From Thioclava sediminum (GTDB lineage: Bacteria; Pseudomonadota; Alphaproteobacteria; Rhodobacterales; Rhodobacteraceae), in contig NZ_MPZV01000002.1 in the NCBI RefSeq assembly GCF_002020355.1, forward strand, positions 806,001-870,000: 64,000 nt of DNA, given 5' to 3'. Positions 1 to 64,000 of this stretch are shown here, one piece after another. Both the position numbers and the translations under genes were made by a program. Positions within the stretch are counted from its first letter, which is position 1. Each line of letters begins with the position of its first letter. The notes beneath the pieces were generated by a model. That model ran no database searches, was not told where the DNA came from, and saw only the letters and a list, made by a program, of their open reading frames with translations.

Positions 1-40
1 GATCGCCCGGGCCTGCCCGGACGACCCCTCAGGCAAAGCC

Positions 41-2269
41 TCAGGTGAACCTGTTGTCCCGCGGGAAGCCACGCGGCGCCATGCGGCCCGCCGAGGCCCG
101 CTTGCCGGTCCATTCGGCGAGATCGGTCTCGGTCCGGGTGCGGCCCGCTGGATCCTTCCAGCTCAGACCATCGGCCAGGGTGAAGGTCTTCGCGTCGCTC
201 AGACCCCCATCCTTGTATTTCTGCAACCGGACGCCCTTGCCGCGCGCCATTTCGGGCAATTCTTCAAGCGCAAAGACCAACAGCTTGCGGTTCTGACCGA
301 CGCAGGCGACCGTATCGCCGTCGATCTTCGAGCAGACGGTGGTTTTCGCCGCGCCCTTCATGTTCAGAACCTGCTTGCCCGATTTGGTCTGCGCCACGAG
401 CTCTTCGCCCGGACAGACGAACCCGTCGCCATCCGAGGAGGCCAGCAGATATTTCTCGCCCGCCTTCGGCAGCAGCAGATGGGTCACCTCCGCCTCGTTG
501 GGCAGGTCGACCATCAGCCGCAGCGGCTCGCCCATGCCGCGCCCGCCGGGCAGGTTTGCCCCCAGCACGGTATAGGCGCGCCCGTTCGAGCCCATCGCGA
601 CGATCCGGTCCGTGGTCTCGGCATGCATGGCGAACATCGGCCCGTCGCCATCCTTGAACTTCACCTCGGCATCGAGCGCGTTGTGGCCCTTCATCGCCCG
701 GATCCAGCCCATCTTCGACAGGATCACGGTGATCGGCTCGCGCTCGATCATCGCCTCGATCGGCACTTCCTCGACCTCACCGGCCTCTGCGAAGCCGGTG
801 CGCCGCGCGCCGCCTTCGGCATTGCGGCCGAATTTCTTGTCGATGTCTTTCAGCTCACCGCCGATCGTCTTCCATTGCAGCTTTTCCGAGGCAAGCAGAT
901 CTTCCAGCCCCGAGCGTTCCTCGATCAGCGCGTCGCGCTCGCGCTTGAGCTCCATCTCCTCGAGTTTGCGCAGACTGCGCAGGCGCATGTTGAGGATCGC
1001 TTCGGCCTGCACGTCGGACAGCTCGAACTCGGCCATCAGCATCGCCTTGGGCTCGTCCTCGTAGCGGATGATCTCAATCACCCGGTCGAGGTTCAGGAAG
1101 GCGATGATATAGCCTTCGAGCACTTCGAGACGCGCATCGATCTTGTCCATCCGGTGCTGCGAGCGGCGCAGCAGCACCTCGCGCCGGTGATCGAGGAAGG
1201 CGCGCAGCACCTCCTTGAGCGAGCAGACCTTCGGCACCCGCCCGTCGATCAGCACGTTCATGTTGAGCGAGAACCGGACCTCCAGATCGGAGTTCTTGAA
1301 CAGCATCCCCATGAGCATCTCGGGCTCGACGGTGCGCGATTTCGGCTCCAGCACGATGCGGATATCGTCGGCGCTCTCGTCGCGCACATCGGCCAGCGCG
1401 GGCACCTTGCGGGTCTGAATGACCTCGGCAAGACGCTCGATCAGCTTGGATTTCTGTACCTGATAGGGGATTTCAGTGACGACGATCTGCCATTGACCGC
1501 GGCCCAGTTCCTCTTTCTCCCACCGCGCCCGCAGGCGGAACGCGCCGCGGCCCGTGCGATAGGCGTCGCGGACATTCTCGGGCGGCTCGACCAGCACGCC
1601 GCCGGTCGGGAAATCGGGGCCGGGGATATGCTCGACCAGCTCGTCATCGGTGATGTCAGGACGCTTGATCATCTCCAAAAGCGCCTCGACCAGCTCGCCG
1701 AGATTGTGAGGCGGGATGTTCGTCGCCATGCCGACCGCGATGCCGCTTGCGCCATTGGCCAGCAGATTCGGGAAGGCGGCGGGCAGCACGACCGGCTCGG
1801 TCAGCGTGCCGTCGTAATTCGGGCGGTAATCGACCGCGTCCTCGGCAAGACCTTGCAAAAGCGCCTCGGACGGAGAGGCCAGACGCGCCTCGGTGTAACG
1901 CGAGGCTGCCGGGTTATCGCCGTCGATATTGCCGAAATTGCCCTGCCCGTCGACGAGCTTGTAGCGCATCGCGAAATCCTGCGCGAGACGCGCCATCGCA
2001 TCGTAGATCGCGGCATCGCCATGGGGGTGGTAGTTCCCCATCACGTCGCCCGAGATTTTCGCGGATTTCCGGAAGCCGCCGGTGGGCGACAGCTTCAGCT
2101 CGCGCATCGCGAAGAGGATGCGCCGATGCACCGGCTTCAGGCCGTCGCGCGCATCGGGCAGCGCCCGGTGCATGATCGTCGAGAGCGCATAGGTCAGATA
2201 GCGCTCGCCGATCGCACGGCTCAGCGGTTCGGAACTGGTGGAGAGGGGATTTTCTTCGTCACTGCTCAT
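41..2269 (-). CDS. parC: DNA topoisomerase IV subunit A
   Basis: ATP-dependent type IIA topoisomerase subunit that cuts and rejoins DNA to decatenate daughter chromosomes; it works with ParE, which is not in this window. The 742-residue protein carries the GyrA/ParC breakage-reunion domain in its N-terminal half, with the catalytic tyrosine at 125 in [10 protein letters not shown] and the conserved [12 protein letters not shown] helix at 79-90. The C-terminal region has degenerate beta-pinwheel blades and no QRRGGKG GyrA box, which favours ParC over GyrA. The residue matching E. coli ParC Ser80 is Ala86. No strong ribosome-binding site precedes the ATG at 2269, but the next residues fit the family start. 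The gene is transcribed alone, away from the SH3 gene. Confidence 0.95.
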
Positions 2270-2437
2270 GCGGATTTACTAAAGCCGCGCCCGATCCCGG
2301 TCCAGCGGGAAAAGCAGGAATAGGAATTTCCATGGAACTTTTCCCCCGTCGGCGGAATTTCACCGACGTAGAGCAGAGAGAATCGTGTTAATATTTTCAC
2401 GCTTCCCCAGCTGCCAATCGGAATCAGGGGGTTGATC

Positions 2438-2965
2438 ATGGGCAAGTTGTTGCTGACCACTTTGGCGGGTATTTACGCCGTTATGGCCATCGCCGGACGC
2501 GACGTTCCCGGGAACGTCGAACAGGCCTCTGCGGCCACGTCGAATGACACCGTACAGGTCTCACGCGCCGCGAGCGATAATCAAGAGCTTTCGGCCAGCG
2601 AAGCTCCTCAAATTGTCGCGAAGGCTGCCGCCGCATCGCAAGCCAACACGCCGAAGATCGAGAAAGCCTCGTTGATCACCCGCGTCACGCCGAACGCGCG
2701 GATGCCGGGCCCCGAGCTCAAACCGTCGCCGGAATATCGCGACACCTCGGCGCCGAAAGTCGAAGGCGGCACGCTCTGGAGCGTGACAGCCAATGCGCTC
2801 AACGTGCGCTCGGGCCCCTCGACCAGCAACGCCGCGATCGACCGCGTCCGCAAGGGCGACGATGTGCTCGTCGTGGCCGAGATCGGCGGCTGGGCGAATG
2901 TAAAGATCGAGGGCGACGGCACCGAAGGCTGGGTCTCCAAGAAGTACCTGCGCCCGGCAAATTGA
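2438..2965 (+). CDS. Secreted or membrane-anchored bacterial SH3-domain protein
   Basis: Product of 175 residues beginning MGKLLLTTLAGIYAVMAIAG, which reads as a signal peptide or N-terminal anchor. A low-complexity Ala/Ser/Thr linker follows to about residue 110. The C-terminal 60 residues form a bacterial SH3 domain, seen in ALNVRSGPST and EGWVSKKYLR. Such domains usually bind peptidoglycan or proteins in the periplasm; the exact role here is unknown. The ATG at 2438 is preferred to an in-frame TTG at 2432 because CAGGGGG sits 6 bases ahead of it. A rho-independent terminator follows, so it is probably monocistronic. Confidence 0.8.
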   Translation: MGKLLLTTLAGIYAVMAIAGRDVPGNVEQASAATSNDTVQVSRAASDNQELSASEAPQIVAKAAAASQANTPKIEKASLITRVTPNARMPGPELKPSPEYRDTSAPKVEGGTLWSVTANALNVRSGPSTSNAAIDRVRKGDDVLVVAEIGGWANVKIEGDGTEGWVSKKYLRPAN

Positions 2966-3020
2966 CCTAAACCGGCCTGCCAGCCGCTAAAATCTTGCCT
3001 TTTCAAATGGCTCGAAATAC

Positions 3021-3053
3021 CCCCGTCGGAGGCAAATCTCCGGCGGGTTTTTC
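3021..3053 (+). terminator. Rho-independent terminator after the SH3 gene
   Basis: The arms CCCGTCGGAG (3022-3031) and CTCCGGCGGG (3038-3047) pair with one G-T wobble across a 6-base loop, followed by TTTTTCTTT. It separates the SH3 gene from the SDR gene. Confidence 0.8.
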
Positions 3054-3086
3054 TTTGCGTCGCCGGATCAGAGGGAAGACGCGCGC

Positions 3087-3926
3087 ATGGCCAAGACGAT
3101 CCTGATCACCGGATGCTCCTCGGGCATCGGCTATGACGCGGCCCACGGGCTGAAAGCCGCGGGCTGGAAAGTCTTCGCCACCTGCCGCCGTGAAGAGGAT
3201 TGCGAGCGCCTGCGCTCCGAAGGGCTGATCTCCTTCCAGCTCGACGTGGCCGATCCCGAAAGCATCGAGGCGGGCTTCAACGAGGCGCTGGCGCGCGGAC
3301 ACGGCCGGCTCGACGCGCTCTACAACAACGCCGCCTTCGCCTGCCCCGGCGCTGCCGAGGACATCCCCCCCGGCGCACTGCGCGAGATCTTCGAGACCAA
3401 CCTGTTCGGCCTTCACGACCTGACGACCCGCGCGATCAAGGTGATGCGCGCGCAGGGCGACAATGGCGAGGGGCGCATCCTGCAATGCTCCTCGGTGCTG
3501 GGCTTCGTGGGCCTGAAATGGCGTGCGGCCTATGCCTCGACGAAATTCGCGTTGGAAGGGCTGACCGATGTGATGCGGCTCGAGATGGCCGATACGAATA
3601 TCAAGATCGTGCTGATCCAGCCCGGCCCGATCACCTCGAAAATCCGCGTCAACTCGATCCCGCCTTTCGAGAAATGGGTGGATTGGGAGAACTCCGCCCG
3701 CCGCGCACAATACGAGGGCAGCCTGCTCAAGCGCCTCTACCAAAGCCGCGGCAAGCCCGACACGTTCGAACTGCCGCCCTCCGAGGTGACCAAGGCGATC
3801 CTCAAGGCGCTGGAGGCCCCGAACCCGAAGCCGCGCTACAAGATCACCACGCCGACCAAGGCGATCAGCGTCGTGCGCCGCTTCCTACCGGACCGGATGC
3901 TCGACTGGGTGCTGGACAAGGGCTGA
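3087..3926 (+). CDS. SDR family NAD(P)-dependent oxidoreductase
   Basis: Classical short-chain dehydrogenase of 279 residues. The Rossmann cofactor loop TGCSSGIG is at 8-15, the NNAA motif at 80-83, the structural Asn at 105, and the catalytic Ser136, Tyr149 and Lys153 lie in CSSVLG and YASTK. The basic residues after beta-2 (TCRREED) suggest NADP(H) preference, which is inference. The C-terminal 90 residues extend beyond the minimal fold, as in steroid/retinol-dehydrogenase-like SDRs. The substrate cannot be told from sequence. It stands alone between a terminator and the twin-TM gene. Confidence 0.85.
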   Translation: MAKTILITGCSSGIGYDAAHGLKAAGWKVFATCRREEDCERLRSEGLISFQLDVADPESIEAGFNEALARGHGRLDALYNNAAFACPGAAEDIPPGALREIFETNLFGLHDLTTRAIKVMRAQGDNGEGRILQCSSVLGFVGLKWRAAYASTKFALEGLTDVMRLEMADTNIKIVLIQPGPITSKIRVNSIPPFEKWVDWENSARRAQYEGSLLKRLYQSRGKPDTFELPPSEVTKAILKALEAPNPKPRYKITTPTKAISVVRRFLPDRMLDWVLDKG

Positions 3927-3987
3927 AAATCCTTTCGCATTTTCGTGATCTCCAGCTATGTCTTGAGCCCAGAGGGAGAGAGACTAC

Positions 3988-4191
3988 ATGCGCAACGACC
4001 CGTTATTTTATGTCGTCGCTATGGCGAGTTTGGCGGTTCTGGTGATCTTGATGATCGGCATCGCGGGCTTTGGACGCGGGGGCGATTTCAACAAGAAACA
4101 TGCCAACAAGCTGATGCGGTTGCGCATTGCCGCCCAAGCGGTCGCGATCGCACTGATCCTGTTGTTCGTTTATCTTAGAAGGGGTGGCTGA
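3988..4191 (+). CDS. Twin-transmembrane, HIG1-domain-like small membrane protein
   Basis: A 67-residue protein with two hydrophobic segments, about 8-27 and 46-63, joined by a glycine/lysine-rich loop (GRGGDFNKKHANKLMRLR). This matches the small 'twin transmembrane' proteins of Rhodobacteraceae, which belong to the HIG1 (hypoxia-induced) family; some HIG1 proteins associate with respiratory complexes. GGGAG at 3974-3978 is the ribosome-binding site. Its TGA overlaps the ATG of the cobalamin adenosyltransferase by one base, so the two are co-transcribed and probably translationally coupled. There is no known functional link between them. Confidence 0.75.
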   Translation: MRNDPLFYVVAMASLAVLVILMIGIAGFGRGGDFNKKHANKLMRLRIAAQAVAIALILLFVYLRRGG

Positions 4192-4763
4192 TGGTCGTTC
4201 TCAATCGCATCTACACGCGCACCGGCGATGCCGGGGAAACCGCGCTCTCGAACGGGGTGCGCGTCGCCAAACATTCCGCGCGCGTGACCGCCTATGGCAC
4301 CGTGGACGAGCTGAACGCGACCGTGGGTATTGCGCGCCTGCATGCGGATGAGTCGCTGCAAAAGCAGCTCTCCGTGATCCAGAACGACCTCTTCGATCTG
4401 GGCGCCGATCTGGCGCGCCCGGATATGGAGCATGACGACGAGGCGGGCTACCCGGTCCTGCGTATGGTCGAGTCCCAGGTGACCCGGCTCGAGACCGAGA
4501 TCGACGCGATGAACAAGAAGCTGGAGCCGCTGCGCAGCTTCATCCTGCCGGGCGGCACGCCGCTCGCCGCGCACCTGCATATGTCGCGCACCGTGGCGCG
4601 CCGCGCCGAGCGCGAGGCCGTGTCGCTGGCCGCGATCGAAGGCGTGAACGAATGGGCGGTGAAATATCTCAACCGCCTGTCCGACTGGTTTTTCGTCGCA
4701 GCCCGGATCGCGAATGACGACGGCAAGGACGATGTGCTCTGGGTTCCAGGAGCGAGCCGCTAA
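4191..4763 (+). CDS. Cob(I)yrinic acid a,c-diamide / cob(I)alamin adenosyltransferase, PduO type
   Basis: Transfers the adenosyl group of ATP to the Co(I) corrinoid to make adenosylcobalamin. The 190-residue protein starts with the PduO ATP-binding motif RIYTRTGDAGETALSNG, followed by YGTVDELNA, and has the C-terminal helical motif ARRAERE near 135-142; these are hallmarks of the trimeric PduO family rather than the CobA/CobO family. AGAAGGGG at 4178-4185 is the ribosome-binding site. It overlaps the preceding membrane-protein gene by one base. Its product is the cofactor needed by ethylmalonyl-CoA mutase, encoded about 25 kb away in this window. Confidence 0.9.
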   Translation: MVVLNRIYTRTGDAGETALSNGVRVAKHSARVTAYGTVDELNATVGIARLHADESLQKQLSVIQNDLFDLGADLARPDMEHDDEAGYPVLRMVESQVTRLETEIDAMNKKLEPLRSFILPGGTPLAAHLHMSRTVARRAEREAVSLAAIEGVNEWAVKYLNRLSDWFFVAARIANDDGKDDVLWVPGASR

Positions 4764-4769
4764 GCGCGG

Positions 4770-6959
4770 TCAAAGGAAGCTCTGCGGATCGATATCGACC
4801 GCGAGCCGCGCATTCGTCGGCAGCTTCAGCCCCTTGAGCCAAGCCTTGAGCGCGCCCTGTAGCGGCGCGCTTTTCTCTGCCTTCACCAAGAGCCGCACCC
4901 GGTGCCGCCCGCGTACCCGCGCGATCGGCGCAGGCGCGGGCCCGAAGACCTGCGCCCCAATCCGGCGCAGCGCGGCATCGTTCCGCGCGAGGTGATTACC
5001 GACCTCGAAGAGCGGTTGCAAATCCGGCCCCGACAGGATGATCCCCGCCATCCGCCCGTAAGGCGGCACGCCCTGCGCCTGCCGCGCGGCGGCCTCCTGC
5101 GCCCAGAACGCCTCCTCGTCGCCGCCCAGAATCGCGCGGATCACCGGGTGCTCGGGCTGATAGGTCTGCAACAGCGCCGCGCCCTTCTCCTCGGCGCGGC
5201 CAGCCCGGCCCGCCACCTGCCGCATCAGCTGGAACGTCTTCTCCGCCGCGCGCAGATCCGAGCCCTGCAAACCAAGATCGGCGTCGATCACCCCCACCAG
5301 CGTCAGCCGCGGGAAGTTATGCCCTTTCGCCACGATCTGCGTCCCGATTATGATATCGGCCTCGCCCTGCGCGATCTCGGCAATCTTCTCCTTCAGCGCG
5401 CGGGCCGAGCCGAAGAGGTCCGAAGACAGCACCGCCAGACGCGCCTCGGGGAAGCGCTCCGCGACCTCCTCGGCCAGCCGCTCCACCCCCGGCCCGACGG
5501 GGGCGAGCTTCCCCTCCACCTCGCAGCTCGGGCATTTCACCGGGATCGGCTTGGTCTCGCCGCATTGGTGGCAAACGAGCCGCTTGAGGAAACGGTGCTC
5601 CACCATCCGCGCATCGCAATGGTCGCAGCCGATCTGATGCCCGCAGGCCCGGCAGATCGTGACCGGCGCATAGCCGCGACGATTGAGAAACAGCATCGCC
5701 TGCTGCCCCTCGGCCACCCGCGCCAGAACCTCCTTCACCAGCGTCGGCCCGATCCAATGCGCGCTCTCGATCGCCTCGTCGCGCATGTCGATCGTGCCCA
5801 TCTCGGGCAGTTCCGCCGTGCCGAACCGCGCGCGCAGATCAAGCCGTTGATATTTCCCGGCCTCTGCATTCGCCCATGTCTCGAGGCTGGGCGTCGCCGA
5901 GGCCAGCACCACCTGCGCCGAACAGCCCGAGGCACGCAGCACCGCCATGTCGCGGGCGTTATAGAGAACGCCCTCCTCCTGCTTGTAAGAGCTATCATGC
6001 TCCTCATCGACCACGATCAGCCCCAGATCGCGGAACGGCAGGAACAGCGCCGAGCGCGCGCCGACGACAAGCTGCACCTCGCCCGCCCCGCAAGCCTTCC
6101 ACAGCCTGCGCCGCTCGCTCTGCGTGACGCCGGAATGCCATTCGCCGGGACGCGCGCCGAACCGCGCCTCGACCCGCGAGAGAAATTCCGAACTCAGCGC
6201 GATCTCGGGCAGCAGCACCAAAGCTTGCCGCTCCTTGCGCAGACATTCCGCGACCGCCTCCAGATAGACCTCCGTCTTGCCGGACCCGGTCACGCCTTTC
6301 AGCAGCGTCGTCGAATAGGCCCCGGAGCCCGCGCGCAAAGCCTCCGCGGCAGCAGTCTGCGCCTCCGACAGCGCCTTGCCGGGCCGCGCCGGATCGAGCC
6401 GCGGGAAGGGCTGATCGCGCGGCACCTCCGCCTCGATCAGCGCGCCGGTCTTCACCAGCCCCTTCACGACCTGCGTCGTCACCCCGGCCAGATGCGCCAA
6501 CTCGCTCAGGTAGAAACCTGCACCGCCATGCTCTTCCAGCACCTCCAGCACCCGCGCCCGCGCATCTGTCATCCGCGATGGCTCCCGGTCGCCCAGCCGG
6601 TAAATCGTTCGCATCCCCGGCGGGTCGCCCAAGCCCGGAGCGCGCGTCGCAAGCCGCAGCACCTGCGGCAAGGGCGTCATCGTGTACTCCGCCATCCGCT
6701 CCAGAAACACCCGCAGCTCGTCGCGCATCGGCGGCACGTCGAAGACCCGGTTCACCGCGCGCAGCTTGGCGGCGTCGAAACCGCCCTCGCCCGGCCCCCA
6801 GACCACGCCGAGCACCTTGCGCGGCCCCAGCGGCACCTCGACGAAAGCCCCGTTGTAACAACCGCCTTCCGGCGCGCGATAATCGAGCGGGCGCCCGATC
6901 GGCTCCGCCGTCAGCACCGCGACCCGCGCGCCCTCTTCGAACCAACCGGGTTCAGACAT
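4770..6959 (-). CDS. priA: Primosomal replication-restart DNA helicase PriA
   Basis: 3'-5' DNA helicase that recognises abandoned forks and starts primosome loading for replication restart. The 729-residue protein has an N-terminal DNA-binding domain, a superfamily 2 helicase core with Walker A GVTGSGKTEVYL near residue 220 and the DEEH box (VVDEEHDSSY) near 315, and the zinc-binding cysteine clusters CRACGHQIGCDHC and CHQCG...CPSC inserted between the helicase lobes. The start at 6959 (MSEPGW) is chosen because GGAAGG lies 7 bases upstream; an upstream GTG at 6980 and an ATG at 6965 have poorer spacing. Its 3' end faces the adenosyltransferase gene with a 6-base gap. Confidence 0.94.
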   Translation of the reverse strand: MSEPGWFEEGARVAVLTAEPIGRPLDYRAPEGGCYNGAFVEVPLGPRKVLGVVWGPGEGGFDAAKLRAVNRVFDVPPMRDELRVFLERMAEYTMTPLPQVLRLATRAPGLGDPPGMRTIYRLGDREPSRMTDARARVLEVLEEHGGAGFYLSELAHLAGVTTQVVKGLVKTGALIEAEVPRDQPFPRLDPARPGKALSEAQTAAAEALRAGSGAYSTTLLKGVTGSGKTEVYLEAVAECLRKERQALVLLPEIALSSEFLSRVEARFGARPGEWHSGVTQSERRRLWKACGAGEVQLVVGARSALFLPFRDLGLIVVDEEHDSSYKQEEGVLYNARDMAVLRASGCSAQVVLASATPSLETWANAEAGKYQRLDLRARFGTAELPEMGTIDMRDEAIESAHWIGPTLVKEVLARVAEGQQAMLFLNRRGYAPVTICRACGHQIGCDHCDARMVEHRFLKRLVCHQCGETKPIPVKCPSCEVEGKLAPVGPGVERLAEEVAERFPEARLAVLSSDLFGSARALKEKIAEIAQGEADIIIGTQIVAKGHNFPRLTLVGVIDADLGLQGSDLRAAEKTFQLMRQVAGRAGRAEEKGAALLQTYQPEHPVIRAILGGDEEAFWAQEAAARQAQGVPPYGRMAGIILSGPDLQPLFEVGNHLARNDAALRRIGAQVFGPAPAPIARVRGRHRVRLLVKAEKSAPLQGALKAWLKGLKLPTNARLAVDIDPQSFL

Positions 6960-6981
6960 CGCCATGCCTTCCAACTGCACT

Positions 6982-7039
6982 AAATATCCCGGGGAGCGGC
7001 GAAGCCGCGGGGCGGAGCCGCGGGGCGGAGCCCCTCTCC
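6982..7039 (+). repeat. Dispersed AAATATCCC hairpin repeat, copy 1
   Basis: Begins AAATATCCCGGGG, then the hairpin GCGGC-gaa-GCCGC, then two tandem copies of a GGGGCGGAGCC unit ending in GCCCC. It sits between the divergent priA and fsa-like genes, so it overlaps the priA leader. The same opening box and hairpin order recur at 53212-53259 and 53417-53462. Confidence 0.65.
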
Positions 7040-7109
7040 CGTTGCGACCTCTTTCGCCGTCGCCACTTTTGCGCTAACACGCTCGCGACTGCTGCCAAGG
7101 AGAGCTGCC

Positions 7110-7760
7110 ATGAAATTCTTCGTCGATACCGCCGACACCGCCGCGATCAAGGAACTCAACGATCTGGGCATGGTCGATGGCGTGACCACCAACCCGTCGC
7201 TGATCCTTAAATCGGGCCGCGACATTCTCGAAGTCACCAAAGAAATCTGCGACATGGTCCACGGGCCGGTCTCGGCCGAAGTCGTGGCCACCGAAGCCAA
7301 GGACATGATCGAAGAAGGTATGAAGCTCGCCAAGATCGCCCCCAATATCGCGATCAAGGTTCCGCTGACCTGGGACGGCCTGACCGCTTGCAAGGCTTTC
7401 GCATCCGAAGGCCACATGGTCAATGTCACGCTGTGCTTCTCGACCGCGCAGGCGATCCTCGCCGCGAAGGCGGGCGCGACCTTCATCTCGCCCTTCATCG
7501 GCCGTCTCGACGACATCAACCTCGACGGGATGAACCTGATCGAGGACATCCGCACGGTCTATGACAACTACGACTTCACGACCCAGATCCTCGCCGCGTC
7601 GATCCGTTCGGTGAACCACATCAGCGACGCTGCCCGCATCGGCGCCGACGTGATCACCGCACCGCCGGCGGTCATCAAGTCGATGGTCAACCACCCGCTG
7701 ACCGACAAGGGTCTGGCCCAATTCCTCAAGGACTGGGAAGCGACCGGCCAGAAGATCTGA
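7110..7760 (+). CDS. fsa: Transaldolase-like fructose-6-phosphate aldolase
   Basis: Small class I aldolase of 216 residues in the TalC/FSA/small-transaldolase group. It begins [16 protein letters not shown], has the substrate-binding motif GVTTNPSL at 24-31 and the Schiff-base lysine K83 in [10 protein letters not shown]. Proteins of this size act either as transaldolase in the pentose phosphate pathway or as fructose-6-phosphate aldolase; sequence inspection does not settle which. AAGGAGAG precedes the ATG at 7110. A strong terminator follows, indicating a single-gene transcript. Confidence 0.88.
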
Positions 7761-7787
7761 TCTTCTCGCGTGAGTCCGATACAACAA

Positions 7788-7815
7788 AGGCCCGCCTCTC
7801 CGGCGGGCCTTTTTC
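7788..7815 (+). terminator. Rho-independent terminator after the aldolase gene
   Basis: AGGCCCGCC (7788-7796) pairs perfectly with GGCGGGCCT (7802-7810) over a 5-base loop, and the run of T continues into TTTTCG. Confidence 0.9.
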
Positions 7816-7903
7816 GTCGAGCGGGCCGATTTTTTCGACTGCGTCGCGGGGCGCATCGTGTATGCTTGGAAAAAATGATGCATCGACCAGCGACGAGACA
7901 GGC

Positions 7904-8608
7904 ATGACCGAACCGGCCCTCGTGGAGCAACTCCGCGACAAGATCATTTCCGACCCTGACGTGATTCTCGAGGACCGCGACCTGATGCGGGCGCTGATCG
8001 CTGCGAACGAGGCCGCGATGGGCGGCAATATCGTCGACCTGCGCGGCGCGGCCATGTCCCGGCTGGAGGCGCGGCTCGACCGGCTGGAAGACACCCACCG
8101 GTCTGTCATCGCCGCGGCCTATGAGAACCTCGCGGGCACGAACCAGATTCACCGCGCGGTGCTGCGGATGCTCGACCCGCATGACTTCCAGTCCTTCCTG
8201 TCCAACCTCGCGACCGAAGTTGCCGAGATTCTGCGCGTCGACGCGGTGCGCCTCGTGCTGGAAAGCCACCAGAACGAGAACGACCCGGCGCTGCGCCAGC
8301 TGGGCGAGGTGCTCTGCGTGGCCGAACCCGGCTTCATCACCGAATACATGCGCGGCGGGCGTGGCGGGCAGCCGCGACAGGTCGTGCTGCGCCAGACCGT
8401 GCCGGGCTCCGAGGCGATCTTCGGCGAAGCGGCGAACTGGGTGCGCTCCGAGGCGCTGATGCAGCTCGATCTGGGCGAGGGCCGCCTGCCCGGCATGCTG
8501 GTCATGGCCGCCGAGGACCCGCATCAGTTCAAGCCGTCGCAAGGCACCGATCTTCTGGCCTTCTTCGCAGGCGTATTCGAACGCACGATGCGCCGCTGGC
8601 TCGATTGA
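7904..8608 (+). CDS. DUF484 family protein
   Basis: Protein of 234 residues beginning MTEPALVEQLRDKIISDPDVILEDRDLMRAL, the characteristic opening of the DUF484 family (E. coli YigA). The central part (RLEARLDRLEDTHRSV) is helical, and the rest resembles a GAF-like fold. Function is unknown. The DUF484 gene directly ahead of xerC is a conserved arrangement, also seen in E. coli yigA-xerC, and here the two overlap by one base (TGATG), so translational coupling is likely. The longer reading from 7862 is not preferred because it adds 14 residues outside the family. Confidence 0.82.
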   Translation: MTEPALVEQLRDKIISDPDVILEDRDLMRALIAANEAAMGGNIVDLRGAAMSRLEARLDRLEDTHRSVIAAAYENLAGTNQIHRAVLRMLDPHDFQSFLSNLATEVAEILRVDAVRLVLESHQNENDPALRQLGEVLCVAEPGFITEYMRGGRGGQPRQVVLRQTVPGSEAIFGEAANWVRSEALMQLDLGEGRLPGMLVMAAEDPHQFKPSQGTDLLAFFAGVFERTMRRWLD

Positions 8609-9528
8609 TGGCGGAGCCGTCCGCAGGGCTGCAAGACGCGCTCGCCGAATGGCTGAGCCATTTGCGCGGGCTGCGCGACGCCTCCGATCACACGATCACC
8701 GCCTACCGGCACGACGTGGCGAGCTTCCTTGGCTTTCTCCAAATCCATCACGGCGAGAGTCTGGGCACCGCCCGGATCGCTCAGCTTGGCCCCTCCGATA
8801 TGCGGGCGTGGATGGCGCATGAACGCGGCCGAGAGGTCTCGTCGCGCTCGCTCGCCCGCGCGCTTTCTTCGGTGAAAAGTTTCATCCGCTGGCTCGCCGA
8901 TCGCGACGGGTTCGATGCGAGCCACATCCTCTCGACCCGCAGCCCGAAATATCAGCGCAAACTCCCGCGCCCGCTTAACGAGGACGCCGCGGCCGGGATG
9001 ATCGAACAGGTCGACACGCAGGCGATGGAGCCGTGGATCGCCGCGCGTGACGCCGCCGTGCTGACGCTGCTCTACGGCTGCGGGCTGCGAATCTCCGAGG
9101 CGCTCGCCCTGCGCGCCGAGGCTCATCCTCTGCCCGAGGTGCTGCGCATCCGCGGCAAGGGCGACAAGGAGCGACTCGTGCCGGTCGTGCCCGCCGCCCG
9201 CGATGCCGTAGCCGAATACATGCGCCTGTGCCCCTACCCCGCCGAGCCGGATGCGCCCTTGTTCTACGGCGCACGCGGAAAGCCGCTCAATCCGCGCATG
9301 ATTTCCAAGGCGATGGAGCGGGCGCGCATGTCGCTGGGTCTGCCCTCCACGGCGACCCCGCATGCGATGCGTCACAGTTTCGCGACCCATCTGCTGGCCG
9401 CCGGCGGCGACCTGCGCGCCATTCAGGAACTGCTGGGCCATGCGAGCCTCGGAACGACCCAAATCTACACCGCCGTCGATGCCGCGCGGCTGATGGAAAT
9501 CTACGACAAGAGCCATCCGCGCGCCTGA
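8608..9528 (+). CDS. xerC: Tyrosine site-specific recombinase XerC
   Basis: Chromosome-dimer-resolving recombinase that acts with XerD at dif under FtsK control. The 306-residue protein has an N-terminal SAM-like core-binding domain (about 10-100) and a C-terminal catalytic domain with all expected residues: R161 in GCGLRISE, K184 in RGKGDKE, H252 and R255 in PHAMRHSF, H278 in ELLGHAS and the nucleophile Y287 in TQIYT. The length and the DUF484 partner argue for the housekeeping XerC and not a phage or integron integrase. The ATG at 8608 overlaps the DUF484 stop. Confidence 0.92.
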   Translation: MAEPSAGLQDALAEWLSHLRGLRDASDHTITAYRHDVASFLGFLQIHHGESLGTARIAQLGPSDMRAWMAHERGREVSSRSLARALSSVKSFIRWLADRDGFDASHILSTRSPKYQRKLPRPLNEDAAAGMIEQVDTQAMEPWIAARDAAVLTLLYGCGLRISEALALRAEAHPLPEVLRIRGKGDKERLVPVVPAARDAVAEYMRLCPYPAEPDAPLFYGARGKPLNPRMISKAMERARMSLGLPSTATPHAMRHSFATHLLAAGGDLRAIQELLGHASLGTTQIYTAVDAARLMEIYDKSHPRA

Positions 9529-9570
9529 AGTTCGCTTGCCCCTGCGTCGCAAATCCGGCATCACGGGCAG

Positions 9571-10263
9571 ATGGATATCCGCATCAAAGCCCTGTTCGTT
9601 CACCTCCTGACCGCCACCGGCGCCGTGCTGTCGATGCTCGCGCTTCTCGCGGCCGCAGAGGGCGAATGGGCGCTGATGTTCCTCTGGCTCGTCACCGCAT
9701 TCTTCGTCGACGGGATCGATGGCCCGCTCGCGCGGCGCTACGATGTGAAGGCGAATTTCCCGCTCTATGACGGCGTCCTGATGGACCTGATCATCGACTA
9801 TCTGACCTATGTCTTCATCCCCGCCTTCGCGCTGTTCCAGTCGGGCCTGCTGCCGGGATGGACGGGCTGGCTCGCGATCATCGCGATTACCTATGGCAGC
9901 GTCGTCTACTTCTCCGACACCCGGATGAAGACGAAGGACAACTCGTTCCAGGGCTTCCCGGGCGCGTGGAACATGCTGGTGCTGGTGCTGTTCGCGCTCA
10001 AGCCCGGCTATTGGACGATCCTGCTCGTCGTCGTGGCGCTCGCCATCGCGATGTTCCTGCCACTCAAGTTCATCCACCCGGTGCGCACGAAACGCTGGCG
10101 CGTAGTCTCCTTGCCGATGGCGCTTTTGTGGACCTTCTTCGCGGGCTGGGCCGCATGGGTCGATTTCGATCCGGCAAGCTGGGCGCATTGGGGGCTGGTG
10201 GTCACGTCCATCTACCTGCTGCTCGTCGGCATCGTGCAACAACTCGTGCCCGAGCGAAGCTGA
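9571..10263 (+). CDS. pcs: Phosphatidylcholine synthase
   Basis: Condenses CDP-diacylglycerol directly with choline to give phosphatidylcholine in the inner membrane. The 230-residue protein is almost wholly hydrophobic, with about eight membrane segments. The CDP-alcohol phosphotransferase motif is present in the form typical of Pcs: DGIDGPLAR, then 12 residues before the glycine, then VLMDLIID. The usual family spacing is 8, and the wider gap is a recognised Pcs trait. It lies 42 bases after xerC. No other choline genes are adjacent, so choline uptake or supply must be encoded elsewhere. Confidence 0.88.
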   Translation: MDIRIKALFVHLLTATGAVLSMLALLAAAEGEWALMFLWLVTAFFVDGIDGPLARRYDVKANFPLYDGVLMDLIIDYLTYVFIPAFALFQSGLLPGWTGWLAIIAITYGSVVYFSDTRMKTKDNSFQGFPGAWNMLVLVLFALKPGYWTILLVVVALAIAMFLPLKFIHPVRTKRWRVVSLPMALLWTFFAGWAAWVDFDPASWAHWGLVVTSIYLLLVGIVQQLVPERS

Positions 10264-10322
10264 CTCGAACTGCGGCCCCGGCGCGGCGCCCCATGCCGCA
10301 CGGGCCGCGAAACGGAGGTCGC

Positions 10323-10805
10323 ATGCGCCGCAGTCTCGCACTTCTGGCTCTCGTGTTTTCCGCGCAAGCAGCCATGGCCGCGCCGGATTATCTCGACGAC
10401 CGCTCGACCCCGTCCACGCTGATCCGCTCGCTCTATAACGCGATCTCGCTGCATCACTACGCCCGCGCCTGGAGCTATTTCGCCGATCCCGAAAAGAACG
10501 GCGATTATGCGGATTTCGCGAAAGGCTATGCAAACACCGCCGAGGCTTCGGTCACGATCGGCCCGGTCGTGTCGGAAGGCGCGGCAGGCTCAATCTATAC
10601 CACGCTCGGGGTGACGGTGAGCGCCCGGACGCGTGACGGCAAAACCGAGAGTTTCGGCGGCTGCTATGTGACCCGCCAGATCGAGCCCGCGATTCAGGAG
10701 CCGCCCTTCACGCCGCTGCAAATCGTGACCGGGCACCTGATCGCGCGCCCGGCGGACGACGCCATGCCTGCCAGCTGCGACGACCAAGGCCAGCCGCGAT
10801 TTTAA
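10323..10805 (+). CDS. Secreted protein of unknown function
   Basis: Product of 160 residues with a clear signal peptide: MRRSLALLALVFSAQAAMA followed by a cut before APDY. GGAGG at 10314-10318 precedes the ATG. The mature part begins with a pattern common to periplasmic NTF2-like or uncharacterised proteins (STLIRSLYNAISLHHYARAWSYFADP) and contains two cysteines (GGCY and SCDD) that could form a disulfide. I do not recognise a family with certainty. Its 3' end meets the EamA transporter gene four bases away, in convergent orientation. Confidence 0.7.
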   Translation: MRRSLALLALVFSAQAAMAAPDYLDDRSTPSTLIRSLYNAISLHHYARAWSYFADPEKNGDYADFAKGYANTAEASVTIGPVVSEGAAGSIYTTLGVTVSARTRDGKTESFGGCYVTRQIEPAIQEPPFTPLQIVTGHLIARPADDAMPASCDDQGQPRF

Positions 10806-10809
10806 TCGC

Positions 10810-11646
10810 TCAGACCCGCGTCAGCACCACGCCTGAGACGATCAACAGCGCCGCCAGCGCCTTCGTCATCCGCATCTTCTCGCCGAAGACGAGCCAGCCG
10901 ATCAGCACCGCGAACAGGATCGAGGTCTCGCGCAGGGTTGCGACCAGCGCGATCGGCGCGCGGGTCATCGCCCAGATCGAGATCGCATAGGCCGCATAGG
11001 AAGCCGCTGCCCCTAGCGTCGCGATCCCCCATTCGCGTGGCGCGGCGCGCAACATCGCGGTCCCGCGCAGCCCGACCATGCCCGTCGCGAAGAACACTCC
11101 GCCCAGCACCATGATCCATCCGACATAGCCCACGGGCTCGCCTGAGATGCGCGCGCCCATCCCGTCGACCAGCGTATAGCTCGCGGTCGCCAGCGCCGAG
11201 CCCAGCGCATAGGGAAGCAGGCGGCGACTTTCACCATCGGTGAACACGCCACGCGCCATCAACGCGATCCCGAGCCCCAGCACCGCGATCCCTGCATATT
11301 CGAGCCCGCTGATCGCATCGATCGCCAGCGCGGCGGAGACGATCGCCACCATCATCGGCGCGGTTCCGCGCGCGATCGGATAGACCCGGCTCAGATCGCC
11401 CTGCTCATAGGCATGGGCGAGGAAGAACTTGTAGCCAAAATGGATCACGCCCGCGGCGAGGATCCAGCCGAGCGCGGCACTGTCCGGCAGCGGTCGCGAC
11501 AGGGCCACGACAAGCCCGATCAGAGCCTCGGCAATGGACAGCATCACCATGGCGCGGATTTTCGAGCCACCCAGGCGGATCAGCGCATTCCACAGGGCAT
11601 GCAGGAAGGCCGCGCCCAGCACCGCCGCCATGATCGTCAAACTCAT
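10810..11646 (-). CDS. EamA/DMT family transporter
   Basis: Integral membrane protein of 278 residues with about ten hydrophobic segments and two EamA-like halves, opening MSLTIMAAVLGAAFLHALWNALIRLGG. DMT-superfamily members of this kind export or take up metabolites such as amino acids; the substrate is not predictable here. The start at 11646 is supported by GAAGGG upstream on the reverse strand; a longer reading to 11718 would overlap no coding evidence. Divergent from truA. Confidence 0.8.
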   Translation of the reverse strand: MSLTIMAAVLGAAFLHALWNALIRLGGSKIRAMVMLSIAEALIGLVVALSRPLPDSAALGWILAAGVIHFGYKFFLAHAYEQGDLSRVYPIARGTAPMMVAIVSAALAIDAISGLEYAGIAVLGLGIALMARGVFTDGESRRLLPYALGSALATASYTLVDGMGARISGEPVGYVGWIMVLGGVFFATGMVGLRGTAMLRAAPREWGIATLGAAASYAAYAISIWAMTRAPIALVATLRETSILFAVLIGWLVFGEKMRMTKALAALLIVSGVVLTRV

Positions 11647-11788
11647 ATCCACGCCCTTCTCTGCCCGACCGGCAATCGGTAGCTCCGGGCCATGACGAGG
11701 GCAAGCCGCCCCGTGCATGGGCCCGCAATCGCGGCGCGTGGCCCGGAGGGGATTGCGAAACGGGGCGCGCTCGGGCTATGGCCGCTCC

Positions 11789-12556
11789 ATGCCGAGATAC
11801 GCGTTCAAAATCGAATATGACGGAGGGCCCTTCGCCGGGTGGCAGCGTCAGGCCGACCAGCCTTCGGTGCAGGGCGCGGTCGAGGCGGCTTTGGCCAAGC
11901 TCGAACCCGGCCCCCATACGATCGCCGCGGCTGGCCGCACCGATGCGGGCGTTCATGCCACCGGGCAGGTCGCCCATGCCGATCTGACGAAGGATTGGGA
12001 CCCGTTCCGGCTGTCGGAGGCGCTGAATTATCACCTGCGCCCCGCGCCGGTCGCGATCCTCGCCTGCGCCCGGGTCGAAGACGAATTCCACTCTCGATTC
12101 TCGGCGCAGGAGCGGCGCTACCTGTTCCGGCTCGTGCAACGCCGCGCGCCGGCAACCCATGACCGCGGACTGGTCTGGCAGGTCCTCAACCCGCTCGATA
12201 TCGAGGCGATGCGCGAAGGGGCCGCGCATCTGATCGGGCATCATGACTTCACCACCTTCCGCTCGACAATGTGCCAGTCGAACTCGCCGGTCAAAACGCT
12301 CGACGAGATCCGGATCGAGTCGCTCGACATCCCGCATGGGCGCGAGGTCCGGTTTCACCTGCGCGCGCGCAGCTTCCTGCACAATCAGGTCCGCTCGATC
12401 GTCGGCACGCTGGAGCGCGTCGGCGCCGGATCCTGGCCGCCCGAGCGCATGGGCGAAGCGCTCGCCGCGCGCGACCGTGCCGCTTGCGGACCCGTCTGCC
12501 CGCCGCAGGGCCTTTATCTAAGCGCGGTCGGCTATCCCAGCGATCCCTTCGCCTGA
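11789..12556 (+). CDS. truA: tRNA pseudouridine(38-40) synthase TruA
   Basis: Isomerises uridines 38-40 of the tRNA anticodon arm to pseudouridine. The 255-residue protein opens [21 protein letters not shown] and has the catalytic aspartate D52 in [14 protein letters not shown]; other family motifs are YLFRLV and [11 protein letters not shown]. The ATG at 11789 gives the usual N-terminus, whereas an upstream reading from 11717 adds an unrelated arginine-rich stretch. The 3' end overlaps the convergent polysaccharide gene by 25 bases. Confidence 0.93.
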
Positions 12557-14643
12557 CGCGCCCCGCGCGCCGGGCGGGGCGGGGCAGGACATAATGGCAT
12601 TGGCGTTGGCAGGGCGATACCGCGCGTTTCAGCAGGGACGAACGCCGCGTCCTCATTCACGGCGCTTGCCACTTCGCTTCCGGGCGTTCCGTTTTGCCGG
12701 CACCAGTCCTTGTCGGTGACATCGATTTCCCGCGCGTCCGCGCTTTGTAGACGCGAGGCTTCGTCCAACACGAGCGGCGGTAGCGCATCGCCCTCCATTC
12801 GCCGCAGCGTCGATATGAGTTCCTCAAGCCGCTCCCGGCAACGCTGCGCCAAAGCCATATCTAGATAACGCAGAAGCAGGGCGGTCTCGCGTTCCGAGAG
12901 GTGGGCCACTGGCGCATGCGTGATCTTCGGATGCGCAGTCGCGCAGCTATGCGCGCCGGTCACGGGGGCCTCGTGCAACTTCTCCCCCCTCCGCAAACCG
13001 ATCCGCAACAACTCGATCTCGCCGTCGGGGCAGTCCGGCCCGCGCAGCCGTAACCCGCGCGCCTCGACCATCTGCCGGGCGAGATCGCCGATCCGGATCG
13101 GTGCGCCCATATCGAGCGCGTAGACCCGCCCCGAAACCTCCCAGCGCCCGGCGATCAGCACGAGCCGCGCCGCTTCGGCGATGGTCATGAAATAGCGTGT
13201 GGCGTCAGGATCGGTGAGCGTGATCGGGCCGCCTTGAGCGATTTGCCGTTCGAAAATCGGCACGACCGATCCTGACGAGCCGATCACATTTCCGAAGCGC
13301 ACGATCGAGAAAACTGTCGCGCCCGCGCGGGTCGCAAGATCCTGCACCACCAGCTCCGCCATCCGTTTCGACGCGCCCATGGCCGAGCGCGGTGCAATCG
13401 CCTTATCGCTGGAAATCAGCACGAACCGCGCAACTTTCGCGGCCCGCGCAGCCCGTGCGAGACAGACTGTGGCGGTGACGTTATTCGCGAATCCGGAAAG
13501 CGGGTTTTCTTCCACCAGCGCGACGTGCTTGTAGGCGGCGGCGTGGAACACGGCATCGATCGCCTCGCGTGCGAAGATCTCCCGCACCAGCGCCGCGTCC
13601 CCGGCGGAGCCGAGCCGGGTGACGAGATCGACACCCGCGCGGGCGGCGAGTGGCGTCAGGTCGGACAGGAGGGCGAACAGCGCGGGCTCCGAGAGTTCGA
13701 GCAGGACGAGTTTCGCCGGGCCACAGACGAGAATCTGACGACAAAGCTCTGCCCCGATGGAGCCGCCCGCCCCCGAGATGAGCACGGATTTTCCACAGTA
13801 GAACTCTGCCTCAGGCGGGTCGTCCCCGGTGATCTCACAGCGGCCCAGCCAGCGCTCGGGGCGCACCGGTTCGAGCCGCGCGGCAAGATCCGCGCCGCCG
13901 ACCAGCAGAGCGAAATCCGGCAGCGCCTCGCAGCGCAATCCAAGGGACGAGAGGTCACGCGCCAGCGCTGCCTTGCGCGGCTCGGGCAGGCGCGGATCGG
14001 CGAGGACGACGCGATCGACATTAAACTTGCGGATCAGCGCCTCGCGCGCCGCGGGGCCCAGAACCGGCACCCCGTACAACGTCGCGCCGCGCAAGACGGG
14101 GCTGTCGTCGAGATAGGCGCAGGTCAAAAAACCGGATCGGTCGCGCAACGCCCGTGCCAGAGCGATCCCCTCCGGCGTTGCGCCGTAGATCGCGATGCGC
14201 GAGACGACATTCGAACGTCGATAGAGCCATCCCGTGAGCGCCAGGAGTGCCCAACGCTGGACCACGATGCCCGATAGAAATGCGCAACCAAAGAAGAGCG
14301 CAGTGTCGCCGCCCTGCCACCCGAGGCCGACCCAGAGGGCCAGTGCAAGGAGGCAGGAGAGGACGACCGCTTTTCCCGCCCCCAGCATGGCGAAGTCCTT
14401 CAGGGGCAGGCGCGCCAAGCCGGTGCCGAGGCTCGCCACTGCGGCGAGACCGCTTCCGGTCAGGACCAGGAGCCAAGCATCCATTTCGAGGCTCCAGCGG
14501 CTCAAGGCAGGCGTGAGTTGCAACACCAACGCAAGGCACGCCATCGCGAGCAGCGCATCGAGCGTCGCGATGACAGCCGCCTTGCGCGGGCGCGACAGCG
14601 CGATCAGGCGCGTCGCGATTTTGTCGGTGAGCGCTTCCCTCAC
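12532..14643 (-). CDS. Membrane-bound nucleotide-sugar 4,6-dehydratase/epimerase (WbpM/FlaA1-like)
   Basis: Protein of 703 residues. The N-terminal 150 residues hold about four membrane segments, followed by a CoA-binding-like Rossmann region and then a catalytic extended-SDR domain (polysaccharide biosynthesis protein family). The NAD-binding loop is [12 protein letters not shown], and the active-site stretch [21 protein letters not shown] has the Met-x3-Lys variant known in FlaA1/WbpM dehydratases in place of Tyr-x3-Lys. It likely makes a UDP-4-keto-6-deoxy-hexosamine precursor for surface polysaccharide. The GTG start at 14643 is 5 bases after GGAGGG and overlaps the stop of the sugar transferase (GTGA), so the two form an operon. 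Confidence 0.85.
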
Positions 14644-15257
14644 GCGATCCCTCCGCGCAGAGTTTGCCAGATCAGCGCAAGATCGAGCCGCCACGAGGCC
14701 TGTCTTTGGTAAAGCAGATCGAGCCGGGCTTTCTCGGGGACGCAAGCCTGATCGTAGATCCGTAGCGCCTCCTCTGCCGTCTGGCATCGCGCCAGCAGAC
14801 GCGCCTCTTTTTGAGCGAACTGCACGCTTGCGAGCCCGGTGATCCCCGGGGGGCTTGCGAGCACCTGCGCGTAGAGCTGCGGGAAACGCGCAACCACCTC
14901 GCGCAGCGGAGGGCGCGGTCCGACGAAGCTCATATCGCCGCGCAGGACGTTCCAGATTTGCGGCAACTCATCCGCGTGGCACCGGCGCAGGATCTGCCCA
15001 AGCGGGGTGATCCGCGCGCGCTTATGCCCGGCGGTGATGCCGTGATCGCCCGCCTCCGCCTCCATCGTGCGGAACTTCCACATCTGAAAGCTGCGCGTGG
15101 GACTGTGCATCCGTTCGCCGCCGTAGAACCACGGTCGCCCCTGCACCAGTGCAACCGCCAACCAGACCAGCACGATCAGCGGCAAGACCACGGGCAGCGC
15201 CAGCACCGCCAGCGTCAGATCGAAGAGACGTTTACGCCTGCGCCGGGCCAGGGTCAT
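14640..15257 (-). CDS. Undecaprenyl-phosphate sugar phosphotransferase
   Basis: Initiating glycosyltransferase of the bacterial sugar transferase (WbaP/PglC-like) family, which moves a sugar-1-phosphate to undecaprenyl phosphate at the inner membrane. The 205-residue protein has a basic N-terminus and one hydrophobic segment (LTLAVLALPVVLPLIVLVWL), then KFRTM and DELPQIWNVLRGDMSFVGPRP, the family signatures. It is the short form without the extra N-terminal membrane domain of WbaP. GGAG precedes the ATG at 15257. First gene of a two-gene operon with the dehydratase. Confidence 0.87.
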   Translation of the reverse strand: MTLARRRRKRLFDLTLAVLALPVVLPLIVLVWLAVALVQGRPWFYGGERMHSPTRSFQMWKFRTMEAEAGDHGITAGHKRARITPLGQILRRCHADELPQIWNVLRGDMSFVGPRPPLREVVARFPQLYAQVLASPPGITGLASVQFAQKEARLLARCQTAEEALRIYDQACVPEKARLDLLYQRQASWRLDLALIWQTLRGGIA

Positions 15258-15376
15258 GCCAAATCTCCAGTTACGGGTAGCCACAAGGGGCGAAACTTCC
15301 GCAAGCCTAGGCAGGTCGCAGTTGCGATGCGGTTAACGCAGCCCCGCTCCCATGACCGGACCTCACGACACCTGAC

Positions 15377-15391
15377 ACCGATACAATCGGT
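15377..15391. promoter_or_regulatory. Short perfect palindrome in a divergent intergenic region
   Basis: ACCGAT-ACA-ATCGGT is a 6-3-6 palindrome 58 bases before the aminotransferase ATG and between it and the divergent sugar transferase. It could be an operator; no regulator is assigned. Confidence 0.25.
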
Positions 15392-15449
15392 CGTATGGAC
15401 TTCGCGGGGCGCGAGTGGTTGGATCGCGCCCGATACGAAGGAGGCACCG

Positions 15450-16316
15450 ATGGCATTCGGCAAAAACATCCGCACATGGTTCGAAGGCGCATGGCACGAG
15501 GGCGATATCGCCGTCATGCGCGCCGCCGATCACGGGCTTTGGCAAGGCAGCTCAGTCTTTGACGGGGCGCGGCTTTTCGACGGGGTCGTCCCCGATCTCG
15601 ACGCGCATTGCGCGCGCACCAACCGCTCCGCCGAGGCGCTGATGATCACGCCGACTCTCGCCGCCGAGGAGATTGTCGAAATCGCGCGCGAGGGCCTGCG
15701 GAAATACGACAAGGGTGCCGCCGTTTACGTGCGCCCGATGTATTGGGCGATCGCGGGTTCCGATCTGGGGGTGGCGCCGAAGCCCGGCGAGACCGGATTC
15801 GCACTGTGCCTCGAAGAGGTGGCGATGCCCGACCCCGGCAAGTCGACGACGCTGACCACCACGCAATTCCGCCGCCCCGTTCTGGCCGATAACGTCACGG
15901 ATGCGAAGGCGGGCTGTCTCTATCCGAACAACGCGCGGATGCTGGTCGAGGCGCAGCGCAAAGGCTTCGGCAACGCGCTGGTGCAGGACGCGATGGGCAA
16001 CGTCGCCGAAAGCGCGACGGCAAACGTCTGGATGGTGAAGGATGGCGAGTATTTCACGCCCATGCCGAACGGCACCTTCCTTGCAGGCCTCACGCGCAAA
16101 CGGATCATGGGCCTTCTGCGCGAGGGTGGCGAGACGGTGCATGAAGCGGTGCTGACGCTCGACGATTTCCGCAATGCCGACGAGGTCTTCCTGACCGGCA
16201 ACTTCGCCAAGGTCACGCCGGTCGCGGGCTTCGACGATGTCAGCTACACGCCCGGCAAAGGCACCCAGCGGGCGCGCGAGGCCTATATGGACTGGGCACA
16301 AGGGTCGCCGCTTTGA
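15450..16316 (+). CDS. Class IV PLP aminotransferase, branched-chain aminotransferase type
   Basis: Fold-type IV PLP enzyme of 288 residues, closest in layout to branched-chain amino acid aminotransferase (IlvE). The PLP lysine is probably K153 in NVTDAKAGCLYPNNARM; other motifs are DHGLWQGSSVFDG near the N-terminus, YVRPMYW, and a GNVAESATANVWMV stretch that contacts the cofactor. It would reversibly transaminate leucine, isoleucine and valine with 2-oxoglutarate, but D-amino-acid aminotransferase activity cannot be excluded by eye. AAGGAGG at 15438-15444 supports the ATG at 15450. A longer frame running from 14811 is only antisense to the sugar transferase. Confidence 0.87.
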   Translation: MAFGKNIRTWFEGAWHEGDIAVMRAADHGLWQGSSVFDGARLFDGVVPDLDAHCARTNRSAEALMITPTLAAEEIVEIAREGLRKYDKGAAVYVRPMYWAIAGSDLGVAPKPGETGFALCLEEVAMPDPGKSTTLTTTQFRRPVLADNVTDAKAGCLYPNNARMLVEAQRKGFGNALVQDAMGNVAESATANVWMVKDGEYFTPMPNGTFLAGLTRKRIMGLLREGGETVHEAVLTLDDFRNADEVFLTGNFAKVTPVAGFDDVSYTPGKGTQRAREAYMDWAQGSPL

Positions 16317-16390
16317 GCCTCGACACCCCCGCGGTTGCCAAAGACCTCGCGCCGGGCGATGATCCACGAACACCCCGTCCCGGAGGAGCC

Positions 16391-16846
16391 ATGCGCAAGT
16401 TTCTGGTTGTGCTCGACGATACCCGCGAATGCCTCAACGCGATGCGGTTCGCGGCGATGCGCGCGAACCATACCGGCGGCGGCGTCATCATCCTCTCGGT
16501 GATCCCGCCCGACGAATACCAGCACTGGATCGGCGTGGCCGAGATCATGCGCGAAGAAGCCCGCGAGCGGATCGAGGCGCATTTCGAGGTCTTCGCGAAA
16601 TGGATGCGCGACCGTCAGGGCGTGGAGCCGGAACTGGTGATCCGCGAGGGTGAACCCGTGCCCGAGATCATCGCCGTGATGGACGAACATCCCGAGATCG
16701 GCGTGCTGGTCCTCGGCGCAGGCTCCGGCAAGGGCGGTGCGGGGCCGCTGGTCAGCCAGATGGTCAAGCAGGCCGGAACGCTGCCCTGCCCGCTGACGAT
16801 CGTGCCGGGCGAGATGTCGAAGGAAAAGCTCGAACAGATCACCTGA
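16391..16846 (+). CDS. Universal stress protein (UspA family)
   Basis: Single Usp domain of 151 residues: MRKFLVVLDDTRECLNAMRFA at the start and the ATP-loop-like LGAGSGKGGAGPLVSQM near 110-128. USPs of this kind bind ATP and protect cells in stress or stasis by unclear means. GGAGGAG directly ahead of the ATG at 16391 fixes the start. It is 74 bases after the aminotransferase and 3 bases before the DUF2267 gene, so it probably belongs to the same transcript. Confidence 0.85.
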   Translation: MRKFLVVLDDTRECLNAMRFAAMRANHTGGGVIILSVIPPDEYQHWIGVAEIMREEARERIEAHFEVFAKWMRDRQGVEPELVIREGEPVPEIIAVMDEHPEIGVLVLGAGSGKGGAGPLVSQMVKQAGTLPCPLTIVPGEMSKEKLEQIT

Positions 16847-16849
16847 CCG

Positions 16850-17308
16850 ATGCCGATGCCCTGGACCTATCGCCATGCGCAGAAGGAGTTCGCCTCTTTC
16901 CTCGCCGATGCGCGCGATCGGATGAGCCTCGGCTCCGACAATATGACCTACACGGCGGTGGAGGGCGTCTTCGTCACCTTCCGTGCGCGGCTGCGCCCTG
17001 TCGAGGCGATCGCCTTCGCCGATTGCCTGCCTGCGGTGTTGCGCGCGATCTTCCTGTATCACTGGGATGTGATGGCGGCGCCGCGCCCGTTCGGCAGCCG
17101 GACCGAGATGACCCGCGAAGCGCAGGCGTTGCGCCCGCATCACAACCTGACCCCCGACAATGCCATCGAGGCCACCGCCTTTGCGCTCTGGCGCCATGTC
17201 AATCGTCGTGACTTCGAGGCCGCTCTTGCGCGGATCGGGCCGGAAGCGGAGGCGTTCTGGCGCCCGGAGGTCACCGATCCCGCCCAGATCGCGCCGCGCA
17301 TCATCTAG
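16850..17308 (+). CDS. DUF2267 domain protein
   Basis: Protein of 152 residues matching the DUF2267 layout: MPWTYRHAQKEFASFLADARDRM, then two helical repeats with LRPVEAIAFADCLPAVLRAIF and a tryptophan. The family is all-helical and of unknown function, often found near stress genes, which fits the universal stress protein directly upstream. No strong ribosome-binding site; the start could be 16850 or the ATG at 16856. Confidence 0.72.
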   Translation: MPMPWTYRHAQKEFASFLADARDRMSLGSDNMTYTAVEGVFVTFRARLRPVEAIAFADCLPAVLRAIFLYHWDVMAAPRPFGSRTEMTREAQALRPHHNLTPDNAIEATAFALWRHVNRRDFEAALARIGPEAEAFWRPEVTDPAQIAPRII

Positions 17309-17378
17309 CGCATAGCCGCGATTACTTGATTAATTCAGTCGGAAGGCGCATATGAGCGGCAAGCCAAGGAGGCACGCG

Positions 17379-17939
17379 ATGTTTATTCAGACCGAGACGA
17401 CCCCGAACCCCGCGACGCTGAAATTCCTGCCCGGCCAGACCGTGCTGGAGACCGGCACCGCTGATTTCCCCTCCGCCGAAGCGGCGGCCAAATCGCCGCT
17501 GGCCAAGCGCGTTTTCGCAGTGCCCGGCGTGACCGGCGTGTTCTTCGGCTCGGACTTCGTGACCGTGACGAAAGATGACGCGACTAGCTGGGATCACGCG
17601 AAACCGGCGATCCTCGGCGCGATCATGGAGCATTTCCAGTCCGGCGCCCCGGTGATCGAAGGCGAAGCCGCGCCCTCGGGCCATGCCGAGCATGACGGCG
17701 AGGACGGCGCGATCGTCTCGCAGATCAAAGAGTTGCTCGACACCCGCGTGCGCCCGGCCGTGGCGCAGGACGGTGGCGACATCACCTTCCACGGGTTCGA
17801 GCGTGGCGTGGTCTACCTGCACATGCAGGGCGCTTGCGCCGGGTGCCCCTCGTCGACGCTGACGCTCAAGATGGGGATCGAGAACCTGCTCAGACACTAC
17901 ATCCCCGAGGTTTCAGAGGTCCGTCCGGTCAATGCCTGA
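17379..17939 (+). CDS. NifU/Nfu-type iron-sulfur cluster carrier protein
   Basis: Fe-S cluster scaffold/carrier of 186 residues. The N-terminal Nfu domain (MFIQTETTPNPATLKFLPGQ to about 95) is joined by an acidic linker to a NifU-like C-terminal domain with the cluster-binding CxxC in GACAGCPSS. It delivers 4Fe-4S clusters to client enzymes. AAGGAGG precedes the ATG at 17379. Its 3' end overlaps tsaB by 8 bases. Confidence 0.9.
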   Translation: MFIQTETTPNPATLKFLPGQTVLETGTADFPSAEAAAKSPLAKRVFAVPGVTGVFFGSDFVTVTKDDATSWDHAKPAILGAIMEHFQSGAPVIEGEAAPSGHAEHDGEDGAIVSQIKELLDTRVRPAVAQDGGDITFHGFERGVVYLHMQGACAGCPSSTLTLKMGIENLLRHYIPEVSEVRPVNA

Positions 17940-18582
17940 TCTGACGCTAGGCTTCGACACATCGGCCGCGCATTGCGCGGCCGCTTTGCTGTCGGGTGAT
18001 GACTGCCTCGTCGCGCGCCACGAAGAGATGGGGCGCGGTCAGGCCGAACGGCTGATGCCGCTTCTGGAAGAGGTGCTCGCAGAGGCAGGCGTCGGCTGGC
18101 GCGACCTGACGCGGATCGGCGTCGGGATCGGGCCGGGGAATTTCACCGGCGTCCGCATCGCCGTCTCCGCCGCGCGTGGATTGTCGCTGAGCCTGCGGGC
18201 CCCGGCTCTCGGCGTCTCGATCACCGACGCTGCGCAATTCGGCAGCGAAGGTCCGGTGCTTGCAGCCGTCGCAGCACCACGGGAACGAGCCTATCTCGAA
18301 GGGTTCCGCACCGCTCAGTCCATCCCGCTCGATCTACATGAACTCGACGCGCTTCCCGAGGGCTTGGCCGAACCCGGCCTGACCTGCATCGGCACCGCCG
18401 CCGAGGAGGTCGCCCAACGGATCGGCGCCGCCGCCGCGCCCGCCGCTTTCGCGCCTGCCGAAGCCATCGCACGGATCGCAGCCTCTCGCGAATTCATCCC
18501 CGGAGAACGCCCCGCGCCGCTTTATCTGCGTGCGGCCGATGCCGCTCCGCCCTCCGATCCGCCGCCAAGGATCCTCGACTGA
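17932..18582 (+). CDS. tsaB: tRNA N6-threonylcarbamoyladenosine biosynthesis protein TsaB
   Basis: Partner of TsaD/TsaE in making the universal t6A37 modification of ANN-decoding tRNAs. The 216-residue ASKHA-fold protein begins LTLGFDTSAAHCAAALL and has the conserved GVGIGPGNFTGVRIAVSAARGL stretch near 62-83. It overlaps nfu upstream (8 bases) and rimI downstream (1 base), giving a tight three-gene unit; tsaB followed by rimI is a widely conserved pair. Confidence 0.92.
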   Translation: MPDLTLGFDTSAAHCAAALLSGDDCLVARHEEMGRGQAERLMPLLEEVLAEAGVGWRDLTRIGVGIGPGNFTGVRIAVSAARGLSLSLRAPALGVSITDAAQFGSEGPVLAAVAAPRERAYLEGFRTAQSIPLDLHELDALPEGLAEPGLTCIGTAAEEVAQRIGAAAAPAAFAPAEAIARIAASREFIPGERPAPLYLRAADAAPPSDPPPRILD

Positions 18583-19007
18583 TGCGCGCCGAAGCCCTCG
18601 CCGAGCTGCATGCCGCCTGCTTCACAACACCACGCCCGTGGAACGAGGCCGAATTCCGGGATCTGATGCGCAGCCCCGGCACTTTCCTGTTGAACGAGAA
18701 CCGAGGCTTCCTTCTGGGACGCGTCATCGCGGGCGAGGCCGAGCTTCTGACCCTCGCGGTCGACCCGAAAGCGCGGCGCAACGGCACCGGCCGCGCGCTG
18801 GTGGAGCGGTTCGCACAGGAAGCCGAGGCGCTGGGGGCCGAAAGCGCCTTCCTCGAAGTCTCCGCCGAGAATGACGCCGCGCGCGCGCTTTATGCCGCGA
18901 CCGGCTGGAAGGAATCGGGGCGTCGCAAGGGCTATTACCGCAGCCCGGAAGGCGATCGCATCGACGCGCTGGTTCTCACTTTGCCACTCGCTAGAGCGAC
19001 AAGCTGA
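18582..19007 (+). CDS. rimI: Ribosomal-protein-alanine N-acetyltransferase-like GNAT protein
   Basis: GNAT acetyltransferase of 141 residues. The acetyl-CoA-binding motif is LAVDPKARRNGTGRALVERF, followed by LEVSAENDAARALYAATGWKE, typical of RimI, which acetylates the N-terminus of ribosomal protein S18. It starts within the tsaB stop (TGATG). The neighbour and size favour RimI, but substrate assignment by sequence is only probable. Confidence 0.85.
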   Translation: MRAEALAELHAACFTTPRPWNEAEFRDLMRSPGTFLLNENRGFLLGRVIAGEAELLTLAVDPKARRNGTGRALVERFAQEAEALGAESAFLEVSAENDAARALYAATGWKESGRRKGYYRSPEGDRIDALVLTLPLARATS

Positions 19008-19096
19008 CCGTTCAATCAAATTTGTCTTGCGACCCCGCGTCATCCACAACTTGACGCTTGACCCCTTTGGCAAGCTCTGCCCAAATCGCCGGGTCC

Positions 19097-19116
19097 GCGC
19101 GCTGAACCGAGCGCGC
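19097..19116 (+). other. Perfect hairpin in the leader of the nucleoside transporter operon
   Basis: GCGCGCT (19097-19103) and AGCGCGC (19110-19116) form a 7-bp perfect stem with loop GAACCG, 43 bases ahead of the BMP protein ATG. There is no T-run, so it is not a canonical terminator; it may be mRNA structure or an operator. Confidence 0.35.
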
Positions 19117-19159
19117 CAACAGGCTTATCCAACAGGGCCATAACGTTCGGGAGTAATCC

Positions 19160-20149
19160 ATGACCTATTTCACCAAGTTCCTCGGCGCCGCGACCGCGCT
19201 CGCGCTCAGCGCCGGGGCCGCGCTGGCCGATCCCGCGATCATTTACGATCTGGGCGGCAAATACGACAAGAGCTTCAACGAGGCCGCCTTCAACGGCGCC
19301 AAGCGTTGGGCCGAAGAGACCGGCGGCTCCTACAAGGAACTGGAAATGCAGTCGGAAGCTCAGCGTGAGCAGGCCCTGCGCAAACTGGCCGAGTCGGGCG
19401 CCAACCCGATCGTGATGACCGGCTTCGCCTTCGGCGACACGCTCAACACCGTCGCTCCCGACTACCCCGACACCAAGTTCGCGATCGTCGACATGGTCGT
19501 CGACCAGCCCAACGTCGAGTCGATCGTCTTCAAGGAAGAGCAAGGCTCCTACCTCGTCGGCATGATGGCCGCGATGGCATCGAAAACCGGCACCGTCGGC
19601 TTCGTCGGCGGCATGGACATCCCGCTGATCCGCAAATTCGCCTGCGGTTACGTTCAGGGCGTGAAAGCCGTGAACCCCGACGCGAAAGTCATCCAGAACA
19701 TGACCGGCACCACCCCGGCGGCCTGGAACGACCCGGTGAAGGGCGGCGAGATCGCCAAGGCCCAGATCAGCCAGGGCGCGGACGTGATCTACGCAGCCGC
19801 TGGCGGCACCGGCATCGGCGTTCTGCAGGCAGCCGCAGATGGCGACGTCCTGTCGATCGGCGTGGACAGCAACCAGAACTACCTGCACCCGGGCAAGGTC
19901 CTGACCTCGATGCTCAAGCGCGTCGACAACGCCGTTTATGACGCGTTCTCGGCGGGCCCCGATCTGAAGCCGGGCATCAAGGTGATGGGTCTGGCCCAGA
20001 ACGGCGTCGGCGTCGCGATGGACGACAACAACAAGTCGCTCGTCACGCCCGAGATGGAAAAAGCGGTGGAGCAGGCGAAAGCCGACATCGCTTCGGGCAA
20101 GATCGAAGTGCATGACTACATGTCGGACGACAGCTGCCCGGTCGAGTGA
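19160..20149 (+). CDS. BMP-family nucleoside ABC transporter substrate-binding protein
   Basis: Periplasmic binding protein of 329 residues in the basic membrane protein (PnrA/Med-like) family, which binds nucleosides. The signal peptide MTYFTKFLGAATALALSAGAALA ends before DPAIIYD; there is no lipobox cysteine. The start of the mature part, DLGGKYDKSFNEAAFNGAKRW, is the family signature, and GADVIYAAAGGTGIGVLQAA is the ligand-side motif. GGGAG precedes the ATG. It is the first gene of a five-gene unit with one ATPase, two permeases and a purine nucleoside phosphorylase, which supports a nucleoside role. Confidence 0.9.
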   Translation: MTYFTKFLGAATALALSAGAALADPAIIYDLGGKYDKSFNEAAFNGAKRWAEETGGSYKELEMQSEAQREQALRKLAESGANPIVMTGFAFGDTLNTVAPDYPDTKFAIVDMVVDQPNVESIVFKEEQGSYLVGMMAAMASKTGTVGFVGGMDIPLIRKFACGYVQGVKAVNPDAKVIQNMTGTTPAAWNDPVKGGEIAKAQISQGADVIYAAAGGTGIGVLQAAADGDVLSIGVDSNQNYLHPGKVLTSMLKRVDNAVYDAFSAGPDLKPGIKVMGLAQNGVGVAMDDNNKSLVTPEMEKAVEQAKADIASGKIEVHDYMSDDSCPVE

Positions 20150-21831
20150 TGAGCACAACAGAGTCGAACAACGCGGGGCGGCAGGCAACTGCCGCCCTTG
20201 CCACTGAAAACGCCAGCGATGCGGCCGAAGCGGCCCACGCTGCCGCCACGCCCACGGGCGCGCCCGCGATCGAGCTGAAAGGCATCTCGAAAGCCTTCGG
20301 CACGGTGCAGGCCAACAAGGACATTTCGATCCGGGTCATGCCCGGCACGATCCACGGTATCATCGGCGAGAACGGCGCGGGGAAATCCACGCTGATGTCG
20401 ATCCTGTACGGCTTCTACAAGGCCGATGCGGGCGAGATCTGGATCAAGGGCAAGCACACCCATATCCCCGACAGCCAGGCCGCGATCAGCGCCGGCATCG
20501 GCATGGTCTTCCAGCATTTCAAGCTGGTGCAGAATTTCACCGTGCTCGAGAACATCATCCTTGGTGCCGAGGATGGCGCGCTGCTGCGCCCCTCGCTCTC
20601 CAAGGCCCGCAAGGAACTCAAGCGCCTCGCCGAGGAATACGAGCTCAACGTCGATCCCGACGAGAAGATCGAAGAGCTCTCCGTCGGCCACCAGCAGCGC
20701 GTGGAAATCCTCAAGGCGCTCTATCGTCAGGCGGATATCCTGATCCTCGACGAGCCGACGGGGGTGCTGACGCCCGCCGAGGCCGATCACCTCTTCCGCA
20801 TCCTCGATTTCCTCCGCAAGGAAGGAAAGACGATCATCCTGATCACCCACAAGCTGCGCGAGATCATGGAGATCACCGACACGGTCAGCGTGATGCGCCG
20901 CGGCGAGATGACGGCGACGGTGAAAACCGCCGAGACTTCGCCCGAGCAACTGGCCGAGTTGATGGTCGGCCGCAAGGTTCTGCTCAACGTCGACAAGACG
21001 CCTGCGCAGCCCGGCAAAACCGTGCTGGAGGTCGAGAACCTCCGCGTGAAGGACGAAGACGGGATCGAGCGCCTCAAGGGCATCAATCTCGAAATCCGCG
21101 CGGGCGAGATCCTCGGGATCGCGGGCGTGGCGGGCAACGGCCAGTCCGAATTGCTGGAAATCCTCGGCGGTTTCGCCAAGGGCACCGGCCACATCCGCAT
21201 CAACGGCGAAGAGATCGACCTCACGGGCAAGCATAGCGACGGCCAATCCCGCCGCCGCCGGGGCATCTCGCACGTTCCTGAGGACCGCCACAGCCTCGGG
21301 CTGATCCTCGATTTCGCCGCGTGGGAGAACATGGTCTTCGGCTATCACTCCGATCCCGCCTATCAGAAGAACCGCTTCGTGATGGACAATGCGGGGATCG
21401 TGGCCCACACGGCCGAGGCGATGGAACGCTTCGACGTGCGCCCGCCGATCCCGACCCTGCCCGCGAAAAGCTTCTCCGGCGGCAACCAGCAAAAAATTGT
21501 GCTGGCCCGCGAGATCGAACGGAATCCGGCGCTGCTGCTGGTGGGCCAACCCACGCGCGGCGTCGATATCGGCGCGATCGAATTCATCCACAAACGCATC
21601 ATCGAACTGCGCGACCAAGGCGCCGCGATCCTGCTGGTCTCGGTCGAGCTTGACGAGATCCGGGCGCTCTCGGACCGGGTCGCGGTCATGTTCGACGGGC
21701 AGGTCATGGGCATCGGCCCCGTCGAGACCGCCACGCAGACCGGCATGGGCTGCCTGATGGCGGGCATGGGCGGCGAGGACGTGCGCGGCATGGACGGCTG
21801 GACGATCGCCGCGCCCGAGGAGAGCCAATAA
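20149..21831 (+). CDS. Nucleoside ABC transporter ATP-binding protein (double ABC domain)
   Basis: ATPase of 560 residues with two fused ABC domains, as in the RbsA/NupA type. The first domain has Walker A IIGENGAGKSTLM, a signature reading LSVGHQQRVEI and Walker B ILILDEPTGVLTP. The second has a degenerate Walker A (GVAGNGQSELL, without the GKS lysine), signature SFSGGNQQKIVLARE and LVGQPTRGVDIG, so one site is probably non-hydrolytic, as is usual in this family. The first 35 residues are a low-complexity Ala-rich extension. The ATG at 20149 overlaps the upstream stop. Confidence 0.9.
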   Translation: MSTTESNNAGRQATAALATENASDAAEAAHAAATPTGAPAIELKGISKAFGTVQANKDISIRVMPGTIHGIIGENGAGKSTLMSILYGFYKADAGEIWIKGKHTHIPDSQAAISAGIGMVFQHFKLVQNFTVLENIILGAEDGALLRPSLSKARKELKRLAEEYELNVDPDEKIEELSVGHQQRVEILKALYRQADILILDEPTGVLTPAEADHLFRILDFLRKEGKTIILITHKLREIMEITDTVSVMRRGEMTATVKTAETSPEQLAELMVGRKVLLNVDKTPAQPGKTVLEVENLRVKDEDGIERLKGINLEIRAGEILGIAGVAGNGQSELLEILGGFAKGTGHIRINGEEIDLTGKHSDGQSRRRRGISHVPEDRHSLGLILDFAAWENMVFGYHSDPAYQKNRFVMDNAGIVAHTAEAMERFDVRPPIPTLPAKSFSGGNQQKIVLAREIERNPALLLVGQPTRGVDIGAIEFIHKRIIELRDQGAAILLVSVELDEIRALSDRVAVMFDGQVMGIGPVETATQTGMGCLMAGMGGEDVRGMDGWTIAAPEESQ

Positions 21832-22928
21832 TGGAAAAGACACCGAAATGGGTCGATGTGGCCCTGATTCCGCTCCTCAACCTGCTGATCGCTTTCGTGA
21901 TCTCGGGGATCGTGGTGCTGCTAATCGGCGAAGACCCGATCAAGGCGATCAAGGTCATGGTCTCGGGCGCGCTCGGCTCGCCCTATGGCTGGGGCTACAC
22001 GCTCTATTACGCGACCAACTTCATCTTCACCGGCCTCGCGGTCGCGGTCGCCTATCACGCCAGCCAGTTCAATATCGGCGGCGAGGGTCAGGCGACGCTC
22101 GGCGGTCTGGGCGTGGCGCTGGTGCTGCTGGCCTTCCCGTGGCCGCATTGGACCATCGCACTGATCGCAGCGATGGCGGGCGGCGCGATTTTCGGCGCGG
22201 CTTGGGCGGCGATCCCGGCCTATCTGCAAGCCAAGCGCGGCAGCCATATCGTGATCACAACGATCATGTTCAACTTCATCGGCGCGGCGGTGCTGAACTA
22301 CATGCTGGTCAACGTGCTGCGTCCGCGCGGCTCGATGGACCCGGCCACCGCGCGCTTCGGCGCGTCGACACATCTGCCGACCTTCCATGACTTCCCGCTC
22401 GTCGGTCAGTTCTTCTCGAAATCGGTCCCGGCGAACGTGTCCTTCTTCGTGGCGATCCTCGCCTGCTACCTCGTCTGGGTGCTGATCTGGCGCACCAAGC
22501 TGGGCTTCGAGATCCGCGCCTTCGGGCGGTCGGAGTCGGCGGCGCGCTATGCTGGCATCTCGCCGGTGAAAATCGTGATGGCGGCGATGCTGATCTCGGG
22601 CGGCCTCGCCGGTCTGATGGCGATCAACAACGTGATGGGCGAGGCGCATCGCCTCGTGCTCAACTCGGTCGAGGGCGCGGGCTTCATCGGGATCGCGGTC
22701 GCACTGATGGGCCGCAACCACCCGTTCGGCGTGTTCCTCGCGGCACTTCTCTTCGGCTTCCTCTACCAGGGCGGCGGCGAGCTGGCGCTGGAAACCACGA
22801 TCCCGCGCGAGCTGATCACCGTGATCCAGGCGCTCGTGATCCTGTTCACCGGGGCCTTCGACAACATGCTGCGCGCACCGATCGAGAGCTTCTTCGTCGC
22901 GCGCGCCAACGCCCGGAAGGAGGCCTGA
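21831..22928 (+). CDS. Nucleoside ABC transporter permease 1
   Basis: Membrane protein of 365 residues with about eight to ten hydrophobic segments, in the BPD_transp_2 (branched-chain/nucleoside) permease family. It has the motif FNIGGEGQATLGGLG near residue 80 and RAFGRSESAARYAGISP near 230, the cytoplasmic coupling region. Its ATG overlaps the ATPase stop (TAATG). Pairs with the next gene to form the transmembrane channel. Confidence 0.9.
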   Translation: MEKTPKWVDVALIPLLNLLIAFVISGIVVLLIGEDPIKAIKVMVSGALGSPYGWGYTLYYATNFIFTGLAVAVAYHASQFNIGGEGQATLGGLGVALVLLAFPWPHWTIALIAAMAGGAIFGAAWAAIPAYLQAKRGSHIVITTIMFNFIGAAVLNYMLVNVLRPRGSMDPATARFGASTHLPTFHDFPLVGQFFSKSVPANVSFFVAILACYLVWVLIWRTKLGFEIRAFGRSESAARYAGISPVKIVMAAMLISGGLAGLMAINNVMGEAHRLVLNSVEGAGFIGIAVALMGRNHPFGVFLAALLFGFLYQGGGELALETTIPRELITVIQALVILFTGAFDNMLRAPIESFFVARANARKEA

Positions 22929-22929
22929 G

Positions 22930-23895
22930 ATGGATTTCGGAACGATCATCGAAATTCTCGATAGCGCCGTTCGCCTCGGCACGCCGCTGCTGCTCGCCTG
23001 CCTCGCAGGTCTGTTCTCGGAACGCGCGGGCATCTTCGACATCGGCCTCGAGGGCAAGATGCTGATGGCCGCCTTCTTCTCCGGTGCGGTCGCGGCGGTG
23101 ACGGGCAATGCGTGGCTTGGCCTTCTCGCAGGCGTCGGAGGCTCGATGAGCCTCGCCTTCGTGCATGGCCTCGCCTCGATCACCTTCCGCGGCAATCAGC
23201 TGATTTCCGGCGTCGCGGTAAACTTCCTTGCCTCGGGCTTTACCGTTCTGATCGCGCAAAGCTGGTTCCATCAGGGTGGCCGCACGCCGCAACTCTCGGG
23301 CAACGGGCGCTTCGATCCGATCACCCTGCCCGGCGCTGAGGCGGTGCAGGATGTGCCCTTCCTCGGTCCGATCTACTCGAACCTGATCTCTGGCCACTCG
23401 ATCCTCGTCTATGTCGCCTTCGCGATGGTGCCGATCACTTGGTGGGTGCTGTTCCGCACCCGCTTCGGCCTGCGCCTGCGCGCCGTGGGCGAGAACCCGG
23501 AATCGGTCGACACCGCAGGCATCTCGGTCATCCGGATGCGCTACACCGCCGTCGCCATCACTGGCGTTCTTGCAGGTCTGGGCGGCGTCTATCTGGCAAC
23601 CGGCCTTGCGGCTGGCTTCGTGAAGGAAATGACGGCCGGGCGCGGCTATATCGCTCTCGCGGCTCTGATTTTCGCGAAATGGCGGCCGGTTCCGGCACTT
23701 GGGGCGACGATGCTGTTCGGCCTGCTGGAGGCGATCTCGAACCGCTATCCGAATATCGATCTGGGCGTCGTGACCCTACCGATCCAGTTCATGCAGGCGG
23801 TGCCCTACATCCTCACCGTGATCATCCTCGCGGGTTTCATCGGCAAGGCGATCCCGCCGCGTGCAGGGGGGCAGCCCTATGTCAAAGAGCGCTGA
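22930..23895 (+). CDS. Nucleoside ABC transporter permease 2
   Basis: Second BPD_transp_2 permease, 321 residues, with the family motif GIFDIGLEGKMLMAAF and the coupling loop LRAVGENPESVDTAGISVIRMRY. AAGGAGG at 22917-22923 lies in the end of the previous gene. Its 3' end overlaps the phosphorylase start by 17 bases. Confidence 0.9.
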   Translation: MDFGTIIEILDSAVRLGTPLLLACLAGLFSERAGIFDIGLEGKMLMAAFFSGAVAAVTGNAWLGLLAGVGGSMSLAFVHGLASITFRGNQLISGVAVNFLASGFTVLIAQSWFHQGGRTPQLSGNGRFDPITLPGAEAVQDVPFLGPIYSNLISGHSILVYVAFAMVPITWWVLFRTRFGLRLRAVGENPESVDTAGISVIRMRYTAVAITGVLAGLGGVYLATGLAAGFVKEMTAGRGYIALAALIFAKWRPVPALGATMLFGLLEAISNRYPNIDLGVVTLPIQFMQAVPYILTVIILAGFIGKAIPPRAGGQPYVKER

Positions 23896-24679
23896 TCTCG
23901 CGCAACTGATCCGCGAACGCGCGGGCGACGAGGCCCCGCGCCTCGGCCTGATCCTCGGCTCCGGCCTCGGCCATCTGGCCGAGGAGGTCGAGGGCGTGGC
24001 GATCCCCTATTCGGAGCTTCCGGGCTTTCCCCATGCAGGCGTCTCGGGGCACAATCCGAAGCTTGTGATCGGCACGCTCGAAGGCGTCCGCGTCGCGGTC
24101 TTCGGCGGTCGGGTTCACTATTATGAACACGGCAACCCCGCCGAGATGCGCCTGCCGCTGGAGATCCTCAAGGAGCTTGGCTGCGAGAGCCTGCTGCTGA
24201 CCAATGCGGCCGGCAGCCTGCGCGAGGACATCCAGCCCGGCGGGCTGATGATGCTGAACGATCACATCAACTTCTCGGGCAACAATCCCCTGATCGGCGA
24301 GCCCTCGGATGCGCGTTTCGTGCCGCTGACCGAGGCGCATGATCCGGACATCCGCGCCGGGCTCAAAGCCGCCGCCAAGGCCGAAGGGATCGAACTGCCC
24401 GAAGGGGTCTATTGCTGGTTCTCCGGCCCGACCTTCGAAACCCCCGCCGAAATCCGCGCCGCGAAAGTCTTCGGCGCCGATGCGGTGGGCATGTCGACCG
24501 TGCCGGAAGTGATCCTTGCGCGCTTCCTCGGGCTGCGCGTGGCCGCCGTCTCCGTCATCACCAATATGGGGGCGGGCATGGCACAGGAGAATATCAGCCA
24601 CGAGCAGACCAAGGCGATCGCGCCCATGGGCGCGGCCAAGCTCGAACAGGTTTTGCGACGATATCTGCAACAGTTGTAA
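23879..24679 (+). CDS. Purine nucleoside phosphorylase, trimeric type
   Basis: Phosphorolytic enzyme that splits purine nucleosides to base and (deoxy)ribose-1-phosphate. The 266-residue protein shows the family phosphate loop LILGSGLGHLAEEV, FGGRVHYYEHGNP, LLLTNAAGSL and the downstream GADAVGMSTVPEVILARF. A run of G residues ahead of the ATG at 23879 acts as the ribosome-binding site, inside the end of the permease gene. Being the last gene of the BMP transporter operon, it likely feeds imported purine nucleosides into salvage. XapA-like or PunA-like substrate range cannot be told apart by eye. Confidence 0.9.
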   Translation: MSKSADLAQLIRERAGDEAPRLGLILGSGLGHLAEEVEGVAIPYSELPGFPHAGVSGHNPKLVIGTLEGVRVAVFGGRVHYYEHGNPAEMRLPLEILKELGCESLLLTNAAGSLREDIQPGGLMMLNDHINFSGNNPLIGEPSDARFVPLTEAHDPDIRAGLKAAAKAEGIELPEGVYCWFSGPTFETPAEIRAAKVFGADAVGMSTVPEVILARFLGLRVAAVSVITNMGAGMAQENISHEQTKAIAPMGAAKLEQVLRRYLQQL

Positions 24680-24700
24680 CCCCGCGGCACGGCGGGGTTT
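24678..24700 (+). terminator. Probable terminator after the nucleoside operon
   Basis: AACCCCGC (24678-24685) pairs with GCGGGGTT (24692-24699) over a 6-base loop. The T-run is short (TTTGACTT), so efficiency may be moderate. Confidence 0.6.
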
Positions 24701-24757
24701 GACTTCGCCTGCCCTTCGGGGACACTAACGATGCAACCTCCTCAGCGGGTGCAGTTC

Positions 24758-25675
24758 ATGCAGATCTACCTGCCCATCGCCGAAGTCTCGGTCAATATCT
24801 TCACCCTGCTGGGGCTCGGCGGCATCGTTGGGCTGCTCTCGGGCCTGTTCGGCGTGGGCGGCGGCTTCCTGATCACCCCGCTTCTGTTCTTCATCGGCAT
24901 CCCGCCTTCCGTCGCCGTGGCGACCGGCGCGAACCAGGTCGTCGCCTCGTCTGTGTCGGGCGTTCTGGCGCAGCTCAAGCGCAAGGCGGTCGACATCCCG
25001 ATGGGGCTCGTGCTGCTGGTGGGCGGCCTGCTCGGCTCGGCCAGCGGCATCTACGTCTTCAACCTGCTGACCGAGCTGGGCCAGATCGACCTCGCGGTGC
25101 AGCTTTGCTACGTCGTCTTCCTCGGCCTGATCGGCCTTCTGATGCTGCAAGAGGGCATCCGCACCATCCAAAAGCAGCGCAAGGGCGGTGGCGTGCGCAA
25201 GAAGCGCGTTCAGCACACCTGGGTCCACAAGCTGCCCTTCAAGTTCAAGTTCCGCGCCTCGGGCCTCTATATCTCGGTGATCCCGCCGCTGCTGGTCGGG
25301 GTCGCGGTCGGTATCCTCGCGGCGATCATGGGCGTCGGCGGCGGCTTCATCATGGTCCCGGCGATGATCTATCTGCTGAACATGCCGACCAAGGTCGTGA
25401 TCGGCACCTCGCTGTTCCAGATCCTGTTCGTCTCGGCCTTCACCACGCTGATGCACGCGATCACCAACCAGACGGTCGACGTGATGCTGGCGCTCCTGCT
25501 GATCGTCGGCGGCGTGATCGGCGCGCAGATCGGCTCGCGTCTCGGCGCGCGCCTCAAGGCAGAACAGCTGCGCATTCTGCTGGCGCTTCTCGTGATCATC
25601 GTCGCGGGCAAGCTCGGCCTCGACCTCGTGCTTCATCCGAGCAACCTCTACTCCATCGCGACGGGGGGCGAATGA
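24758..25675 (+). CDS. TauE/SafE-type sulfite (anion) exporter family membrane protein
   Basis: Integral membrane protein of 305 residues with about eight hydrophobic segments and the two repeated glycine-rich family motifs, GLLSGLFGVGGGFLITPLL near the N-terminus and AAIMGVGGGFIMVPAMIYLL in the second half. Family members move sulfite, sulfoacetate or related anions. The start is placed at MQIYLPIAEVSVN (24758), the form I expect for relatives; an ATG at 24731 would add nine residues. It overlaps the TIGR02186 gene by one base, so the pair is probably a functional unit. Confidence 0.82.
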   Translation: MQIYLPIAEVSVNIFTLLGLGGIVGLLSGLFGVGGGFLITPLLFFIGIPPSVAVATGANQVVASSVSGVLAQLKRKAVDIPMGLVLLVGGLLGSASGIYVFNLLTELGQIDLAVQLCYVVFLGLIGLLMLQEGIRTIQKQRKGGGVRKKRVQHTWVHKLPFKFKFRASGLYISVIPPLLVGVAVGILAAIMGVGGGFIMVPAMIYLLNMPTKVVIGTSLFQILFVSAFTTLMHAITNQTVDVMLALLLIVGGVIGAQIGSRLGARLKAEQLRILLALLVIIVAGKLGLDLVLHPSNLYSIATGGE

Positions 25676-26499
25676 TGATCCGTGCCGCCCTCCTCGCCAT
25701 CGGCCTCTGCGCTGTCGCCCTGCCCGCGCTGGCGCAGGACCAACAGGTTCTGCCCGCGCGTCCGGGAATGCCGATCACCAATCGCCCCGAACCTGACGAG
25801 CAGATCGTGGCAGGCCTCAGCCGCGACAATATCGGGATCACGACCTCCTTCGACGGCAGCCAGATCCTGATCTACGGCGCCATCAAACGCGAGAAGCCGG
25901 AGCCCGAAGGGCAGAAACTGGCGGTGATCGTGACGCTCGAAGGGCCGCTCGGCCCGGTCACCATCCGCAAGAAATCGCGTGAATTCGGGATCTGGGTGAA
26001 CACGGCTTCGGTCGGCGTCGCCGCAGCCCCCAGCTATTACGCCGTCGCCACCTCCAGCCCGCTCGGCGATATCCTCGATCGGCGCACCGACACCCAGCAG
26101 CGGATCTCGATTCCGCTCGCGATGCGCGCTTTCTCCGGTCCGATCACAGTCGACGATTCGATCCCCTTCACCGAAGCGCTCGTCGATATCCGAAAGGAAC
26201 AGGGGCTCTACAAACTCGAGACCGGCGGCGTGCATATCGTGGACAACACGCTGTTCCGCGCCGATTTCGCGCTGCCTGCGAACCTCACCGAGGGCGATTA
26301 CAAGACGCGTATCTTCCTGCTGCGCGACGGCAAACTGGTGGACAAATACCAATCCGCAATCGAGGTGCGTAAAGTCGGGTTGGAGCGCTGGCTCTACACG
26401 CTCGCGCATGAGAATGCGGCGCTCTACGGGCTCTTGTCACTCGCGCTTGCGGTCTTCGCTGGCTGGGCCGCCGCCGCGATCTTCCGCTTCGTGCGTTAA
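25675..26499 (+). CDS. TIGR02186 / alphaproteobacterial TM protein
   Basis: Protein of 274 residues with a signal peptide (MIRAALLAIGLCAVALPALAQ), a large periplasmic beta-rich region and a C-terminal membrane helix (LYGLLSLALAVFAGWAAAAIF). This is the layout of the TIGR02186/Alph_Pro_TM family, seen mainly in alphaproteobacteria and usually beside a TauE-like exporter. Six G residues at 25663-25668 lie 6 bases ahead of the ATG at 25675. Role unproven; the pairing suggests a periplasmic partner of the exporter. The 3' end overlaps the convergent SDR gene by 4 bases. Confidence 0.8.
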   Translation: MIRAALLAIGLCAVALPALAQDQQVLPARPGMPITNRPEPDEQIVAGLSRDNIGITTSFDGSQILIYGAIKREKPEPEGQKLAVIVTLEGPLGPVTIRKKSREFGIWVNTASVGVAAAPSYYAVATSSPLGDILDRRTDTQQRISIPLAMRAFSGPITVDDSIPFTEALVDIRKEQGLYKLETGGVHIVDNTLFRADFALPANLTEGDYKTRIFLLRDGKLVDKYQSAIEVRKVGLERWLYTLAHENAALYGLLSLALAVFAGWAAAAIFRFVR

Positions 26500-27212
26500 C
26501 CGCGCCCGACGAAGGGCATCGCGCTCGCCATCACCGTCATGTTGAGCACATTCGCCTCAAGCGGCAACGAGGCCATATGCAGCACCGAACGCGCGACATT
26601 GGCCACGTCCATCGTGGGCTCTGCCGTCTTGGTCGCCGCCGCATCCATATTCGCCAGCAACCCCGTGCGCGCGTTGCCGACGTCGATCTGCCCGCAGGCG
26701 ATGTCGAAATCGCGCCCATCCAGCGCGATCTGCTTGGTCATGCCGTTGATCGCGTGTTTCGTCGTCGTATAGGCGAGCGATTTTGCGCGCGGCACCTGCC
26801 CCGAGATCGAGCCGTTATTGATGATCCGCCCGCCGCGCGGCGTCTGCTTGCGCATCTGCGCGAAAGCGGCGCGGGCGCAGAGAAACATCCCCGTCAGGTT
26901 CACCGCGATACAGGCATCCCAATCCTCCAGCGTGACCTCGTCGGGCAAGGCCGCAGGCGGGAACATCCCGGCATTGTTGAACAGCAAGTCGATCCGCCCG
27001 AACTTCGCGACGACCTCGGCAAAGGCGCGCTCCACCGCTGCCGCATCGCTCACATCGCAGGCCGCGGCCAGCCCGTCGCCTTGCGCGGCGACCTCCGCCA
27101 ACTTGTCCTCCGAGCGCGCCAGACAGGCGACCTGCCAGCCCTCGGCCAGCGCGGCCTCTGCCACCGCGCGCCCGATCCCGGCGCTCGCCCCGGTCACCAC
27201 CATCACGCCCAT
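26496..27212 (-). CDS. SDR family oxidoreductase
   Basis: Short-chain dehydrogenase of 238 residues: cofactor loop VVTGASAGIGRAV, NNAG motif in LLFNNAGMFP, catalytic Ser in NNGSISG and YTTTK for the Tyr/Lys pair. CLARSED after beta-2 suggests NADP(H), by inference. GGAGGGG five bases ahead fixes the ATG at 27212 and excludes the longer reading to 27239, which runs into the repeat. Substrate unknown. It follows the RecD-like helicase on the same strand with one dispersed repeat between them. Confidence 0.85.
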   Translation of the reverse strand: MGVMVVTGASAGIGRAVAEAALAEGWQVACLARSEDKLAEVAAQGDGLAAACDVSDAAAVERAFAEVVAKFGRIDLLFNNAGMFPPAALPDEVTLEDWDACIAVNLTGMFLCARAAFAQMRKQTPRGGRIINNGSISGQVPRAKSLAYTTTKHAINGMTKQIALDGRDFDIACGQIDVGNARTGLLANMDAAATKTAEPTMDVANVARSVLHMASLPLEANVLNMTVMASAMPFVGRG

Positions 27213-27236
27213 CTTCGCCCCTCCTTCGCCTTGGCT

Positions 27237-27259
27237 CAAATATCCCCGCCGGAGGCTCC
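27237..27259 (+). repeat. Left arm of a perfect 23-bp inverted repeat flanking the helicase gene (AAATATCCC family, copy 2)
   Basis: The sequence opens CAAATATCCCCGCC and continues GGAGGCTCC. It is identical, base for base over 23 nt, to the reverse complement of 28881-28903. It shares the AAATATCCC box with copies at 6982, 53212 and 53417 but has a different hairpin (GCC-gga-GGC). Confidence 0.75.
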
Positions 27260-27263
27260 TGCC

Positions 27264-28808
27264 CTATCCGTCCTGCGGTTCGGCTTTCAGTTCCAGCTTA
27301 CCGCCGCCTTTCGGCAGGTCGTCAATGGTCAGCGGCGCCGAGGGCCGCGCCAGCCGCGCCCGCACCACCCACAAGAGCCGATGCTGCGCCCGGGTGATCG
27401 CGACATAGGCAAGGCGCTTCCACAGCGGGATGCCCGCCTCGACGCGCCCTGCCCTGTAAGCCGCGTAAATATCCGGCGCGAAGACCTGCACGTCTTCCCA
27501 TTGCGAGCCCTGCGCCTTGTGGATCGTCACCGCCGCGCCATGCAGGAAGGTTGCGCCCATCCGGGCCGCGAACGGAATGAACGGCTCCTCCTCGTCGGGC
27601 ATTTCGATCTTCACGATCGAGGCCGCCGAGAGCCGCGGATCTTCCGCCCCCATCACATGCAGCCGCGAGAAGCCGGGCTTCTTGCCGGGGCCGAGATAGA
27701 TCACCTGCGCGCCCTTGATCAGACCGCGCGCCTCCAGATCGATCCGCTTCTTGCGGTGCTTCACCGGCAGTTCGATCCCGTCGCAGATCAACGGCTCGCC
27801 CGGCAGCATCATGTCGGCCGGCGCGGAATGCGCGGCGCGGAAGGCATGGATCAGCCGGATGCGCGTCGCGTTGCGCCAGACCAGCACCGGCGAGCGCGCC
27901 ATCAGATCGCTCTCCACCCGCTCGGCCCAGACGACGCGGTCGTCCTTGGCGGCGGCTTTCTCGATCTCGCGCTCGAACTGCTCGAAGGTGAGGTTCTCAT
28001 CGCCCAGCATATGCGCCAGATCGAGGATCGGGTTATCCTCGGCCTGCCGGTGGATGCGGTGCAGGATGTGTTTGCGCTCGTCGGGCAGACGCTCGAAGAC
28101 CATCTCGCCCGACTGGTTCACCGGGGCGAGCTGCGCCGGGTCGCCGAACAGCACCAGCGTCGGGAAAATTTCGCGCAGATCGTCGAACTGCCGCTCGTCG
28201 AGCATCGAGGCCTCATCGACAAACCCGATATCGAGCGGGTCTTCGCGACGCTTCCAGCCATTGATGAAATCCGAGCCGCGCAGCCCCGCCGACGCCAGCG
28301 CCGCCGGGATCGATTTGTGCAGATCGTAGAAGGCTTTCGCCCGGTCGAGCGTCGCTTCGGTCAGGCCCATTTCGATCAGCAATTCGGGCTTGGGCCGCTC
28401 GCCCTGCCCGGTCAGCCATTCCGCGATCCGCTCGTATTCGGGATCGTAGACGGGGGTGTAGAGAATGCGATGGATCGTCGTCGCGGGCACGCCGCGCGAG
28501 CGCAAGACGCTCGCCGCCTTGTTCGTGGGTGCGAGGATCGCCAGCGTGCGCTTTTCGCGGCGCCGCTTGCCCTCGAAATCGCCCGAGACCAGATCGACGC
28601 CTGCCGCCTCCAACGCTTTATAAAGCTCCGCCAGAAGCAGCGTCTTGCCCGACCCCGCCTTGCCGATCACCGAAAGCACGCGATTGCTGCCGCTTTCCGG
28701 CGTCATCGAGCCTTCGAGAATATCGACCCCTGCCGCCTCGAGCGCGGAAGCAACGGCATCCCAAGCCTCGGCCTGGTCCTCGGAAAACTGGATCATGGGG
28801 GTCGTCAT
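27264..28808 (-). CDS. RecD-like ATP-dependent DNA helicase
   Basis: Superfamily 1 helicase of 514 residues. Walker A is VIGKAGSGKT (about 47-56), motif II is DEASML near 205, and the C-terminal half has TIHKAQGSQW (the UvrD_C_2/RecD motif) and VAITRAQHRLLWVV (motif VI). It lacks the N-terminal region of RecD2 and has no RecB/RecC neighbours, so it is a stand-alone RecD-like or Dda-like helicase. The ATG at 28808 is the outermost start; one at 28796 is an alternative. The gene is bracketed by an exact 23-bp inverted repeat. Confidence 0.85.
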   Translation of the reverse strand: MTTPMIQFSEDQAEAWDAVASALEAAGVDILEGSMTPESGSNRVLSVIGKAGSGKTLLLAELYKALEAAGVDLVSGDFEGKRRREKRTLAILAPTNKAASVLRSRGVPATTIHRILYTPVYDPEYERIAEWLTGQGERPKPELLIEMGLTEATLDRAKAFYDLHKSIPAALASAGLRGSDFINGWKRREDPLDIGFVDEASMLDERQFDDLREIFPTLVLFGDPAQLAPVNQSGEMVFERLPDERKHILHRIHRQAEDNPILDLAHMLGDENLTFEQFEREIEKAAAKDDRVVWAERVESDLMARSPVLVWRNATRIRLIHAFRAAHSAPADMMLPGEPLICDGIELPVKHRKKRIDLEARGLIKGAQVIYLGPGKKPGFSRLHVMGAEDPRLSAASIVKIEMPDEEEPFIPFAARMGATFLHGAAVTIHKAQGSQWEDVQVFAPDIYAAYRAGRVEAGIPLWKRLAYVAITRAQHRLLWVVRARLARPSAPLTIDDLPKGGGKLELKAEPQDG

Positions 28809-28880
28809 GGCGCGACCTTACCTGCGCGCCTTGGCGGGCGGAAGGGCGAAAGGGCTCGGTTTTCGCGGGGTCCGACGCCG

Positions 28881-28903
28881 GGAGCCTCCGGCGGGGATAT
28901 TTG
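28881..28903 (-). repeat. Right arm of the 23-bp inverted repeat (AAATATCCC family, copy 3)
   Basis: Reverse complement matches 27237-27259 exactly over 23 nt. It lies in the 145-bp gap between the ecm stop and the helicase start, so it could also sit in the helicase leader. Confidence 0.75.
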
Positions 28904-28953
28904 GGTCGAGAAGAAGACGCCTGCTCCTTCCCGATCCCAAACGGGCTGCTTGC

Positions 28954-30924
28954 TCAGGCGGCTTTTTCGGCCGGGGTCGCGAGCGTCACGATATCCATCA
29001 TGATCCGGTTCAGCTCGAAATCCTTGGGCGTATAGACGCGCGCGACGCCGAAGCTCAGGAGCTTCTTCGCGTCCTCATCCGGGATGATCCCGCCGACGAC
29101 GACCGGGACATGGTCGAGGCCAGCGGCGCGCATCCGCTCCATCAACTCCTCGATCAGGGGCATATGCGAGCCCGACAGGATCGACAGCCCCACCACATGC
29201 GCCTCGTCCTCGATGGCTTTGGCGACGATCTGTTCCGGCGTCAGGCGAATGCCGTCATAGGTGATGTCCATGCCGCAATCGCGGGCGCGGAAGGCGATCT
29301 GCTCGGCGCCGTTCGAGTGGCCGTCGAGGCCCGGCTTGCCGACGAGGAATTTCAGACGACGGCCCAGCTGCGAGCTCACCGCATCCACGGCCTCGCGGAT
29401 ATCGTCGAGCCCTTCGGTCTGGTTCGAGGGCGAGCGCGAGACCCCCGTGGGGCCGCGATACTCGCCATGAACGGCGCGCATCACGCCTGCCCATTCGCCG
29501 GTGGTCGCGCCCGCTTTCGCGGCAGCGATCGAAGCTTCCATGATATTCTTGCCAGCCTTCGCGTCCGCCTTGAGTTGCGCGAGCGCATCCTGCACCGCGG
29601 CCTCGTCACGCTCGGCGCGCCAGGCGTTCAGACGGTCGATCTGCTCCTGCTCCACCGCCGGGTCGACGACCATGATGCCGCCATCGCCTGCGGTCAGCGG
29701 CGAGGGTTCGCCCTGCTGCCAGCGGTTCACACCGACGACGATGGTTTCCTCGGCTTCGATCCGGTTGATCCGCGCGGCGTTCGATTCCACCAGACGCGAT
29801 TTCATGTAGTCGATCGCGGCAATCGCCCCGCCCATACCGTCGAGCGTTTCCAGCTCGGCCCGCGCGCCGTCCTTCAGCGCCTCGACCTTCGCACTCACCG
29901 CCGGGTTGCCGTCGAACAGATCGCCATATTCCAGAAGGTCGGTCTCATAGGCCATGATCTGCTGCATCCGCAGCGACCATTGCTGATCCCAGGGGCGCGG
30001 CAGGCCGAGCGCTTCGTTCCAGGCGGGCAGCTGCACCGCGCGGGCGCGCGCGTTCTTCGACAGCGTCACGGCCAGCATCTCGATCAGGATGCGGTAGACG
30101 TTGTTCTCGGGCTGCTGTTCGGTCAGGCCGAGCGAGTTCACCTGCACGCCATAGCGGAAACGGCGGAATTTCTCGTCCTCGACACCGTAACGCTCGCGGC
30201 AGATCTCGTCCCACAGCTCGGTGAAGGCGCGCATCTTGCACATCTCGGTCACAAAGCGGATGCCCGCATTCACGAAGAAGGAGATCCGCCCGACCATCGC
30301 CGGGAAAGCCTCTTCCGGCACCTTGGTTTTCAGATCGTCCAGCACCGCAATCGCGGTCGCAAGCGCGAAGGCTAACTCCTGCTGCGGCGTCGCCCCGGCT
30401 TCCTGCAGGTGATAGGAACACACGTTCATCGGGTTCCATTTCGGCAGGTGCTCGCGGGTATAGGCCGCGACATCGGTGATCATCGCGAGCGAGGGCTTGG
30501 GCGGGCAGATATAGGTGCCGCGCGAGAGATACTCTTTCACCAGATCGTTCTGTACCGTCCCCTGCAGCTTCGACACATCCGCGCCCTGCTCTTCGGCCAC
30601 CGCAATATAGAGCGACAAGAGCCACGGCGCCGTCGCGTTGATCGTCATCGAGGTGTTCATCTGCTCGAGCGGGATTCCATCGAACAGCGCACGCATGTCG
30701 CCCAGATGGCAGACCGGCACGCCGACCTTGCCCACCTCGCCGCGCGACAGGACATGGTCGCTGTCATAGCCGGTCTGGGTCGGCAGGTCGAAAGCAACCG
30801 AAAGACCCGTCTGCCCCTTGGCGAGGTTGTTGCGATAGAGCGCGTTCGAGGCGGCAGCCGTGGAATGGCCCGCATAGGTGCGAAACAGCCAGGGGCGGTC
30901 TTTGGCGGGCATCGTGTCGGTCAT
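28954..30924 (-). CDS. ecm: Ethylmalonyl-CoA mutase
   Basis: Adenosylcobalamin-dependent mutase of the ethylmalonyl-CoA pathway, converting (2R)-ethylmalonyl-CoA to (2S)-methylsuccinyl-CoA. The 656-residue protein (also known as MeaA) has the CoA-binding TIM-barrel mutase domain from about residue 5 (RPWLFRTYAGHSTAAASNALYR) and a C-terminal B12-binding domain with the DGHSNG ligand loop, SILSGSH and VVVGGIIP. Identity as Ecm rather than methylmalonyl-CoA mutase rests on its one-subunit size, the MeaA-like N-terminus and the divergent ccr next door. GGAGG five bases ahead fixes the ATG at 30924. Confidence 0.92.
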   Translation of the reverse strand: MTDTMPAKDRPWLFRTYAGHSTAAASNALYRNNLAKGQTGLSVAFDLPTQTGYDSDHVLSRGEVGKVGVPVCHLGDMRALFDGIPLEQMNTSMTINATAPWLLSLYIAVAEEQGADVSKLQGTVQNDLVKEYLSRGTYICPPKPSLAMITDVAAYTREHLPKWNPMNVCSYHLQEAGATPQQELAFALATAIAVLDDLKTKVPEEAFPAMVGRISFFVNAGIRFVTEMCKMRAFTELWDEICRERYGVEDEKFRRFRYGVQVNSLGLTEQQPENNVYRILIEMLAVTLSKNARARAVQLPAWNEALGLPRPWDQQWSLRMQQIMAYETDLLEYGDLFDGNPAVSAKVEALKDGARAELETLDGMGGAIAAIDYMKSRLVESNAARINRIEAEETIVVGVNRWQQGEPSPLTAGDGGIMVVDPAVEQEQIDRLNAWRAERDEAAVQDALAQLKADAKAGKNIMEASIAAAKAGATTGEWAGVMRAVHGEYRGPTGVSRSPSNQTEGLDDIREAVDAVSSQLGRRLKFLVGKPGLDGHSNGAEQIAFRARDCGMDITYDGIRLTPEQIVAKAIEDEAHVVGLSILSGSHMPLIEELMERMRAAGLDHVPVVVGGIIPDEDAKKLLSFGVARVYTPKDFELNRIMMDIVTLATPAEKAA

Positions 30925-30951
30925 GGCGGCCTCCATCGGAATACGAATCTT

Positions 30952-30976
30952 CGTTGCGCAATATTGTTGCGCGTTG
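30952..30976. promoter_or_regulatory. Paired TTGCGC boxes between ecm and ccr
   Basis: GTTGCGC occurs twice, at 30953-30959 and 30966-30972, and the first copy is part of the self-complementary octamer TTGCGCAA. The arrangement (an 8-mer, 5 bases, a related 8-mer) resembles in style the TTTGCAAA-N4-TTTGCAAA site described for the Rhodobacter acyl-CoA regulator PccR, but the bases differ. It lies 28 bases before the ecm ATG. The rest of the 294-bp gap (30925-31218) shows AT-rich stretches near 30981-31000 and 31063-31070 consistent with divergent promoters, but no unambiguous -35/-10 pair. Confidence 0.4.
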
Positions 30977-31218
30977 GGATGGTTTAAATTGAATTTTGTG
31001 ATCCTGTCAATTCGCTGCAACGCGGCGTGACTCGTTTCACGCAGCGTCCGCGACGCGAAGCTTTATAAATAGGGGCTTGCTCGCAGCTCGAAAATCGAGA
31101 GAGACATAAAATTACAAAAACGGAACGTCAGGGATTGAAAAGTTGCGCAGCCATGCGTATCCCTCTGAACGAACACCGCCCGATTCTGCGGCGCGGCAAG
31201 GACAGACAGGAGAAAGCC

Positions 31219-32511
31219 ATGGCCCTTGATCAGGAAACCGGTATCGCGCCCTACGATGCGCCGGAGAAGGACCTTTACGAGATCGGCGAGATGCCGCCCC
31301 TCGGCTACGTCCCCCCGAAAATGTACGCTTGGGCGATCCGTCGCGAACGCCATGGCGAGCCCGAGCAGTCGTTCCAGCAGGAAGTCGTCGACACCTGGGA
31401 GATCGACAGCCACGAAGTGCTCGTCCTCGTGATGGCCGCGGGCGTGAACTATAACGGCGTCTGGGCCGGTCTCGGCGTTCCGATCTCGCCCTTCGACGGC
31501 CACAAGCAGCCCTATCACATCGCAGGCTCGGACGCGTCCGGCATCGTCTGGAAGGTGGGCGACAAGGTCAAACGCTGGAAAGTCGGCGACGAGGTGGTGA
31601 TCCACTGCAACCAGGACGATGGCGACGACGAAGAGTGCAACGGCGGCGACCCGATGTTCTCTCCCTCCCAGCGGATCTGGGGCTACGAGACGCATGACGG
31701 TTCGTTCTCGCAGTTCACCCGCGTGCAGGCGCAGCAGCTGATGCCGCGCCCGAAGCACCTGACCTGGGAAGAGGCCGCCTGCTACACGCTGACGCTGGCC
31801 ACTGCCTACCGGATGCTGTTCGGTCACCACCCGCATGAGCTCAAGCCCGGTCAGAACGTGCTGGTTTGGGGTGCCTCGGGCGGTCTGGGTTCCTACGCGA
31901 TCCAGCTTGCGAACACCGCGGGCGCCAATGCGATCGGCGTGATCTCGGACGAGAGCAAGCGTCAATTCGTGATGGATCAGGGCGCCAAGGGCGTGATCAA
32001 CCGCAAGGACTTCAAATGCTGGGGCCAGCTGCCCACGGTCAACACGCCGGAATATAACGAGTGGCTGAAAGAGGCCCGCAAGTTCGGCAAGGCGATCTGG
32101 GACATCACCGGCAAGGGCGTGAACGTGGACATGGTCTTCGAACACCCCGGCGAGGCGACTTTCCCGGTTTCGACCCTGATCGTGAAGAAGGGCGGCATGG
32201 TCGTGATCTGCGCCGGCACCTCGGGTTTCAACTGCACTTTCGACGTGCGCTACATGTGGATGCACCAGAAGCGCCTGCAGGGTTCGCACTTCGCAAACCT
32301 CAAGCAAGCAGCCTCGGCCAACAAGCTGATGGTGGAGCGGCGTCTGGACCCCTGCATGTCCGAGGTCTTCCCGTGGGATCAGATTCCGCAGGCCCACACC
32401 AAGATGCTGCGCAACGAGCATAAGCCGGGCAACATGGCCGTGCTGGTGCAGGCGCCCAAAACCGGGCTGCGTACCTTCGAGGACGCGCTGGAAGCGGGTC
32501 GCCGCAACTGA
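31219..32511 (+). CDS. ccrA: Crotonyl-CoA carboxylase/reductase
   Basis: Key enzyme of the ethylmalonyl-CoA pathway: reductive carboxylation of crotonyl-CoA with NADPH and CO2 to ethylmalonyl-CoA. The 430-residue MDR-superfamily protein has the N-terminal GroES-like fold with VMAAGVNYNGVWAGLG (the Asn lines the CO2 pocket in characterised Ccr), WGYETHDGSFSQF, and the Rossmann loop VWGASGGLGSYAIQLA. Its length and the Ecm neighbour distinguish it from plain quinone oxidoreductases. AGGAG ahead of the ATG at 31219 supports this start over a longer reading from 31135. Confidence 0.95.
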   Translation: MALDQETGIAPYDAPEKDLYEIGEMPPLGYVPPKMYAWAIRRERHGEPEQSFQQEVVDTWEIDSHEVLVLVMAAGVNYNGVWAGLGVPISPFDGHKQPYHIAGSDASGIVWKVGDKVKRWKVGDEVVIHCNQDDGDDEECNGGDPMFSPSQRIWGYETHDGSFSQFTRVQAQQLMPRPKHLTWEEAACYTLTLATAYRMLFGHHPHELKPGQNVLVWGASGGLGSYAIQLANTAGANAIGVISDESKRQFVMDQGAKGVINRKDFKCWGQLPTVNTPEYNEWLKEARKFGKAIWDITGKGVNVDMVFEHPGEATFPVSTLIVKKGGMVVICAGTSGFNCTFDVRYMWMHQKRLQGSHFANLKQAASANKLMVERRLDPCMSEVFPWDQIPQAHTKMLRNEHKPGNMAVLVQAPKTGLRTFEDALEAGRRN

Positions 32512-32533
32512 CGAGCCGTTGTTGTTTCACGGG

Positions 32534-32563
32534 AAACCCGCGCTCGGGAGGGCGCGGGTTTTT
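32534..32563 (+). terminator. Rho-independent terminator after ccr
   Basis: AACCCGCGC (32534-32542) pairs perfectly with GCGCGGGTT (32551-32559), followed by TTTTCTATTTT. Confidence 0.9.
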
Positions 32564-32749
32564 CTATTTTGGGTGAGGGACGCGCCCGAGCCTTGGGTGG
32601 GCGCTTTGATCGGTTCGTGGCTGGGCACTTTATCTCGCAAGCCCGTCGCCCATTCGTTCCCGCGCTGACATCGCCAATGCGCCCTCCCAGGGGGAGGGTC
32701 GGGCGCGGCCCGGGGCTGGTCGCCCCGCGCCAAGGACGCAGCCCCAAAC
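32564..32749. other. Non-coding gap between ccr and the sugar transporter terminators
   Basis: GC-rich stretch with no supported gene. A short CCCTCCC-aggg-GGAGGG hairpin lies near 32684-32700. Nothing else recognisable. Confidence 0.4.
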
Positions 32750-32779
32750 GAAAAACGCCCGGCCGATCCGACCGGGCGC
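32750..32779 (-). terminator. Rho-independent terminator of the sugar ABC transporter operon
   Basis: Read on the minus strand: CGCCCGG, 9-base loop, CCGGGCG, then TTTTTCGTTT. It ends the operon 22 bases after the ATPase stop. Confidence 0.85.
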
Positions 32780-32800
32780 TTAGGGCTCTCTTGCCTGCCC

Positions 32801-33583
32801 TCAAGCAGCTTCGTTCGCATCCTCGGGCTGCTTCGCGCCGGTCATGTAGGCCACCGCATCCGACATCGAATGGTTCTTCGGATCGATCACGCAAAGCCGC
32901 TTGCCCAGCCGGTGAACGTGGACCCGATCCGCCACCTCGAACACATGCGGCATGTTGTGCGAGATCAGGATGATCGGCAGACCTTTTGCCTTGAGATCAA
33001 GGATCAGGTTGAGCACCTGACGGCTTTCCTTCACGCCCAGCGCCGCCGTCGGCTCGTCCATGATGATCACCTTCGACCCGAAGGCCGCCGCACGGGCCAC
33101 CGCCACGCCCTGACGCTGACCACCCGACAGCGTCTCGACCGCCTGATCGATGTCCTGAATGGTCGCCAGCCCCAGATCGTTCAGCTTCTCGCGGGCGAAG
33201 GCGCGCATCGCGGGCTTGTCGAGCATCCGCAGCCATTTGCCCATCGGACCGGCGCGGCGCAACTCGCGCCCGACGAACATGTTGTCCACGATCGACAGCG
33301 CGGGAGAGAGCGCGAGCGTCTGGTAGACCGTCGCGATCCCGGCATCCTGCGCCTCCAGCGGGCTCTTGAAGGAGATCGGCTTGCCTTCGAGCTTGATCTC
33401 GCCCTCGTCGGCCGTAACGGCCCCGGAGATCGCCTTGATGAGCGAGGATTTCCCGGCCCCGTTATCGCCGATCACGGCAAGGATTTCGCCCGGGTAGAGA
33501 TCGAAGTCGCACTCGTCGAGGGCGGTGACGCGGCCATAGCGTTTGACCAGACCGCGTGCGGTGAGAATGGGTTCTTGCGTCAT
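32801..33583 (-). CDS. Sugar ABC transporter ATP-binding protein (FrcA-like)
   Basis: Single-domain ABC ATPase of 260 residues: Walker A VIGDNGAGKSSLI near 37-49, signature LSGGQRQGVAVARA and Walker B VIIMDEPTAALG. A one-domain ATPase with one permease is the FrcBCA (fructose/ribose/mannose) layout of rhizobia, unlike the two-domain RbsA. AAAGG lies 7 bases before the ATG at 33583. The start overlaps the permease stop by 4 bases (ATGA). A longer frame to 34144 is only the permease in another phase. Confidence 0.88.
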   Translation of the reverse strand: MTQEPILTARGLVKRYGRVTALDECDFDLYPGEILAVIGDNGAGKSSLIKAISGAVTADEGEIKLEGKPISFKSPLEAQDAGIATVYQTLALSPALSIVDNMFVGRELRRAGPMGKWLRMLDKPAMRAFAREKLNDLGLATIQDIDQAVETLSGGQRQGVAVARAAAFGSKVIIMDEPTAALGVKESRQVLNLILDLKAKGLPIILISHNMPHVFEVADRVHVHRLGKRLCVIDPKNHSMSDAVAYMTGAKQPEDANEAA

Positions 33584-34656
33584 GCCGAAACCTTTCTGAT
33601 CCATTGGTCGATAGCGACCGCGATGATGATGAGCCAGCCGATGGCGAAGACCTGCCAGAGCACGTCCACATTCGCGAGCCGCAGCCCCGACTGGAACACG
33701 CCCACGATCAGCGCCCCGAACAATGCGCCGAGGATCGAGCCGCGCCCGCCGAAGAGCGAGATGCCCCCGATCACCACGGCGGTGATGGAATGCAGGTTCG
33801 CCTCGTAGAAGGCCTGCGGCGAGATCGATCCCACGCGGCCGATCGACGCCCAGGCTGCGATCGCGCAGACGAGACCCGCCAGACCGTAGACCGACAGCAG
33901 CGTGCGGTCGGTGCGGATACCCGCGAGTTCCGCCGCCTCCTTGTCGTCGCCCACGGCATAGACGTGGCGGCCCCAGGCGGTCTTGTTCAGCAGATACCAG
34001 AGCACTAGGAACACCACGACCATCAGGACCGAGCCATAGGTCAGTCGCGCATTGCCGACGGTGATCGTGTTGCCGAAGAATTTCAGAAGGGGCGCGAACT
34101 TGTCGATATCCTGCGAGCGGATCGACTGCGCGCCCGAAAGCCACAGGTTCAGCGCGTAGAAGATCGACCAGGTGCCGAGCGTGGTGATGAAGGGCGGCAG
34201 TTTCACCTTGGTGACGAGGAAGCCGTTCAGCAAACCGGCGCCGGTGCCGCCTGCGAAGGAAATCAGCAGCGCGATCGGTGCGGGCACGCCCATGTAGACG
34301 GCAAGGTTGCCGGCGATCACCGACATCAGCACCATGATCGCGGCCACCGAAAGGTCGATGCCTGCGGTCAGGATGATCAGCGATTGCGCCGCAGCCAGCA
34401 TCCCGATGATCGAGACCTGCTGCATGATCAGGGTCAGGTTGAAGGCGGAGAAAAACTTGCCCCCTGCGACCAGGCCGAACACGGCGACGGACAACAGAAG
34501 CACGATCACCGGCACCATCGTCGGATTGCCGTGCAGCCCGTGCTGGATCGTGCCGAGAAGCCCGCGTTTCTTACTCTTGAAGGCCGCGACGGTCTTGTCG
34601 CTTTGGTCGAGGCCGTGCTCGAAGGACTGGCCGCGAGGCGGAACGGTCTGGGTCAT
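33580..34656 (-). CDS. Sugar ABC transporter permease (FrcC-like)
   Basis: RbsC/FrcC-family permease of 358 residues with about ten membrane segments. Motifs: SLIILTAGIDLSVAAIM, the loop GRHVYAVGDDKEAAELAGIRT that contacts the ATPase, and GGISLFGGRGSILGA. A ribosome-binding AGAGG lies directly against an ATG at 34665, too close to serve it, and 9 bases before the ATG at 34656, so the latter is chosen. A strong intergenic hairpin separates it from the binding-protein gene. Confidence 0.87.
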   Translation of the reverse strand: MTQTVPPRGQSFEHGLDQSDKTVAAFKSKKRGLLGTIQHGLHGNPTMVPVIVLLLSVAVFGLVAGGKFFSAFNLTLIMQQVSIIGMLAAAQSLIILTAGIDLSVAAIMVLMSVIAGNLAVYMGVPAPIALLISFAGGTGAGLLNGFLVTKVKLPPFITTLGTWSIFYALNLWLSGAQSIRSQDIDKFAPLLKFFGNTITVGNARLTYGSVLMVVVFLVLWYLLNKTAWGRHVYAVGDDKEAAELAGIRTDRTLLSVYGLAGLVCAIAAWASIGRVGSISPQAFYEANLHSITAVVIGGISLFGGRGSILGALFGALIVGVFQSGLRLANVDVLWQVFAIGWLIIIAVAIDQWIRKVSA

Positions 34657-34710
34657 GTCCGTCATCCTCTTTGTGCAATGTGGGGTGAAGGGCCGTCACG
34701 CGGCCCAAAG

Positions 34711-34740
34711 GGAAGGGCCACCGCGCGGGGCGGCCCTTCC
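34711..34740 (-). other. Intercistronic stem-loop between binding protein and permease genes
   Basis: GGAAGGGCC (34711-34719) and GGCCCTTCC (34732-34740) form a 9-bp perfect stem with no T-run after it on the minus strand. Hairpins at this place in sugar ABC operons commonly protect the binding-protein mRNA and lower permease expression. Confidence 0.6.
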
Positions 34741-34757
34741 GGTCTTTCAGGCGGGGA

Positions 34758-35771
34758 TCAGCCCCAGCACTGTTTCAGGCCTTCTTCCGACGAGATCGAG
34801 TCGATGCCGTCGACCGGCTGATCGGTGATCAGCGTCACGCCGGTGTTGTAGAAGTCGAGACCTTCGGAGTTCTGCGGCTTGGTGCCGTCCTTGGCGAAGG
34901 CCGCGATCGCTTCGATGCCCATCGAGGCCATCTTCAGCGGGAACTGCATCGAGGTCGCGCCAATGATGCCTTCCTTGACGTTCTGCACGCCCGGGCAGCC
35001 GCCATCGACCGAAACGATGATCGCCTGATCCTGCATGCCGACCGATTTCAGCGCCTCGTAGGCACCGGCGGCAGCGGGCTCGTTGATCGTGTAGACGACG
35101 TTGATGCCCGGATCCTTCTGGAGAAGGTTCTCCATCGCGGTGCGGCCGCCCTGCTCGTTGCCGTTGGTCACGTCATGGCCGACGATGCGCGGATCGTCTT
35201 CGTCGCCGATCTTCTTCTCGTCTTTGATGTCGATGCCGAAGCCCTTCATGAAGCCCTGATCGCGCAGGTAATCGACCGAGACCTGGCTCGGGTTGAGGTC
35301 GAGGAAGCCGATCTTCGCATCCGCAGCCTTGTCGCCCATTTTCGCCTTGGCCCACTGACCGATCAGCTCGCCTGCCTTGAAGTTGTCGGTGGCGAAGGTC
35401 GCATCGGCGGTGTCGGCGGGCTCGAACGGGGTGTCGAGCGCGATCACCAGCGCACCGGCCTCGCGCGCCTTCGTAACCGCAGGCGCAAGCGCACGGCTGT
35501 CGGACGGGGTGATCAGGATACCCTTGGCGCCTGCCGCGATGCAGCTTTCGACCGCCGCGACCTGGCTTTCCACGTCGCCGTCGAGCTTGCCCGCATAGGT
35601 GTTGAGCGTAATGCCCATCTCTTTGGCCTTGGCCGAGGCACCCTCTTTCATCTTCACGAAGAACGGGTTGGTGTCGGTCTTGGTGATCAGGCAGGCAGTG
35701 GTTTCCGCCCAAGCGCCCGTCGCCATCAGACCGAGCGCGGTCGCACCGAGAATTGCGGTTTTCTTCATCAT
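34758..35771 (-). CDS. Sugar ABC transporter substrate-binding protein (FrcB-like)
   Basis: Periplasmic binding protein of 337 residues, peripla_BP_4/RbsB fold. The signal peptide [22 protein letters not shown] precedes [22 protein letters not shown], the typical ligand-entry strand. [16 protein letters not shown] and [16 protein letters not shown] are hinge and pocket segments. GGAGGAG lies 7 bases before the ATG. The frcB-frcC-frcA order with a divergent ROK regulator suggests fructose or a related monosaccharide, but the sugar is inferred only from layout. Confidence 0.87.
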
Positions 35772-35826
35772 GTCAGGTCTCCTCCCAGAAACAATTCAGC
35801 CGTCTCTCCGATCGGCTTCGAGGCAA

Positions 35827-35856
35827 ATCATGTGCGAAGACGGGGCGACTCGTCAA
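35827..35856 (-). promoter_or_regulatory. Predicted promoter of the sugar transporter operon
   Basis: On the minus strand TTGACG (35851-35856) is followed after 18 bp by CATGAT (35827-35832), 4/6 matches to TATAAT. The -35 overlaps one edge of the palindrome at 35853-35885. Confidence 0.5.
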
Positions 35857-35885
35857 TAGATAAATCACGTGGATTTATTAATTGA
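35853..35885. promoter_or_regulatory. Large palindrome, likely operator of the ROK regulator
   Basis: Arms TCAATAGATAAATC (35853-35866) and GATTTATTAATTGA (35872-35885) match at 12 of 14 positions around the centre ACGTG. It overlaps the -35 hexamers of both divergent promoters, so a bound repressor would shut both directions. Confidence 0.6.
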
Positions 35886-35911
35886 CAGAACACCCTCTGG
35901 AAGCCGATAAA
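35882..35911 (+). promoter_or_regulatory. Predicted promoter of the ROK regulator gene
   Basis: A perfect -35 TTGACA (35882-35887) is followed after 18 bp by GATAAA (35906-35911). The spacing mirrors that of the divergent promoter on the minus strand. Confidence 0.55.
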
Positions 35912-35954
35912 TACTCAGCGTAACTTAAGCGCGAGCAGCCTCGGAGAATGAACT

Positions 35955-37169
35955 GTGCCCCAGCGCGTGATGGAAATGATCAAGACCGCCCCGGTGAAAA
36001 TTGGCACGGATCATTCCTCGATGCGCAACCGCAACGAACGGCTGGTGATGTCGCTGATTCGTCGCCGTGGCGCCTTGGCGAAATCAGAGATCGCGCGGAT
36101 GACGGGCCTCTCGGCGCAGACCGTCTCCGTCATCATGCGTGCGCTCGAAGATGAAGGCTTCCTGCTGCGCTGCGACCCGGTGCGCGGCAAGGTCGGTCAG
36201 CCCACGGTGCCGATGCGCCTGAACCCAGAAGGCGCGTATTTTCTGGGCCTGAAAGTCGGACGTCGCCGCAGCGAAGTGATCCTGATCGACATGATGGGCA
36301 CACCGATCTCGCGCAGCGTCTCGCGCCACGACTACCCCACCGCCGCCGATACCATCGCCTTCGCCATCGACGCGATCGCCCGGATGGTGACGGAGTTGCC
36401 CGCCTCGAAACGCGAACGCATCTCGGGTCTCGGCATCGGCGCGCCGTTCCGGATGTGGGACTGGGGCGTCGCGCTCGGCCTCGACGAAAGTGCGATGGCC
36501 GATTGGCGCGAGCGCGACATCCGCGCCGAGCTGGAGGCGATCTACCCGTTCCCCGTGGTGCTGGAAAACGACGCCTCCGCCGCCTGTTCGGCAGAGCTGT
36601 TGCTGGGCGATCAGACGCTGCCGGACGATTTCCTCTATGCGTTCGTCGGCTTCTTCGTGGGCGGCGGGCTGGTGATGAACGGCTCGCTTGTGACCGGCCC
36701 CAACAACAATGCGGGCGCGCTTGCGTCGATGCCTGTGCCCGACGGTCACGGCGGCCAGTGCCAATTGCTCGACGTGGCCTCGCTCTCAGCCATCGAGACG
36801 GCCATGGCCGAGCGCGGTCTCAATGCGAGCTTCCTCTGGGAGCGGCGCGATGTGTGGGACCTTCCCGAAGACATCGTCGAGGACTGGCTCGCGAAAGCGG
36901 CGCGCGGTCTCGCGACTGTCGCCGCGTCCTCGGCTGCGCTGTGCGATCTCGACGCCATCGTGATCGACGGCTGGATGCCTGACGATCTGCGCGCGCGGCT
37001 CGTCGCCGCAACCGAAGCGGAACTGGCGAAGATCAACCTCTCGGGCGCGGGCGTTCCGATAGTGCGCGAGGGTCAGGTGGGCCCCGATGCCCGCGCGCTG
37101 GGGGCTGCAACCCTGCCGCTGAGCCTGCGTTTCCTGACCGAGATCGACCTGCCCGATCAGGCCGACTGA
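35955..37169 (+). CDS. ROK family transcriptional regulator
   Basis: Protein of 404 residues with an N-terminal winged helix-turn-helix (about 25-85: RNERLVMSLIRRRGALAKSEIARMTGLSAQTVS) and a ROK sugar-kinase-like domain (GLGIGAPF, VVLENDASAACSAELLLG). The CxCGxxGC zinc motif of active ROK kinases and Mlc/NagC proteins is not present; GHGGQCQLLDVASLSAIE stands in its place, so it is a regulator rather than a kinase. The GTG start at 35955 has GGAG 8 bases upstream. Divergent from the sugar ABC operon, whose genes it very likely controls. Confidence 0.85.
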   Translation: MPQRVMEMIKTAPVKIGTDHSSMRNRNERLVMSLIRRRGALAKSEIARMTGLSAQTVSVIMRALEDEGFLLRCDPVRGKVGQPTVPMRLNPEGAYFLGLKVGRRRSEVILIDMMGTPISRSVSRHDYPTAADTIAFAIDAIARMVTELPASKRERISGLGIGAPFRMWDWGVALGLDESAMADWRERDIRAELEAIYPFPVVLENDASAACSAELLLGDQTLPDDFLYAFVGFFVGGGLVMNGSLVTGPNNNAGALASMPVPDGHGGQCQLLDVASLSAIETAMAERGLNASFLWERRDVWDLPEDIVEDWLAKAARGLATVAASSAALCDLDAIVIDGWMPDDLRARLVAATEAELAKINLSGAGVPIVREGQVGPDARALGAATLPLSLRFLTEIDLPDQAD

Positions 37170-38536
37170 GCGGACCCGACGAAGCGTAGCGACACGATCA
37201 GGCCGGGATTGTTGTCGGACAGTTGCAATTCGGCCTCGTGCAGCCCCGCCACCGCATGCACCAGCGCAAGCCCCAGCCCGTTGCCCGGCGTCGTGCGCGA
37301 GCGTTCCAGCCGATAAAGCCTGCGCAGAACCTTCTCGCGCTCTGCCGCAGGAATGCCGGGACCATGATCGGCCACGCTGAGAATGATTGCGCCGCGCTCG
37401 CGAGACAGGCGCACCGCGATCTGCGGCGCGGGCCCGCCATGGCGGATCGCGTTCTCGATCAGGTTCGACAGCATCTGCCCCAGCAGCCCCCGGTCGCCAT
37501 GCACCATCAGCGGCGCATCGGGCCGTTGCAGGGTCAGTGCCCCGCCCGCCTCTTCCGCACTGGCCTCGTAAAGCTCGGTGATATCGGCCGCGAGCGCGCC
37601 CAGATCGACCCGCGCGAACCGCGCCTTCGGACTGCCGCCCTCGATCTGCGCGATCCGCAGGAGAGAATGGAACACTGCCACCGCGCGTTCGGCCTCGGTG
37701 CCCGCTTGCTCGGCCAGCGTCCGGGGCGGCGTGTCCTCGGGCAAAGCCTCTTGCAGCTCCGACAGCAGCACAGAAATCCGCTGCATCGGCGTCTTCAGGT
37801 CATGGGCGATATCGGCGGAAACCTGACGCAGCGCCGCGACCGTCGCCTCCTGCGTCTCGGCCATCACGTTCAGCCGCGCCCCGATCCGCGCGAGGTCGTC
37901 GCCCTTCCGAGCCTTCACCTCGTCGCGCGGCACGCGCGCCTCCAGCCGCCCTTCGGTCAGATCGTCAAGCGTCTCTTCGATCGCGCTCACCCGCTTGCGC
38001 GCCCGCATCCCGACCCAAGCGCCATAGGCCGCAGAGACCAGCAGCGACGGCACAAAGGAGAAAACGAGGATCGCGAGGAAGGTCGAGGTCAGTTCCGCAA
38101 TCGGCGCGCGGCTCTCGCCGATCACCAGCAAGCCGCCCGCAAGCGGCATCGTCAGCGTGAAATAGCCATGTTTCGAGAGCGGCGCATATTCGGGATGCCG
38201 CGAGATGACCCAGCGGTCGCCCTGATGCGTGACCCGCACATTGCCGACCTGCCGCCCATCCGACATCACGAAGGCGATCGCCCGCTCGGACGGGTCCGAG
38301 GCCCGCGCCTCCGCCGAGACGATCACCGAGAGAGTCTCGGGATTGGCCGCGACCTGAAACACCGCCGTCTGCTGCTTGAGATCGGCGCGGATCGAATCCT
38401 CGGTCGAGGAGCGCAGCGCGACATAGGCAAAGCCGAGCGTCACCAGAAGGATCGCGAAGACGATCCCCATCAGCCCCAGCGCCTGCCGCAGCGGCGTCGA
38501 GGCAAGGATTTCCGCGCGGTTCAGACGTGTCTTCAT
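37157..38536 (-). CDS. Two-component sensor histidine kinase
   Basis: Inner-membrane kinase of 459 residues. Membrane helices at about 19-41 and 150-174 enclose a 110-residue periplasmic sensor, then a HAMP region, a HisKA domain with phospho-acceptor H245 in ADIAHDLKTPMQR, and a HATPase_c domain (LIENAIRHGG, DHGPGIP, GNGLGLAL). The ATG overlaps the stop of the response regulator by one base, so the pair is co-translated. Its 3' end overlaps the convergent ROK gene by 13 bases. The signal is unknown. Confidence 0.9.
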   Translation of the reverse strand: MKTRLNRAEILASTPLRQALGLMGIVFAILLVTLGFAYVALRSSTEDSIRADLKQQTAVFQVAANPETLSVIVSAEARASDPSERAIAFVMSDGRQVGNVRVTHQGDRWVISRHPEYAPLSKHGYFTLTMPLAGGLLVIGESRAPIAELTSTFLAILVFSFVPSLLVSAAYGAWVGMRARKRVSAIEETLDDLTEGRLEARVPRDEVKARKGDDLARIGARLNVMAETQEATVAALRQVSADIAHDLKTPMQRISVLLSELQEALPEDTPPRTLAEQAGTEAERAVAVFHSLLRIAQIEGGSPKARFARVDLGALAADITELYEASAEEAGGALTLQRPDAPLMVHGDRGLLGQMLSNLIENAIRHGGPAPQIAVRLSRERGAIILSVADHGPGIPAAEREKVLRRLYRLERSRTTPGNGLGLALVHAVAGLHEAELQLSDNNPGLIVSLRFVGSAQSA

Positions 38537-39207
38537 CAGCCCTCGATCCGGTAGCCCGCACCGCGCACGGTGTGGATGAGGTCACGGTCGAACGGCTTGT
38601 CGACCTTGTTCCGGAGCCGGGAGATATGGGTCTCCACCACATTGGTCTGCGGGTCGAAATTCAGATCCCACACGCCCTCCAGCAACATCGTCCGGGTCTG
38701 CACCCGGCCCTTGCGGCGCAGCAGGAATTCCAACAGCGAGAACTCCCGAGGCAGAAGGTCGATCTCCTGCCCGCCGCGCGTTACCTTGCGCGCGATCAGG
38801 TCCATCTTCAGATCGCCTGCCTCCAGCATCACCTGCTCCGACTGCGCCTGCGGGCGGCGCGCCAATGCGGCGAGCCGCGCCGAGAGCTCGCCGAAGGCGA
38901 AGGGTTTCACGAGGTAATCATCCGCGCCTGCGTTGAGCCCCTCGATCCGGTCATCCACCCCACCGATCGCGGTCAGGAAGATGATCGGCGTCGTGACCTT
39001 TGCGGCGCGGATCGCGCGGGTAATCGAAAGACCGTCCAGTTCCGGCAGCATCCGGTCGATGATCATCACGTCATAGGTCCCGCCCAGCGCCTGGGTCAGC
39101 CCGTCGCGGCCATTCGCGAGATGGTCGACCGTGTGGCCCTCTTCGCGCAGGCCCCGCAAAACGTAATCGGCGGTGGTCGCGTCGTCTTCGATCAACAGCA
39201 GTTTCAT
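38536..39207 (-). CDS. OmpR-family response regulator
   Basis: Regulator of 223 residues: receiver domain MKLLLIEDDATTADYV with phospho-acceptor D51 in MIIDRMLPELDG and the conserved lysine in DDYLVKPF, then a C-terminal winged-helix domain (EFSLLEFLLRRKGRVQTR, VVETHISRLRNKVD). It is the upstream partner of the histidine kinase. The ATG at 39207 is the family start; a longer reading to 39255 adds unrelated residues. Divergent from the HtrA protease gene, which is a plausible target. Confidence 0.9.
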   Translation of the reverse strand: MKLLLIEDDATTADYVLRGLREEGHTVDHLANGRDGLTQALGGTYDVMIIDRMLPELDGLSITRAIRAAKVTTPIIFLTAIGGVDDRIEGLNAGADDYLVKPFAFGELSARLAALARRPQAQSEQVMLEAGDLKMDLIARKVTRGGQEIDLLPREFSLLEFLLRRKGRVQTRTMLLEGVWDLNFDPQTNVVETHISRLRNKVDKPFDRDLIHTVRGAGYRIEG

Positions 39208-39320
39208 CGCACTCGCTTTCTCGGTTCGCGACATATGTGGCCGATGCCACCGCACAAGTCACGCACCCCTCCCCTAAAGGTGAAAAGGATAACAGGTCTG
39301 CAATCTTCCCGCAGAGTCCC

Positions 39321-39358
39321 TGACAGGCTAGGCCCTCACATAGGGTGCATACCTGTCA
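39321..39358. promoter_or_regulatory. Inverted repeat between the response regulator and htrA-like genes
   Basis: TGACAGG (39321-39327) and CCTGTCA (39352-39358) form a perfect 7-bp inverted repeat, with an inner CCCT/AGGG pair. The right arm ends 14 bases before the protease ATG. It may be a regulator-binding site or an mRNA hairpin masking the ribosome-binding site. Confidence 0.4.
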
Positions 39359-39372
39359 ACAAGGAGAGAAAC

Positions 39373-40533
39373 ATGCAGGACTTCCGCAAAGCCCCCCTGC
39401 TGCGCACCCTCGCCACCACCGCCATGCTCGGCGCAGGCGCCGTTGCGACGAGCGGTCTGGCACTGGTCCCGAACGTGGCCGCCGCCGAAACCTTCACCAG
39501 CACCGTCGATCTGGTGAAGAAGGTGATGCCCGCCGTGGTCACCATCGAGATCAAGAAGCAGGCCAACGATCAGGAAATGGCCCAGATGGGGATGCCGCAG
39601 GATTTCCCCTTCGAGTTCTTCCAGCGTCGTTTCGGCATGCCCGACATGGGTCCGGGTCCCAACGGTCAGGGCCAGCAGATGCAACGTCCTGAGATCACCG
39701 GCCTCGGCACCGGCTTCATCATCCAGAAAGACGGCCATATCGTCACCAACGCGCATGTCGTCGACGGTGCCGAGAGCGTGAAGGTCACCTTCTCCGACGG
39801 CTCGACCGCAGATGCGAAAGTGATTGGCGAAGACAAGGCCACCGATATCGCCGTGGTCAAGGTCGATACCGACAAGGACCTGCCGACCGTGGGCTTCGGC
39901 GACAGCCAGACCGCACAGGTCGGCGAGCCCGTCGTGGCGATCGGCAACCCGTTCGGCCTCGGCACCTCCGTGTCGACCGGCATCGTCTCGGCCAAGGGCC
40001 GCGACTTGAAATCGGGCCCGTTCGATAACTACATCCAGACCGATGCAGCCATCAACAAAGGTAACTCGGGTGGCCCGCTCTTTGACGCCCAAGGCGAAGT
40101 GATCGGCATGAACACCGCGATCCTGTCGCCCACCGGCGGCTCCGTCGGAATCGGTTTCTCGGTGCCCTCCGACACGATCAAGGGCGTCGTCGCCGATCTG
40201 CAGAACGACGGCACCGTCAAGCGCGGCTTCCTCGGCGTGCAGATCCAGCCGGTCAGCGAGGACATCGCGGCGGCGCTGGGTCTCGACAAGCCCGAAGGCG
40301 TGCTCGTGGCCGATGTGTCGTCCGATACGCCCGCGAAGAAAGCTGGCCTGAAGCGCGGCGACATCATCGTCGGCGTCGATGGCAAGCCGATGAAAGAGCC
40401 CCGCGATCTGACCCGTGCGATCGGGTCCGACGCGCCGGGCACCGAAGTGCAGCTCTCGCTGCTGCGCGCGAACAAGCCGCTCACGCTCTCCGTCACTCTT
40501 GATGAGCGGCCCACCGAGAAGACCAAGTCATAA
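39373..40533 (+). CDS. HtrA/Do-family periplasmic serine protease with one PDZ domain
   Basis: Quality-control protease of 386 residues. A long signal sequence ends around AAAAE (residue 39); the trypsin-like domain has the complete triad H128 (TNAHVV), D158 (ATDIAVV) and S232 (NKGNSGGP). One PDZ domain follows at about 285-380 (RGFLGVQIQP...GLKRGDIIVGVDG). DegP and DegQ have two PDZ domains, while DegS has one but stays membrane-anchored, so this is a single-PDZ soluble or anchored HtrA. AAGGAGAG precedes the ATG at 39373. It is divergent from a two-component system and followed by a terminator. Confidence 0.9.
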   Translation: MQDFRKAPLLRTLATTAMLGAGAVATSGLALVPNVAAAETFTSTVDLVKKVMPAVVTIEIKKQANDQEMAQMGMPQDFPFEFFQRRFGMPDMGPGPNGQGQQMQRPEITGLGTGFIIQKDGHIVTNAHVVDGAESVKVTFSDGSTADAKVIGEDKATDIAVVKVDTDKDLPTVGFGDSQTAQVGEPVVAIGNPFGLGTSVSTGIVSAKGRDLKSGPFDNYIQTDAAINKGNSGGPLFDAQGEVIGMNTAILSPTGGSVGIGFSVPSDTIKGVVADLQNDGTVKRGFLGVQIQPVSEDIAAALGLDKPEGVLVADVSSDTPAKKAGLKRGDIIVGVDGKPMKEPRDLTRAIGSDAPGTEVQLSLLRANKPLTLSVTLDERPTEKTKS

Positions 40534-40558
40534 TACTTGACGTCTATCGGTTAGAAGG

Positions 40559-40592
40559 CACGCCCGGAGCATCTGCTTCGGGCGTGTCTTTT
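40559..40592 (+). terminator. Rho-independent terminator after the HtrA-like gene
   Basis: CACGCCCG (40559-40566) pairs with CGGGCGTG (40579-40586), followed by TCTTTT. Confidence 0.85.
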
Positions 40593-40603
40593 AGTTTGGA
40601 GGG

Positions 40604-42238
40604 TCAGTTTGCGCCGTTGGGCGCGGCAGTCGATGCGGGCGCGGGCGCAGCGTCGGAGGTCGGCGGCGCGATCGTCTCCGCCACCTGATAAAGCCGCCAG
40701 TCGTCCTGCCGGAAATGCCGCTCCGCGATCTGGCTGAGACCGTCGGCGCCCTCGATCGGCTTCGCTGCGAGGATCAGACCGCCGGGATGATCCGCCATCC
40801 AGCGCCCCAGATCGGCGCTGTTGTCGAGCACCGTCACAGGCTTCTCAAGCCGCGCGACGAACGAGAACTGTCCCGCATAGCCGCGATCGGTGGTCGCCAC
40901 ACCATTCTCGGAATGAGAGGCGATCAGGCTCGCGATCGGGGCCGGATCGTAGACTTTCCAAAGGATCGGCCAGACCATGATCTGAATGGCGATCAGCACC
41001 AGCGGCGCGACGAAGGCTTCGGCGAACCAGCCCTGCCGCGCCTTGAGCACGATCAGCGCACCACCCACGAGAAGCGCCACACCCGCGATCACGAAGAGCC
41101 ACGAGCCGGTGCCCTCGGGCAGATCCGGGAACGCCCCGAAATGCACCGATGCGGCAGCGATCGCCGTCGCCACGCCGGGCAGAAGCCACAGCAGGCGCAG
41201 CCAGTGCATCCGGCGCTCCGCCGTGGGCAGCAGCCCCGACAGGATCAGCGCCAGCGCAGGCAGTTCCGGCACGAGGTAATGCGCCTGTTTGCCCGAAATC
41301 AGCGAGAAGGCGACAAAGGCGGTGACGAACCAGACCGTCGCCAGCCGCGAACCCGCATCCTCCCAAAGCCGCGAGGGTTTGAAGGTGGCCAGCCCCGCGC
41401 GGCTCCAGCCCCACGGCCAGAGGAAGAAGGGCAGCAGCGCCACGAAGAACCAGACGGGGCGGCCGTGGGCGAAGCTTTCCACCATCCGTCCGGCGCTTTG
41501 CTTCCACAGGATCTGCTCGCGATATTCCGCCCCGCCGAAGATGATCGCGGGGCCGAGCCACAGCAGCACGATGCCGAACCCGATCAGAAAACCGAACCCG
41601 ATCCGCGCATACCATTGCTTGAGCGCGGGCCGCTCCGCCCCCGTCGCCCAAAGCGGCATCAAAAGCGCGGTCGGCAGCACATGCACCAGGATCACCGGCC
41701 CCTTGGCGAAGACGCCGAAGGCCAGCGCGATACCAAGCCCGATCACCGGGGCGAAGCGCTCCGTGTCGCGCATCGCCCAGACCGCGAGCATCCCCAGCAG
41801 CGTCGCCGCCGTCAACATCGTGTCGAACATCGTCGTCGAGCCGAACAGCAGGAATACTCCGCTCGTCCCGAGGATCAGCGCGGCGAGCCCGGCGCGCTCG
41901 GGTTCCTCCGGCCAGAGCCTGCGCGCGAGCATCGCGACCAGCCCGACCGACAGCAGCCCGAAGGCGGGCGCGACCAGCCGCGCCGCCCATTCGCTGGGGC
42001 CCGTGACGCTCCAGACGATATTGATGAGCCAGAACAGAAGCGGCGGCTTGTCGGAATAGATCGCGCCGTTGAGATGCGGCACCAGCTTGGAGCCGCCCTG
42101 CCACATCTCCCAGGCGACCGTGACATAACGCGTCTCGTCGATCGCCATCAGCGGACGCATGATCATCAACACCACCGCGCTCAGCGCGAAAAGGAAAAGC
42201 GCCCCGATCAGGGGAACGCGCCAAGCGGTCGAACTCAT
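40604..42238 (-). CDS. ArnT/PMT-like membrane glycosyltransferase
   Basis: Polytopic protein of 544 residues with about twelve hydrophobic segments. The first periplasmic loop has the GT-C signature DETRYVTVAWEM and YSDKPPLLFW, as in ArnT and protein-mannosyltransferase relatives that use polyprenyl-phosphate sugars to modify lipid A or other surface molecules. The C-terminal tail is Ala/Pro-rich. No arnBCD-type genes are nearby, so the acceptor and sugar are unknown. The start at 42238 (MSSTAWRVPL) is chosen over a longer reading to 42346 because the extra residues are not membrane-like. Confidence 0.82.
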   Translation of the reverse strand: MSSTAWRVPLIGALFLFALSAVVLMIMRPLMAIDETRYVTVAWEMWQGGSKLVPHLNGAIYSDKPPLLFWLINIVWSVTGPSEWAARLVAPAFGLLSVGLVAMLARRLWPEEPERAGLAALILGTSGVFLLFGSTTMFDTMLTAATLLGMLAVWAMRDTERFAPVIGLGIALAFGVFAKGPVILVHVLPTALLMPLWATGAERPALKQWYARIGFGFLIGFGIVLLWLGPAIIFGGAEYREQILWKQSAGRMVESFAHGRPVWFFVALLPFFLWPWGWSRAGLATFKPSRLWEDAGSRLATVWFVTAFVAFSLISGKQAHYLVPELPALALILSGLLPTAERRMHWLRLLWLLPGVATAIAAASVHFGAFPDLPEGTGSWLFVIAGVALLVGGALIVLKARQGWFAEAFVAPLVLIAIQIMVWPILWKVYDPAPIASLIASHSENGVATTDRGYAGQFSFVARLEKPVTVLDNSADLGRWMADHPGGLILAAKPIEGADGLSQIAERHFRQDDWRLYQVAETIAPPTSDAAPAPASTAAPNGAN

Positions 42239-42425
42239 AGGCGTGTCTTTCTGTCGTCTGTGTCGAAGGGTTCCATACTGCTTGACCCCCGAATGACCTC
42301 GCGTGTCAAGGCGCACGACCATCACGGCTTCAGGATAGGCGCTCAAAACTAATTAATAAAAACTTGGAACTGCTCGGAGAGGGGCGACGTTGGATGTCCG
42401 AAGATACAGAAGGGAGACACGTACC

Positions 42426-42695
42426 ATGAAGAAGATGTTCCTCATCCTGCCGCTCAGCGCCACCGTTGCCGTTGCAGGCTGCCAGATGTCGCAACAAGAC
42501 CGCGCTGCCGCGACCGGCGGTGTTGCCGGTGCCGCGATCGGCGCTGCTGTTTCGGATGACGGCGACCGCGTGCAGAACGCCGCGATCGGCGGCGCAGTCG
42601 GCACCGTTGCCGGCGCTCTGATCGGCAAAGCCAACCAGCCGGGTCAGTGCCGCTATCGCGACTCCTATGGCCGCGAGTACATCGCGCCCTGCTAA
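42426..42695 (+). CDS. Glycine-zipper lipoprotein
   Basis: Small outer-envelope lipoprotein of 89 residues. MKKMFLILPLSATVAVAGC gives a signal peptide II with lipobox VAGC, and the middle is a glycine-zipper 2TM-like segment (TGGVAGAAIGAAV, AIGGAVGTVAGALIGKA), ending with two more cysteines. Similar small lipoproteins are abundant and of unclear function. GGGAGA precedes the ATG at 42426. A strong terminator follows. Confidence 0.8.
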   Translation: MKKMFLILPLSATVAVAGCQMSQQDRAAATGGVAGAAIGAAVSDDGDRVQNAAIGGAVGTVAGALIGKANQPGQCRYRDSYGREYIAPC

Positions 42696-42717
42696 GGCCC
42701 CGCCACAGGTAACCTCG

Positions 42718-42752
42718 AAAACCGTTCGGACCCTCATCCGAACGGTTTTTTC
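42718..42752 (+). terminator. Rho-independent terminator after the lipoprotein gene
   Basis: AAAACCGTTCGGA (42718-42730) pairs perfectly with TCCGAACGGTTTT (42737-42749), a 13-bp stem, with TTC following. Confidence 0.93.
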
Positions 42753-42877
42753 TTGCGCGCATGGCGGGATGTCCCGCAGACGTGACAAGCGCGGATTGTC
42801 GCACGCCATTGCCGCAGACCCTCTGCCCGGCTATCTCCACAGCCAAGCGCGACAGAGGAAAAGACCCCAAAATCCCT

Positions 42878-44566
42878 ATGACAGACGCCACGACCGAAGC
42901 GCCGAAGCCGAAAGCCGTTCTTGCCCGTATCGCTCAGCCGGTGGCGGGGAAGTTGAAGCTCGCCGGGTGGCTCGGCGTAGCCTCGGCGCTGATCTGGCCC
43001 GCACAGGCCGCTCTGATCGGGCTGGTGCTGGGCGATCTGGTCGCGCCCGGAGTAAGCACCGCGCTCTCGCCGCTTGCCGGGGCCGCGGGTTTCGTGGCGC
43101 TGGCGCTCGTGCGGATCGCGCTCGACTGGGTTTCGCAGAAGCTTTCCGCCGATGCCGCCGAGGTCGTGCTGCGCGAGAGCCGCGAGACACTGATCCGAAA
43201 GGCGCTGCGTCAGGCCAGCGGGGCCGCCGCGCTGTCGCCTGCGGAACTGGCCTCGCTGTCCGCAGAGAAGCTCGGCGCACTCGGTCCTTGGGCCACGCGC
43301 TACCAGCCCGCCTTCCTGCGCGCCCGGATCATCCCCCTCGCCTTCATCCTGCTCGCCGCCACGCAAAGCTGGGCGGTCGCGGGCATTTTGCTGATTGCGG
43401 GGCCGCTGATCCCGCTCTTCATGGCGCTTGTTGGCATGGCCGCGCAGGAGGCCTCGGAAAAGCAGATGGTCGAGATCGGCTCTCTGAACCGCCTGCTGAT
43501 CGACCGGATCGCCGCGATCACCGATCTGCGGCTGCTGGGCGCGGAGGCCCGCTCGCGTGCCGATCTGGAGACCAAATCCGAAGACCTGCGCGTCCGCACG
43601 ATGGCGGTTCTGCGGGTGGCCTTCCTGTCCTCGACGCTTCTGGAACTGTTCGCCGCGATCGGCGTGGCGCTGGTCGCGGTTTATGTCGGCTTCTCGCTGA
43701 TCGGATGGATGAACTTCGGGACTTGGGGTAGCAAGATGACCCCGGCCGAGGGGATTTTCCTGCTGATGATCGCGCCCGAATTCTTCCAGCCGCTGCGCGA
43801 TCTTGCAGCGGCGTGGCATGACCGGGCCGCCGCGCTCGCCGTGGCCTCCGAGCTGGAGACGACCGAGACCGAAATCGCAAAGGCCAACACGCTGATGGGC
43901 ACCGGCGGCGAAGGCACGGCACCGCAGCTTGGCGCGCTGCGTTGGCATGGTCTGCAAATTCGCCCCGGCGAGGCCGCTGATCCGATCCCCCTGCCCGATG
44001 GCGACATCGCGCCGGGCGAGGCGGTGGCGATCACCGGGCCGTCGGGCGCAGGCAAGACGACGCTTCTGACCGCGCTGGTCGGGCTGATCCACCCCGAGGC
44101 CGGGGAGATCACGCTGGGCGACACCGCGCTGACCGAGCAAAACGCCGATGACTGGCGCGCGGCCTTCGGCTGGATTCCGCAAAGCCCGCGATTCGCCGAT
44201 GCGAGCCTGCGCGAGCTGATCACGCTGAACCGTCCCGGCGATCTCGATGCGGCGCTGGACGCCGCGCAGGCCACCGAGGTCGTCGCGGGCCTTCCCGGCG
44301 GGCTCGACGCCCGGCTGGGCGATATGGGCGGCGGCGTCTCGGGCGGCGAGGCGCGACGTCTGCTGATCGCGCGGGCCCATTACGCGGGCCGCCCGATCGT
44401 GCTGGCCGACGAACCAACCGCCGATCTCGATGCCGAGACGGGCGCCAAGGTGATCGCGGCGCTGCTGGCGCTGCGCGCCCACGGCACCACCTTGATCGTC
44501 GCGAGCCACGACCCCGCCCTCGTTGCCGCGATGGACCGCCAGATCGACCTGGAGGGCGCAGCATGA
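42878..44566 (+). CDS. cydD: Thiol reductant ABC exporter subunit CydD
   Basis: Half of the CydDC heterodimer, an ABC exporter needed to assemble cytochrome bd; it exports cysteine/glutathione or handles haem. The 562-residue protein has an ABC exporter membrane domain (about 20-310), then a nucleotide-binding domain with Walker A ITGPSGAGKTTLL, signature GGGVSGGEARRLLIARA and Walker B VLADEPTADLD. No clear ribosome-binding site precedes the ATG at 42878, which is the best family start. It overlaps cydC by 4 bases (ATGA). Confidence 0.92.
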   Translation: MTDATTEAPKPKAVLARIAQPVAGKLKLAGWLGVASALIWPAQAALIGLVLGDLVAPGVSTALSPLAGAAGFVALALVRIALDWVSQKLSADAAEVVLRESRETLIRKALRQASGAAALSPAELASLSAEKLGALGPWATRYQPAFLRARIIPLAFILLAATQSWAVAGILLIAGPLIPLFMALVGMAAQEASEKQMVEIGSLNRLLIDRIAAITDLRLLGAEARSRADLETKSEDLRVRTMAVLRVAFLSSTLLELFAAIGVALVAVYVGFSLIGWMNFGTWGSKMTPAEGIFLLMIAPEFFQPLRDLAAAWHDRAAALAVASELETTETEIAKANTLMGTGGEGTAPQLGALRWHGLQIRPGEAADPIPLPDGDIAPGEAVAITGPSGAGKTTLLTALVGLIHPEAGEITLGDTALTEQNADDWRAAFGWIPQSPRFADASLRELITLNRPGDLDAALDAAQATEVVAGLPGGLDARLGDMGGGVSGGEARRLLIARAHYAGRPIVLADEPTADLDAETGAKVIAALLALRAHGTTLIVASHDPALVAAMDRQIDLEGAA

Positions 44567-46224
44567 AAACGCTTCTGACCCTCACCGCCCGCCTGATCGC
44601 CGATCAGAAATGGGCCTTCAGCCGAGGGCTCGCGCTGTCCTTCCTCGTGCTCGCGATGGGGGCGGCACTGCTCGGCCTGTCGGGTTGGTTCATCACCGCC
44701 TCGGCCTTGGCCGGGATCACGGGGCTGGGCCTCAACTTCAATTTCTTCACCCCCTCGGCAGGCGTGCGCGGTCTCGCGCTCGGTCGCGCTGTGTCGCGCT
44801 ATGGCGAACGGTTGCTGACCCATGACGCCACGCTGCGCGCGCTGGCAAAGCTGCGCATCGACCTGATGGATGGCGTCTCGCGCCGCCCGCATGAAGAGCA
44901 GGCACGGCTGCGTGGCGCGCAGGCGCTGAACCGGATCACTTCGGATGTGGATGCGCTGGACGGCGTGCTGCTGCGGCTGGTCATCCCCTTCCTCGCAGGC
45001 GGCATGGTGCAGATCGCGGCGCTTCTGATGCTGTGGTGGCTCGAAGGGCTGCCGATCGGGCTGGCGGTCTTCCTGATCTACCTGCTGGGCGGCGGGCTCG
45101 GGCTGATCTGGGTGGCCCGTGCCGCCCGCCACGATGCCCGCGCGGCCGAGACCGCGCTGCAAAACATCCGCCGCCGCGCACTGGAAACGATGCGTGCGCG
45201 GGCTGATCTGGCAGTGGCCGGACAGTTGGAAGCCGCCACCGCGCAGACCTTGGCCGAGGTTGAGGCCGAGGCGCTGGCGCGGCGCAATCTCGAGGCGCTC
45301 GACCGGCGCGTGGGGGCCGTGATCTCGGCCACGACCGCGCTTGCCGGAGCCGCCGCCCTGGCCATAGCGGGGCAGATGGCGCTAGCCGGGCAGATCACAC
45401 CCGCCCGCGCCGCGATGGGCCTTTTCGTCGCGCTGGCGCTGGCCGAGTCGCTGATGCTGCTCCGTCGCGGCATGGCCGAGATCGGGCGGATGCAGGAGGC
45501 GGGCGCGCGGGTCATGGACCTGACCGATACGCCTGCGCGCGCCCAGCCCGACGGCCACGCCCACACCGATACCGACGCCCCGCTGATCGAGTCGCGCAAC
45601 GTGGCCTTCACCCGTGCCAAGAGCGCCGCGCCGCTCTTTTCCGATCTGACCTTCAGCCTCGCGCGCGGCGAGACCGTGATGCTTGCCGGGCCTTCGGGCG
45701 CAGGGAAATCCACCGCGCTCGCCGTATTGTCCGGCCTTCTCAAGCCGTCCGGTGGCGAGATCACGGTGATGGGGCGTGCGCTGGCCGACTGGCCGGAGGG
45801 CGACCTGCGCGATGTGCTCACAATGGTCCCGCAGCGCAGCCAGTTGATCGGTGGCACCATCGCCGAGAACCTCGCGCTCGCGCTGCCGCCCGCGGCGCAG
45901 CTCGATGAAGACGCGGCTTGGGCCGCGCTGCGCGCCGTCGCGCTCGATGAGGTGATCGCCGCGCGCGGTGGCCTCGAGGCACGGCTTGGCGAAGGCGGCA
46001 CCGGTCTTTCGGGCGGTCAGACGAAACGTCTGGCGCTGGCCCGTGCGGCGCTGCGCCAGCCTGACATCCTGCTGCTGGACGAGCCGACCGAGGGGCTCGA
46101 CGCCCCAACGGCCGCCGCGACTCTCTCCGGATTGCGCGCGCTTTTGCCCGACGCGGGCTTCCTTCTGGTCTCTCATAGACAGCCCGACCAGAGCGCCGCC
46201 ACGGGCACCATCGCGCTGAAATGA
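44563..46224 (+). CDS. cydC: Thiol reductant ABC exporter subunit CydC
   Basis: Partner of CydD, 553 residues. The membrane domain opens RGLALSFLVLAMGAALLGLSGWFITASAL, the characteristic CydC first helix, and the nucleotide-binding domain has Walker A LAGPSGAGKSTAL, signature GTGLSGGQTKRLALARA and LLLDEPTEGLD. Co-translated with cydD. The 206-bp gap to cydA holds an FNR-like box, so cydAB may also have its own promoter. Confidence 0.92.
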   Translation: MKTLLTLTARLIADQKWAFSRGLALSFLVLAMGAALLGLSGWFITASALAGITGLGLNFNFFTPSAGVRGLALGRAVSRYGERLLTHDATLRALAKLRIDLMDGVSRRPHEEQARLRGAQALNRITSDVDALDGVLLRLVIPFLAGGMVQIAALLMLWWLEGLPIGLAVFLIYLLGGGLGLIWVARAARHDARAAETALQNIRRRALETMRARADLAVAGQLEAATAQTLAEVEAEALARRNLEALDRRVGAVISATTALAGAAALAIAGQMALAGQITPARAAMGLFVALALAESLMLLRRGMAEIGRMQEAGARVMDLTDTPARAQPDGHAHTDTDAPLIESRNVAFTRAKSAAPLFSDLTFSLARGETVMLAGPSGAGKSTALAVLSGLLKPSGGEITVMGRALADWPEGDLRDVLTMVPQRSQLIGGTIAENLALALPPAAQLDEDAAWAALRAVALDEVIAARGGLEARLGEGGTGLSGGQTKRLALARAALRQPDILLLDEPTEGLDAPTAAATLSGLRALLPDAGFLLVSHRQPDQSAATGTIALK

Positions 46225-46311
46225 CGCACGACCTGCGACAATAAGCCCTTAATTTCATGTGACATATTGTCGTTCACGGCTCTTCACACCTCCGTGCGAC
46301 ACATCGTCAAT

Positions 46312-46325
46312 TTGATTTGGCTCAA
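46312..46325. promoter_or_regulatory. FNR/FnrL-like box ahead of cydA
   Basis: TTGAT-TTGG-CTCAA matches the FNR consensus TTGAT-N4-ATCAA at 9 of 10 defined positions. It lies 106 bases before the cydA ATG in the cydC-cydA gap. The match and the low-oxygen function of cytochrome bd support oxygen-responsive control; it is not tested here. Confidence 0.55.
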
Positions 46326-46430
46326 TGTCAGGCGCAGACCGCCCGCCCATAAGCTGCATCCAGGAATAATATTTCCGAGAAACTCGGCTTTTGGCGAGGT
46401 CGGGTGCAAGTAGGGAAACGGAGAACGAGA

Positions 46431-48041
46431 ATGGATTTCGGGATCGTTGAGCTGTCACGGCTGCAATTTGCCATGACCGCCATGTATCACTTCCTCTTCG
46501 TGCCGCTGACGCTTGGTCTGTCGATCATCGTGGCGATCATGGAGACGGTCTATGTGATGACCAACCGCCCCATCTGGCGGCAAATGACCAAGTTCTGGGC
46601 CACGCTGTTCGGCATCAATTTCGTGCTGGGCGTGGCCACGGGCCTCACGATGGAATTCCAGTTCGGCATGAACTGGAGCTACTATTCGCACTATGTGGGC
46701 GACATCTTCGGCGCGCCGCTCGCCATCGAGGGCCTGATGGCCTTCTTCATGGAAGCGACCTTCGTCGGGTTGATGTTCTTCGGCTGGGAGAAGCTCTCGC
46801 CGGTCAAGCACATGGTCGTCACCTGGCTCGTCGCCATCGGGTCGAACTTCTCGGCGCTCTGGATCCTCATCGCCAATGGCTGGATGCAAAACCCGGTCGG
46901 CGCCCACTTCAACCCGCTGACGATGCGGATGGAGATGACCTCCTTCTTCGACGTCGTGTTCAACCCCGTCGCGCAGGCCAAGTTCGTGCACACGGTGTCG
47001 GCTGGCTACGTCACGGCGGCTGTCTTCGTGATGGGCGTGTCGAGCTGGTACATGCTCAAGGGTCGTCATTTCGAGCTCGCCCGCCGCTCGATCGCGGTTG
47101 CGGCCGCCTTCGGTCTCGCCTCGGCCCTGTCGGTCGTCATCCTCGGCGACGAGTCGGGCTACGAGACGACTCATAACCAGAAAATGAAGCTCGCCGCGAT
47201 GGAAGCGATGTGGGAGACCGAACCGGCGCCCGCCTCCTTCACCCTCTTCGGCATTCCCGATCAGCAAGATCGCGAGACCAAATACGCGATCCACATCCCG
47301 TGGGTGATGGGCCTGATCGGCACCCGCTCGCTGACCGAGCAGATCACCGGGATCGACGAGCTCGTGAAAGGCTCGGAAGAGCGGATTCGCAACGGTATCG
47401 TCGCCTATGACGACCTGCTGAAAATCCGCGAAGCCAAGGGCGACGTTTCCGCCGATGTCGAGAAGCAGTTCAACGAGAATGTCGGCGATCTGGGCTATGC
47501 CTATCTGCTCAAACGCTACGTGGACGATCCCCGTCAGGCGACCGATGCGCAGATCAAGATGGCCGCGGACGACACCGTGCCGACGGTCTGGCCGATCTTC
47601 TGGTCTTTCCGCCTGATGGTGGCGCTTGGCTTCTCCTTCATCGCGCTGATGGTCTACTTCTTCGTCGTCTCGAACTGGAAGGGCATGCAATATCCGCGTT
47701 GGGCGCTGCGTCTGGCCGTGATCGTCATCCCCGCCCCGTGGATCGCCGCGGAACTGGGCTGGTTCACCGCCGAGTTCGGACGCCAACCCTGGACGGTGGA
47801 CGGCGTGTTGCCGACGGCGCTGTCGGTCAGCCACCTTTCGGTGGGCGACCTGCTGTTCACCCTGCTGGGCTTCGTGGCCTTCTACACCGTGCTCTTCGTC
47901 ATCGAGATGGGCCTTATGATCAAATACATCAAAAAAGGCCCGTATCAGGATGTCGAGGTCACTCAAGAGTGGCTGCAGCGCCATGACGACCGCCTGTCCG
48001 GTCGCGACGGCAATGCCCCTGTCACCATGCCTGCGGAGTAA
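46431..48041 (+). CDS. cydA: Cytochrome bd ubiquinol oxidase subunit I
   Basis: Haem-bearing subunit of the bd-type quinol oxidase, 536 residues, polytopic. It opens MDFGIVELSRLQFAMTAMYHFLFVPLTLGL, in which the histidine is a haem ligand, and contains AELGWFTAEFGRQPWTVDGVLPT, the quinol-site/Q-loop signature GRQPW. The length fits the longer Q-loop E. coli-type enzyme. GGAGAACGAGA precedes the ATG at 46431. Followed 6 bases later by cydB. Confidence 0.95.
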   Translation: MDFGIVELSRLQFAMTAMYHFLFVPLTLGLSIIVAIMETVYVMTNRPIWRQMTKFWATLFGINFVLGVATGLTMEFQFGMNWSYYSHYVGDIFGAPLAIEGLMAFFMEATFVGLMFFGWEKLSPVKHMVVTWLVAIGSNFSALWILIANGWMQNPVGAHFNPLTMRMEMTSFFDVVFNPVAQAKFVHTVSAGYVTAAVFVMGVSSWYMLKGRHFELARRSIAVAAAFGLASALSVVILGDESGYETTHNQKMKLAAMEAMWETEPAPASFTLFGIPDQQDRETKYAIHIPWVMGLIGTRSLTEQITGIDELVKGSEERIRNGIVAYDDLLKIREAKGDVSADVEKQFNENVGDLGYAYLLKRYVDDPRQATDAQIKMAADDTVPTVWPIFWSFRLMVALGFSFIALMVYFFVVSNWKGMQYPRWALRLAVIVIPAPWIAAELGWFTAEFGRQPWTVDGVLPTALSVSHLSVGDLLFTLLGFVAFYTVLFVIEMGLMIKYIKKGPYQDVEVTQEWLQRHDDRLSGRDGNAPVTMPAE

Positions 48042-48047
48042 GAACCA

Positions 48048-49211
48048 ATGATCCTCTATGAACTCATCCCCCTCGACGTTCTGCGCGTCATCTGGTGGCT
48101 GCTGCTGGGCGTCCTGCTGATCGGCTTCGCGCTCACCGATGGCTTCGATATGGGCGTGGGTGCCCTCCTGCCCTTCGTCGGCAAGACCGATAGCGAGCGC
48201 CGCGTGGCGATCAACACGGTCGGCCCGGTCTGGGAAGGCAACCAGGTCTGGTTCATCCTCGGCGGGGGCGCGATCTTCGCGGCCTGGCCACCCCTCTACG
48301 CGGTGAGCTTCTCGGGGTTCTACCTCGCGATGTTCCTCGTGCTCGCGGCGCTCATCCTGCGCCCCGTCGGATTCAAGTATCGCTCGAAGCGCGACTCGGC
48401 GGCTTGGCGCAACGGCTGGGACTGGGCGCTCTTCGTGGGCGGCGCGGTGCCGGCACTGATCTTCGGCGTCGCCGTCGGCAACGTGCTGCAAGGCGTGCCC
48501 TTCGAGTTCAACGACATGCTGATGCCGCTCTATCCGGGCAACTTCATCATGAAGCTGCTGGGCCTTCTGAACCCCTACGCGCTGCTGGCAGGCGTGGTGT
48601 CGCTGTCGATGCTGATGATGCATGGCGCGGCGTGGCTCTCGGTGAAGACCGAAGGCGCGGTGAAGGTTCGCGCGACCGAGATCGGCTCCGTTGCAGGCAT
48701 GGTGGCCTTCGTGGCCTATATCCTCGCGGGGATCTGGCTCGCCTTCGGGATCACGGGCTACCACATCACTTCGGTCGTGCCGGACAACGGCCCCTCCAAC
48801 CCGCTCTTCTCGACGGTCGAGCATAGCGGGAGCTGGATGCAGGCCTATGCGGACCGCCCGTGGATCGCGATTGCGCCGATCCTCGGCCTCGCGGGTATCG
48901 CAATGGCGGTACGGGGGCTGCGCGCCGGGCGCGAAGTCTCGACGCTGCTCTGGTCGAAACTGGGCATCTTCGGCGTGATCTCCTCGGTCGGCCTGACGAT
49001 GTTCCCCTTCATCCTGCCGAGCTCGAAAATGCCCGACGCCTCGCTGACGGTCTGGGACGCTTCGTCCTCGCACCAGACGCTCTTCATCATGCTCGTCTGC
49101 GCGCTCATCTTCATGCCGCTCATCCTCGCCTATACCGCATGGGTCTATAAGGTCCTGTGGGGCAAGGTGACGGTCGAAGACGTCGAGCGCGACAGCCATA
49201 CCGTTTACTAA
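48048..49211 (+). CDS. cydB: Cytochrome bd ubiquinol oxidase subunit II
   Basis: Second subunit of the bd oxidase, 387 residues with about eight to nine membrane helices, opening with the family motif GFALTDGFDMGVGALLPFVG and including GPVWEGNQVWFILGGGAIFAAWP. Six bases after cydA and 12 bases before cydX. Confidence 0.95.
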   Translation: MILYELIPLDVLRVIWWLLLGVLLIGFALTDGFDMGVGALLPFVGKTDSERRVAINTVGPVWEGNQVWFILGGGAIFAAWPPLYAVSFSGFYLAMFLVLAALILRPVGFKYRSKRDSAAWRNGWDWALFVGGAVPALIFGVAVGNVLQGVPFEFNDMLMPLYPGNFIMKLLGLLNPYALLAGVVSLSMLMMHGAAWLSVKTEGAVKVRATEIGSVAGMVAFVAYILAGIWLAFGITGYHITSVVPDNGPSNPLFSTVEHSGSWMQAYADRPWIAIAPILGLAGIAMAVRGLRAGREVSTLLWSKLGIFGVISSVGLTMFPFILPSSKMPDASLTVWDASSSHQTLFIMLVCALIFMPLILAYTAWVYKVLWGKVTVEDVERDSHTVY

Positions 49212-49223
49212 GGAGACAGACAG

Positions 49224-49343
49224 ATGTGGTATTTCGCATGGATCCTCGGGCTTCCGCTGGCCGCTCTGGTCGCCGTCGCCAACGCGATGTGGCTCGAGAT
49301 GCAGAACGACTGCAAGATCGCCGGTGAGTGTAAGGACGACTGA
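49224..49343 (+). CDS. cydX: Cytochrome bd oxidase small subunit CydX
   Basis: A 39-codon gene directly after cydB. The product starts MWYFAWILGLPLAALVAVAN, a single membrane helix with the Trp-Tyr-x-x-Trp-hydrophobic pattern of CydX, followed by AMWLEMQ and a short charged tail with two cysteines. CydX stabilises the haem site of the CydAB complex. AGGAGAC at 49211-49217 is an excellent ribosome-binding site, and a terminator follows. Easily missed because of its size. Confidence 0.9.
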   Translation: MWYFAWILGLPLAALVAVANAMWLEMQNDCKIAGECKDD

Positions 49344-49365
49344 CCTTGCCCGGCAAACAAACGCG

Positions 49366-49391
49366 AAAGGCCGCCTTCGGGCGGCCTTTTT
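49366..49391 (+). terminator. Rho-independent terminator of the cyd operon
   Basis: AAAGGCCGCC (49366-49375) pairs with GGCGGCCTTT (49380-49389) over a TTCG tetraloop, with further T residues. Confidence 0.93.
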
Positions 49392-49529
49392 CATGGGCGG
49401 ATCGCGGATACACGCCGACGCTAGGGCAATCTGCACGCTCCGCTAGCGCAAACAGTCGAAAAGACGTGACGTTTCAGGGCCAAAACGAGGCGTTTTCCCC
49501 CTGTCCCTTCGCCCTTTGCTCTTGTAACA

Positions 49530-49561
49530 AAATTGCCGAATGAATCCGTTCGCCGCAATTT
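49530..49561 (+). promoter_or_regulatory. Interrupted inverted repeat in the etfBA leader
   Basis: AAATTGC-CGAA (49530-49540) can pair with TTCG-cc-GCAATTT (49549-49561), an 11-bp stem with one 2-base bulge, 26 bases ahead of the etfB ATG. It could be an operator or a leader hairpin. Confidence 0.35.
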
Positions 49562-49587
49562 GGCGGACTACACAAGGGAGACACGCC

Positions 49588-50346
49588 ATGAAGGTTCTCG
49601 TGCCTGTGAAGCGCGTGATCGACTATAACGTGAAAGCTCGCGTGAAAGCGGACGGAAGCGGTGTCGATCTCGCCAATGTCAAAATGTCGATGAACCCGTT
49701 CGACGAAATCGCTGTCGAAGAGGCGATCCGTCTGAAGGAGAAGGGCGCCGTCGAAGAGATCATCGCGGTCTCCATCGGCGTGAAGCAGGCGCAGGAAACC
49801 CTGCGCACCGCGCTCGCGATGGGTGCGGATCGTGCGATTCTCGTGGTCGCCGCCGATGACGTGCAGACCGATATCGAGCCGCTGGCCGTCGCCAAGATCC
49901 TCGCCAAGGTCGTCGAGGAAGAGCAGCCCGGCATGGTGATCCTCGGCAAGCAGGCGATCGACAACGACATGAACGCGACCGGCCAGATGCTGGCAGCGCT
50001 TCTGGGCTGGGGTCAGGCGACCTTCGCCTCGGAAGTCGTGGTCGAGGGCGAGGCCGCGAAGGTCACCCGCGAAGTCGACGGCGGGCTGCAGACCATCGAG
50101 GTCAAACTGCCCGCTATCGTCACCACCGACCTTCGTCTGAACGAGCCGCGCTACGCCTCGCTGCCGAACATCATGAAGGCGAAGAAGAAGCCGCTCGAAG
50201 AGAAGACAGCCGACGACTACGGCGTCGACGTCTCGCCGCGCCTCGAAGTGGTGAAGACCACCGAGCCGGAAGCGCGTCAGGCTGGCGAAATGGTGCCGGA
50301 CGTCGACACGCTGGTTGCGAAACTCAAAGAGAAGGGGGTCGTGTGA
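49588..50346 (+). CDS. etfB: Electron transfer flavoprotein subunit beta
   Basis: Beta subunit of the FAD/AMP-containing electron carrier that takes electrons from acyl-CoA and other dehydrogenases to the ETF-ubiquinone oxidoreductase. The 252-residue protein starts [19 protein letters not shown] and carries [12 protein letters not shown] and the AMP-site region [31 protein letters not shown] precedes the ATG at 49588. Its end touches etfA (GTGATG overlap). Confidence 0.95.
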
Positions 50347-51272
50347 TGGCCGTTCTGCTGCTGGGTGAAGTGAATGATGGCGAACTGTCGGTCGACGCGA
50401 CCGCCAAGGCCGTCTCCGCCGCAAAATCGCTGGGCGATGTGACCGTGCTCTGCGCGGGCGCGTCTGCTGCCGCCGCGGGGGAAGCCGCCGCCAAGATCGA
50501 CGGTGTCGCGAAGGTGCTCGTGGCCGAGGATCCCTCGCTGAGCCACCGTCTGGCGGAGCCGACCGCCGCGCTGATCGTGTCGCTCGCGGGCGACTATTCG
50601 CATATCGTGGCGCCTGCCACGACCGATGCGAAGAACGTGATGCCGCGCGTGGCGGCCCTGCTCGACGTGATGGTGATCTCGGATGTCTCCGGCGTTGTCG
50701 ATGCCGACACGTTCGAGCGCCCGATCTACGCGGGTAACGCGATCCAGACCGTGAAATCGAAGGACGAGAAGAAGGTCATCACCTTCCGCACCTCGACCTT
50801 CGACGCCGCCGGTGAAGGCGGTTCGGCTTCGGTCGAGACCGTCGCCATGTCGGACGCGCCGGCTCTGTCGAGCTGGATCGAAGACAAGGTCGCCGAGAGC
50901 GATCGTCCGGAGCTGACCTCGGCGAAGATCGTCGTGTCGGGTGGCCGTGGCGTCGGCTCGGAAGAGGACTTCAAGGTGATCGAAGCGCTGGCGGACAAGC
51001 TTGGCGCTGCTGTGGGTGCCTCGCGCGCCGCCGTCGACTCGGGCTTCGCGCCGAACGACTGGCAGGTCGGTCAGACCGGCAAGGTCGTGGCCCCCGATCT
51101 CTACATCGCCTGCGGCATCTCCGGGGCTATCCAGCACCTCGCCGGCATGAAGGACTCGAAGATCATCGTCGCGATCAACAAGGACGAAGAAGCGCCGATC
51201 TTCCAGGTCGCCGATTACGGTCTGGTTGCGGACCTCTTCGACGCTGTTCCGGCGCTGACCGAAAAGCTCTGA
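50346..51272 (+). CDS. etfA: Electron transfer flavoprotein subunit alpha
   Basis: FAD-binding alpha subunit, 308 residues. The C-terminal FAD domain shows [37 protein letters not shown] and [20 protein letters not shown], all family signatures. The ATG at 50346 overlaps the etfB stop; a GTG at 50343 is an alternative. Operon with etfB; followed by a strong stem-loop. Confidence 0.95.
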
Positions 51273-51315
51273 TCCTCGGAAGGGGCACTGCCCCCCGGGA
51301 GAGTTGAACCGAGTC

Positions 51316-51344
51316 GAAAGGGCGGGGAATTTCCCCGCCCTTTC
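51316..51344. terminator. Symmetric stem-loop between convergent etfA and DUF6473-like genes
   Basis: GAAAGGGCGGGGA (51316-51328) pairs perfectly with TCCCCGCCCTTTC (51332-51344), a 13-bp stem. There is no long T-run on either side, but its place between two convergent genes suggests a shared terminator. Confidence 0.65.
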
Positions 51345-51347
51345 CTG

Positions 51348-52169
51348 TTAGAGAAATGGCTGCAGCGCAGGCGTGAGGGCCGCGGCGATCTCCTCATGCA
51401 CCAGCCGCCCCGGCACCATTTCCGCCGCAGGCTCTTCCAGCGCGGAGAAATGCATCCCCGTCGTGCCCGCACTGCGCGCCGTCACCGACGGCTCGACCCG
51501 AACGATATCGGCCACGAGCGGCCGCAACGTCTCCACCATCGCCTCCGTCACCATCAGCGGCTCGTGTCCGAGCGTGTCGCTATGGGCCGGATCGTGGAAT
51601 TCGCCCAGCCAAAGCAGCAGCTTGCGTCCCTTGATCTTGGCCAGAAGCGCGGTCATCCGCTGCAGCCACGCCTCCTGCAACTCGACCTCAAGCAGTGCGA
51701 ACTTCTCGGGCTCGCGTTCTTTCAATGCGCTCAGCATGTGACGCGTGAAGTTGAATTCGGTGAAATCCACGCCGCGGAAGATTGAGCGCATCAGGCTCGA
51801 CGCGCGCAGGAAGCGGTCATTGCGCCGCGGATGCACCGCATAGAAGCGGTTCGACATATTCTGAGCGCCGAGCAACTGGATCACCGTGACCTTCGCGGCC
51901 TCCGATGCGGCGGCCAGTTGCGGCTCGTGCAGGAACACGTCGATCCCGGCATTCAGATAGCCGAAATTCACCACCGGCATCTCCAGCCGCGCCTCGAGCA
52001 GCGCGGGCCAGGGATGCTCCACGAATTTGCCATAGGTCTCCGTCCCGCCCATCGCGGCGATGAAATCGCCTTGCAGCGCACGGCGCGGCCCGCGGAACAG
52101 CAGTTTGGATTTCCCGTATCGGCACGGAAAGTAATCGAGGGCGCCATCGCCCGTATATTCGAAAGCCAT
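51348..52169 (-). CDS. DUF6473-like protein of unknown function
   Basis: Soluble protein of 273 residues beginning MAFEYTGDGALDYFPCRYG, with FRGPRRALQGDFIAAMGGTETYGKFVEHPW; these match my recollection of the DUF6473 family of Rhodobacteraceae. GGTETYG followed by VVNFGYLNAG is reminiscent of SGNH-hydrolase-type strand/loop order, but no catalytic triad can be named with confidence. Transcribed opposite to etfBA and divergent from hbd. No function assigned. Confidence 0.65.
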   Translation of the reverse strand: MAFEYTGDGALDYFPCRYGKSKLLFRGPRRALQGDFIAAMGGTETYGKFVEHPWPALLEARLEMPVVNFGYLNAGIDVFLHEPQLAAASEAAKVTVIQLLGAQNMSNRFYAVHPRRNDRFLRASSLMRSIFRGVDFTEFNFTRHMLSALKEREPEKFALLEVELQEAWLQRMTALLAKIKGRKLLLWLGEFHDPAHSDTLGHEPLMVTEAMVETLRPLVADIVRVEPSVTARSAGTTGMHFSALEEPAAEMVPGRLVHEEIAAALTPALQPFL

Positions 52170-52324
52170 TTTCCCACCTCAGTCTGAGTTCGACTCACCC
52201 GAGGCCAGATTGCGCCCAAAATCTTGCCAAACGGCTAATGTTAAAATGATCTCAGCCCTGCGTTTCGCTTGCATGGACCGAGCGGAGAACTATGGTCAGG
52301 GCGCAAAGCGTGAGAGGGAAAATT

Positions 52325-53200
52325 ATGGCGATCGAGAAAGTGGGCATCGTGGGTGCAGGGCAGATGGGCAACGGGATCGCCCATGTCTTCGCGCTGGCCG
52401 GATATGACGTTCTGCTGAACGACATCAGCGAAGACGCGCTGACGAAGGCGCTCTCCACGGTTACCAAGAACCTCGATCGACAGGTGTCGCGCGGCAAGAT
52501 CTCGGAAGACGAGAAAAACACCGCGCTGAAAAAGATCACCACGACCACGAAACTGAGCGATCTGGGCCCGACCGATCTGGTCATCGAGGCCGCGACCGAG
52601 CGCGAGACGGTCAAGCAGGCGATCTTCGAAGACCTGCTTCCGCATCTCAAGCCGACGACGATCCTGACCTCGAACACCTCGTCGATCTCGATCACGCGGC
52701 TCGCCTCGCGCACCGACCGACCCGAGAAATTCATGGGCTTCCACTTCATGAACCCGGTGCCGGTGATGCAACTGGTCGAGCTGATCCGCGGCATCGCGAC
52801 CGATCAGGAAACCTACAAGGCACTGCATGAGGTGGTGGAAAAGCTCGGCAAGACCGCGGCTTCGGCCGAAGACTTCCCGGCCTTCATCGTGAACCGCATC
52901 CTGATGCCGATGATCAATGAGGCGGTCTATACGCTCTATGAAGGCGTGGGGAACGTGCGCTCGATCGACGAGTCGATGAAGCTCGGCGCGAACCATCCGA
53001 TGGGGCCGCTGGAGCTGGCGGATTTCATCGGGCTCGACACCTGCCTCGCGATCATGAACGTGCTGCATGACGGGCTGGCCGATACCAAGTATCGCCCCTG
53101 CCCGCTTCTGACGAAATATGTCGAAGCCGGCTGGCTCGGCCGCAAGACCGGGCGCGGCTTCTACGACTATCGCGGCGAGGAGCCGGTGCCGACGCGCTGA
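52325..53200 (+). CDS. hbd: 3-hydroxybutyryl-CoA dehydrogenase
   Basis: NAD(P)-dependent oxidation of (S)-3-hydroxybutyryl-CoA to acetoacetyl-CoA, or the reverse. The 291-residue protein has the dinucleotide loop [18 protein letters not shown] (GxGxxG at 10-15), [12 protein letters not shown] and the catalytic-site histidine in [17 protein letters not shown], and the C-terminal dimer domain [24 protein letters not shown] precedes the ATG at 52325. Likely serves butyrate/polyhydroxybutyrate or the early ethylmalonyl-CoA pathway steps. Confidence 0.92.
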
Positions 53201-53211
53201 GGCGACGGGGT

Positions 53212-53259
53212 AGAGGGGCGCTGCCCCTCGCGGCTTTGCCGCTCACCCCGGGATATTTT
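53212..53259 (-). repeat. Dispersed AAATATCCC hairpin repeat, copy 4
   Basis: On the minus strand: AAATATCCCGGGG, then hairpin GCGGC-aaa-GCCGC, then hairpin GGGGC-agc-GCCCC. Same order of elements as copies 1 and 5. Lies just after hbd. Confidence 0.7.
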
Positions 53260-53430
53260 CCAAGAGCGAATACAAGACGGATCGACACCCGGCTCGGGCC
53301 GCGATTGCGGGGGAACCGGGTGTCTTCGCTCTTGCGGCCATCGGCGTCCCCGCCTGTCCCGCGAAGACAGACTGCGCCGAGTCTCGTTAAGACCGAGTAA
53401 GCGGCTTCGCTCTTTCAAAATATCCCGGGG
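53246..53430. repeat. Segment bounded by 25-bp inverted repeats between convergent genes
   Basis: The 25-mer at 53246-53270 and the reverse complement of 53406-53430 match at 23 of 25 positions (they run from CCCCGGG through ATATTTT to AGAGCGAA). The 135 bp between them hold a further GACACCCGG/CCGGGTGTC pair and an internal TTCGCTCTT. No gene is present. The whole 272-bp gap between hbd and the acyltransferase is therefore highly foldable and probably ends transcription from both sides. Confidence 0.7.
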
Positions 53431-53462
53431 GGCGGCGGAGCCGCGGGGGCAGCGCCCCCTCC
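53417..53462 (+). repeat. Dispersed AAATATCCC hairpin repeat, copy 5
   Basis: Plus strand AAATATCCCGGGG, then GCGGC-gga-GCCGC, then GGGGGC-agc-GCCCCC, ending 10 bases before the acyltransferase stop. Confidence 0.7.
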
Positions 53463-53472
53463 ATCAGTCGCC

Positions 53473-54333
53473 TTACAGCGCCAGCGTCTCCGCCCGCAGG
53501 TCCGCGAGGAATTTCCGCGGGTTCTGCAGCGCCTCGGCGATCTCGTCTGCGCTCTTCGCCGGGCCGATCGCGGGGTTCTGCGGCTTGTTCAGCGCGCGTT
53601 TGATCTCATAGAGCAGCAGCCCCTGCCGCACCGTCGCGCTAAGTCTGTTGGCGATCTGATAGGCGCGCGAATTCTGCCCCGGGAAGTGGATCGGCAGCAC
53701 CGAGGCGTTCGACCGGGCGAGCATTTTCGCGGTGAAGGGGTTCCATTCCTGCTCGATCACCGGGCCCATCAGCGTCTCGGAATGCGCCACCTGCCCCGCC
53801 GGGAACAGAACCACCACGCCGCCGCGCTTGAGCTGCGCCATGCAGGCGGCGCGCATCTTGAGGCTGTCCTCGCGGGCATTGGGCTCATGCGGGAAGGGCA
53901 CAGGCAGCATGTATTGCTCGACCTCGGGAATGCCGGTCAGCAACGAGCGGGTGAGGATCAGGAAATCATCGCGCACCTGCCCGATCAGATAGGCCAGCAC
54001 CATCCCGTCCACCAGCCCGTGCGGGTGGTTGGCCACGACCACCAGCGGGCCCTCTTTCGGGATATGGGCGATCTGTTCGGGCGGCGTGGTGACATCGATC
54101 CCCATCACATCGAGCGCCTGCGGCCAGAACTCGGCCCCGACCGGCGCGCCGCGCTTCTCGAACTTGCGGATCAGATGCAGAAGCTGCGCTTTCGCGGTCA
54201 GCCATTCCAAAGTGCGGATCGTACCAACCTTGAACGGGTTGGAAAACGTCCCCGCATAGGACAGGCGACGCTTATCATACGGCTTCGATACGGCTTGCGC
54301 GGCTTCGATTGCGATCTCGCTCTCTTGGTTCAT
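53473..54333 (-). CDS. Lysophospholipid acyltransferase family protein
   Basis: Membrane-associated acyltransferase of 286 residues. The block I motif is ANHPHGLVDG, the NHPxGxxD form of hemolysin/OlsA-type enzymes rather than the NHxxxxD of classical PlsC; LFPAGQVAHS is the block III equivalent, with Gln where many have Glu. It would acylate a lysophospholipid or lyso-ornithine lipid; the acceptor is not clear. Last gene on the minus strand after the HPr gene, with a 30-base gap, so it may be read from the same transcript. Confidence 0.8.
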   Translation of the reverse strand: MNQESEIAIEAAQAVSKPYDKRRLSYAGTFSNPFKVGTIRTLEWLTAKAQLLHLIRKFEKRGAPVGAEFWPQALDVMGIDVTTPPEQIAHIPKEGPLVVVANHPHGLVDGMVLAYLIGQVRDDFLILTRSLLTGIPEVEQYMLPVPFPHEPNAREDSLKMRAACMAQLKRGGVVVLFPAGQVAHSETLMGPVIEQEWNPFTAKMLARSNASVLPIHFPGQNSRAYQIANRLSATVRQGLLLYEIKRALNKPQNPAIGPAKSADEIAEALQNPRKFLADLRAETLAL

Positions 54334-54363
54334 TGGGCGAACCCCCTCGCTGGGTGCGGAGCG

Positions 54364-54636
54364 TCACATACCTTCGCCGAATTTGTCGGCCACCAATGCC
54401 TGAAGCGCATCGGCGAGCTTCTCTGCCTCGGCCCCGCTTGTCGTCACTTCAATAGTGGTTCCACGCGAAGCTGCCAACATCAAAAGCCCCATGATCGAGT
54501 CGCCCGAGACCGACTGGCCATCCTTCGCCACCGTGGCGCGGGCGTCATGATCCTCGACAACCTCGACGAAACGGGCGGAGGCGCGGGCATGCAGGCCCTT
54601 CTCGTTCACGATCTCCAGCTCGCGGGTCACGGACAT
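54364..54636 (-). CDS. HPr family phosphocarrier protein
   Basis: Small phosphocarrier of 90 residues. His16 in NEKGLHARAS is the residue phosphorylated by PTS enzyme I, and Ser47 in GDSIMGLLML is the target site of HPr kinase. It sits next to EIIA(Man), RapZ and HprK with no sugar-specific EIIB/EIIC, the usual regulatory PTS of alphaproteobacteria. It overlaps the EIIA gene by 10 bases. Confidence 0.92.
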   Translation of the reverse strand: MSVTRELEIVNEKGLHARASARFVEVVEDHDARATVAKDGQSVSGDSIMGLLMLAASRGTTIEVTTSGAEAEKLADALQALVADKFGEGM

Positions 54637-55034
54637 TTCACCACTCCCGCTTGGGCATTGTAACTATTGATATATTTTCGTCCCGCATCGAGCGCGGCCT
54701 CGACCGCGGCATGGACCGCGAGGCTGCGGGATTTCGCCAGCTTGATCAGCAGCGGAAGGTTCGCACCGTAGATGATTTCGCGGTCCCGCGCCTCGCAGGC
54801 CATCAGCGACAGGTTGGACGGAGAGCCGCCGAACATGTCGGTCACAACCACGACACCGGTGCCGTCATCGACCGCATCGGCGGCGGCGCGAATCTCCGCC
54901 TGCTTGCCCGCGCGGTCGTGATCGTCCTCGATCGTGATGGCACGAATGCCGCGCTGCGGGCCCACGACATGCTCTATAGCGGCGAGATATTCGCGCGCCA
55001 GACCACCATGTGCCACGATCACGATACCGATCAC
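54627..55034 (-). CDS. PTS mannose-family EIIA component (regulatory)
   Basis: EIIA-type domain of 135 residues: [16 protein letters not shown] with phospho-acceptor His9, [17 protein letters not shown]. In this cluster it has no membrane permease partner and is thought to act in regulation, receiving phosphate from HPr. Start overlaps the end of rapZ by 4 bases; its end overlaps the HPr gene. Confidence 0.9.
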
Positions 55035-55960
55035 GCGCCCGACCTCACCTTCGTTTCTTCGTTCTCGGCATGGCCGAGACGCTCCAATTCCCTATGACGT
55101 TTAGACACGCGCCACCCTGCTTCCGCAAGCGCTTTGGCGATGCTCTCGGTCATTGCAACCGAGCGGTGTTGCCCCCCGGTACACCCGAAGCCGACCGAGA
55201 GGTAAGCCTTGCCCTCCGCGACATAGGCGGGAAGCAGGAACAACAGTAGATCGAGCACGCGCTGGTGGAACTCCGCAAAGCGGGGATCGGCGGCGACATA
55301 ATCGGCGACCGCCGCGTCGCGCCCGTCAAGCGCGCGCAGCTCCGGCTCCCAATGGGGATTGGCGAGGAAGCGGCAATCGAACATCAGATCGAGCCCGCGC
55401 TGCACCCCGCGTTTGTAGCTGAAGGAATTCACCGTGACCGAGAGCGCCTCGGTGCGGCCCGTGTCAAAGAAGCGCCCGACCTCGGCGCGCAGATCATGCG
55501 GGCTCATCTCGGAGCTGTCGATCAGGACATCGGCGCGCATGCGGATCGGCGAGAGCAGGTCCATCTCCTGCGCGATGCCCGCGCCGGGGTCTTCCTCGGG
55601 CGACAGCGGATGGCGGCGACGGGTCTCGGAATAGCGCCGTTCGAGCACTTCGGGGCGCGCATCGAGATAGAGCAGGTCGAGATGCAGGTCCGGGCGCTTG
55701 GTCAGCATATCGACCAGTTCGATCAGCGCCGCGGCCGAGAAATCGCGACCGCGCACATCGACGCCAAGCGCGACCGGACCGGTCAGATGGCCCTTGAGAA
55801 GGCGCGGCACAAGACTCAGCGGCAGGTTGACGATCGGCTCGTAGCCCAGATCCTCCAAAGCGCCGATTGCGGTGGTGCGGCCCGCACCTGACGGGCCGGT
55901 CACCAGCACGACGCGCTGGCCAGCCTGTGCCCATACCGGATCTGATCGGGTCACGCCCAT
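55031..55960 (-). CDS. rapZ: RNase adapter / nucleotide-binding protein RapZ
   Basis: RapZ (YvcJ/YhbJ) family protein of 309 residues. The N-terminal kinase-like domain has the P-loop [10 protein letters not shown], with Arg28 where the Walker A lysine is expected, and [13 protein letters not shown]; the C-terminal domain has the strongly conserved [10 protein letters not shown]. In E. coli it guides small RNAs controlling glucosamine synthase; in alphaproteobacteria its role is less clear. AAAGGGGG three bases ahead supports the ATG at 55960, which overlaps the hprK end by 10 bases. Confidence 0.88.
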
Positions 55961-56388
55961 CGGCCCCCTTTCAGCCATTGCAAGATTGCCACATCAAGAT
56001 GACCATGCTGCACGCGCAGCACAAGGGGCAGATTGACCCCCAACACCCTGTCTTTTCGACAGGTTGGCAGGCGTTCGTCCTCTTCCCGATCGAGATCGAC
56101 CAGCAAAGTGATGCGGGCCTGCGACATGTGATCGGCGCGCAGGATACCCACGCCGCGCGCCTCGATCCGGCCCGCGATCGCCTCCGGTGCGCTTGCGATC
56201 AGCGCCCCATTTTCGGCGCGCAGATCGACCCGGTCATCGGCGACGAGTGACGCCCCCAGCGCCATCAACCGCAACGCGAGAAGCGACTTGCCACTGCCTG
56301 AGGCGCCACGAATGAGAACGCCGCGCTCGGGGTCGAGCGCGACGGCACTGGCATGGAGATTGGTCGAAAGGTCGTCAGACCCGGTCAT
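55951..56388 (-). CDS. hprK: HPr kinase/phosphorylase, short form
   Basis: Bifunctional enzyme acting on the regulatory serine of HPr. At 145 residues it is only the C-terminal catalytic domain, the usual alphaproteobacterial form, lacking the N-terminal domain of Firmicutes Hpr[11 protein letters not shown] carries the conserved histidine and [16 protein letters not shown] (from residue 27) is the P-loop; [12 protein letters not shown] and [11 protein letters not shown] follow. It starts with no gap after the chvG stop. Confidence 0.9.
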
Positions 56389-58137
56389 TCAGCTGACCGG
56401 CAGGCCCACGACGAAACGCGCGCCCAGAGGATCGGAGGTCCGGTCGGCATCGGTGGGGCGGATATTCTCGGCCCAGATCACGCCGCCATGGGCTTCGACG
56501 ATCTGCTTGGAAATCGCGAGCCCGAGACCCGAGTGATCGCCGAACTGCCCCTCGGGGCGTTCCGAATAGAACCGCTTGAAGACCTTGGTCAGCGCCTCTT
56601 CGGGAATGCCCGGCCCGGTATCCTCGACCACGACCAGCACGCGATTGTCGCGCTGGCGCGCCCAGACCCGCACCGCGTCGCCCTCTTCGCAGAACGAGGT
56701 CGCATTGGTGATCAGGTTGACGAAGACCTGCGCCAGACGCGCTTCCAGACCCGAGATGACCACCGATTGCGACGGCAGGTCGGTGATGAAATCGACGCCC
56801 TTCTCGCGCGCCTGCTGCCCGAGGAATTCGCTGAGATTCGACACCATCTTGATCAGGTCGAACTGCTCTTCCTCTTCTTTCACCAGCTCGGAATCGAGCC
56901 GCGATGCATTGGAAATGTCACTCACAAGACGATCCAGTCTGCGCACGTCGTGATCGATGACTTCCAGAAGGCGGGTGCGCTGCTCCTCCTTCTTGACCAT
57001 ATGCAGCGAGGCCACGGCAGAGCGCAGGCTGGCCAGCGGGTTCTTGATCTCGTGGGCGACGTCGGCGGCGAACTGTTCGTTCGCGTCGATGCGTTCGTAA
57101 AGCGCGCCGACCATGCCGCGCATCGCGCCCGACAGACGCCCGATCTCGTCAGGTCGCGCGGTCAGGTCGGGGATGCGCACCCGGGCGGGCGCCATCTTGC
57201 GCGCGTTCTTGTCGCGCCCGATTTCGGCAGCGGCGGCAAGATCGGAAAGCGGGTTGGCGATGGTCGAGGCCAGCACCAGCGACAGCCCGATCGAGACGAT
57301 GATCGCGATCACGAACATCTGCAGCACCTGCTCGCGCTCGACGCGGACCAGCGCGTCGATCTGCCCCGCAACGGAGATCAGCCCCACGACACCCACGACG
57401 CGATCGCCCTGCCGGATCGGGGTGGCGACGGCGAAGATGGTCTCGCCGGCGGCGTTCTTCTGCGAGGCGATCTTGGTGCGGCCATCCAGCGCCGAGGGCA
57501 CCAGATCGCGCACCATGTCGAGCGCGCTATCGGCGGCGGTGCCGCCACCGCGCTCGAACAGGCCCGCGACCGAGTCCCAGATCTGGCCGAGAAAATCGCT
57601 GAGCACGGTGGAGCGCTTGTCGAAATTGAGCCCGTCGACCTCTTCGACCGGCGCGCGGTCGCCCGTGGTCGTCGTGCCGAGCAGCGCCGCACTGGGATCG
57701 AACAGGTAGAGATCGGCGCCTTCGGGCAGCTCCATCCCGCGGATCGTCGCGAGCGGGTCGAGCCCGTCACCGGCGGCCAGATTGACCGGAGCGCCCGCCG
57801 GAAGCTGCGCCTCGAACACGTCGGCGGCCAGTTGCGCCTCGTTCACCAGCCCGCCTTCGCGCTGCAGCACGAGGCTGTCACGAAACGGGTTGAGGTAGAG
57901 CACGCCGGTCACCAGCACGATCATCGCCAACAGGTTGAAGGTGATGATCTTGCGCGCCAGTGGCGAGCGGTTGAGCGAGAACATCGACCGCCGCGCCCGA
58001 CCCTTGCGCAGATCGTCGTCGACGATATCGGCCGGACCGATCCAATCCTCGCCGAGCACGACTTCCGTTTCCGGCGCGCGACGGGCGAAGTTTGAGGAGC
58101 GCTTTCGAGCCAATCCGATCTTCCCGGCAATACTCAT
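56389..58137 (-). CDS. chvG: Two-component sensor histidine kinase ChvG
   Basis: Inner-membrane sensor of 582 residues matching ChvG/ExoS. Membrane helices at about 64-84 and 271-291 flank a 190-residue periplasmic sensing domain; HAMP, HisKA (H362 in ADVAHEIKNPLAS) and HATPase_c (NATSFCEEGD, DTGPGIPEE, GDHSGLGLAISKQIV) follow. In rhizobia it responds to acid and envelope signals and controls surface polysaccharide and host entry. The ATG at 58137 gives the usual N-terminal cytoplasmic extension. It lies 10 bases after chvI and abuts hprK. Confidence 0.92.
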   Translation of the reverse strand: MSIAGKIGLARKRSSNFARRAPETEVVLGEDWIGPADIVDDDLRKGRARRSMFSLNRSPLARKIITFNLLAMIVLVTGVLYLNPFRDSLVLQREGGLVNEAQLAADVFEAQLPAGAPVNLAAGDGLDPLATIRGMELPEGADLYLFDPSAALLGTTTTGDRAPVEEVDGLNFDKRSTVLSDFLGQIWDSVAGLFERGGGTAADSALDMVRDLVPSALDGRTKIASQKNAAGETIFAVATPIRQGDRVVGVVGLISVAGQIDALVRVEREQVLQMFVIAIIVSIGLSLVLASTIANPLSDLAAAAEIGRDKNARKMAPARVRIPDLTARPDEIGRLSGAMRGMVGALYERIDANEQFAADVAHEIKNPLASLRSAVASLHMVKKEEQRTRLLEVIDHDVRRLDRLVSDISNASRLDSELVKEEEEQFDLIKMVSNLSEFLGQQAREKGVDFITDLPSQSVVISGLEARLAQVFVNLITNATSFCEEGDAVRVWARQRDNRVLVVVEDTGPGIPEEALTKVFKRFYSERPEGQFGDHSGLGLAISKQIVEAHGGVIWAENIRPTDADRTSDPLGARFVVGLPVS

Positions 58138-58147
58138 CGACGTAGCA

Positions 58148-58849
58148 TCACTCTTCGTTATACCGGTATCCGATGCCGTAGAGTGTCTCGATCGCCGTGA
58201 AATCATCATCGACGCTGCGCATCTTCTTGCGCAGGCGCTTGATGTGGCTATCGATCGTGCGGTCGTCGACATAGACCTGATCGTCGTAAGCCACGTCCAT
58301 CAGCTGATCGCGCGATTTCACGAAACCGGGCCGCTGAGCGAGCGCCTGAAGCAGCAGGAATTCGGTCACGGTCAGCGTGACGTCCTTGCTCTTCCAGGTC
58401 ACCGCGTGGCGCAGCGGGTCCATTTCGAGCGAGCCGCGCACCATGACCTTGGTGTCTTCGGTAGAGGCGACCTCGCCGGTCGAGATCGCTTCCTGCCGGC
58501 GCAGCAGCGCGCGGATGCGTTCGACCAGAAGACGCTGCGAGAACGGCTTCTTGACGTAGTCGTCCGCGCCCATGCGCAGGCCCAGAACCTCGTCGATTTC
58601 GTCGTCTTTGGAGGTCAGGAAGATCACCGGCATCGCGGTCTTCTGGCGAAGCCGCTGCAGCAGCTCCATGCCGTCCATTCGCGGCATCTTTATATCCAGA
58701 ACCGCCATGTCCGGGAGACGCTTGGTGAACGCGTCGAATGCAGCCTGTCCATCGTTATACGTTTCGACATCGTAACCTTCCGCCTCGAGCGTCATCGAGA
58801 CAGAGGTCAGAATATTGCGGTCGTCGTCGACCAGCGCGATTCTCGACAT
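58148..58849 (-). CDS. chvI: Response regulator ChvI
   Basis: OmpR-family regulator of 233 residues: [18 protein letters not shown], phospho-acceptor D52 in [17 protein letters not shown] switch lysine, and a winged-helix domain [24 protein letters not shown] with [22 protein letters not shown] precedes the ATG at 58849, though at 11 bases it is somewhat far. First gene of the chvI-chvG-hprK-rapZ-EIIA-HPr run, all on the minus strand with overlaps or tiny gaps. Confidence 0.93.
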
Positions 58850-59196
58850 GTCGGAATATCCCTTCACTGCTACTTTATAGTTATTACACGCATATTCCGC
58901 GTTCGTTGCCTTCAAATCAACAAAAAGCTGCGAATCACCAAGGTTTCGCGAATCATCAGAGCCAGAATTTCCGAACCTTTGACTAATTTGCCTCACCTTT
59001 CCGCGACATTTCGCCGTGATTGCGCTAAACCTAGAAATGGTTGCGCTAACTCCCCCTATCCATTCTGTTCCTTCGCAAAATTGTCATGCTATAGGCGATC
59101 CATCCGGGTAACATTGTTGCTCGGATCGGCGCTTCGAGGCCCCGACGCGCCGGGAATAACCCTGTGAACGCCGCGCGACGGCATCGGGAGCATCAG
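58850..59196. promoter_or_regulatory. Divergent chvI-pckA control region
   Basis: A 347-bp gene-free gap, more AT-rich than its surroundings. It holds an exact direct repeat TTGCGCTAA at 59020-59028 and 59041-59049 (21 bp start to start, two helical turns) and a second pair, GCGAATCA, at 58930-58937 and 58948-58955. TATAAA-like sequence on the minus strand near 58870-58880 and CTATAGG near 59090 could be -10 elements for chvI and pckA; no convincing -35 was paired with either. No open reading frame is supported here. Confidence 0.5.
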
Positions 59197-60795
59197 ATGG
59201 ACATTGGACGCGTTAACCCCGCGAAACGGCTGGAAGATCAAGGCATCGAAGGTCTCGGGAATGTCTATTATAACCTGCTGGAACCGGCGCTGATCCAAGA
59301 AGCGATCAAGCGCGACGAAGGTACGCTCGGCAAGGGTGGCGCCTTCTACTGCACCACCGGGAAACACACGGGCCGGTCGCCCAAAGACAAGTTCGTCGTG
59401 CGCACCGCCTCGGTCGAAGACAGCATCTGGTGGGAGAACAATTCCCCGATGGAGCCCGAAGCCTTCGACCGCCTTTATGCCGACATGCTGGAGCACATGA
59501 AGGGCAAGGATTACTTCGTCGAGGACCTCTTCGGCGGCGCCGACCCCGAGCATCGGCTCGACGTGCGCCTCGTGGCGGAGATGGCCTGGCACGGGCTGTT
59601 CCTGCGCACCATGCTGCGCCGCCCCGAGCGTGAGGAGCTCGACGCGTTCAACCCGGAATGGACGATCATCAACTGCCCGAGCTTCAAGGCCGATCCCGAG
59701 AAGCACGGCTGCCGCTCGGAAACCGTGATCGCGCTGAACTTCGAGAAGAAGACGATCCTGATCGGCAACACCGCCTATGCGGGTGAGAACAAGAAGGGCG
59801 TCTTCACCCTTCTCAACTACATCCTGCCCGGCGAAGGCATCATGGCGATGCACTGCTCGGCCAACCACGCGATCGACGATCCCGATGACGCGGCGGTCTT
59901 CTTCGGCCTCTCGGGCACGGGCAAGACGACGCTCTCGGCCGATCCCTCGCGCATCCTGGTGGGCGATGACGAGCATGGCTGGTCGCATAACGGCATCTTC
60001 AACTTCGAAGGCGGCTGCTACGCCAAGACGATCAACCTGTCGAAAGAAGCCGAGCCGGAGATCTACAACACCTGCTCGATGTTCGGCACCGTGGTCGAGA
60101 ACATGGTGTTCGACGAGGAGACGCTGGAGCTGGACTTCAACGACAACTCGATCACCGACAACATGCGCTGCGCCTATCCGCTGCATTACATTCCGAACGC
60201 CTCGGATACCGCAATGGCGGGCCAGCCCAAGAACGTGATCATGCTGACCTGCGATGCCTTCGGTGTCCTGCCGCCCATCGCGCGGCTCACCCCGGCGCAG
60301 GCGATGTATCACTTCCTGTCGGGCTTCACCTCGAAGACCCCGGGCACCGAGGTCGGCGTGGTCGAACCGCTCCCGACCTTCTCGACCTGCTTCGGCGCGC
60401 CCTTCATGCCGCGTCGCCCCGAGGTCTATGGCAAGCTGCTGCAGGAGAAGATCCGCGACACTGGCGCGTCGTGCTGGCTGGTCAACACCGGCTGGACCGG
60501 CGGCGCTTTCGGCACCGGCTCGCGGATGCCGATCCGCGCGACCCGTGCGCTGCTGAAAGCCGCGCTCGACGGCTCGCTGCATGACGTGCAGTTCCGCAAG
60601 GATCCCAATTTCGGCTTCGAGGTTCCGGTCTCGGTCCCGAACGTCTCGGACGTGCTTCTGGACCCGCGCCGCACTTGGGACGACGCGGCGGCCTACGATG
60701 CGCAGGCGCAGAAGCTGGTGGAGATGTTCTCGGACAACTTCGCGCAATACGTGCCCTATATCGACGACGACGTGAAAGCCGCGGCGATCGGCTGA
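59197..60795 (+). CDS. pckA: Phosphoenolpyruvate carboxykinase (ATP)
   Basis: Converts oxaloacetate and ATP to PEP, CO2 and ADP, the first step of gluconeogenesis from C2/C4 carbon sources. The 532-residue protein has the ATP-type PEPCK signatures: [13 protein letters not shown], the P-loop [14 protein letters not shown] near 237-250, GDDEHGW and the [10 protein letters not shown] segment. GGGAG precedes the ATG at 59197; a longer reading from 59164 adds a non-family stretch. The pckA gene next to chvGI is conserved in alphaproteobacteria, and in Agrobacterium pckA is acid-induced. Followed by a terminator. Confidence 0.95.
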
Positions 60796-60828
60796 TCAGC
60801 CTGACTGATCGATAATCACGAATATTGG

Positions 60829-60856
60829 AAGGGCCGGCGATCACGTCGGCCTTTTT
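60829..60856 (+). terminator. Rho-independent terminator after pckA
   Basis: GGCCGGCG (60832-60839) pairs with CGTCGGCC (60844-60851), with one G-T wobble, followed by TTTTT. Confidence 0.8.
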
Positions 60857-60897
60857 CATGCGCGAAGCCCACTTTCCTAAACCCTTGAACCGCCTAC

Positions 60898-62508
60898 ATG
60901 ATGCCAGCCATGGAACTGGAACTGCTTCATATTCTGGGCTTCGCCCTGATCGCTGGCCTCATCGCGCTGGCCGGTGTGACGCTGATCGTCGCCCGGCTGT
61001 CGCATCGGCGCCCCAAAGGCCCGTTCCCCAAGTCCCATATGCAGGTCGCCCCCGAAACCGGGCGCTTCGCAACCGCGCTGCAGGACCGGCTCGCGGGAAT
61101 TGAGACAAAGAGCGCGGTCCAGCTGCTTGCCGATCCGCTCGACGCGCTGGCGGCGCGGCTGGAACTGATCGACGCGGCGGAGGTCTCGCTCGATCTGCAA
61201 TATTACATCTGGCAGAACGACACGGCGGGCGCGATCATGCTCGGCGCGCTGCGCAAGGCGGCCAAGCGCGGGGTCCGTGTCCGGCTGCTGATCGACGACA
61301 ATGGCACGGCGGGGATGGACCGCACGCTGGCCGCGCTCGACCAGTTGCCCAATGTCGACGTGCGCCTCTTCAACCCCTTCCCGATCCGGACCGCGCGCTT
61401 TCTTGGCTACCTGTCCGACTTCCGTCGCCTGAACCGCCGGATGCACAACAAGGCGATGATCGCGGATGGGCGGATGGCGATCCTCGGCGGGCGCAATATC
61501 GGCGACGACTATTTCAACAGCCTCTCCGAGAGCGGGCTCTACATGGATCTCGACGTCGCCGTCGCGGGTCCGGTTCTGGCGCAGATCGGCAAGCAGTTCG
61601 ACCTCTACTGGAACGCGCCCCCCGCGATCCCTGCGGAAAAGATGCTGGGCGGCTGCGAGGCGGCGGAGGCTGAGACCATCATCAAGACCGAAGAGGTCCG
61701 CCTCTCGGAACCCGAGGCGAAGCGTTATGCGGACGACCTGCAGCATCCCGACCGGACGTCGCGGCTGCTGTCGGGCAAGGCGCGGGTGATCTTCGCCGAG
61801 GCACAGTTGATCTACGACCACCCGTCGAAAATCCACGGGCTTTTGCAGGGGCGCAAACTGCTCTGGCAATATCTGGTGCGCGCCTTGGGGCAACCGCTGG
61901 AGGAACTGGTTCTCGTCACGCCCTACCTCGTGCCGACGCGGACGGGGGTGCGCTATCTCAAGCGGATCGCCAAATCCGGCGCGACGATCAAGGTGCTGAC
62001 GAATTCCTATGCCGCGACCGATGTGGCGCTGGTCCATTCCGGCTATGCGCATCGCCGAAAGGGGCTGTTACGCGCCGGGATCGAGCTTTACGAATACGCA
62101 GCCGATGCCGAAGACCGCCGCCCGAGCGACCGCAACCGGCGCGAAAGGCTGCTGGGCTCCGACATTCGCGGCACCTCGCCCTTCTCGCGCAACAAGCTGC
62201 ACGCCAAGGTTTTCGCGGTGGATCGCGCGCGCGTCTTCATCGGCTCGTTCAACTTCGATCCACGCTCGATGCGGCTCAATACAGAGCTGGGCATCGTGAT
62301 CGACGCGCCCGAGATCGCGACGGAAATCTCCGAGACCTTCAAGGAATTCATCCCCGCCCGCGCATGGCGTCTGCGCCTCACCCGTGCGCAGCAATTGCGC
62401 TGGTCGCGCCCCGGGCATGGCGTGCGCAAGCGCGAGCCGGGCGTGCCCTTCTCGCACCGCATCTTCCTGTGGATCGCGCAGCGCCTGCCGATCGAGTGGA
62501 TGCTGTAA
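60898..62508 (+). CDS. Phospholipase D family / cardiolipin synthase-like protein
   Basis: Protein of 536 residues with an N-terminal membrane anchor (about 8-32: LLHILGFALIAGLIALAGVTLIVA) and two PLD catalytic HKD motifs: HNKAMIAD starting at His183 and HAKVFAVD starting at His435, each followed by a GGRN or GSFNFD stretch. This is the layout of cardiolipin synthases and related phosphatidyltransferases; it is somewhat longer than E. coli ClsA. Substrate is uncertain. There are ATG codons at 60898, 60901 and 60910 with no clear ribosome-binding site for any. Convergent with rnr at 3 bases. Confidence 0.85.
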   Translation: MMPAMELELLHILGFALIAGLIALAGVTLIVARLSHRRPKGPFPKSHMQVAPETGRFATALQDRLAGIETKSAVQLLADPLDALAARLELIDAAEVSLDLQYYIWQNDTAGAIMLGALRKAAKRGVRVRLLIDDNGTAGMDRTLAALDQLPNVDVRLFNPFPIRTARFLGYLSDFRRLNRRMHNKAMIADGRMAILGGRNIGDDYFNSLSESGLYMDLDVAVAGPVLAQIGKQFDLYWNAPPAIPAEKMLGGCEAAEAETIIKTEEVRLSEPEAKRYADDLQHPDRTSRLLSGKARVIFAEAQLIYDHPSKIHGLLQGRKLLWQYLVRALGQPLEELVLVTPYLVPTRTGVRYLKRIAKSGATIKVLTNSYAATDVALVHSGYAHRRKGLLRAGIELYEYAADAEDRRPSDRNRRERLLGSDIRGTSPFSRNKLHAKVFAVDRARVFIGSFNFDPRSMRLNTELGIVIDAPEIATEISETFKEFIPARAWRLRLTRAQQLRWSRPGHGVRKREPGVPFSHRIFLWIAQRLPIEWML

Positions 62509-62511
62509 GCC

Positions 62512-64000
62512 TCAGCTCTTGCGCGTGCGCTTCACCTTGCGCGCGACCGCCTTCTTCTTGGCAGCGTCGCGGGCCGGTTTGCGCGGGCCCTTTCCGGGGC
62601 CTTTGCGCGGCGGACGCGTGCCGGGGCGGCGGCCCTTGCGGCGCTTGCAGTCACCCGAGGGCATCCCCTGCCCTTCGACTTCCAGCAGCTCCAGCATCAG
62701 CCCGCCGGTGATCGGCACGGCCTCGGACAGCCGCACCCGGACACGCTGCCCGATGGTGATGACCATGCCGGTATCCGAGCCCACCAGCTCCTGCGCCTCG
62801 CGGTCGAAATGGAAGAACTCGCGCCCGATCTCGCGGATCGGGATCAGCCCGTCCGCGCCGGTCTCGTCGAGCTTCACGAAGGCACCGAATTTCTGCACGC
62901 CCGAGATGCGGCCGGTGAACTCGCTACCCACGCGGTCTGACAGGTAGGCGGCCAGATAGCGGTCAGTCGTGTCGCGTTCGGCCACCATTGAGCGGCGCTC
63001 TGTATCGGAAATCTGCTTCGCGGTCTCTTCGAGGTTGTCGATGTCCCACTGGCTCAGCCCGTCCTTGCCCCAGCCATGGCCGAGGATCAGCGCGCGGTGC
63101 ACGATCAGGTCGGAATAGCGCCGGATCGGCGAGGTGAAATGCGCGTAGGACCGCAGCGCGAGGCCGAAATGCCCGTAATTCGTCGGCGCGTAATAGGCCT
63201 GCGTCATCGAGCGCAGCGTCGAGATATTGATCAGCTCGTCGAACTCGGAGCCCTCTGACTGGCTAAGCAGGTTGTTGAGATGCGCGGTTTGCAGCACCTG
63301 CCCCTTCGCCAGCGTGAAGCCCGACGCCTGCGCCACTTCGCGCAAGCTCTCGATCTTCTCGAGGCTCGGTTCCTCGTGGACACGATACAGCAGCGGACGG
63401 CGCAGCTTTTCCAGTTCCTCGGCGGCGGCCACATTGGCCAGCACCATGAACTCCTCGATCAGCTTATGGGCGTCGAGCCGCTCCTTGAACCGGATCGACG
63501 CGACATGGCCATCGTCCCCGATCACGATCTGCCGCTCGGGCAGGTCCAGCTCCAGCGGCTGACGGATCGCGCGGGCGTGCTTGAGCGCCTCGTAAGCCTC
63601 GTAGATCGGGTCGATGATCTCCTCGACCATATCCTCGGTCTTCTCGTCCGGATTGCCGTCGCGCGCCGACTGCACCTGCCCGTATTCGAGCGAGCCGACC
63701 GAACGGATCATCCCGCGCGTGAAGCGATGCGAGACCTTGCGCCCCTGCGCGTCGATCTTCATTCGCACCGCCAGCACCGCACGGTCCACGTTCTCGTGCA
63801 GAGAGCACAGATCGCCCGAGAGGCTATCGGGCAGCATCGGCACGACGCGGTCGGGGAAATAGGTGGAGTTGCCGCGCTTGCGGGCCTCGCGGTCCAGCTC
63901 GGAGCCCGGCGTCACGTAATGCGCCACGTCGGCAATCGCGACCCAGATCAGGAAGCCGCCCTCGTTTTTCGGATCGTCGTCGCGGATCACCAGCACCGCG
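62512..64000 (-). CDS. rnr: Ribonuclease R (3' part of gene; N-terminus beyond window)
   Basis: Processive 3'-5' exoribonuclease of the RNB family. About 496 codons lie in the window and the frame is open to the edge, so the first part of the protein, including the cold-shock domains and the start of the RNB domain, is missing. Visible are STYFPDRVVPMLPDSLSGDLCSL, FTSPIRRYSDLIVHRAL (end of the RNB domain), an S1 domain (FTGRISGVQKFGAFVKLDETGADGLIPI) and a Lys/Arg-rich C-terminal tail, which together distinguish RNase R from RNase II. The codon at 63994-63996 (GTG) is internal and not a start. Confidence 0.93.
   Translation of the reverse strand, partial: AVLVIRDDDPKNEGGFLIWVAIADVAHYVTPGSELDREARKRGNSTYFPDRVVPMLPDSLSGDLCSLHENVDRAVLAVRMKIDAQGRKVSHRFTRGMIRSVGSLEYGQVQSARDGNPDEKTEDMVEEIIDPIYEAYEALKHARAIRQPLELDLPERQIVIGDDGHVASIRFKERLDAHKLIEEFMVLANVAAAEELEKLRRPLLYRVHEEPSLEKIESLREVAQASGFTLAKGQVLQTAHLNNLLSQSEGSEFDELINISTLRSMTQAYYAPTNYGHFGLALRSYAHFTSPIRRYSDLIVHRALILGHGWGKDGLSQWDIDNLEETAKQISDTERRSMVAERDTTDRYLAAYLSDRVGSEFTGRISGVQKFGAFVKLDETGADGLIPIREIGREFFHFDREAQELVGSDTGMVITIGQRVRVRLSEAVPITGGLMLELLEVEGQGMPSGDCKRRKGRRPGTRPPRKGPGKGPRKPARDAAKKKAVARKVKRTRKS

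Follow-up and report, generated by a model that had tools for sequence, protein, structure and literature searches.

How one short stretch of DNA could serve two divergent promoters at once, and which proteins would read it, is the question raised by a locus of Thioclava sediminum, whose genome (4.13 Mb in 8 contigs) belongs to the genus Thioclava of the order Rhodobacterales. In the window, which is the whole 64,000-nucleotide stretch analysed, a sugar ABC transporter operon on the minus strand lies divergent from a ROK-family regulator gene on the plus strand (35955–37169). The operon encodes an RbsB-like substrate-binding protein (34758–35771; PF13407, 163 bits, below all NCBIfam cut-offs), a permease (33580–34665; PF02653) and an ATPase (32801–33583; PF00005), whose start was set at MTQEPIL inside a longer open frame. 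Directly beyond the operon lie open frames (28954–32511) that presumably encode proteins resembling ethylmalonyl-CoA mutase and crotonyl-CoA reductase.

The palindrome and its two promoters

Between the two genes, the first-pass annotation had described a palindrome with 14-bp arms that overlap the -35 boxes of both promoters. The sequence is as claimed: in the whole element, GTCAATAGATAAATC-ACGTG-GATTTATTAATTGAC (35852–35886), 12 of the 14 arm positions pair, and 13 of 15 do so over 15-bp arms. The arms are AT-rich in a GC-rich setting, the palindrome having a G+C of 10/35 against 64.8% in the window. Chance had been called less likely for this reason, and the counts agree: allowing up to three mismatches, the window holds a single copy of the palindrome (none in 100 shuffles), which is also the only one in the 4.13 Mb genome, where the backward-read control gives 0. 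The palindrome is real, and it is conserved.

Both promoters are also found where they had been placed. On the minus strand, TTGACG-18-CATGAT (35856–35827; -35 box at 35851–35856, -10 box at 35827–35832, 18-bp spacer) is the sole sigma-70-like site that the promoter scanner returns in 35700–36000, and it faces the transporter operon. On the plus strand, the regulator promoter TTGACA-18-GATAAA (-35 box at 35882–35887, candidate -10 at 35906–35911, 18-bp spacer) is present in the sequence, though the scanner does not list it, because the sixth base of GATAAA is not the T that it requires. In the family, the -10 consensus on the ROK side is CAWTnT at a spacing of 17 bp (110 loci).

A search with the ROK protein gave a match in 14 of 16 genomes of the genus and, at 1e-40, in 153 of 295 genomes of the family. 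A first set holds 76 loci, reduced to 71 once 5 repeats of the same place are removed, 64 of them with a binding-protein gene; it leaves out 8 family matches among those listed down to E ~1e-98. A second set takes the best 80 of 476 confirmed loci, 68 of them with a binding-protein gene. When rows identical over 63 bases are counted once, the combined set has 128 loci (69 from set 1 and 59 from set 2), among which close relatives remain. The 62 set-1 rows within the 101 loci classed as Rhodobacterales are so classed because they share the family of the window, and two loci titled Alphaproteobacteria or Pseudomonadota only (L158, L172) were counted with them. Nine loci were assigned to Hyphomicrobiales by genus name, with the order confirmed for Oricola and Nitratireductor and the look-up ambiguous for Labrys; the Mesorhizobium loci are ones that we take to belong there.

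The single site placed to control both divergent promoters is kept in relatives with the same gene order. By tblastn, the binding-protein gene lies upstream and divergent in 64 of the 71 distinct set-1 loci. The best match to the core ATAAATC-n5-GATTTAT scores 12–14/14 in 64 of these 71 loci and 10–11 in the other 7 (L053, L054, L068, L091, L093, L094, L097); in set 2, the best 80 of 476 loci, it scores 12–14/14 in 64, 10–11 in 15 and 8 in one. Scores of 10–11 are close to the regional background, in which second-best stretches reach 8–12. Column counts over 110 unique transporter-adjacent loci give a 19-bp consensus, ATAAATCA-nnn-TGATTTAT, whose positions T2, A4 and T6 are invariant (110/110). 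The window carries it with one mismatch as ATAAATCACGTGGATTTAT (35860–35878), the predicted ROK operator core. Outside the promoter elements, transporter-side DNA shows random-level identity (mean pairwise 0.307).

The two -35 boxes are conserved as well, but not in a fixed register with this core. On the ROK side TTGAC is exact in 101 of 110 loci. In set 1, the distance from the transporter -35 box to the core is 3, 5 or 6 nt in 39, 19 and 6 of 64 loci, and the ROK-side TTGAC usually stands at 2 nt (42 of 67 loci) or at 3 nt (23 of 67). As the TTGAC boxes shift against the core, the palindrome is not one operator with 14-bp arms. Sequence comparison reveals a composite, in which the predicted operator occupies the inner core and the -35 boxes of the two promoters make up the outer parts. 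The half-site, given before as TCAATnnATAAATC, has to be corrected to ATAAATCA, since its TCAAT part belongs to a -35 box.

A scan of the Thioclava genome for the core pattern, tolerating at most two mismatches, gives one exact site, that of the window, and three 2-mismatch sites. A wider regulon of the ROK protein was considered on this basis and rejected: one 2-mismatch site was inspected, and it had no ROK link. That site, the core-like palindrome GTAAATCCTCGAGATTAAT (L184, ~2031–2049; G000:C1:1527631–1527649), lies upstream of a gene that is LysR-like by eye, and four further genomes of the genus have it too, one of them with a changed spacer.

Recognition helix and predicted operator of the ROK protein

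The obvious neighbour of the core is the regulator itself. Its ROK domain matches PF00480 with 76.3 bits (curated cut-off 22.9), and residues 24–69 form an N-terminal winged helix-turn-helix (PF13412, 31.6 bits; cut-off 21.9). The cysteine-rich zinc motif is typical of the ROK family, though not universal, and its absence from this regulator, already pointed out in the first-pass annotation, extends to its relatives: no CxCGxxGC-like motif is seen by eye in the window protein and 8 aligned relatives. Within the window's own genome, the ROK protein has a single match.

The recognition helix was compared with the operator at 161 loci, counting as an operator any core of 13/16 or better and numbering residues by P0001. 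Where position 55 is Gln (152 proteins), the ATAAATCA operator is present in 141 and absent in 11. Where it is Asn, the operator is found in 0 of 6 loci, and 5 of these 6, all from the window's genus, carry instead a AAAACTTC-n5-GAAGTTTT palindrome; where it is Pro, it is found in 0 of 3. Since the recognition helix and the operator change together, the product of the adjoining ROK gene is the probable binder of the core and repressor of both promoters. The covariation is good support and not proof, because the switches are few and fall in about two clades. Binding of the ROK protein to the core, with autorepression, is predicted with high confidence from these comparisons; that the protein would act as a repressor rather than as an activator is suggested by position only. 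From such pairs of helix and operator, Gln going with ATAAATCA, Asn going with AAAACTTC and Pro going with neither, a recognition code for ROK regulators could also begin to be built.

Other members of the group present variants of this arrangement. Two loci (L200, L207) have SKPTVS recognition helices and a near-palindrome, ATAAGTAAGTTAACTTTAC, upstream in both, perhaps a third operator type. In five genomes of the genus Thioclava, a second transporter copy stands beside a different ROK gene with a AAAACTTC-type operator (L005 and L019, both of genome G012, and L011 and L016–L018), and its binding protein is 87–100% identical to that of the window (five genomes, one protein seen in part). The Thioclava dalianensis orthologue of the ROK protein (L009) has a stop codon inside the match, with its operator and GANTC intact. 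A sister ROK group, sampled at 28 loci (20 from the family and 8 from the genus), has 38–43% identity and lies beside the same kind of transporter.

Eleven genomes in which the ROK gene lacks an adjacent transporter were searched with the binding protein, and 6 of them have the transporter elsewhere at 1e-60. In five of the six, all Rhodobacter, the separated transporter promoter has a core of 14–15/16 with TTGAC 3 nt away, and the opposite TTGAC is absent. The ROK copies of the same five genomes have cores of 11, 12, 13, 15 and 15 of 16, of which the two lowest are degenerate, each with a TTGAC of its own at 3 or 7 nt. In the sixth case (Aliiruegeria), the operator is absent at both the transporter and the ROK gene. 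The operator and its regulator tend to move, and to be lost, as a pair.

A conserved GANTC site in the transporter promoter

A further element, absent from the first-pass annotation, is a GANTC site, the target of CcrM methylation, between the -35 and -10 boxes of the transporter promoter. In the window it reads GACTC on the plus strand and GAGTC on the minus strand (35847–35851), and overlaps the last base of the -35 box. If its offset is measured from the start of the -35 box to the start of GANTC, 77 of 101 Rhodobacterales loci have the site at 13–16, 8 at 5–7 and 3 at 2, and 13 have none; in 2000 shuffles of the spacers, offset 13–16 is hit in 1.4 loci on average and in 7 at most. The opposite promoter serves as a control: of the 93 loci among these whose ROK-side TTGAC is exact, 3 have the site there at 13–16, 7 at 3–12 and 2 at offset 2, and 81 lack it. 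In set 1, GANTC starts 1–20 nt from the -35 start in 58 of 64 transporter-side loci, 47 of them at 14–16, and in 7 of 67 loci towards the ROK gene. Each of eleven control pentamers reaches 0–13 loci, except TGNCA with 27, which is the -35 box itself. Clustering of similar flanks yields 69 clusters, with the common-position GANTC in at least one member of 52 and in all members of 48.

The site also follows the transporter when the genes part. The five separated Rhodobacter transporter promoters have GACTC at offset 14, and the ROK copies of those genomes have no GANTC within 60 nt on either side, so that comparison of the six separated cases ties GANTC to the transporter promoter in five. ROK loci that have no binding-protein gene carry it in 1/18, that one at a contig end, though they are a weak control because TTGAC is exact in only 4 of the 18 on that side. 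Of the 28 loci of the sister ROK group, 13 have GANTC at 14–15, 6 lack such a site despite having a -35 box, and 9 were left unscored, with no -35 box beside the core. The five Thioclava loci with the AAAACTTC operator have none (0/5) within the 45 nt examined.

Sites at other offsets have to be read with more care. Among the 24 transporter-side loci that lack the common site, 8 have GANTC at offset 5–7, compared with 0.6 expected by shuffling (0/5000 shuffles reach 8) and ~1.8 if the ROK-side rate is used. These 8 loci amount to six events when three near-identical Thioclava rows are counted as one, or five with T. atlantica merged, and since the ROK side itself is hit at 3–12 in 7 of 93 loci, they are moderate evidence only. 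GANTC at offset 2 (TTGACTC) was rejected as evidence, as it comes with the -35 box by chance. Three broader ideas were also discarded. TTGAC-N9/10-GANTC is no general promoter class, the pattern TTGACN{9,10}GANTC occurring 10 times in the own genome against 23 for the control; a weak -10 box is no hallmark of GcrA, because the -10 of Hyphomicrobiales loci that lack GANTC is T-rich in a similar way and that of the offset-14 loci is better; and a rigid spacing from GANTC to the -10 box is not found, alignment on the -35 box being sharper. Taken over the family, GANTC is likely to be a functional methylation site.

It could be argued that the locus holds a plain ROK operator, and that GANTC is a leftover or answers to some other conserved need in which methylation control has no part. 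The Hyphomicrobiales loci are what would be expected under that reading, as they keep the core and the exact transporter -35 box (7/9), yet GANTC is absent in 8 of 9 and found in one; the displacement of the site in the window species and the lack of a general TTGAC-N9/10-GANTC promoter class point the same way. A leftover would not, however, be expected to be the only strongly conserved block of the spacer, kept in 77 of 101 loci among other bases at random-level identity, nor to be confined so closely to one promoter (3/93 on the ROK side) and to stay with it in 5 of 6 separated cases, and the plain operator is considered unlikely.

GANTC-like blocks could also be half-sites of some other transcription factor, a carbon or stress regulator for example. 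The third base of the pentamer is indeed biased to A or T in 70 of the 77 loci (A49, T21, C4, G3), and the pentamer hardly shifts in position, which is what a protein contact would give. All four bases are nevertheless found there and the bases beside the pentamer hold little information, which fits GANTC and not a longer protein site; the occurrence at 5–7 nt in 8 of 24 loci that lack the common site, moderate evidence as it is, argues in the same direction, and a half-site of this kind is quite improbable. That the whole 35-bp palindrome, with its 14–15-bp arms, would be the ROK operator and its -35 overlap incidental is the most improbable proposal, for although the window palindrome is nearly perfect over 15-bp arms and an exact TTGAC stands within 6 nt of the core in 101/101 transporter-adjacent Rhodobacterales loci, the spacing between the core and the transporter-side TTGAC varies (3, 5 or 6 nt), and in 5 of 6 separated transporter promoters the core has a single TTGAC beside it, that of the promoter itself.

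The GANTC of the window species itself stands at offset 5, and in most relatives the site is ~10 nt further towards the -10 box; it is at offset 15 in T. dalianensis and at 7 in T. atlantica. The site may thus have moved by about one helical turn in the window species. With GANTC displaced to offset 5, its function is less certain here than in the family, and for this species the chances that it is a functional methylation site seem evenly balanced.

The genome has candidate genes for the proteins that such a site would call for. A gcrA gene is recognised by PF07750 (160.5 bits), which among the controls also matches Caulobacter and one Sulfolobus, and a ccrM-type gene by the RAMA domain PF18755 (73.3 bits), which among the controls matches only Caulobacter; the latter call rests on the RAMA domain. 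The extended motif YGAKTCK, reported for Caulobacter, is not enriched in the family: 32 of 78 sites fit it in either orientation, against 29 expected. The window site, CGAGTCG, does fit it, and according to passages of one study (PMC7987155) the YGAKTCK preference is absent in Brevundimonas.

Several reports, in the portions available, bear on how such sites work. In Caulobacter, GANTC between the -10 and -35 boxes marks a class of cell-cycle-timed promoters, and only 31% of GcrA-bound cell-cycle start sites have GANTC within 50 bp (PMC4287350, in part). Excerpts from two studies describe GcrA as binding methylated GANTC and recruiting the polymerase (PMC3667746), and as stimulating open complexes at methylated promoters (PMC7403470). 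Genes with a conserved GANTC are more often misregulated when CcrM is missing, to go by sections of PMC3973325 and PMC3708114. For Rhodobacterales, it has been suggested, in the accessible text of PMC8116508, that replication-dependent methylation may not be a major determinant of expression. That GcrA is the reader of the transporter-promoter GANTC is a proposal with about an even chance of being right.

The proposed switch and its relation to known systems

The best explanation of the locus is a ROK switch on the core with GANTC methylation as a second input to the transporter promoter, which we regard as fairly probable from the sequence comparisons. A dimer of the neighbouring ROK protein would sit on the 19-bp core through its recognition helix and, because the core lies a few bases from both -35 boxes, would shut RNA polymerase out of the transporter operon and of its own gene. 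An inducing sugar would release it, as the position of the core and ROK biology suggest. At the transporter promoter of most Rhodobacterales loci, and not at the ROK promoter, the recruitment of polymerase would depend on the adenine methylation of the GANTC between -35 and -10, read most likely by GcrA, a sigma-70 cofactor. Transporter expression would then need both the release of ROK by the sugar and the proper methylation state, so that uptake capacity would be linked to replication and the cell cycle.

Extended to the Rhodobacterales as a whole, this becomes an AND gate, in which sugar would lift ROK from the -35 region and CcrM methylation, read by GcrA with sigma-70, would license the polymerase; it is put forward tentatively, its chances being a little below even. 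If true, it would couple nutrient uptake directly to chromosome replication, in the very order where replication-dependent methylation has been suggested to play no major role in expression. By itself, the ROK switch is a known type of system, and the conserved GANTC in a sugar-uptake promoter is the new feature. Should this GANTC be a methylation site, metabolic capacity would be a direct output of the replication cycle; the CcrM and GcrA targets named in the literature, as far as the parts available go, are mostly Caulobacter genes for division, replication and polarity. In open-access literature, no report was found on the ROK core operator or on GANTC in the transporter promoter.

As to the sugar, the name of fructose-specific transporter is unsupported, since the binding protein reaches no curated NCBIfam cut-off (no equivalog). 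RbsD/FucU-type genes occur in the cluster of 3 of 4 relatives inspected (L064, L085 and L182, not L183), two of which had been picked for an extra gene, and these mutarotase genes may be a hint at the sugar. They are located between the operator and the ROK gene or after the latter (L064, 4079–4531; L085, 4014–4451; L182, 6172–6600). In the two relatives that are annotated (L182, L183), the ATPase gene is followed by a nucleoside-kinase-like one.

ROK-family proteins such as NagC, Mlc and XylR are local sugar repressors, and the present system resembles theirs in its ROK domain and N-terminal winged helix-turn-helix, its AT-rich palindrome beside the regulator gene and the adjoining sugar transporter. 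It differs from them in that the ROK group of the window (9 aligned proteins) lacks the zinc motif and in that its operator, ATAAATCA-nnn-TGATTTAT, is edged by two -35 boxes. FrcBCAK/FrcR, the fructose system of Sinorhizobium with a divergent ROK gene, shares the transporter type and the divergent regulator. A cluster on pSymB of S. meliloti has a ROK protein of 42.6% identity and the same gene order, and differs in holding an RbsD/FucU-type gene. With the GcrA/CcrM promoters of Caulobacter (mipZ, ftsZ, podJ), the family shares a conserved promoter GANTC, as portions of PMC3708114 and PMC3667746 describe it, and would fall in the class placed between -35 and -10 (PMC4287350, in the part available). 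The difference from those promoters is that the gene product serves nutrient uptake and not division or polarity, that a sugar-type operator is found at the -35 box and that the offset of GANTC has moved in the window species.
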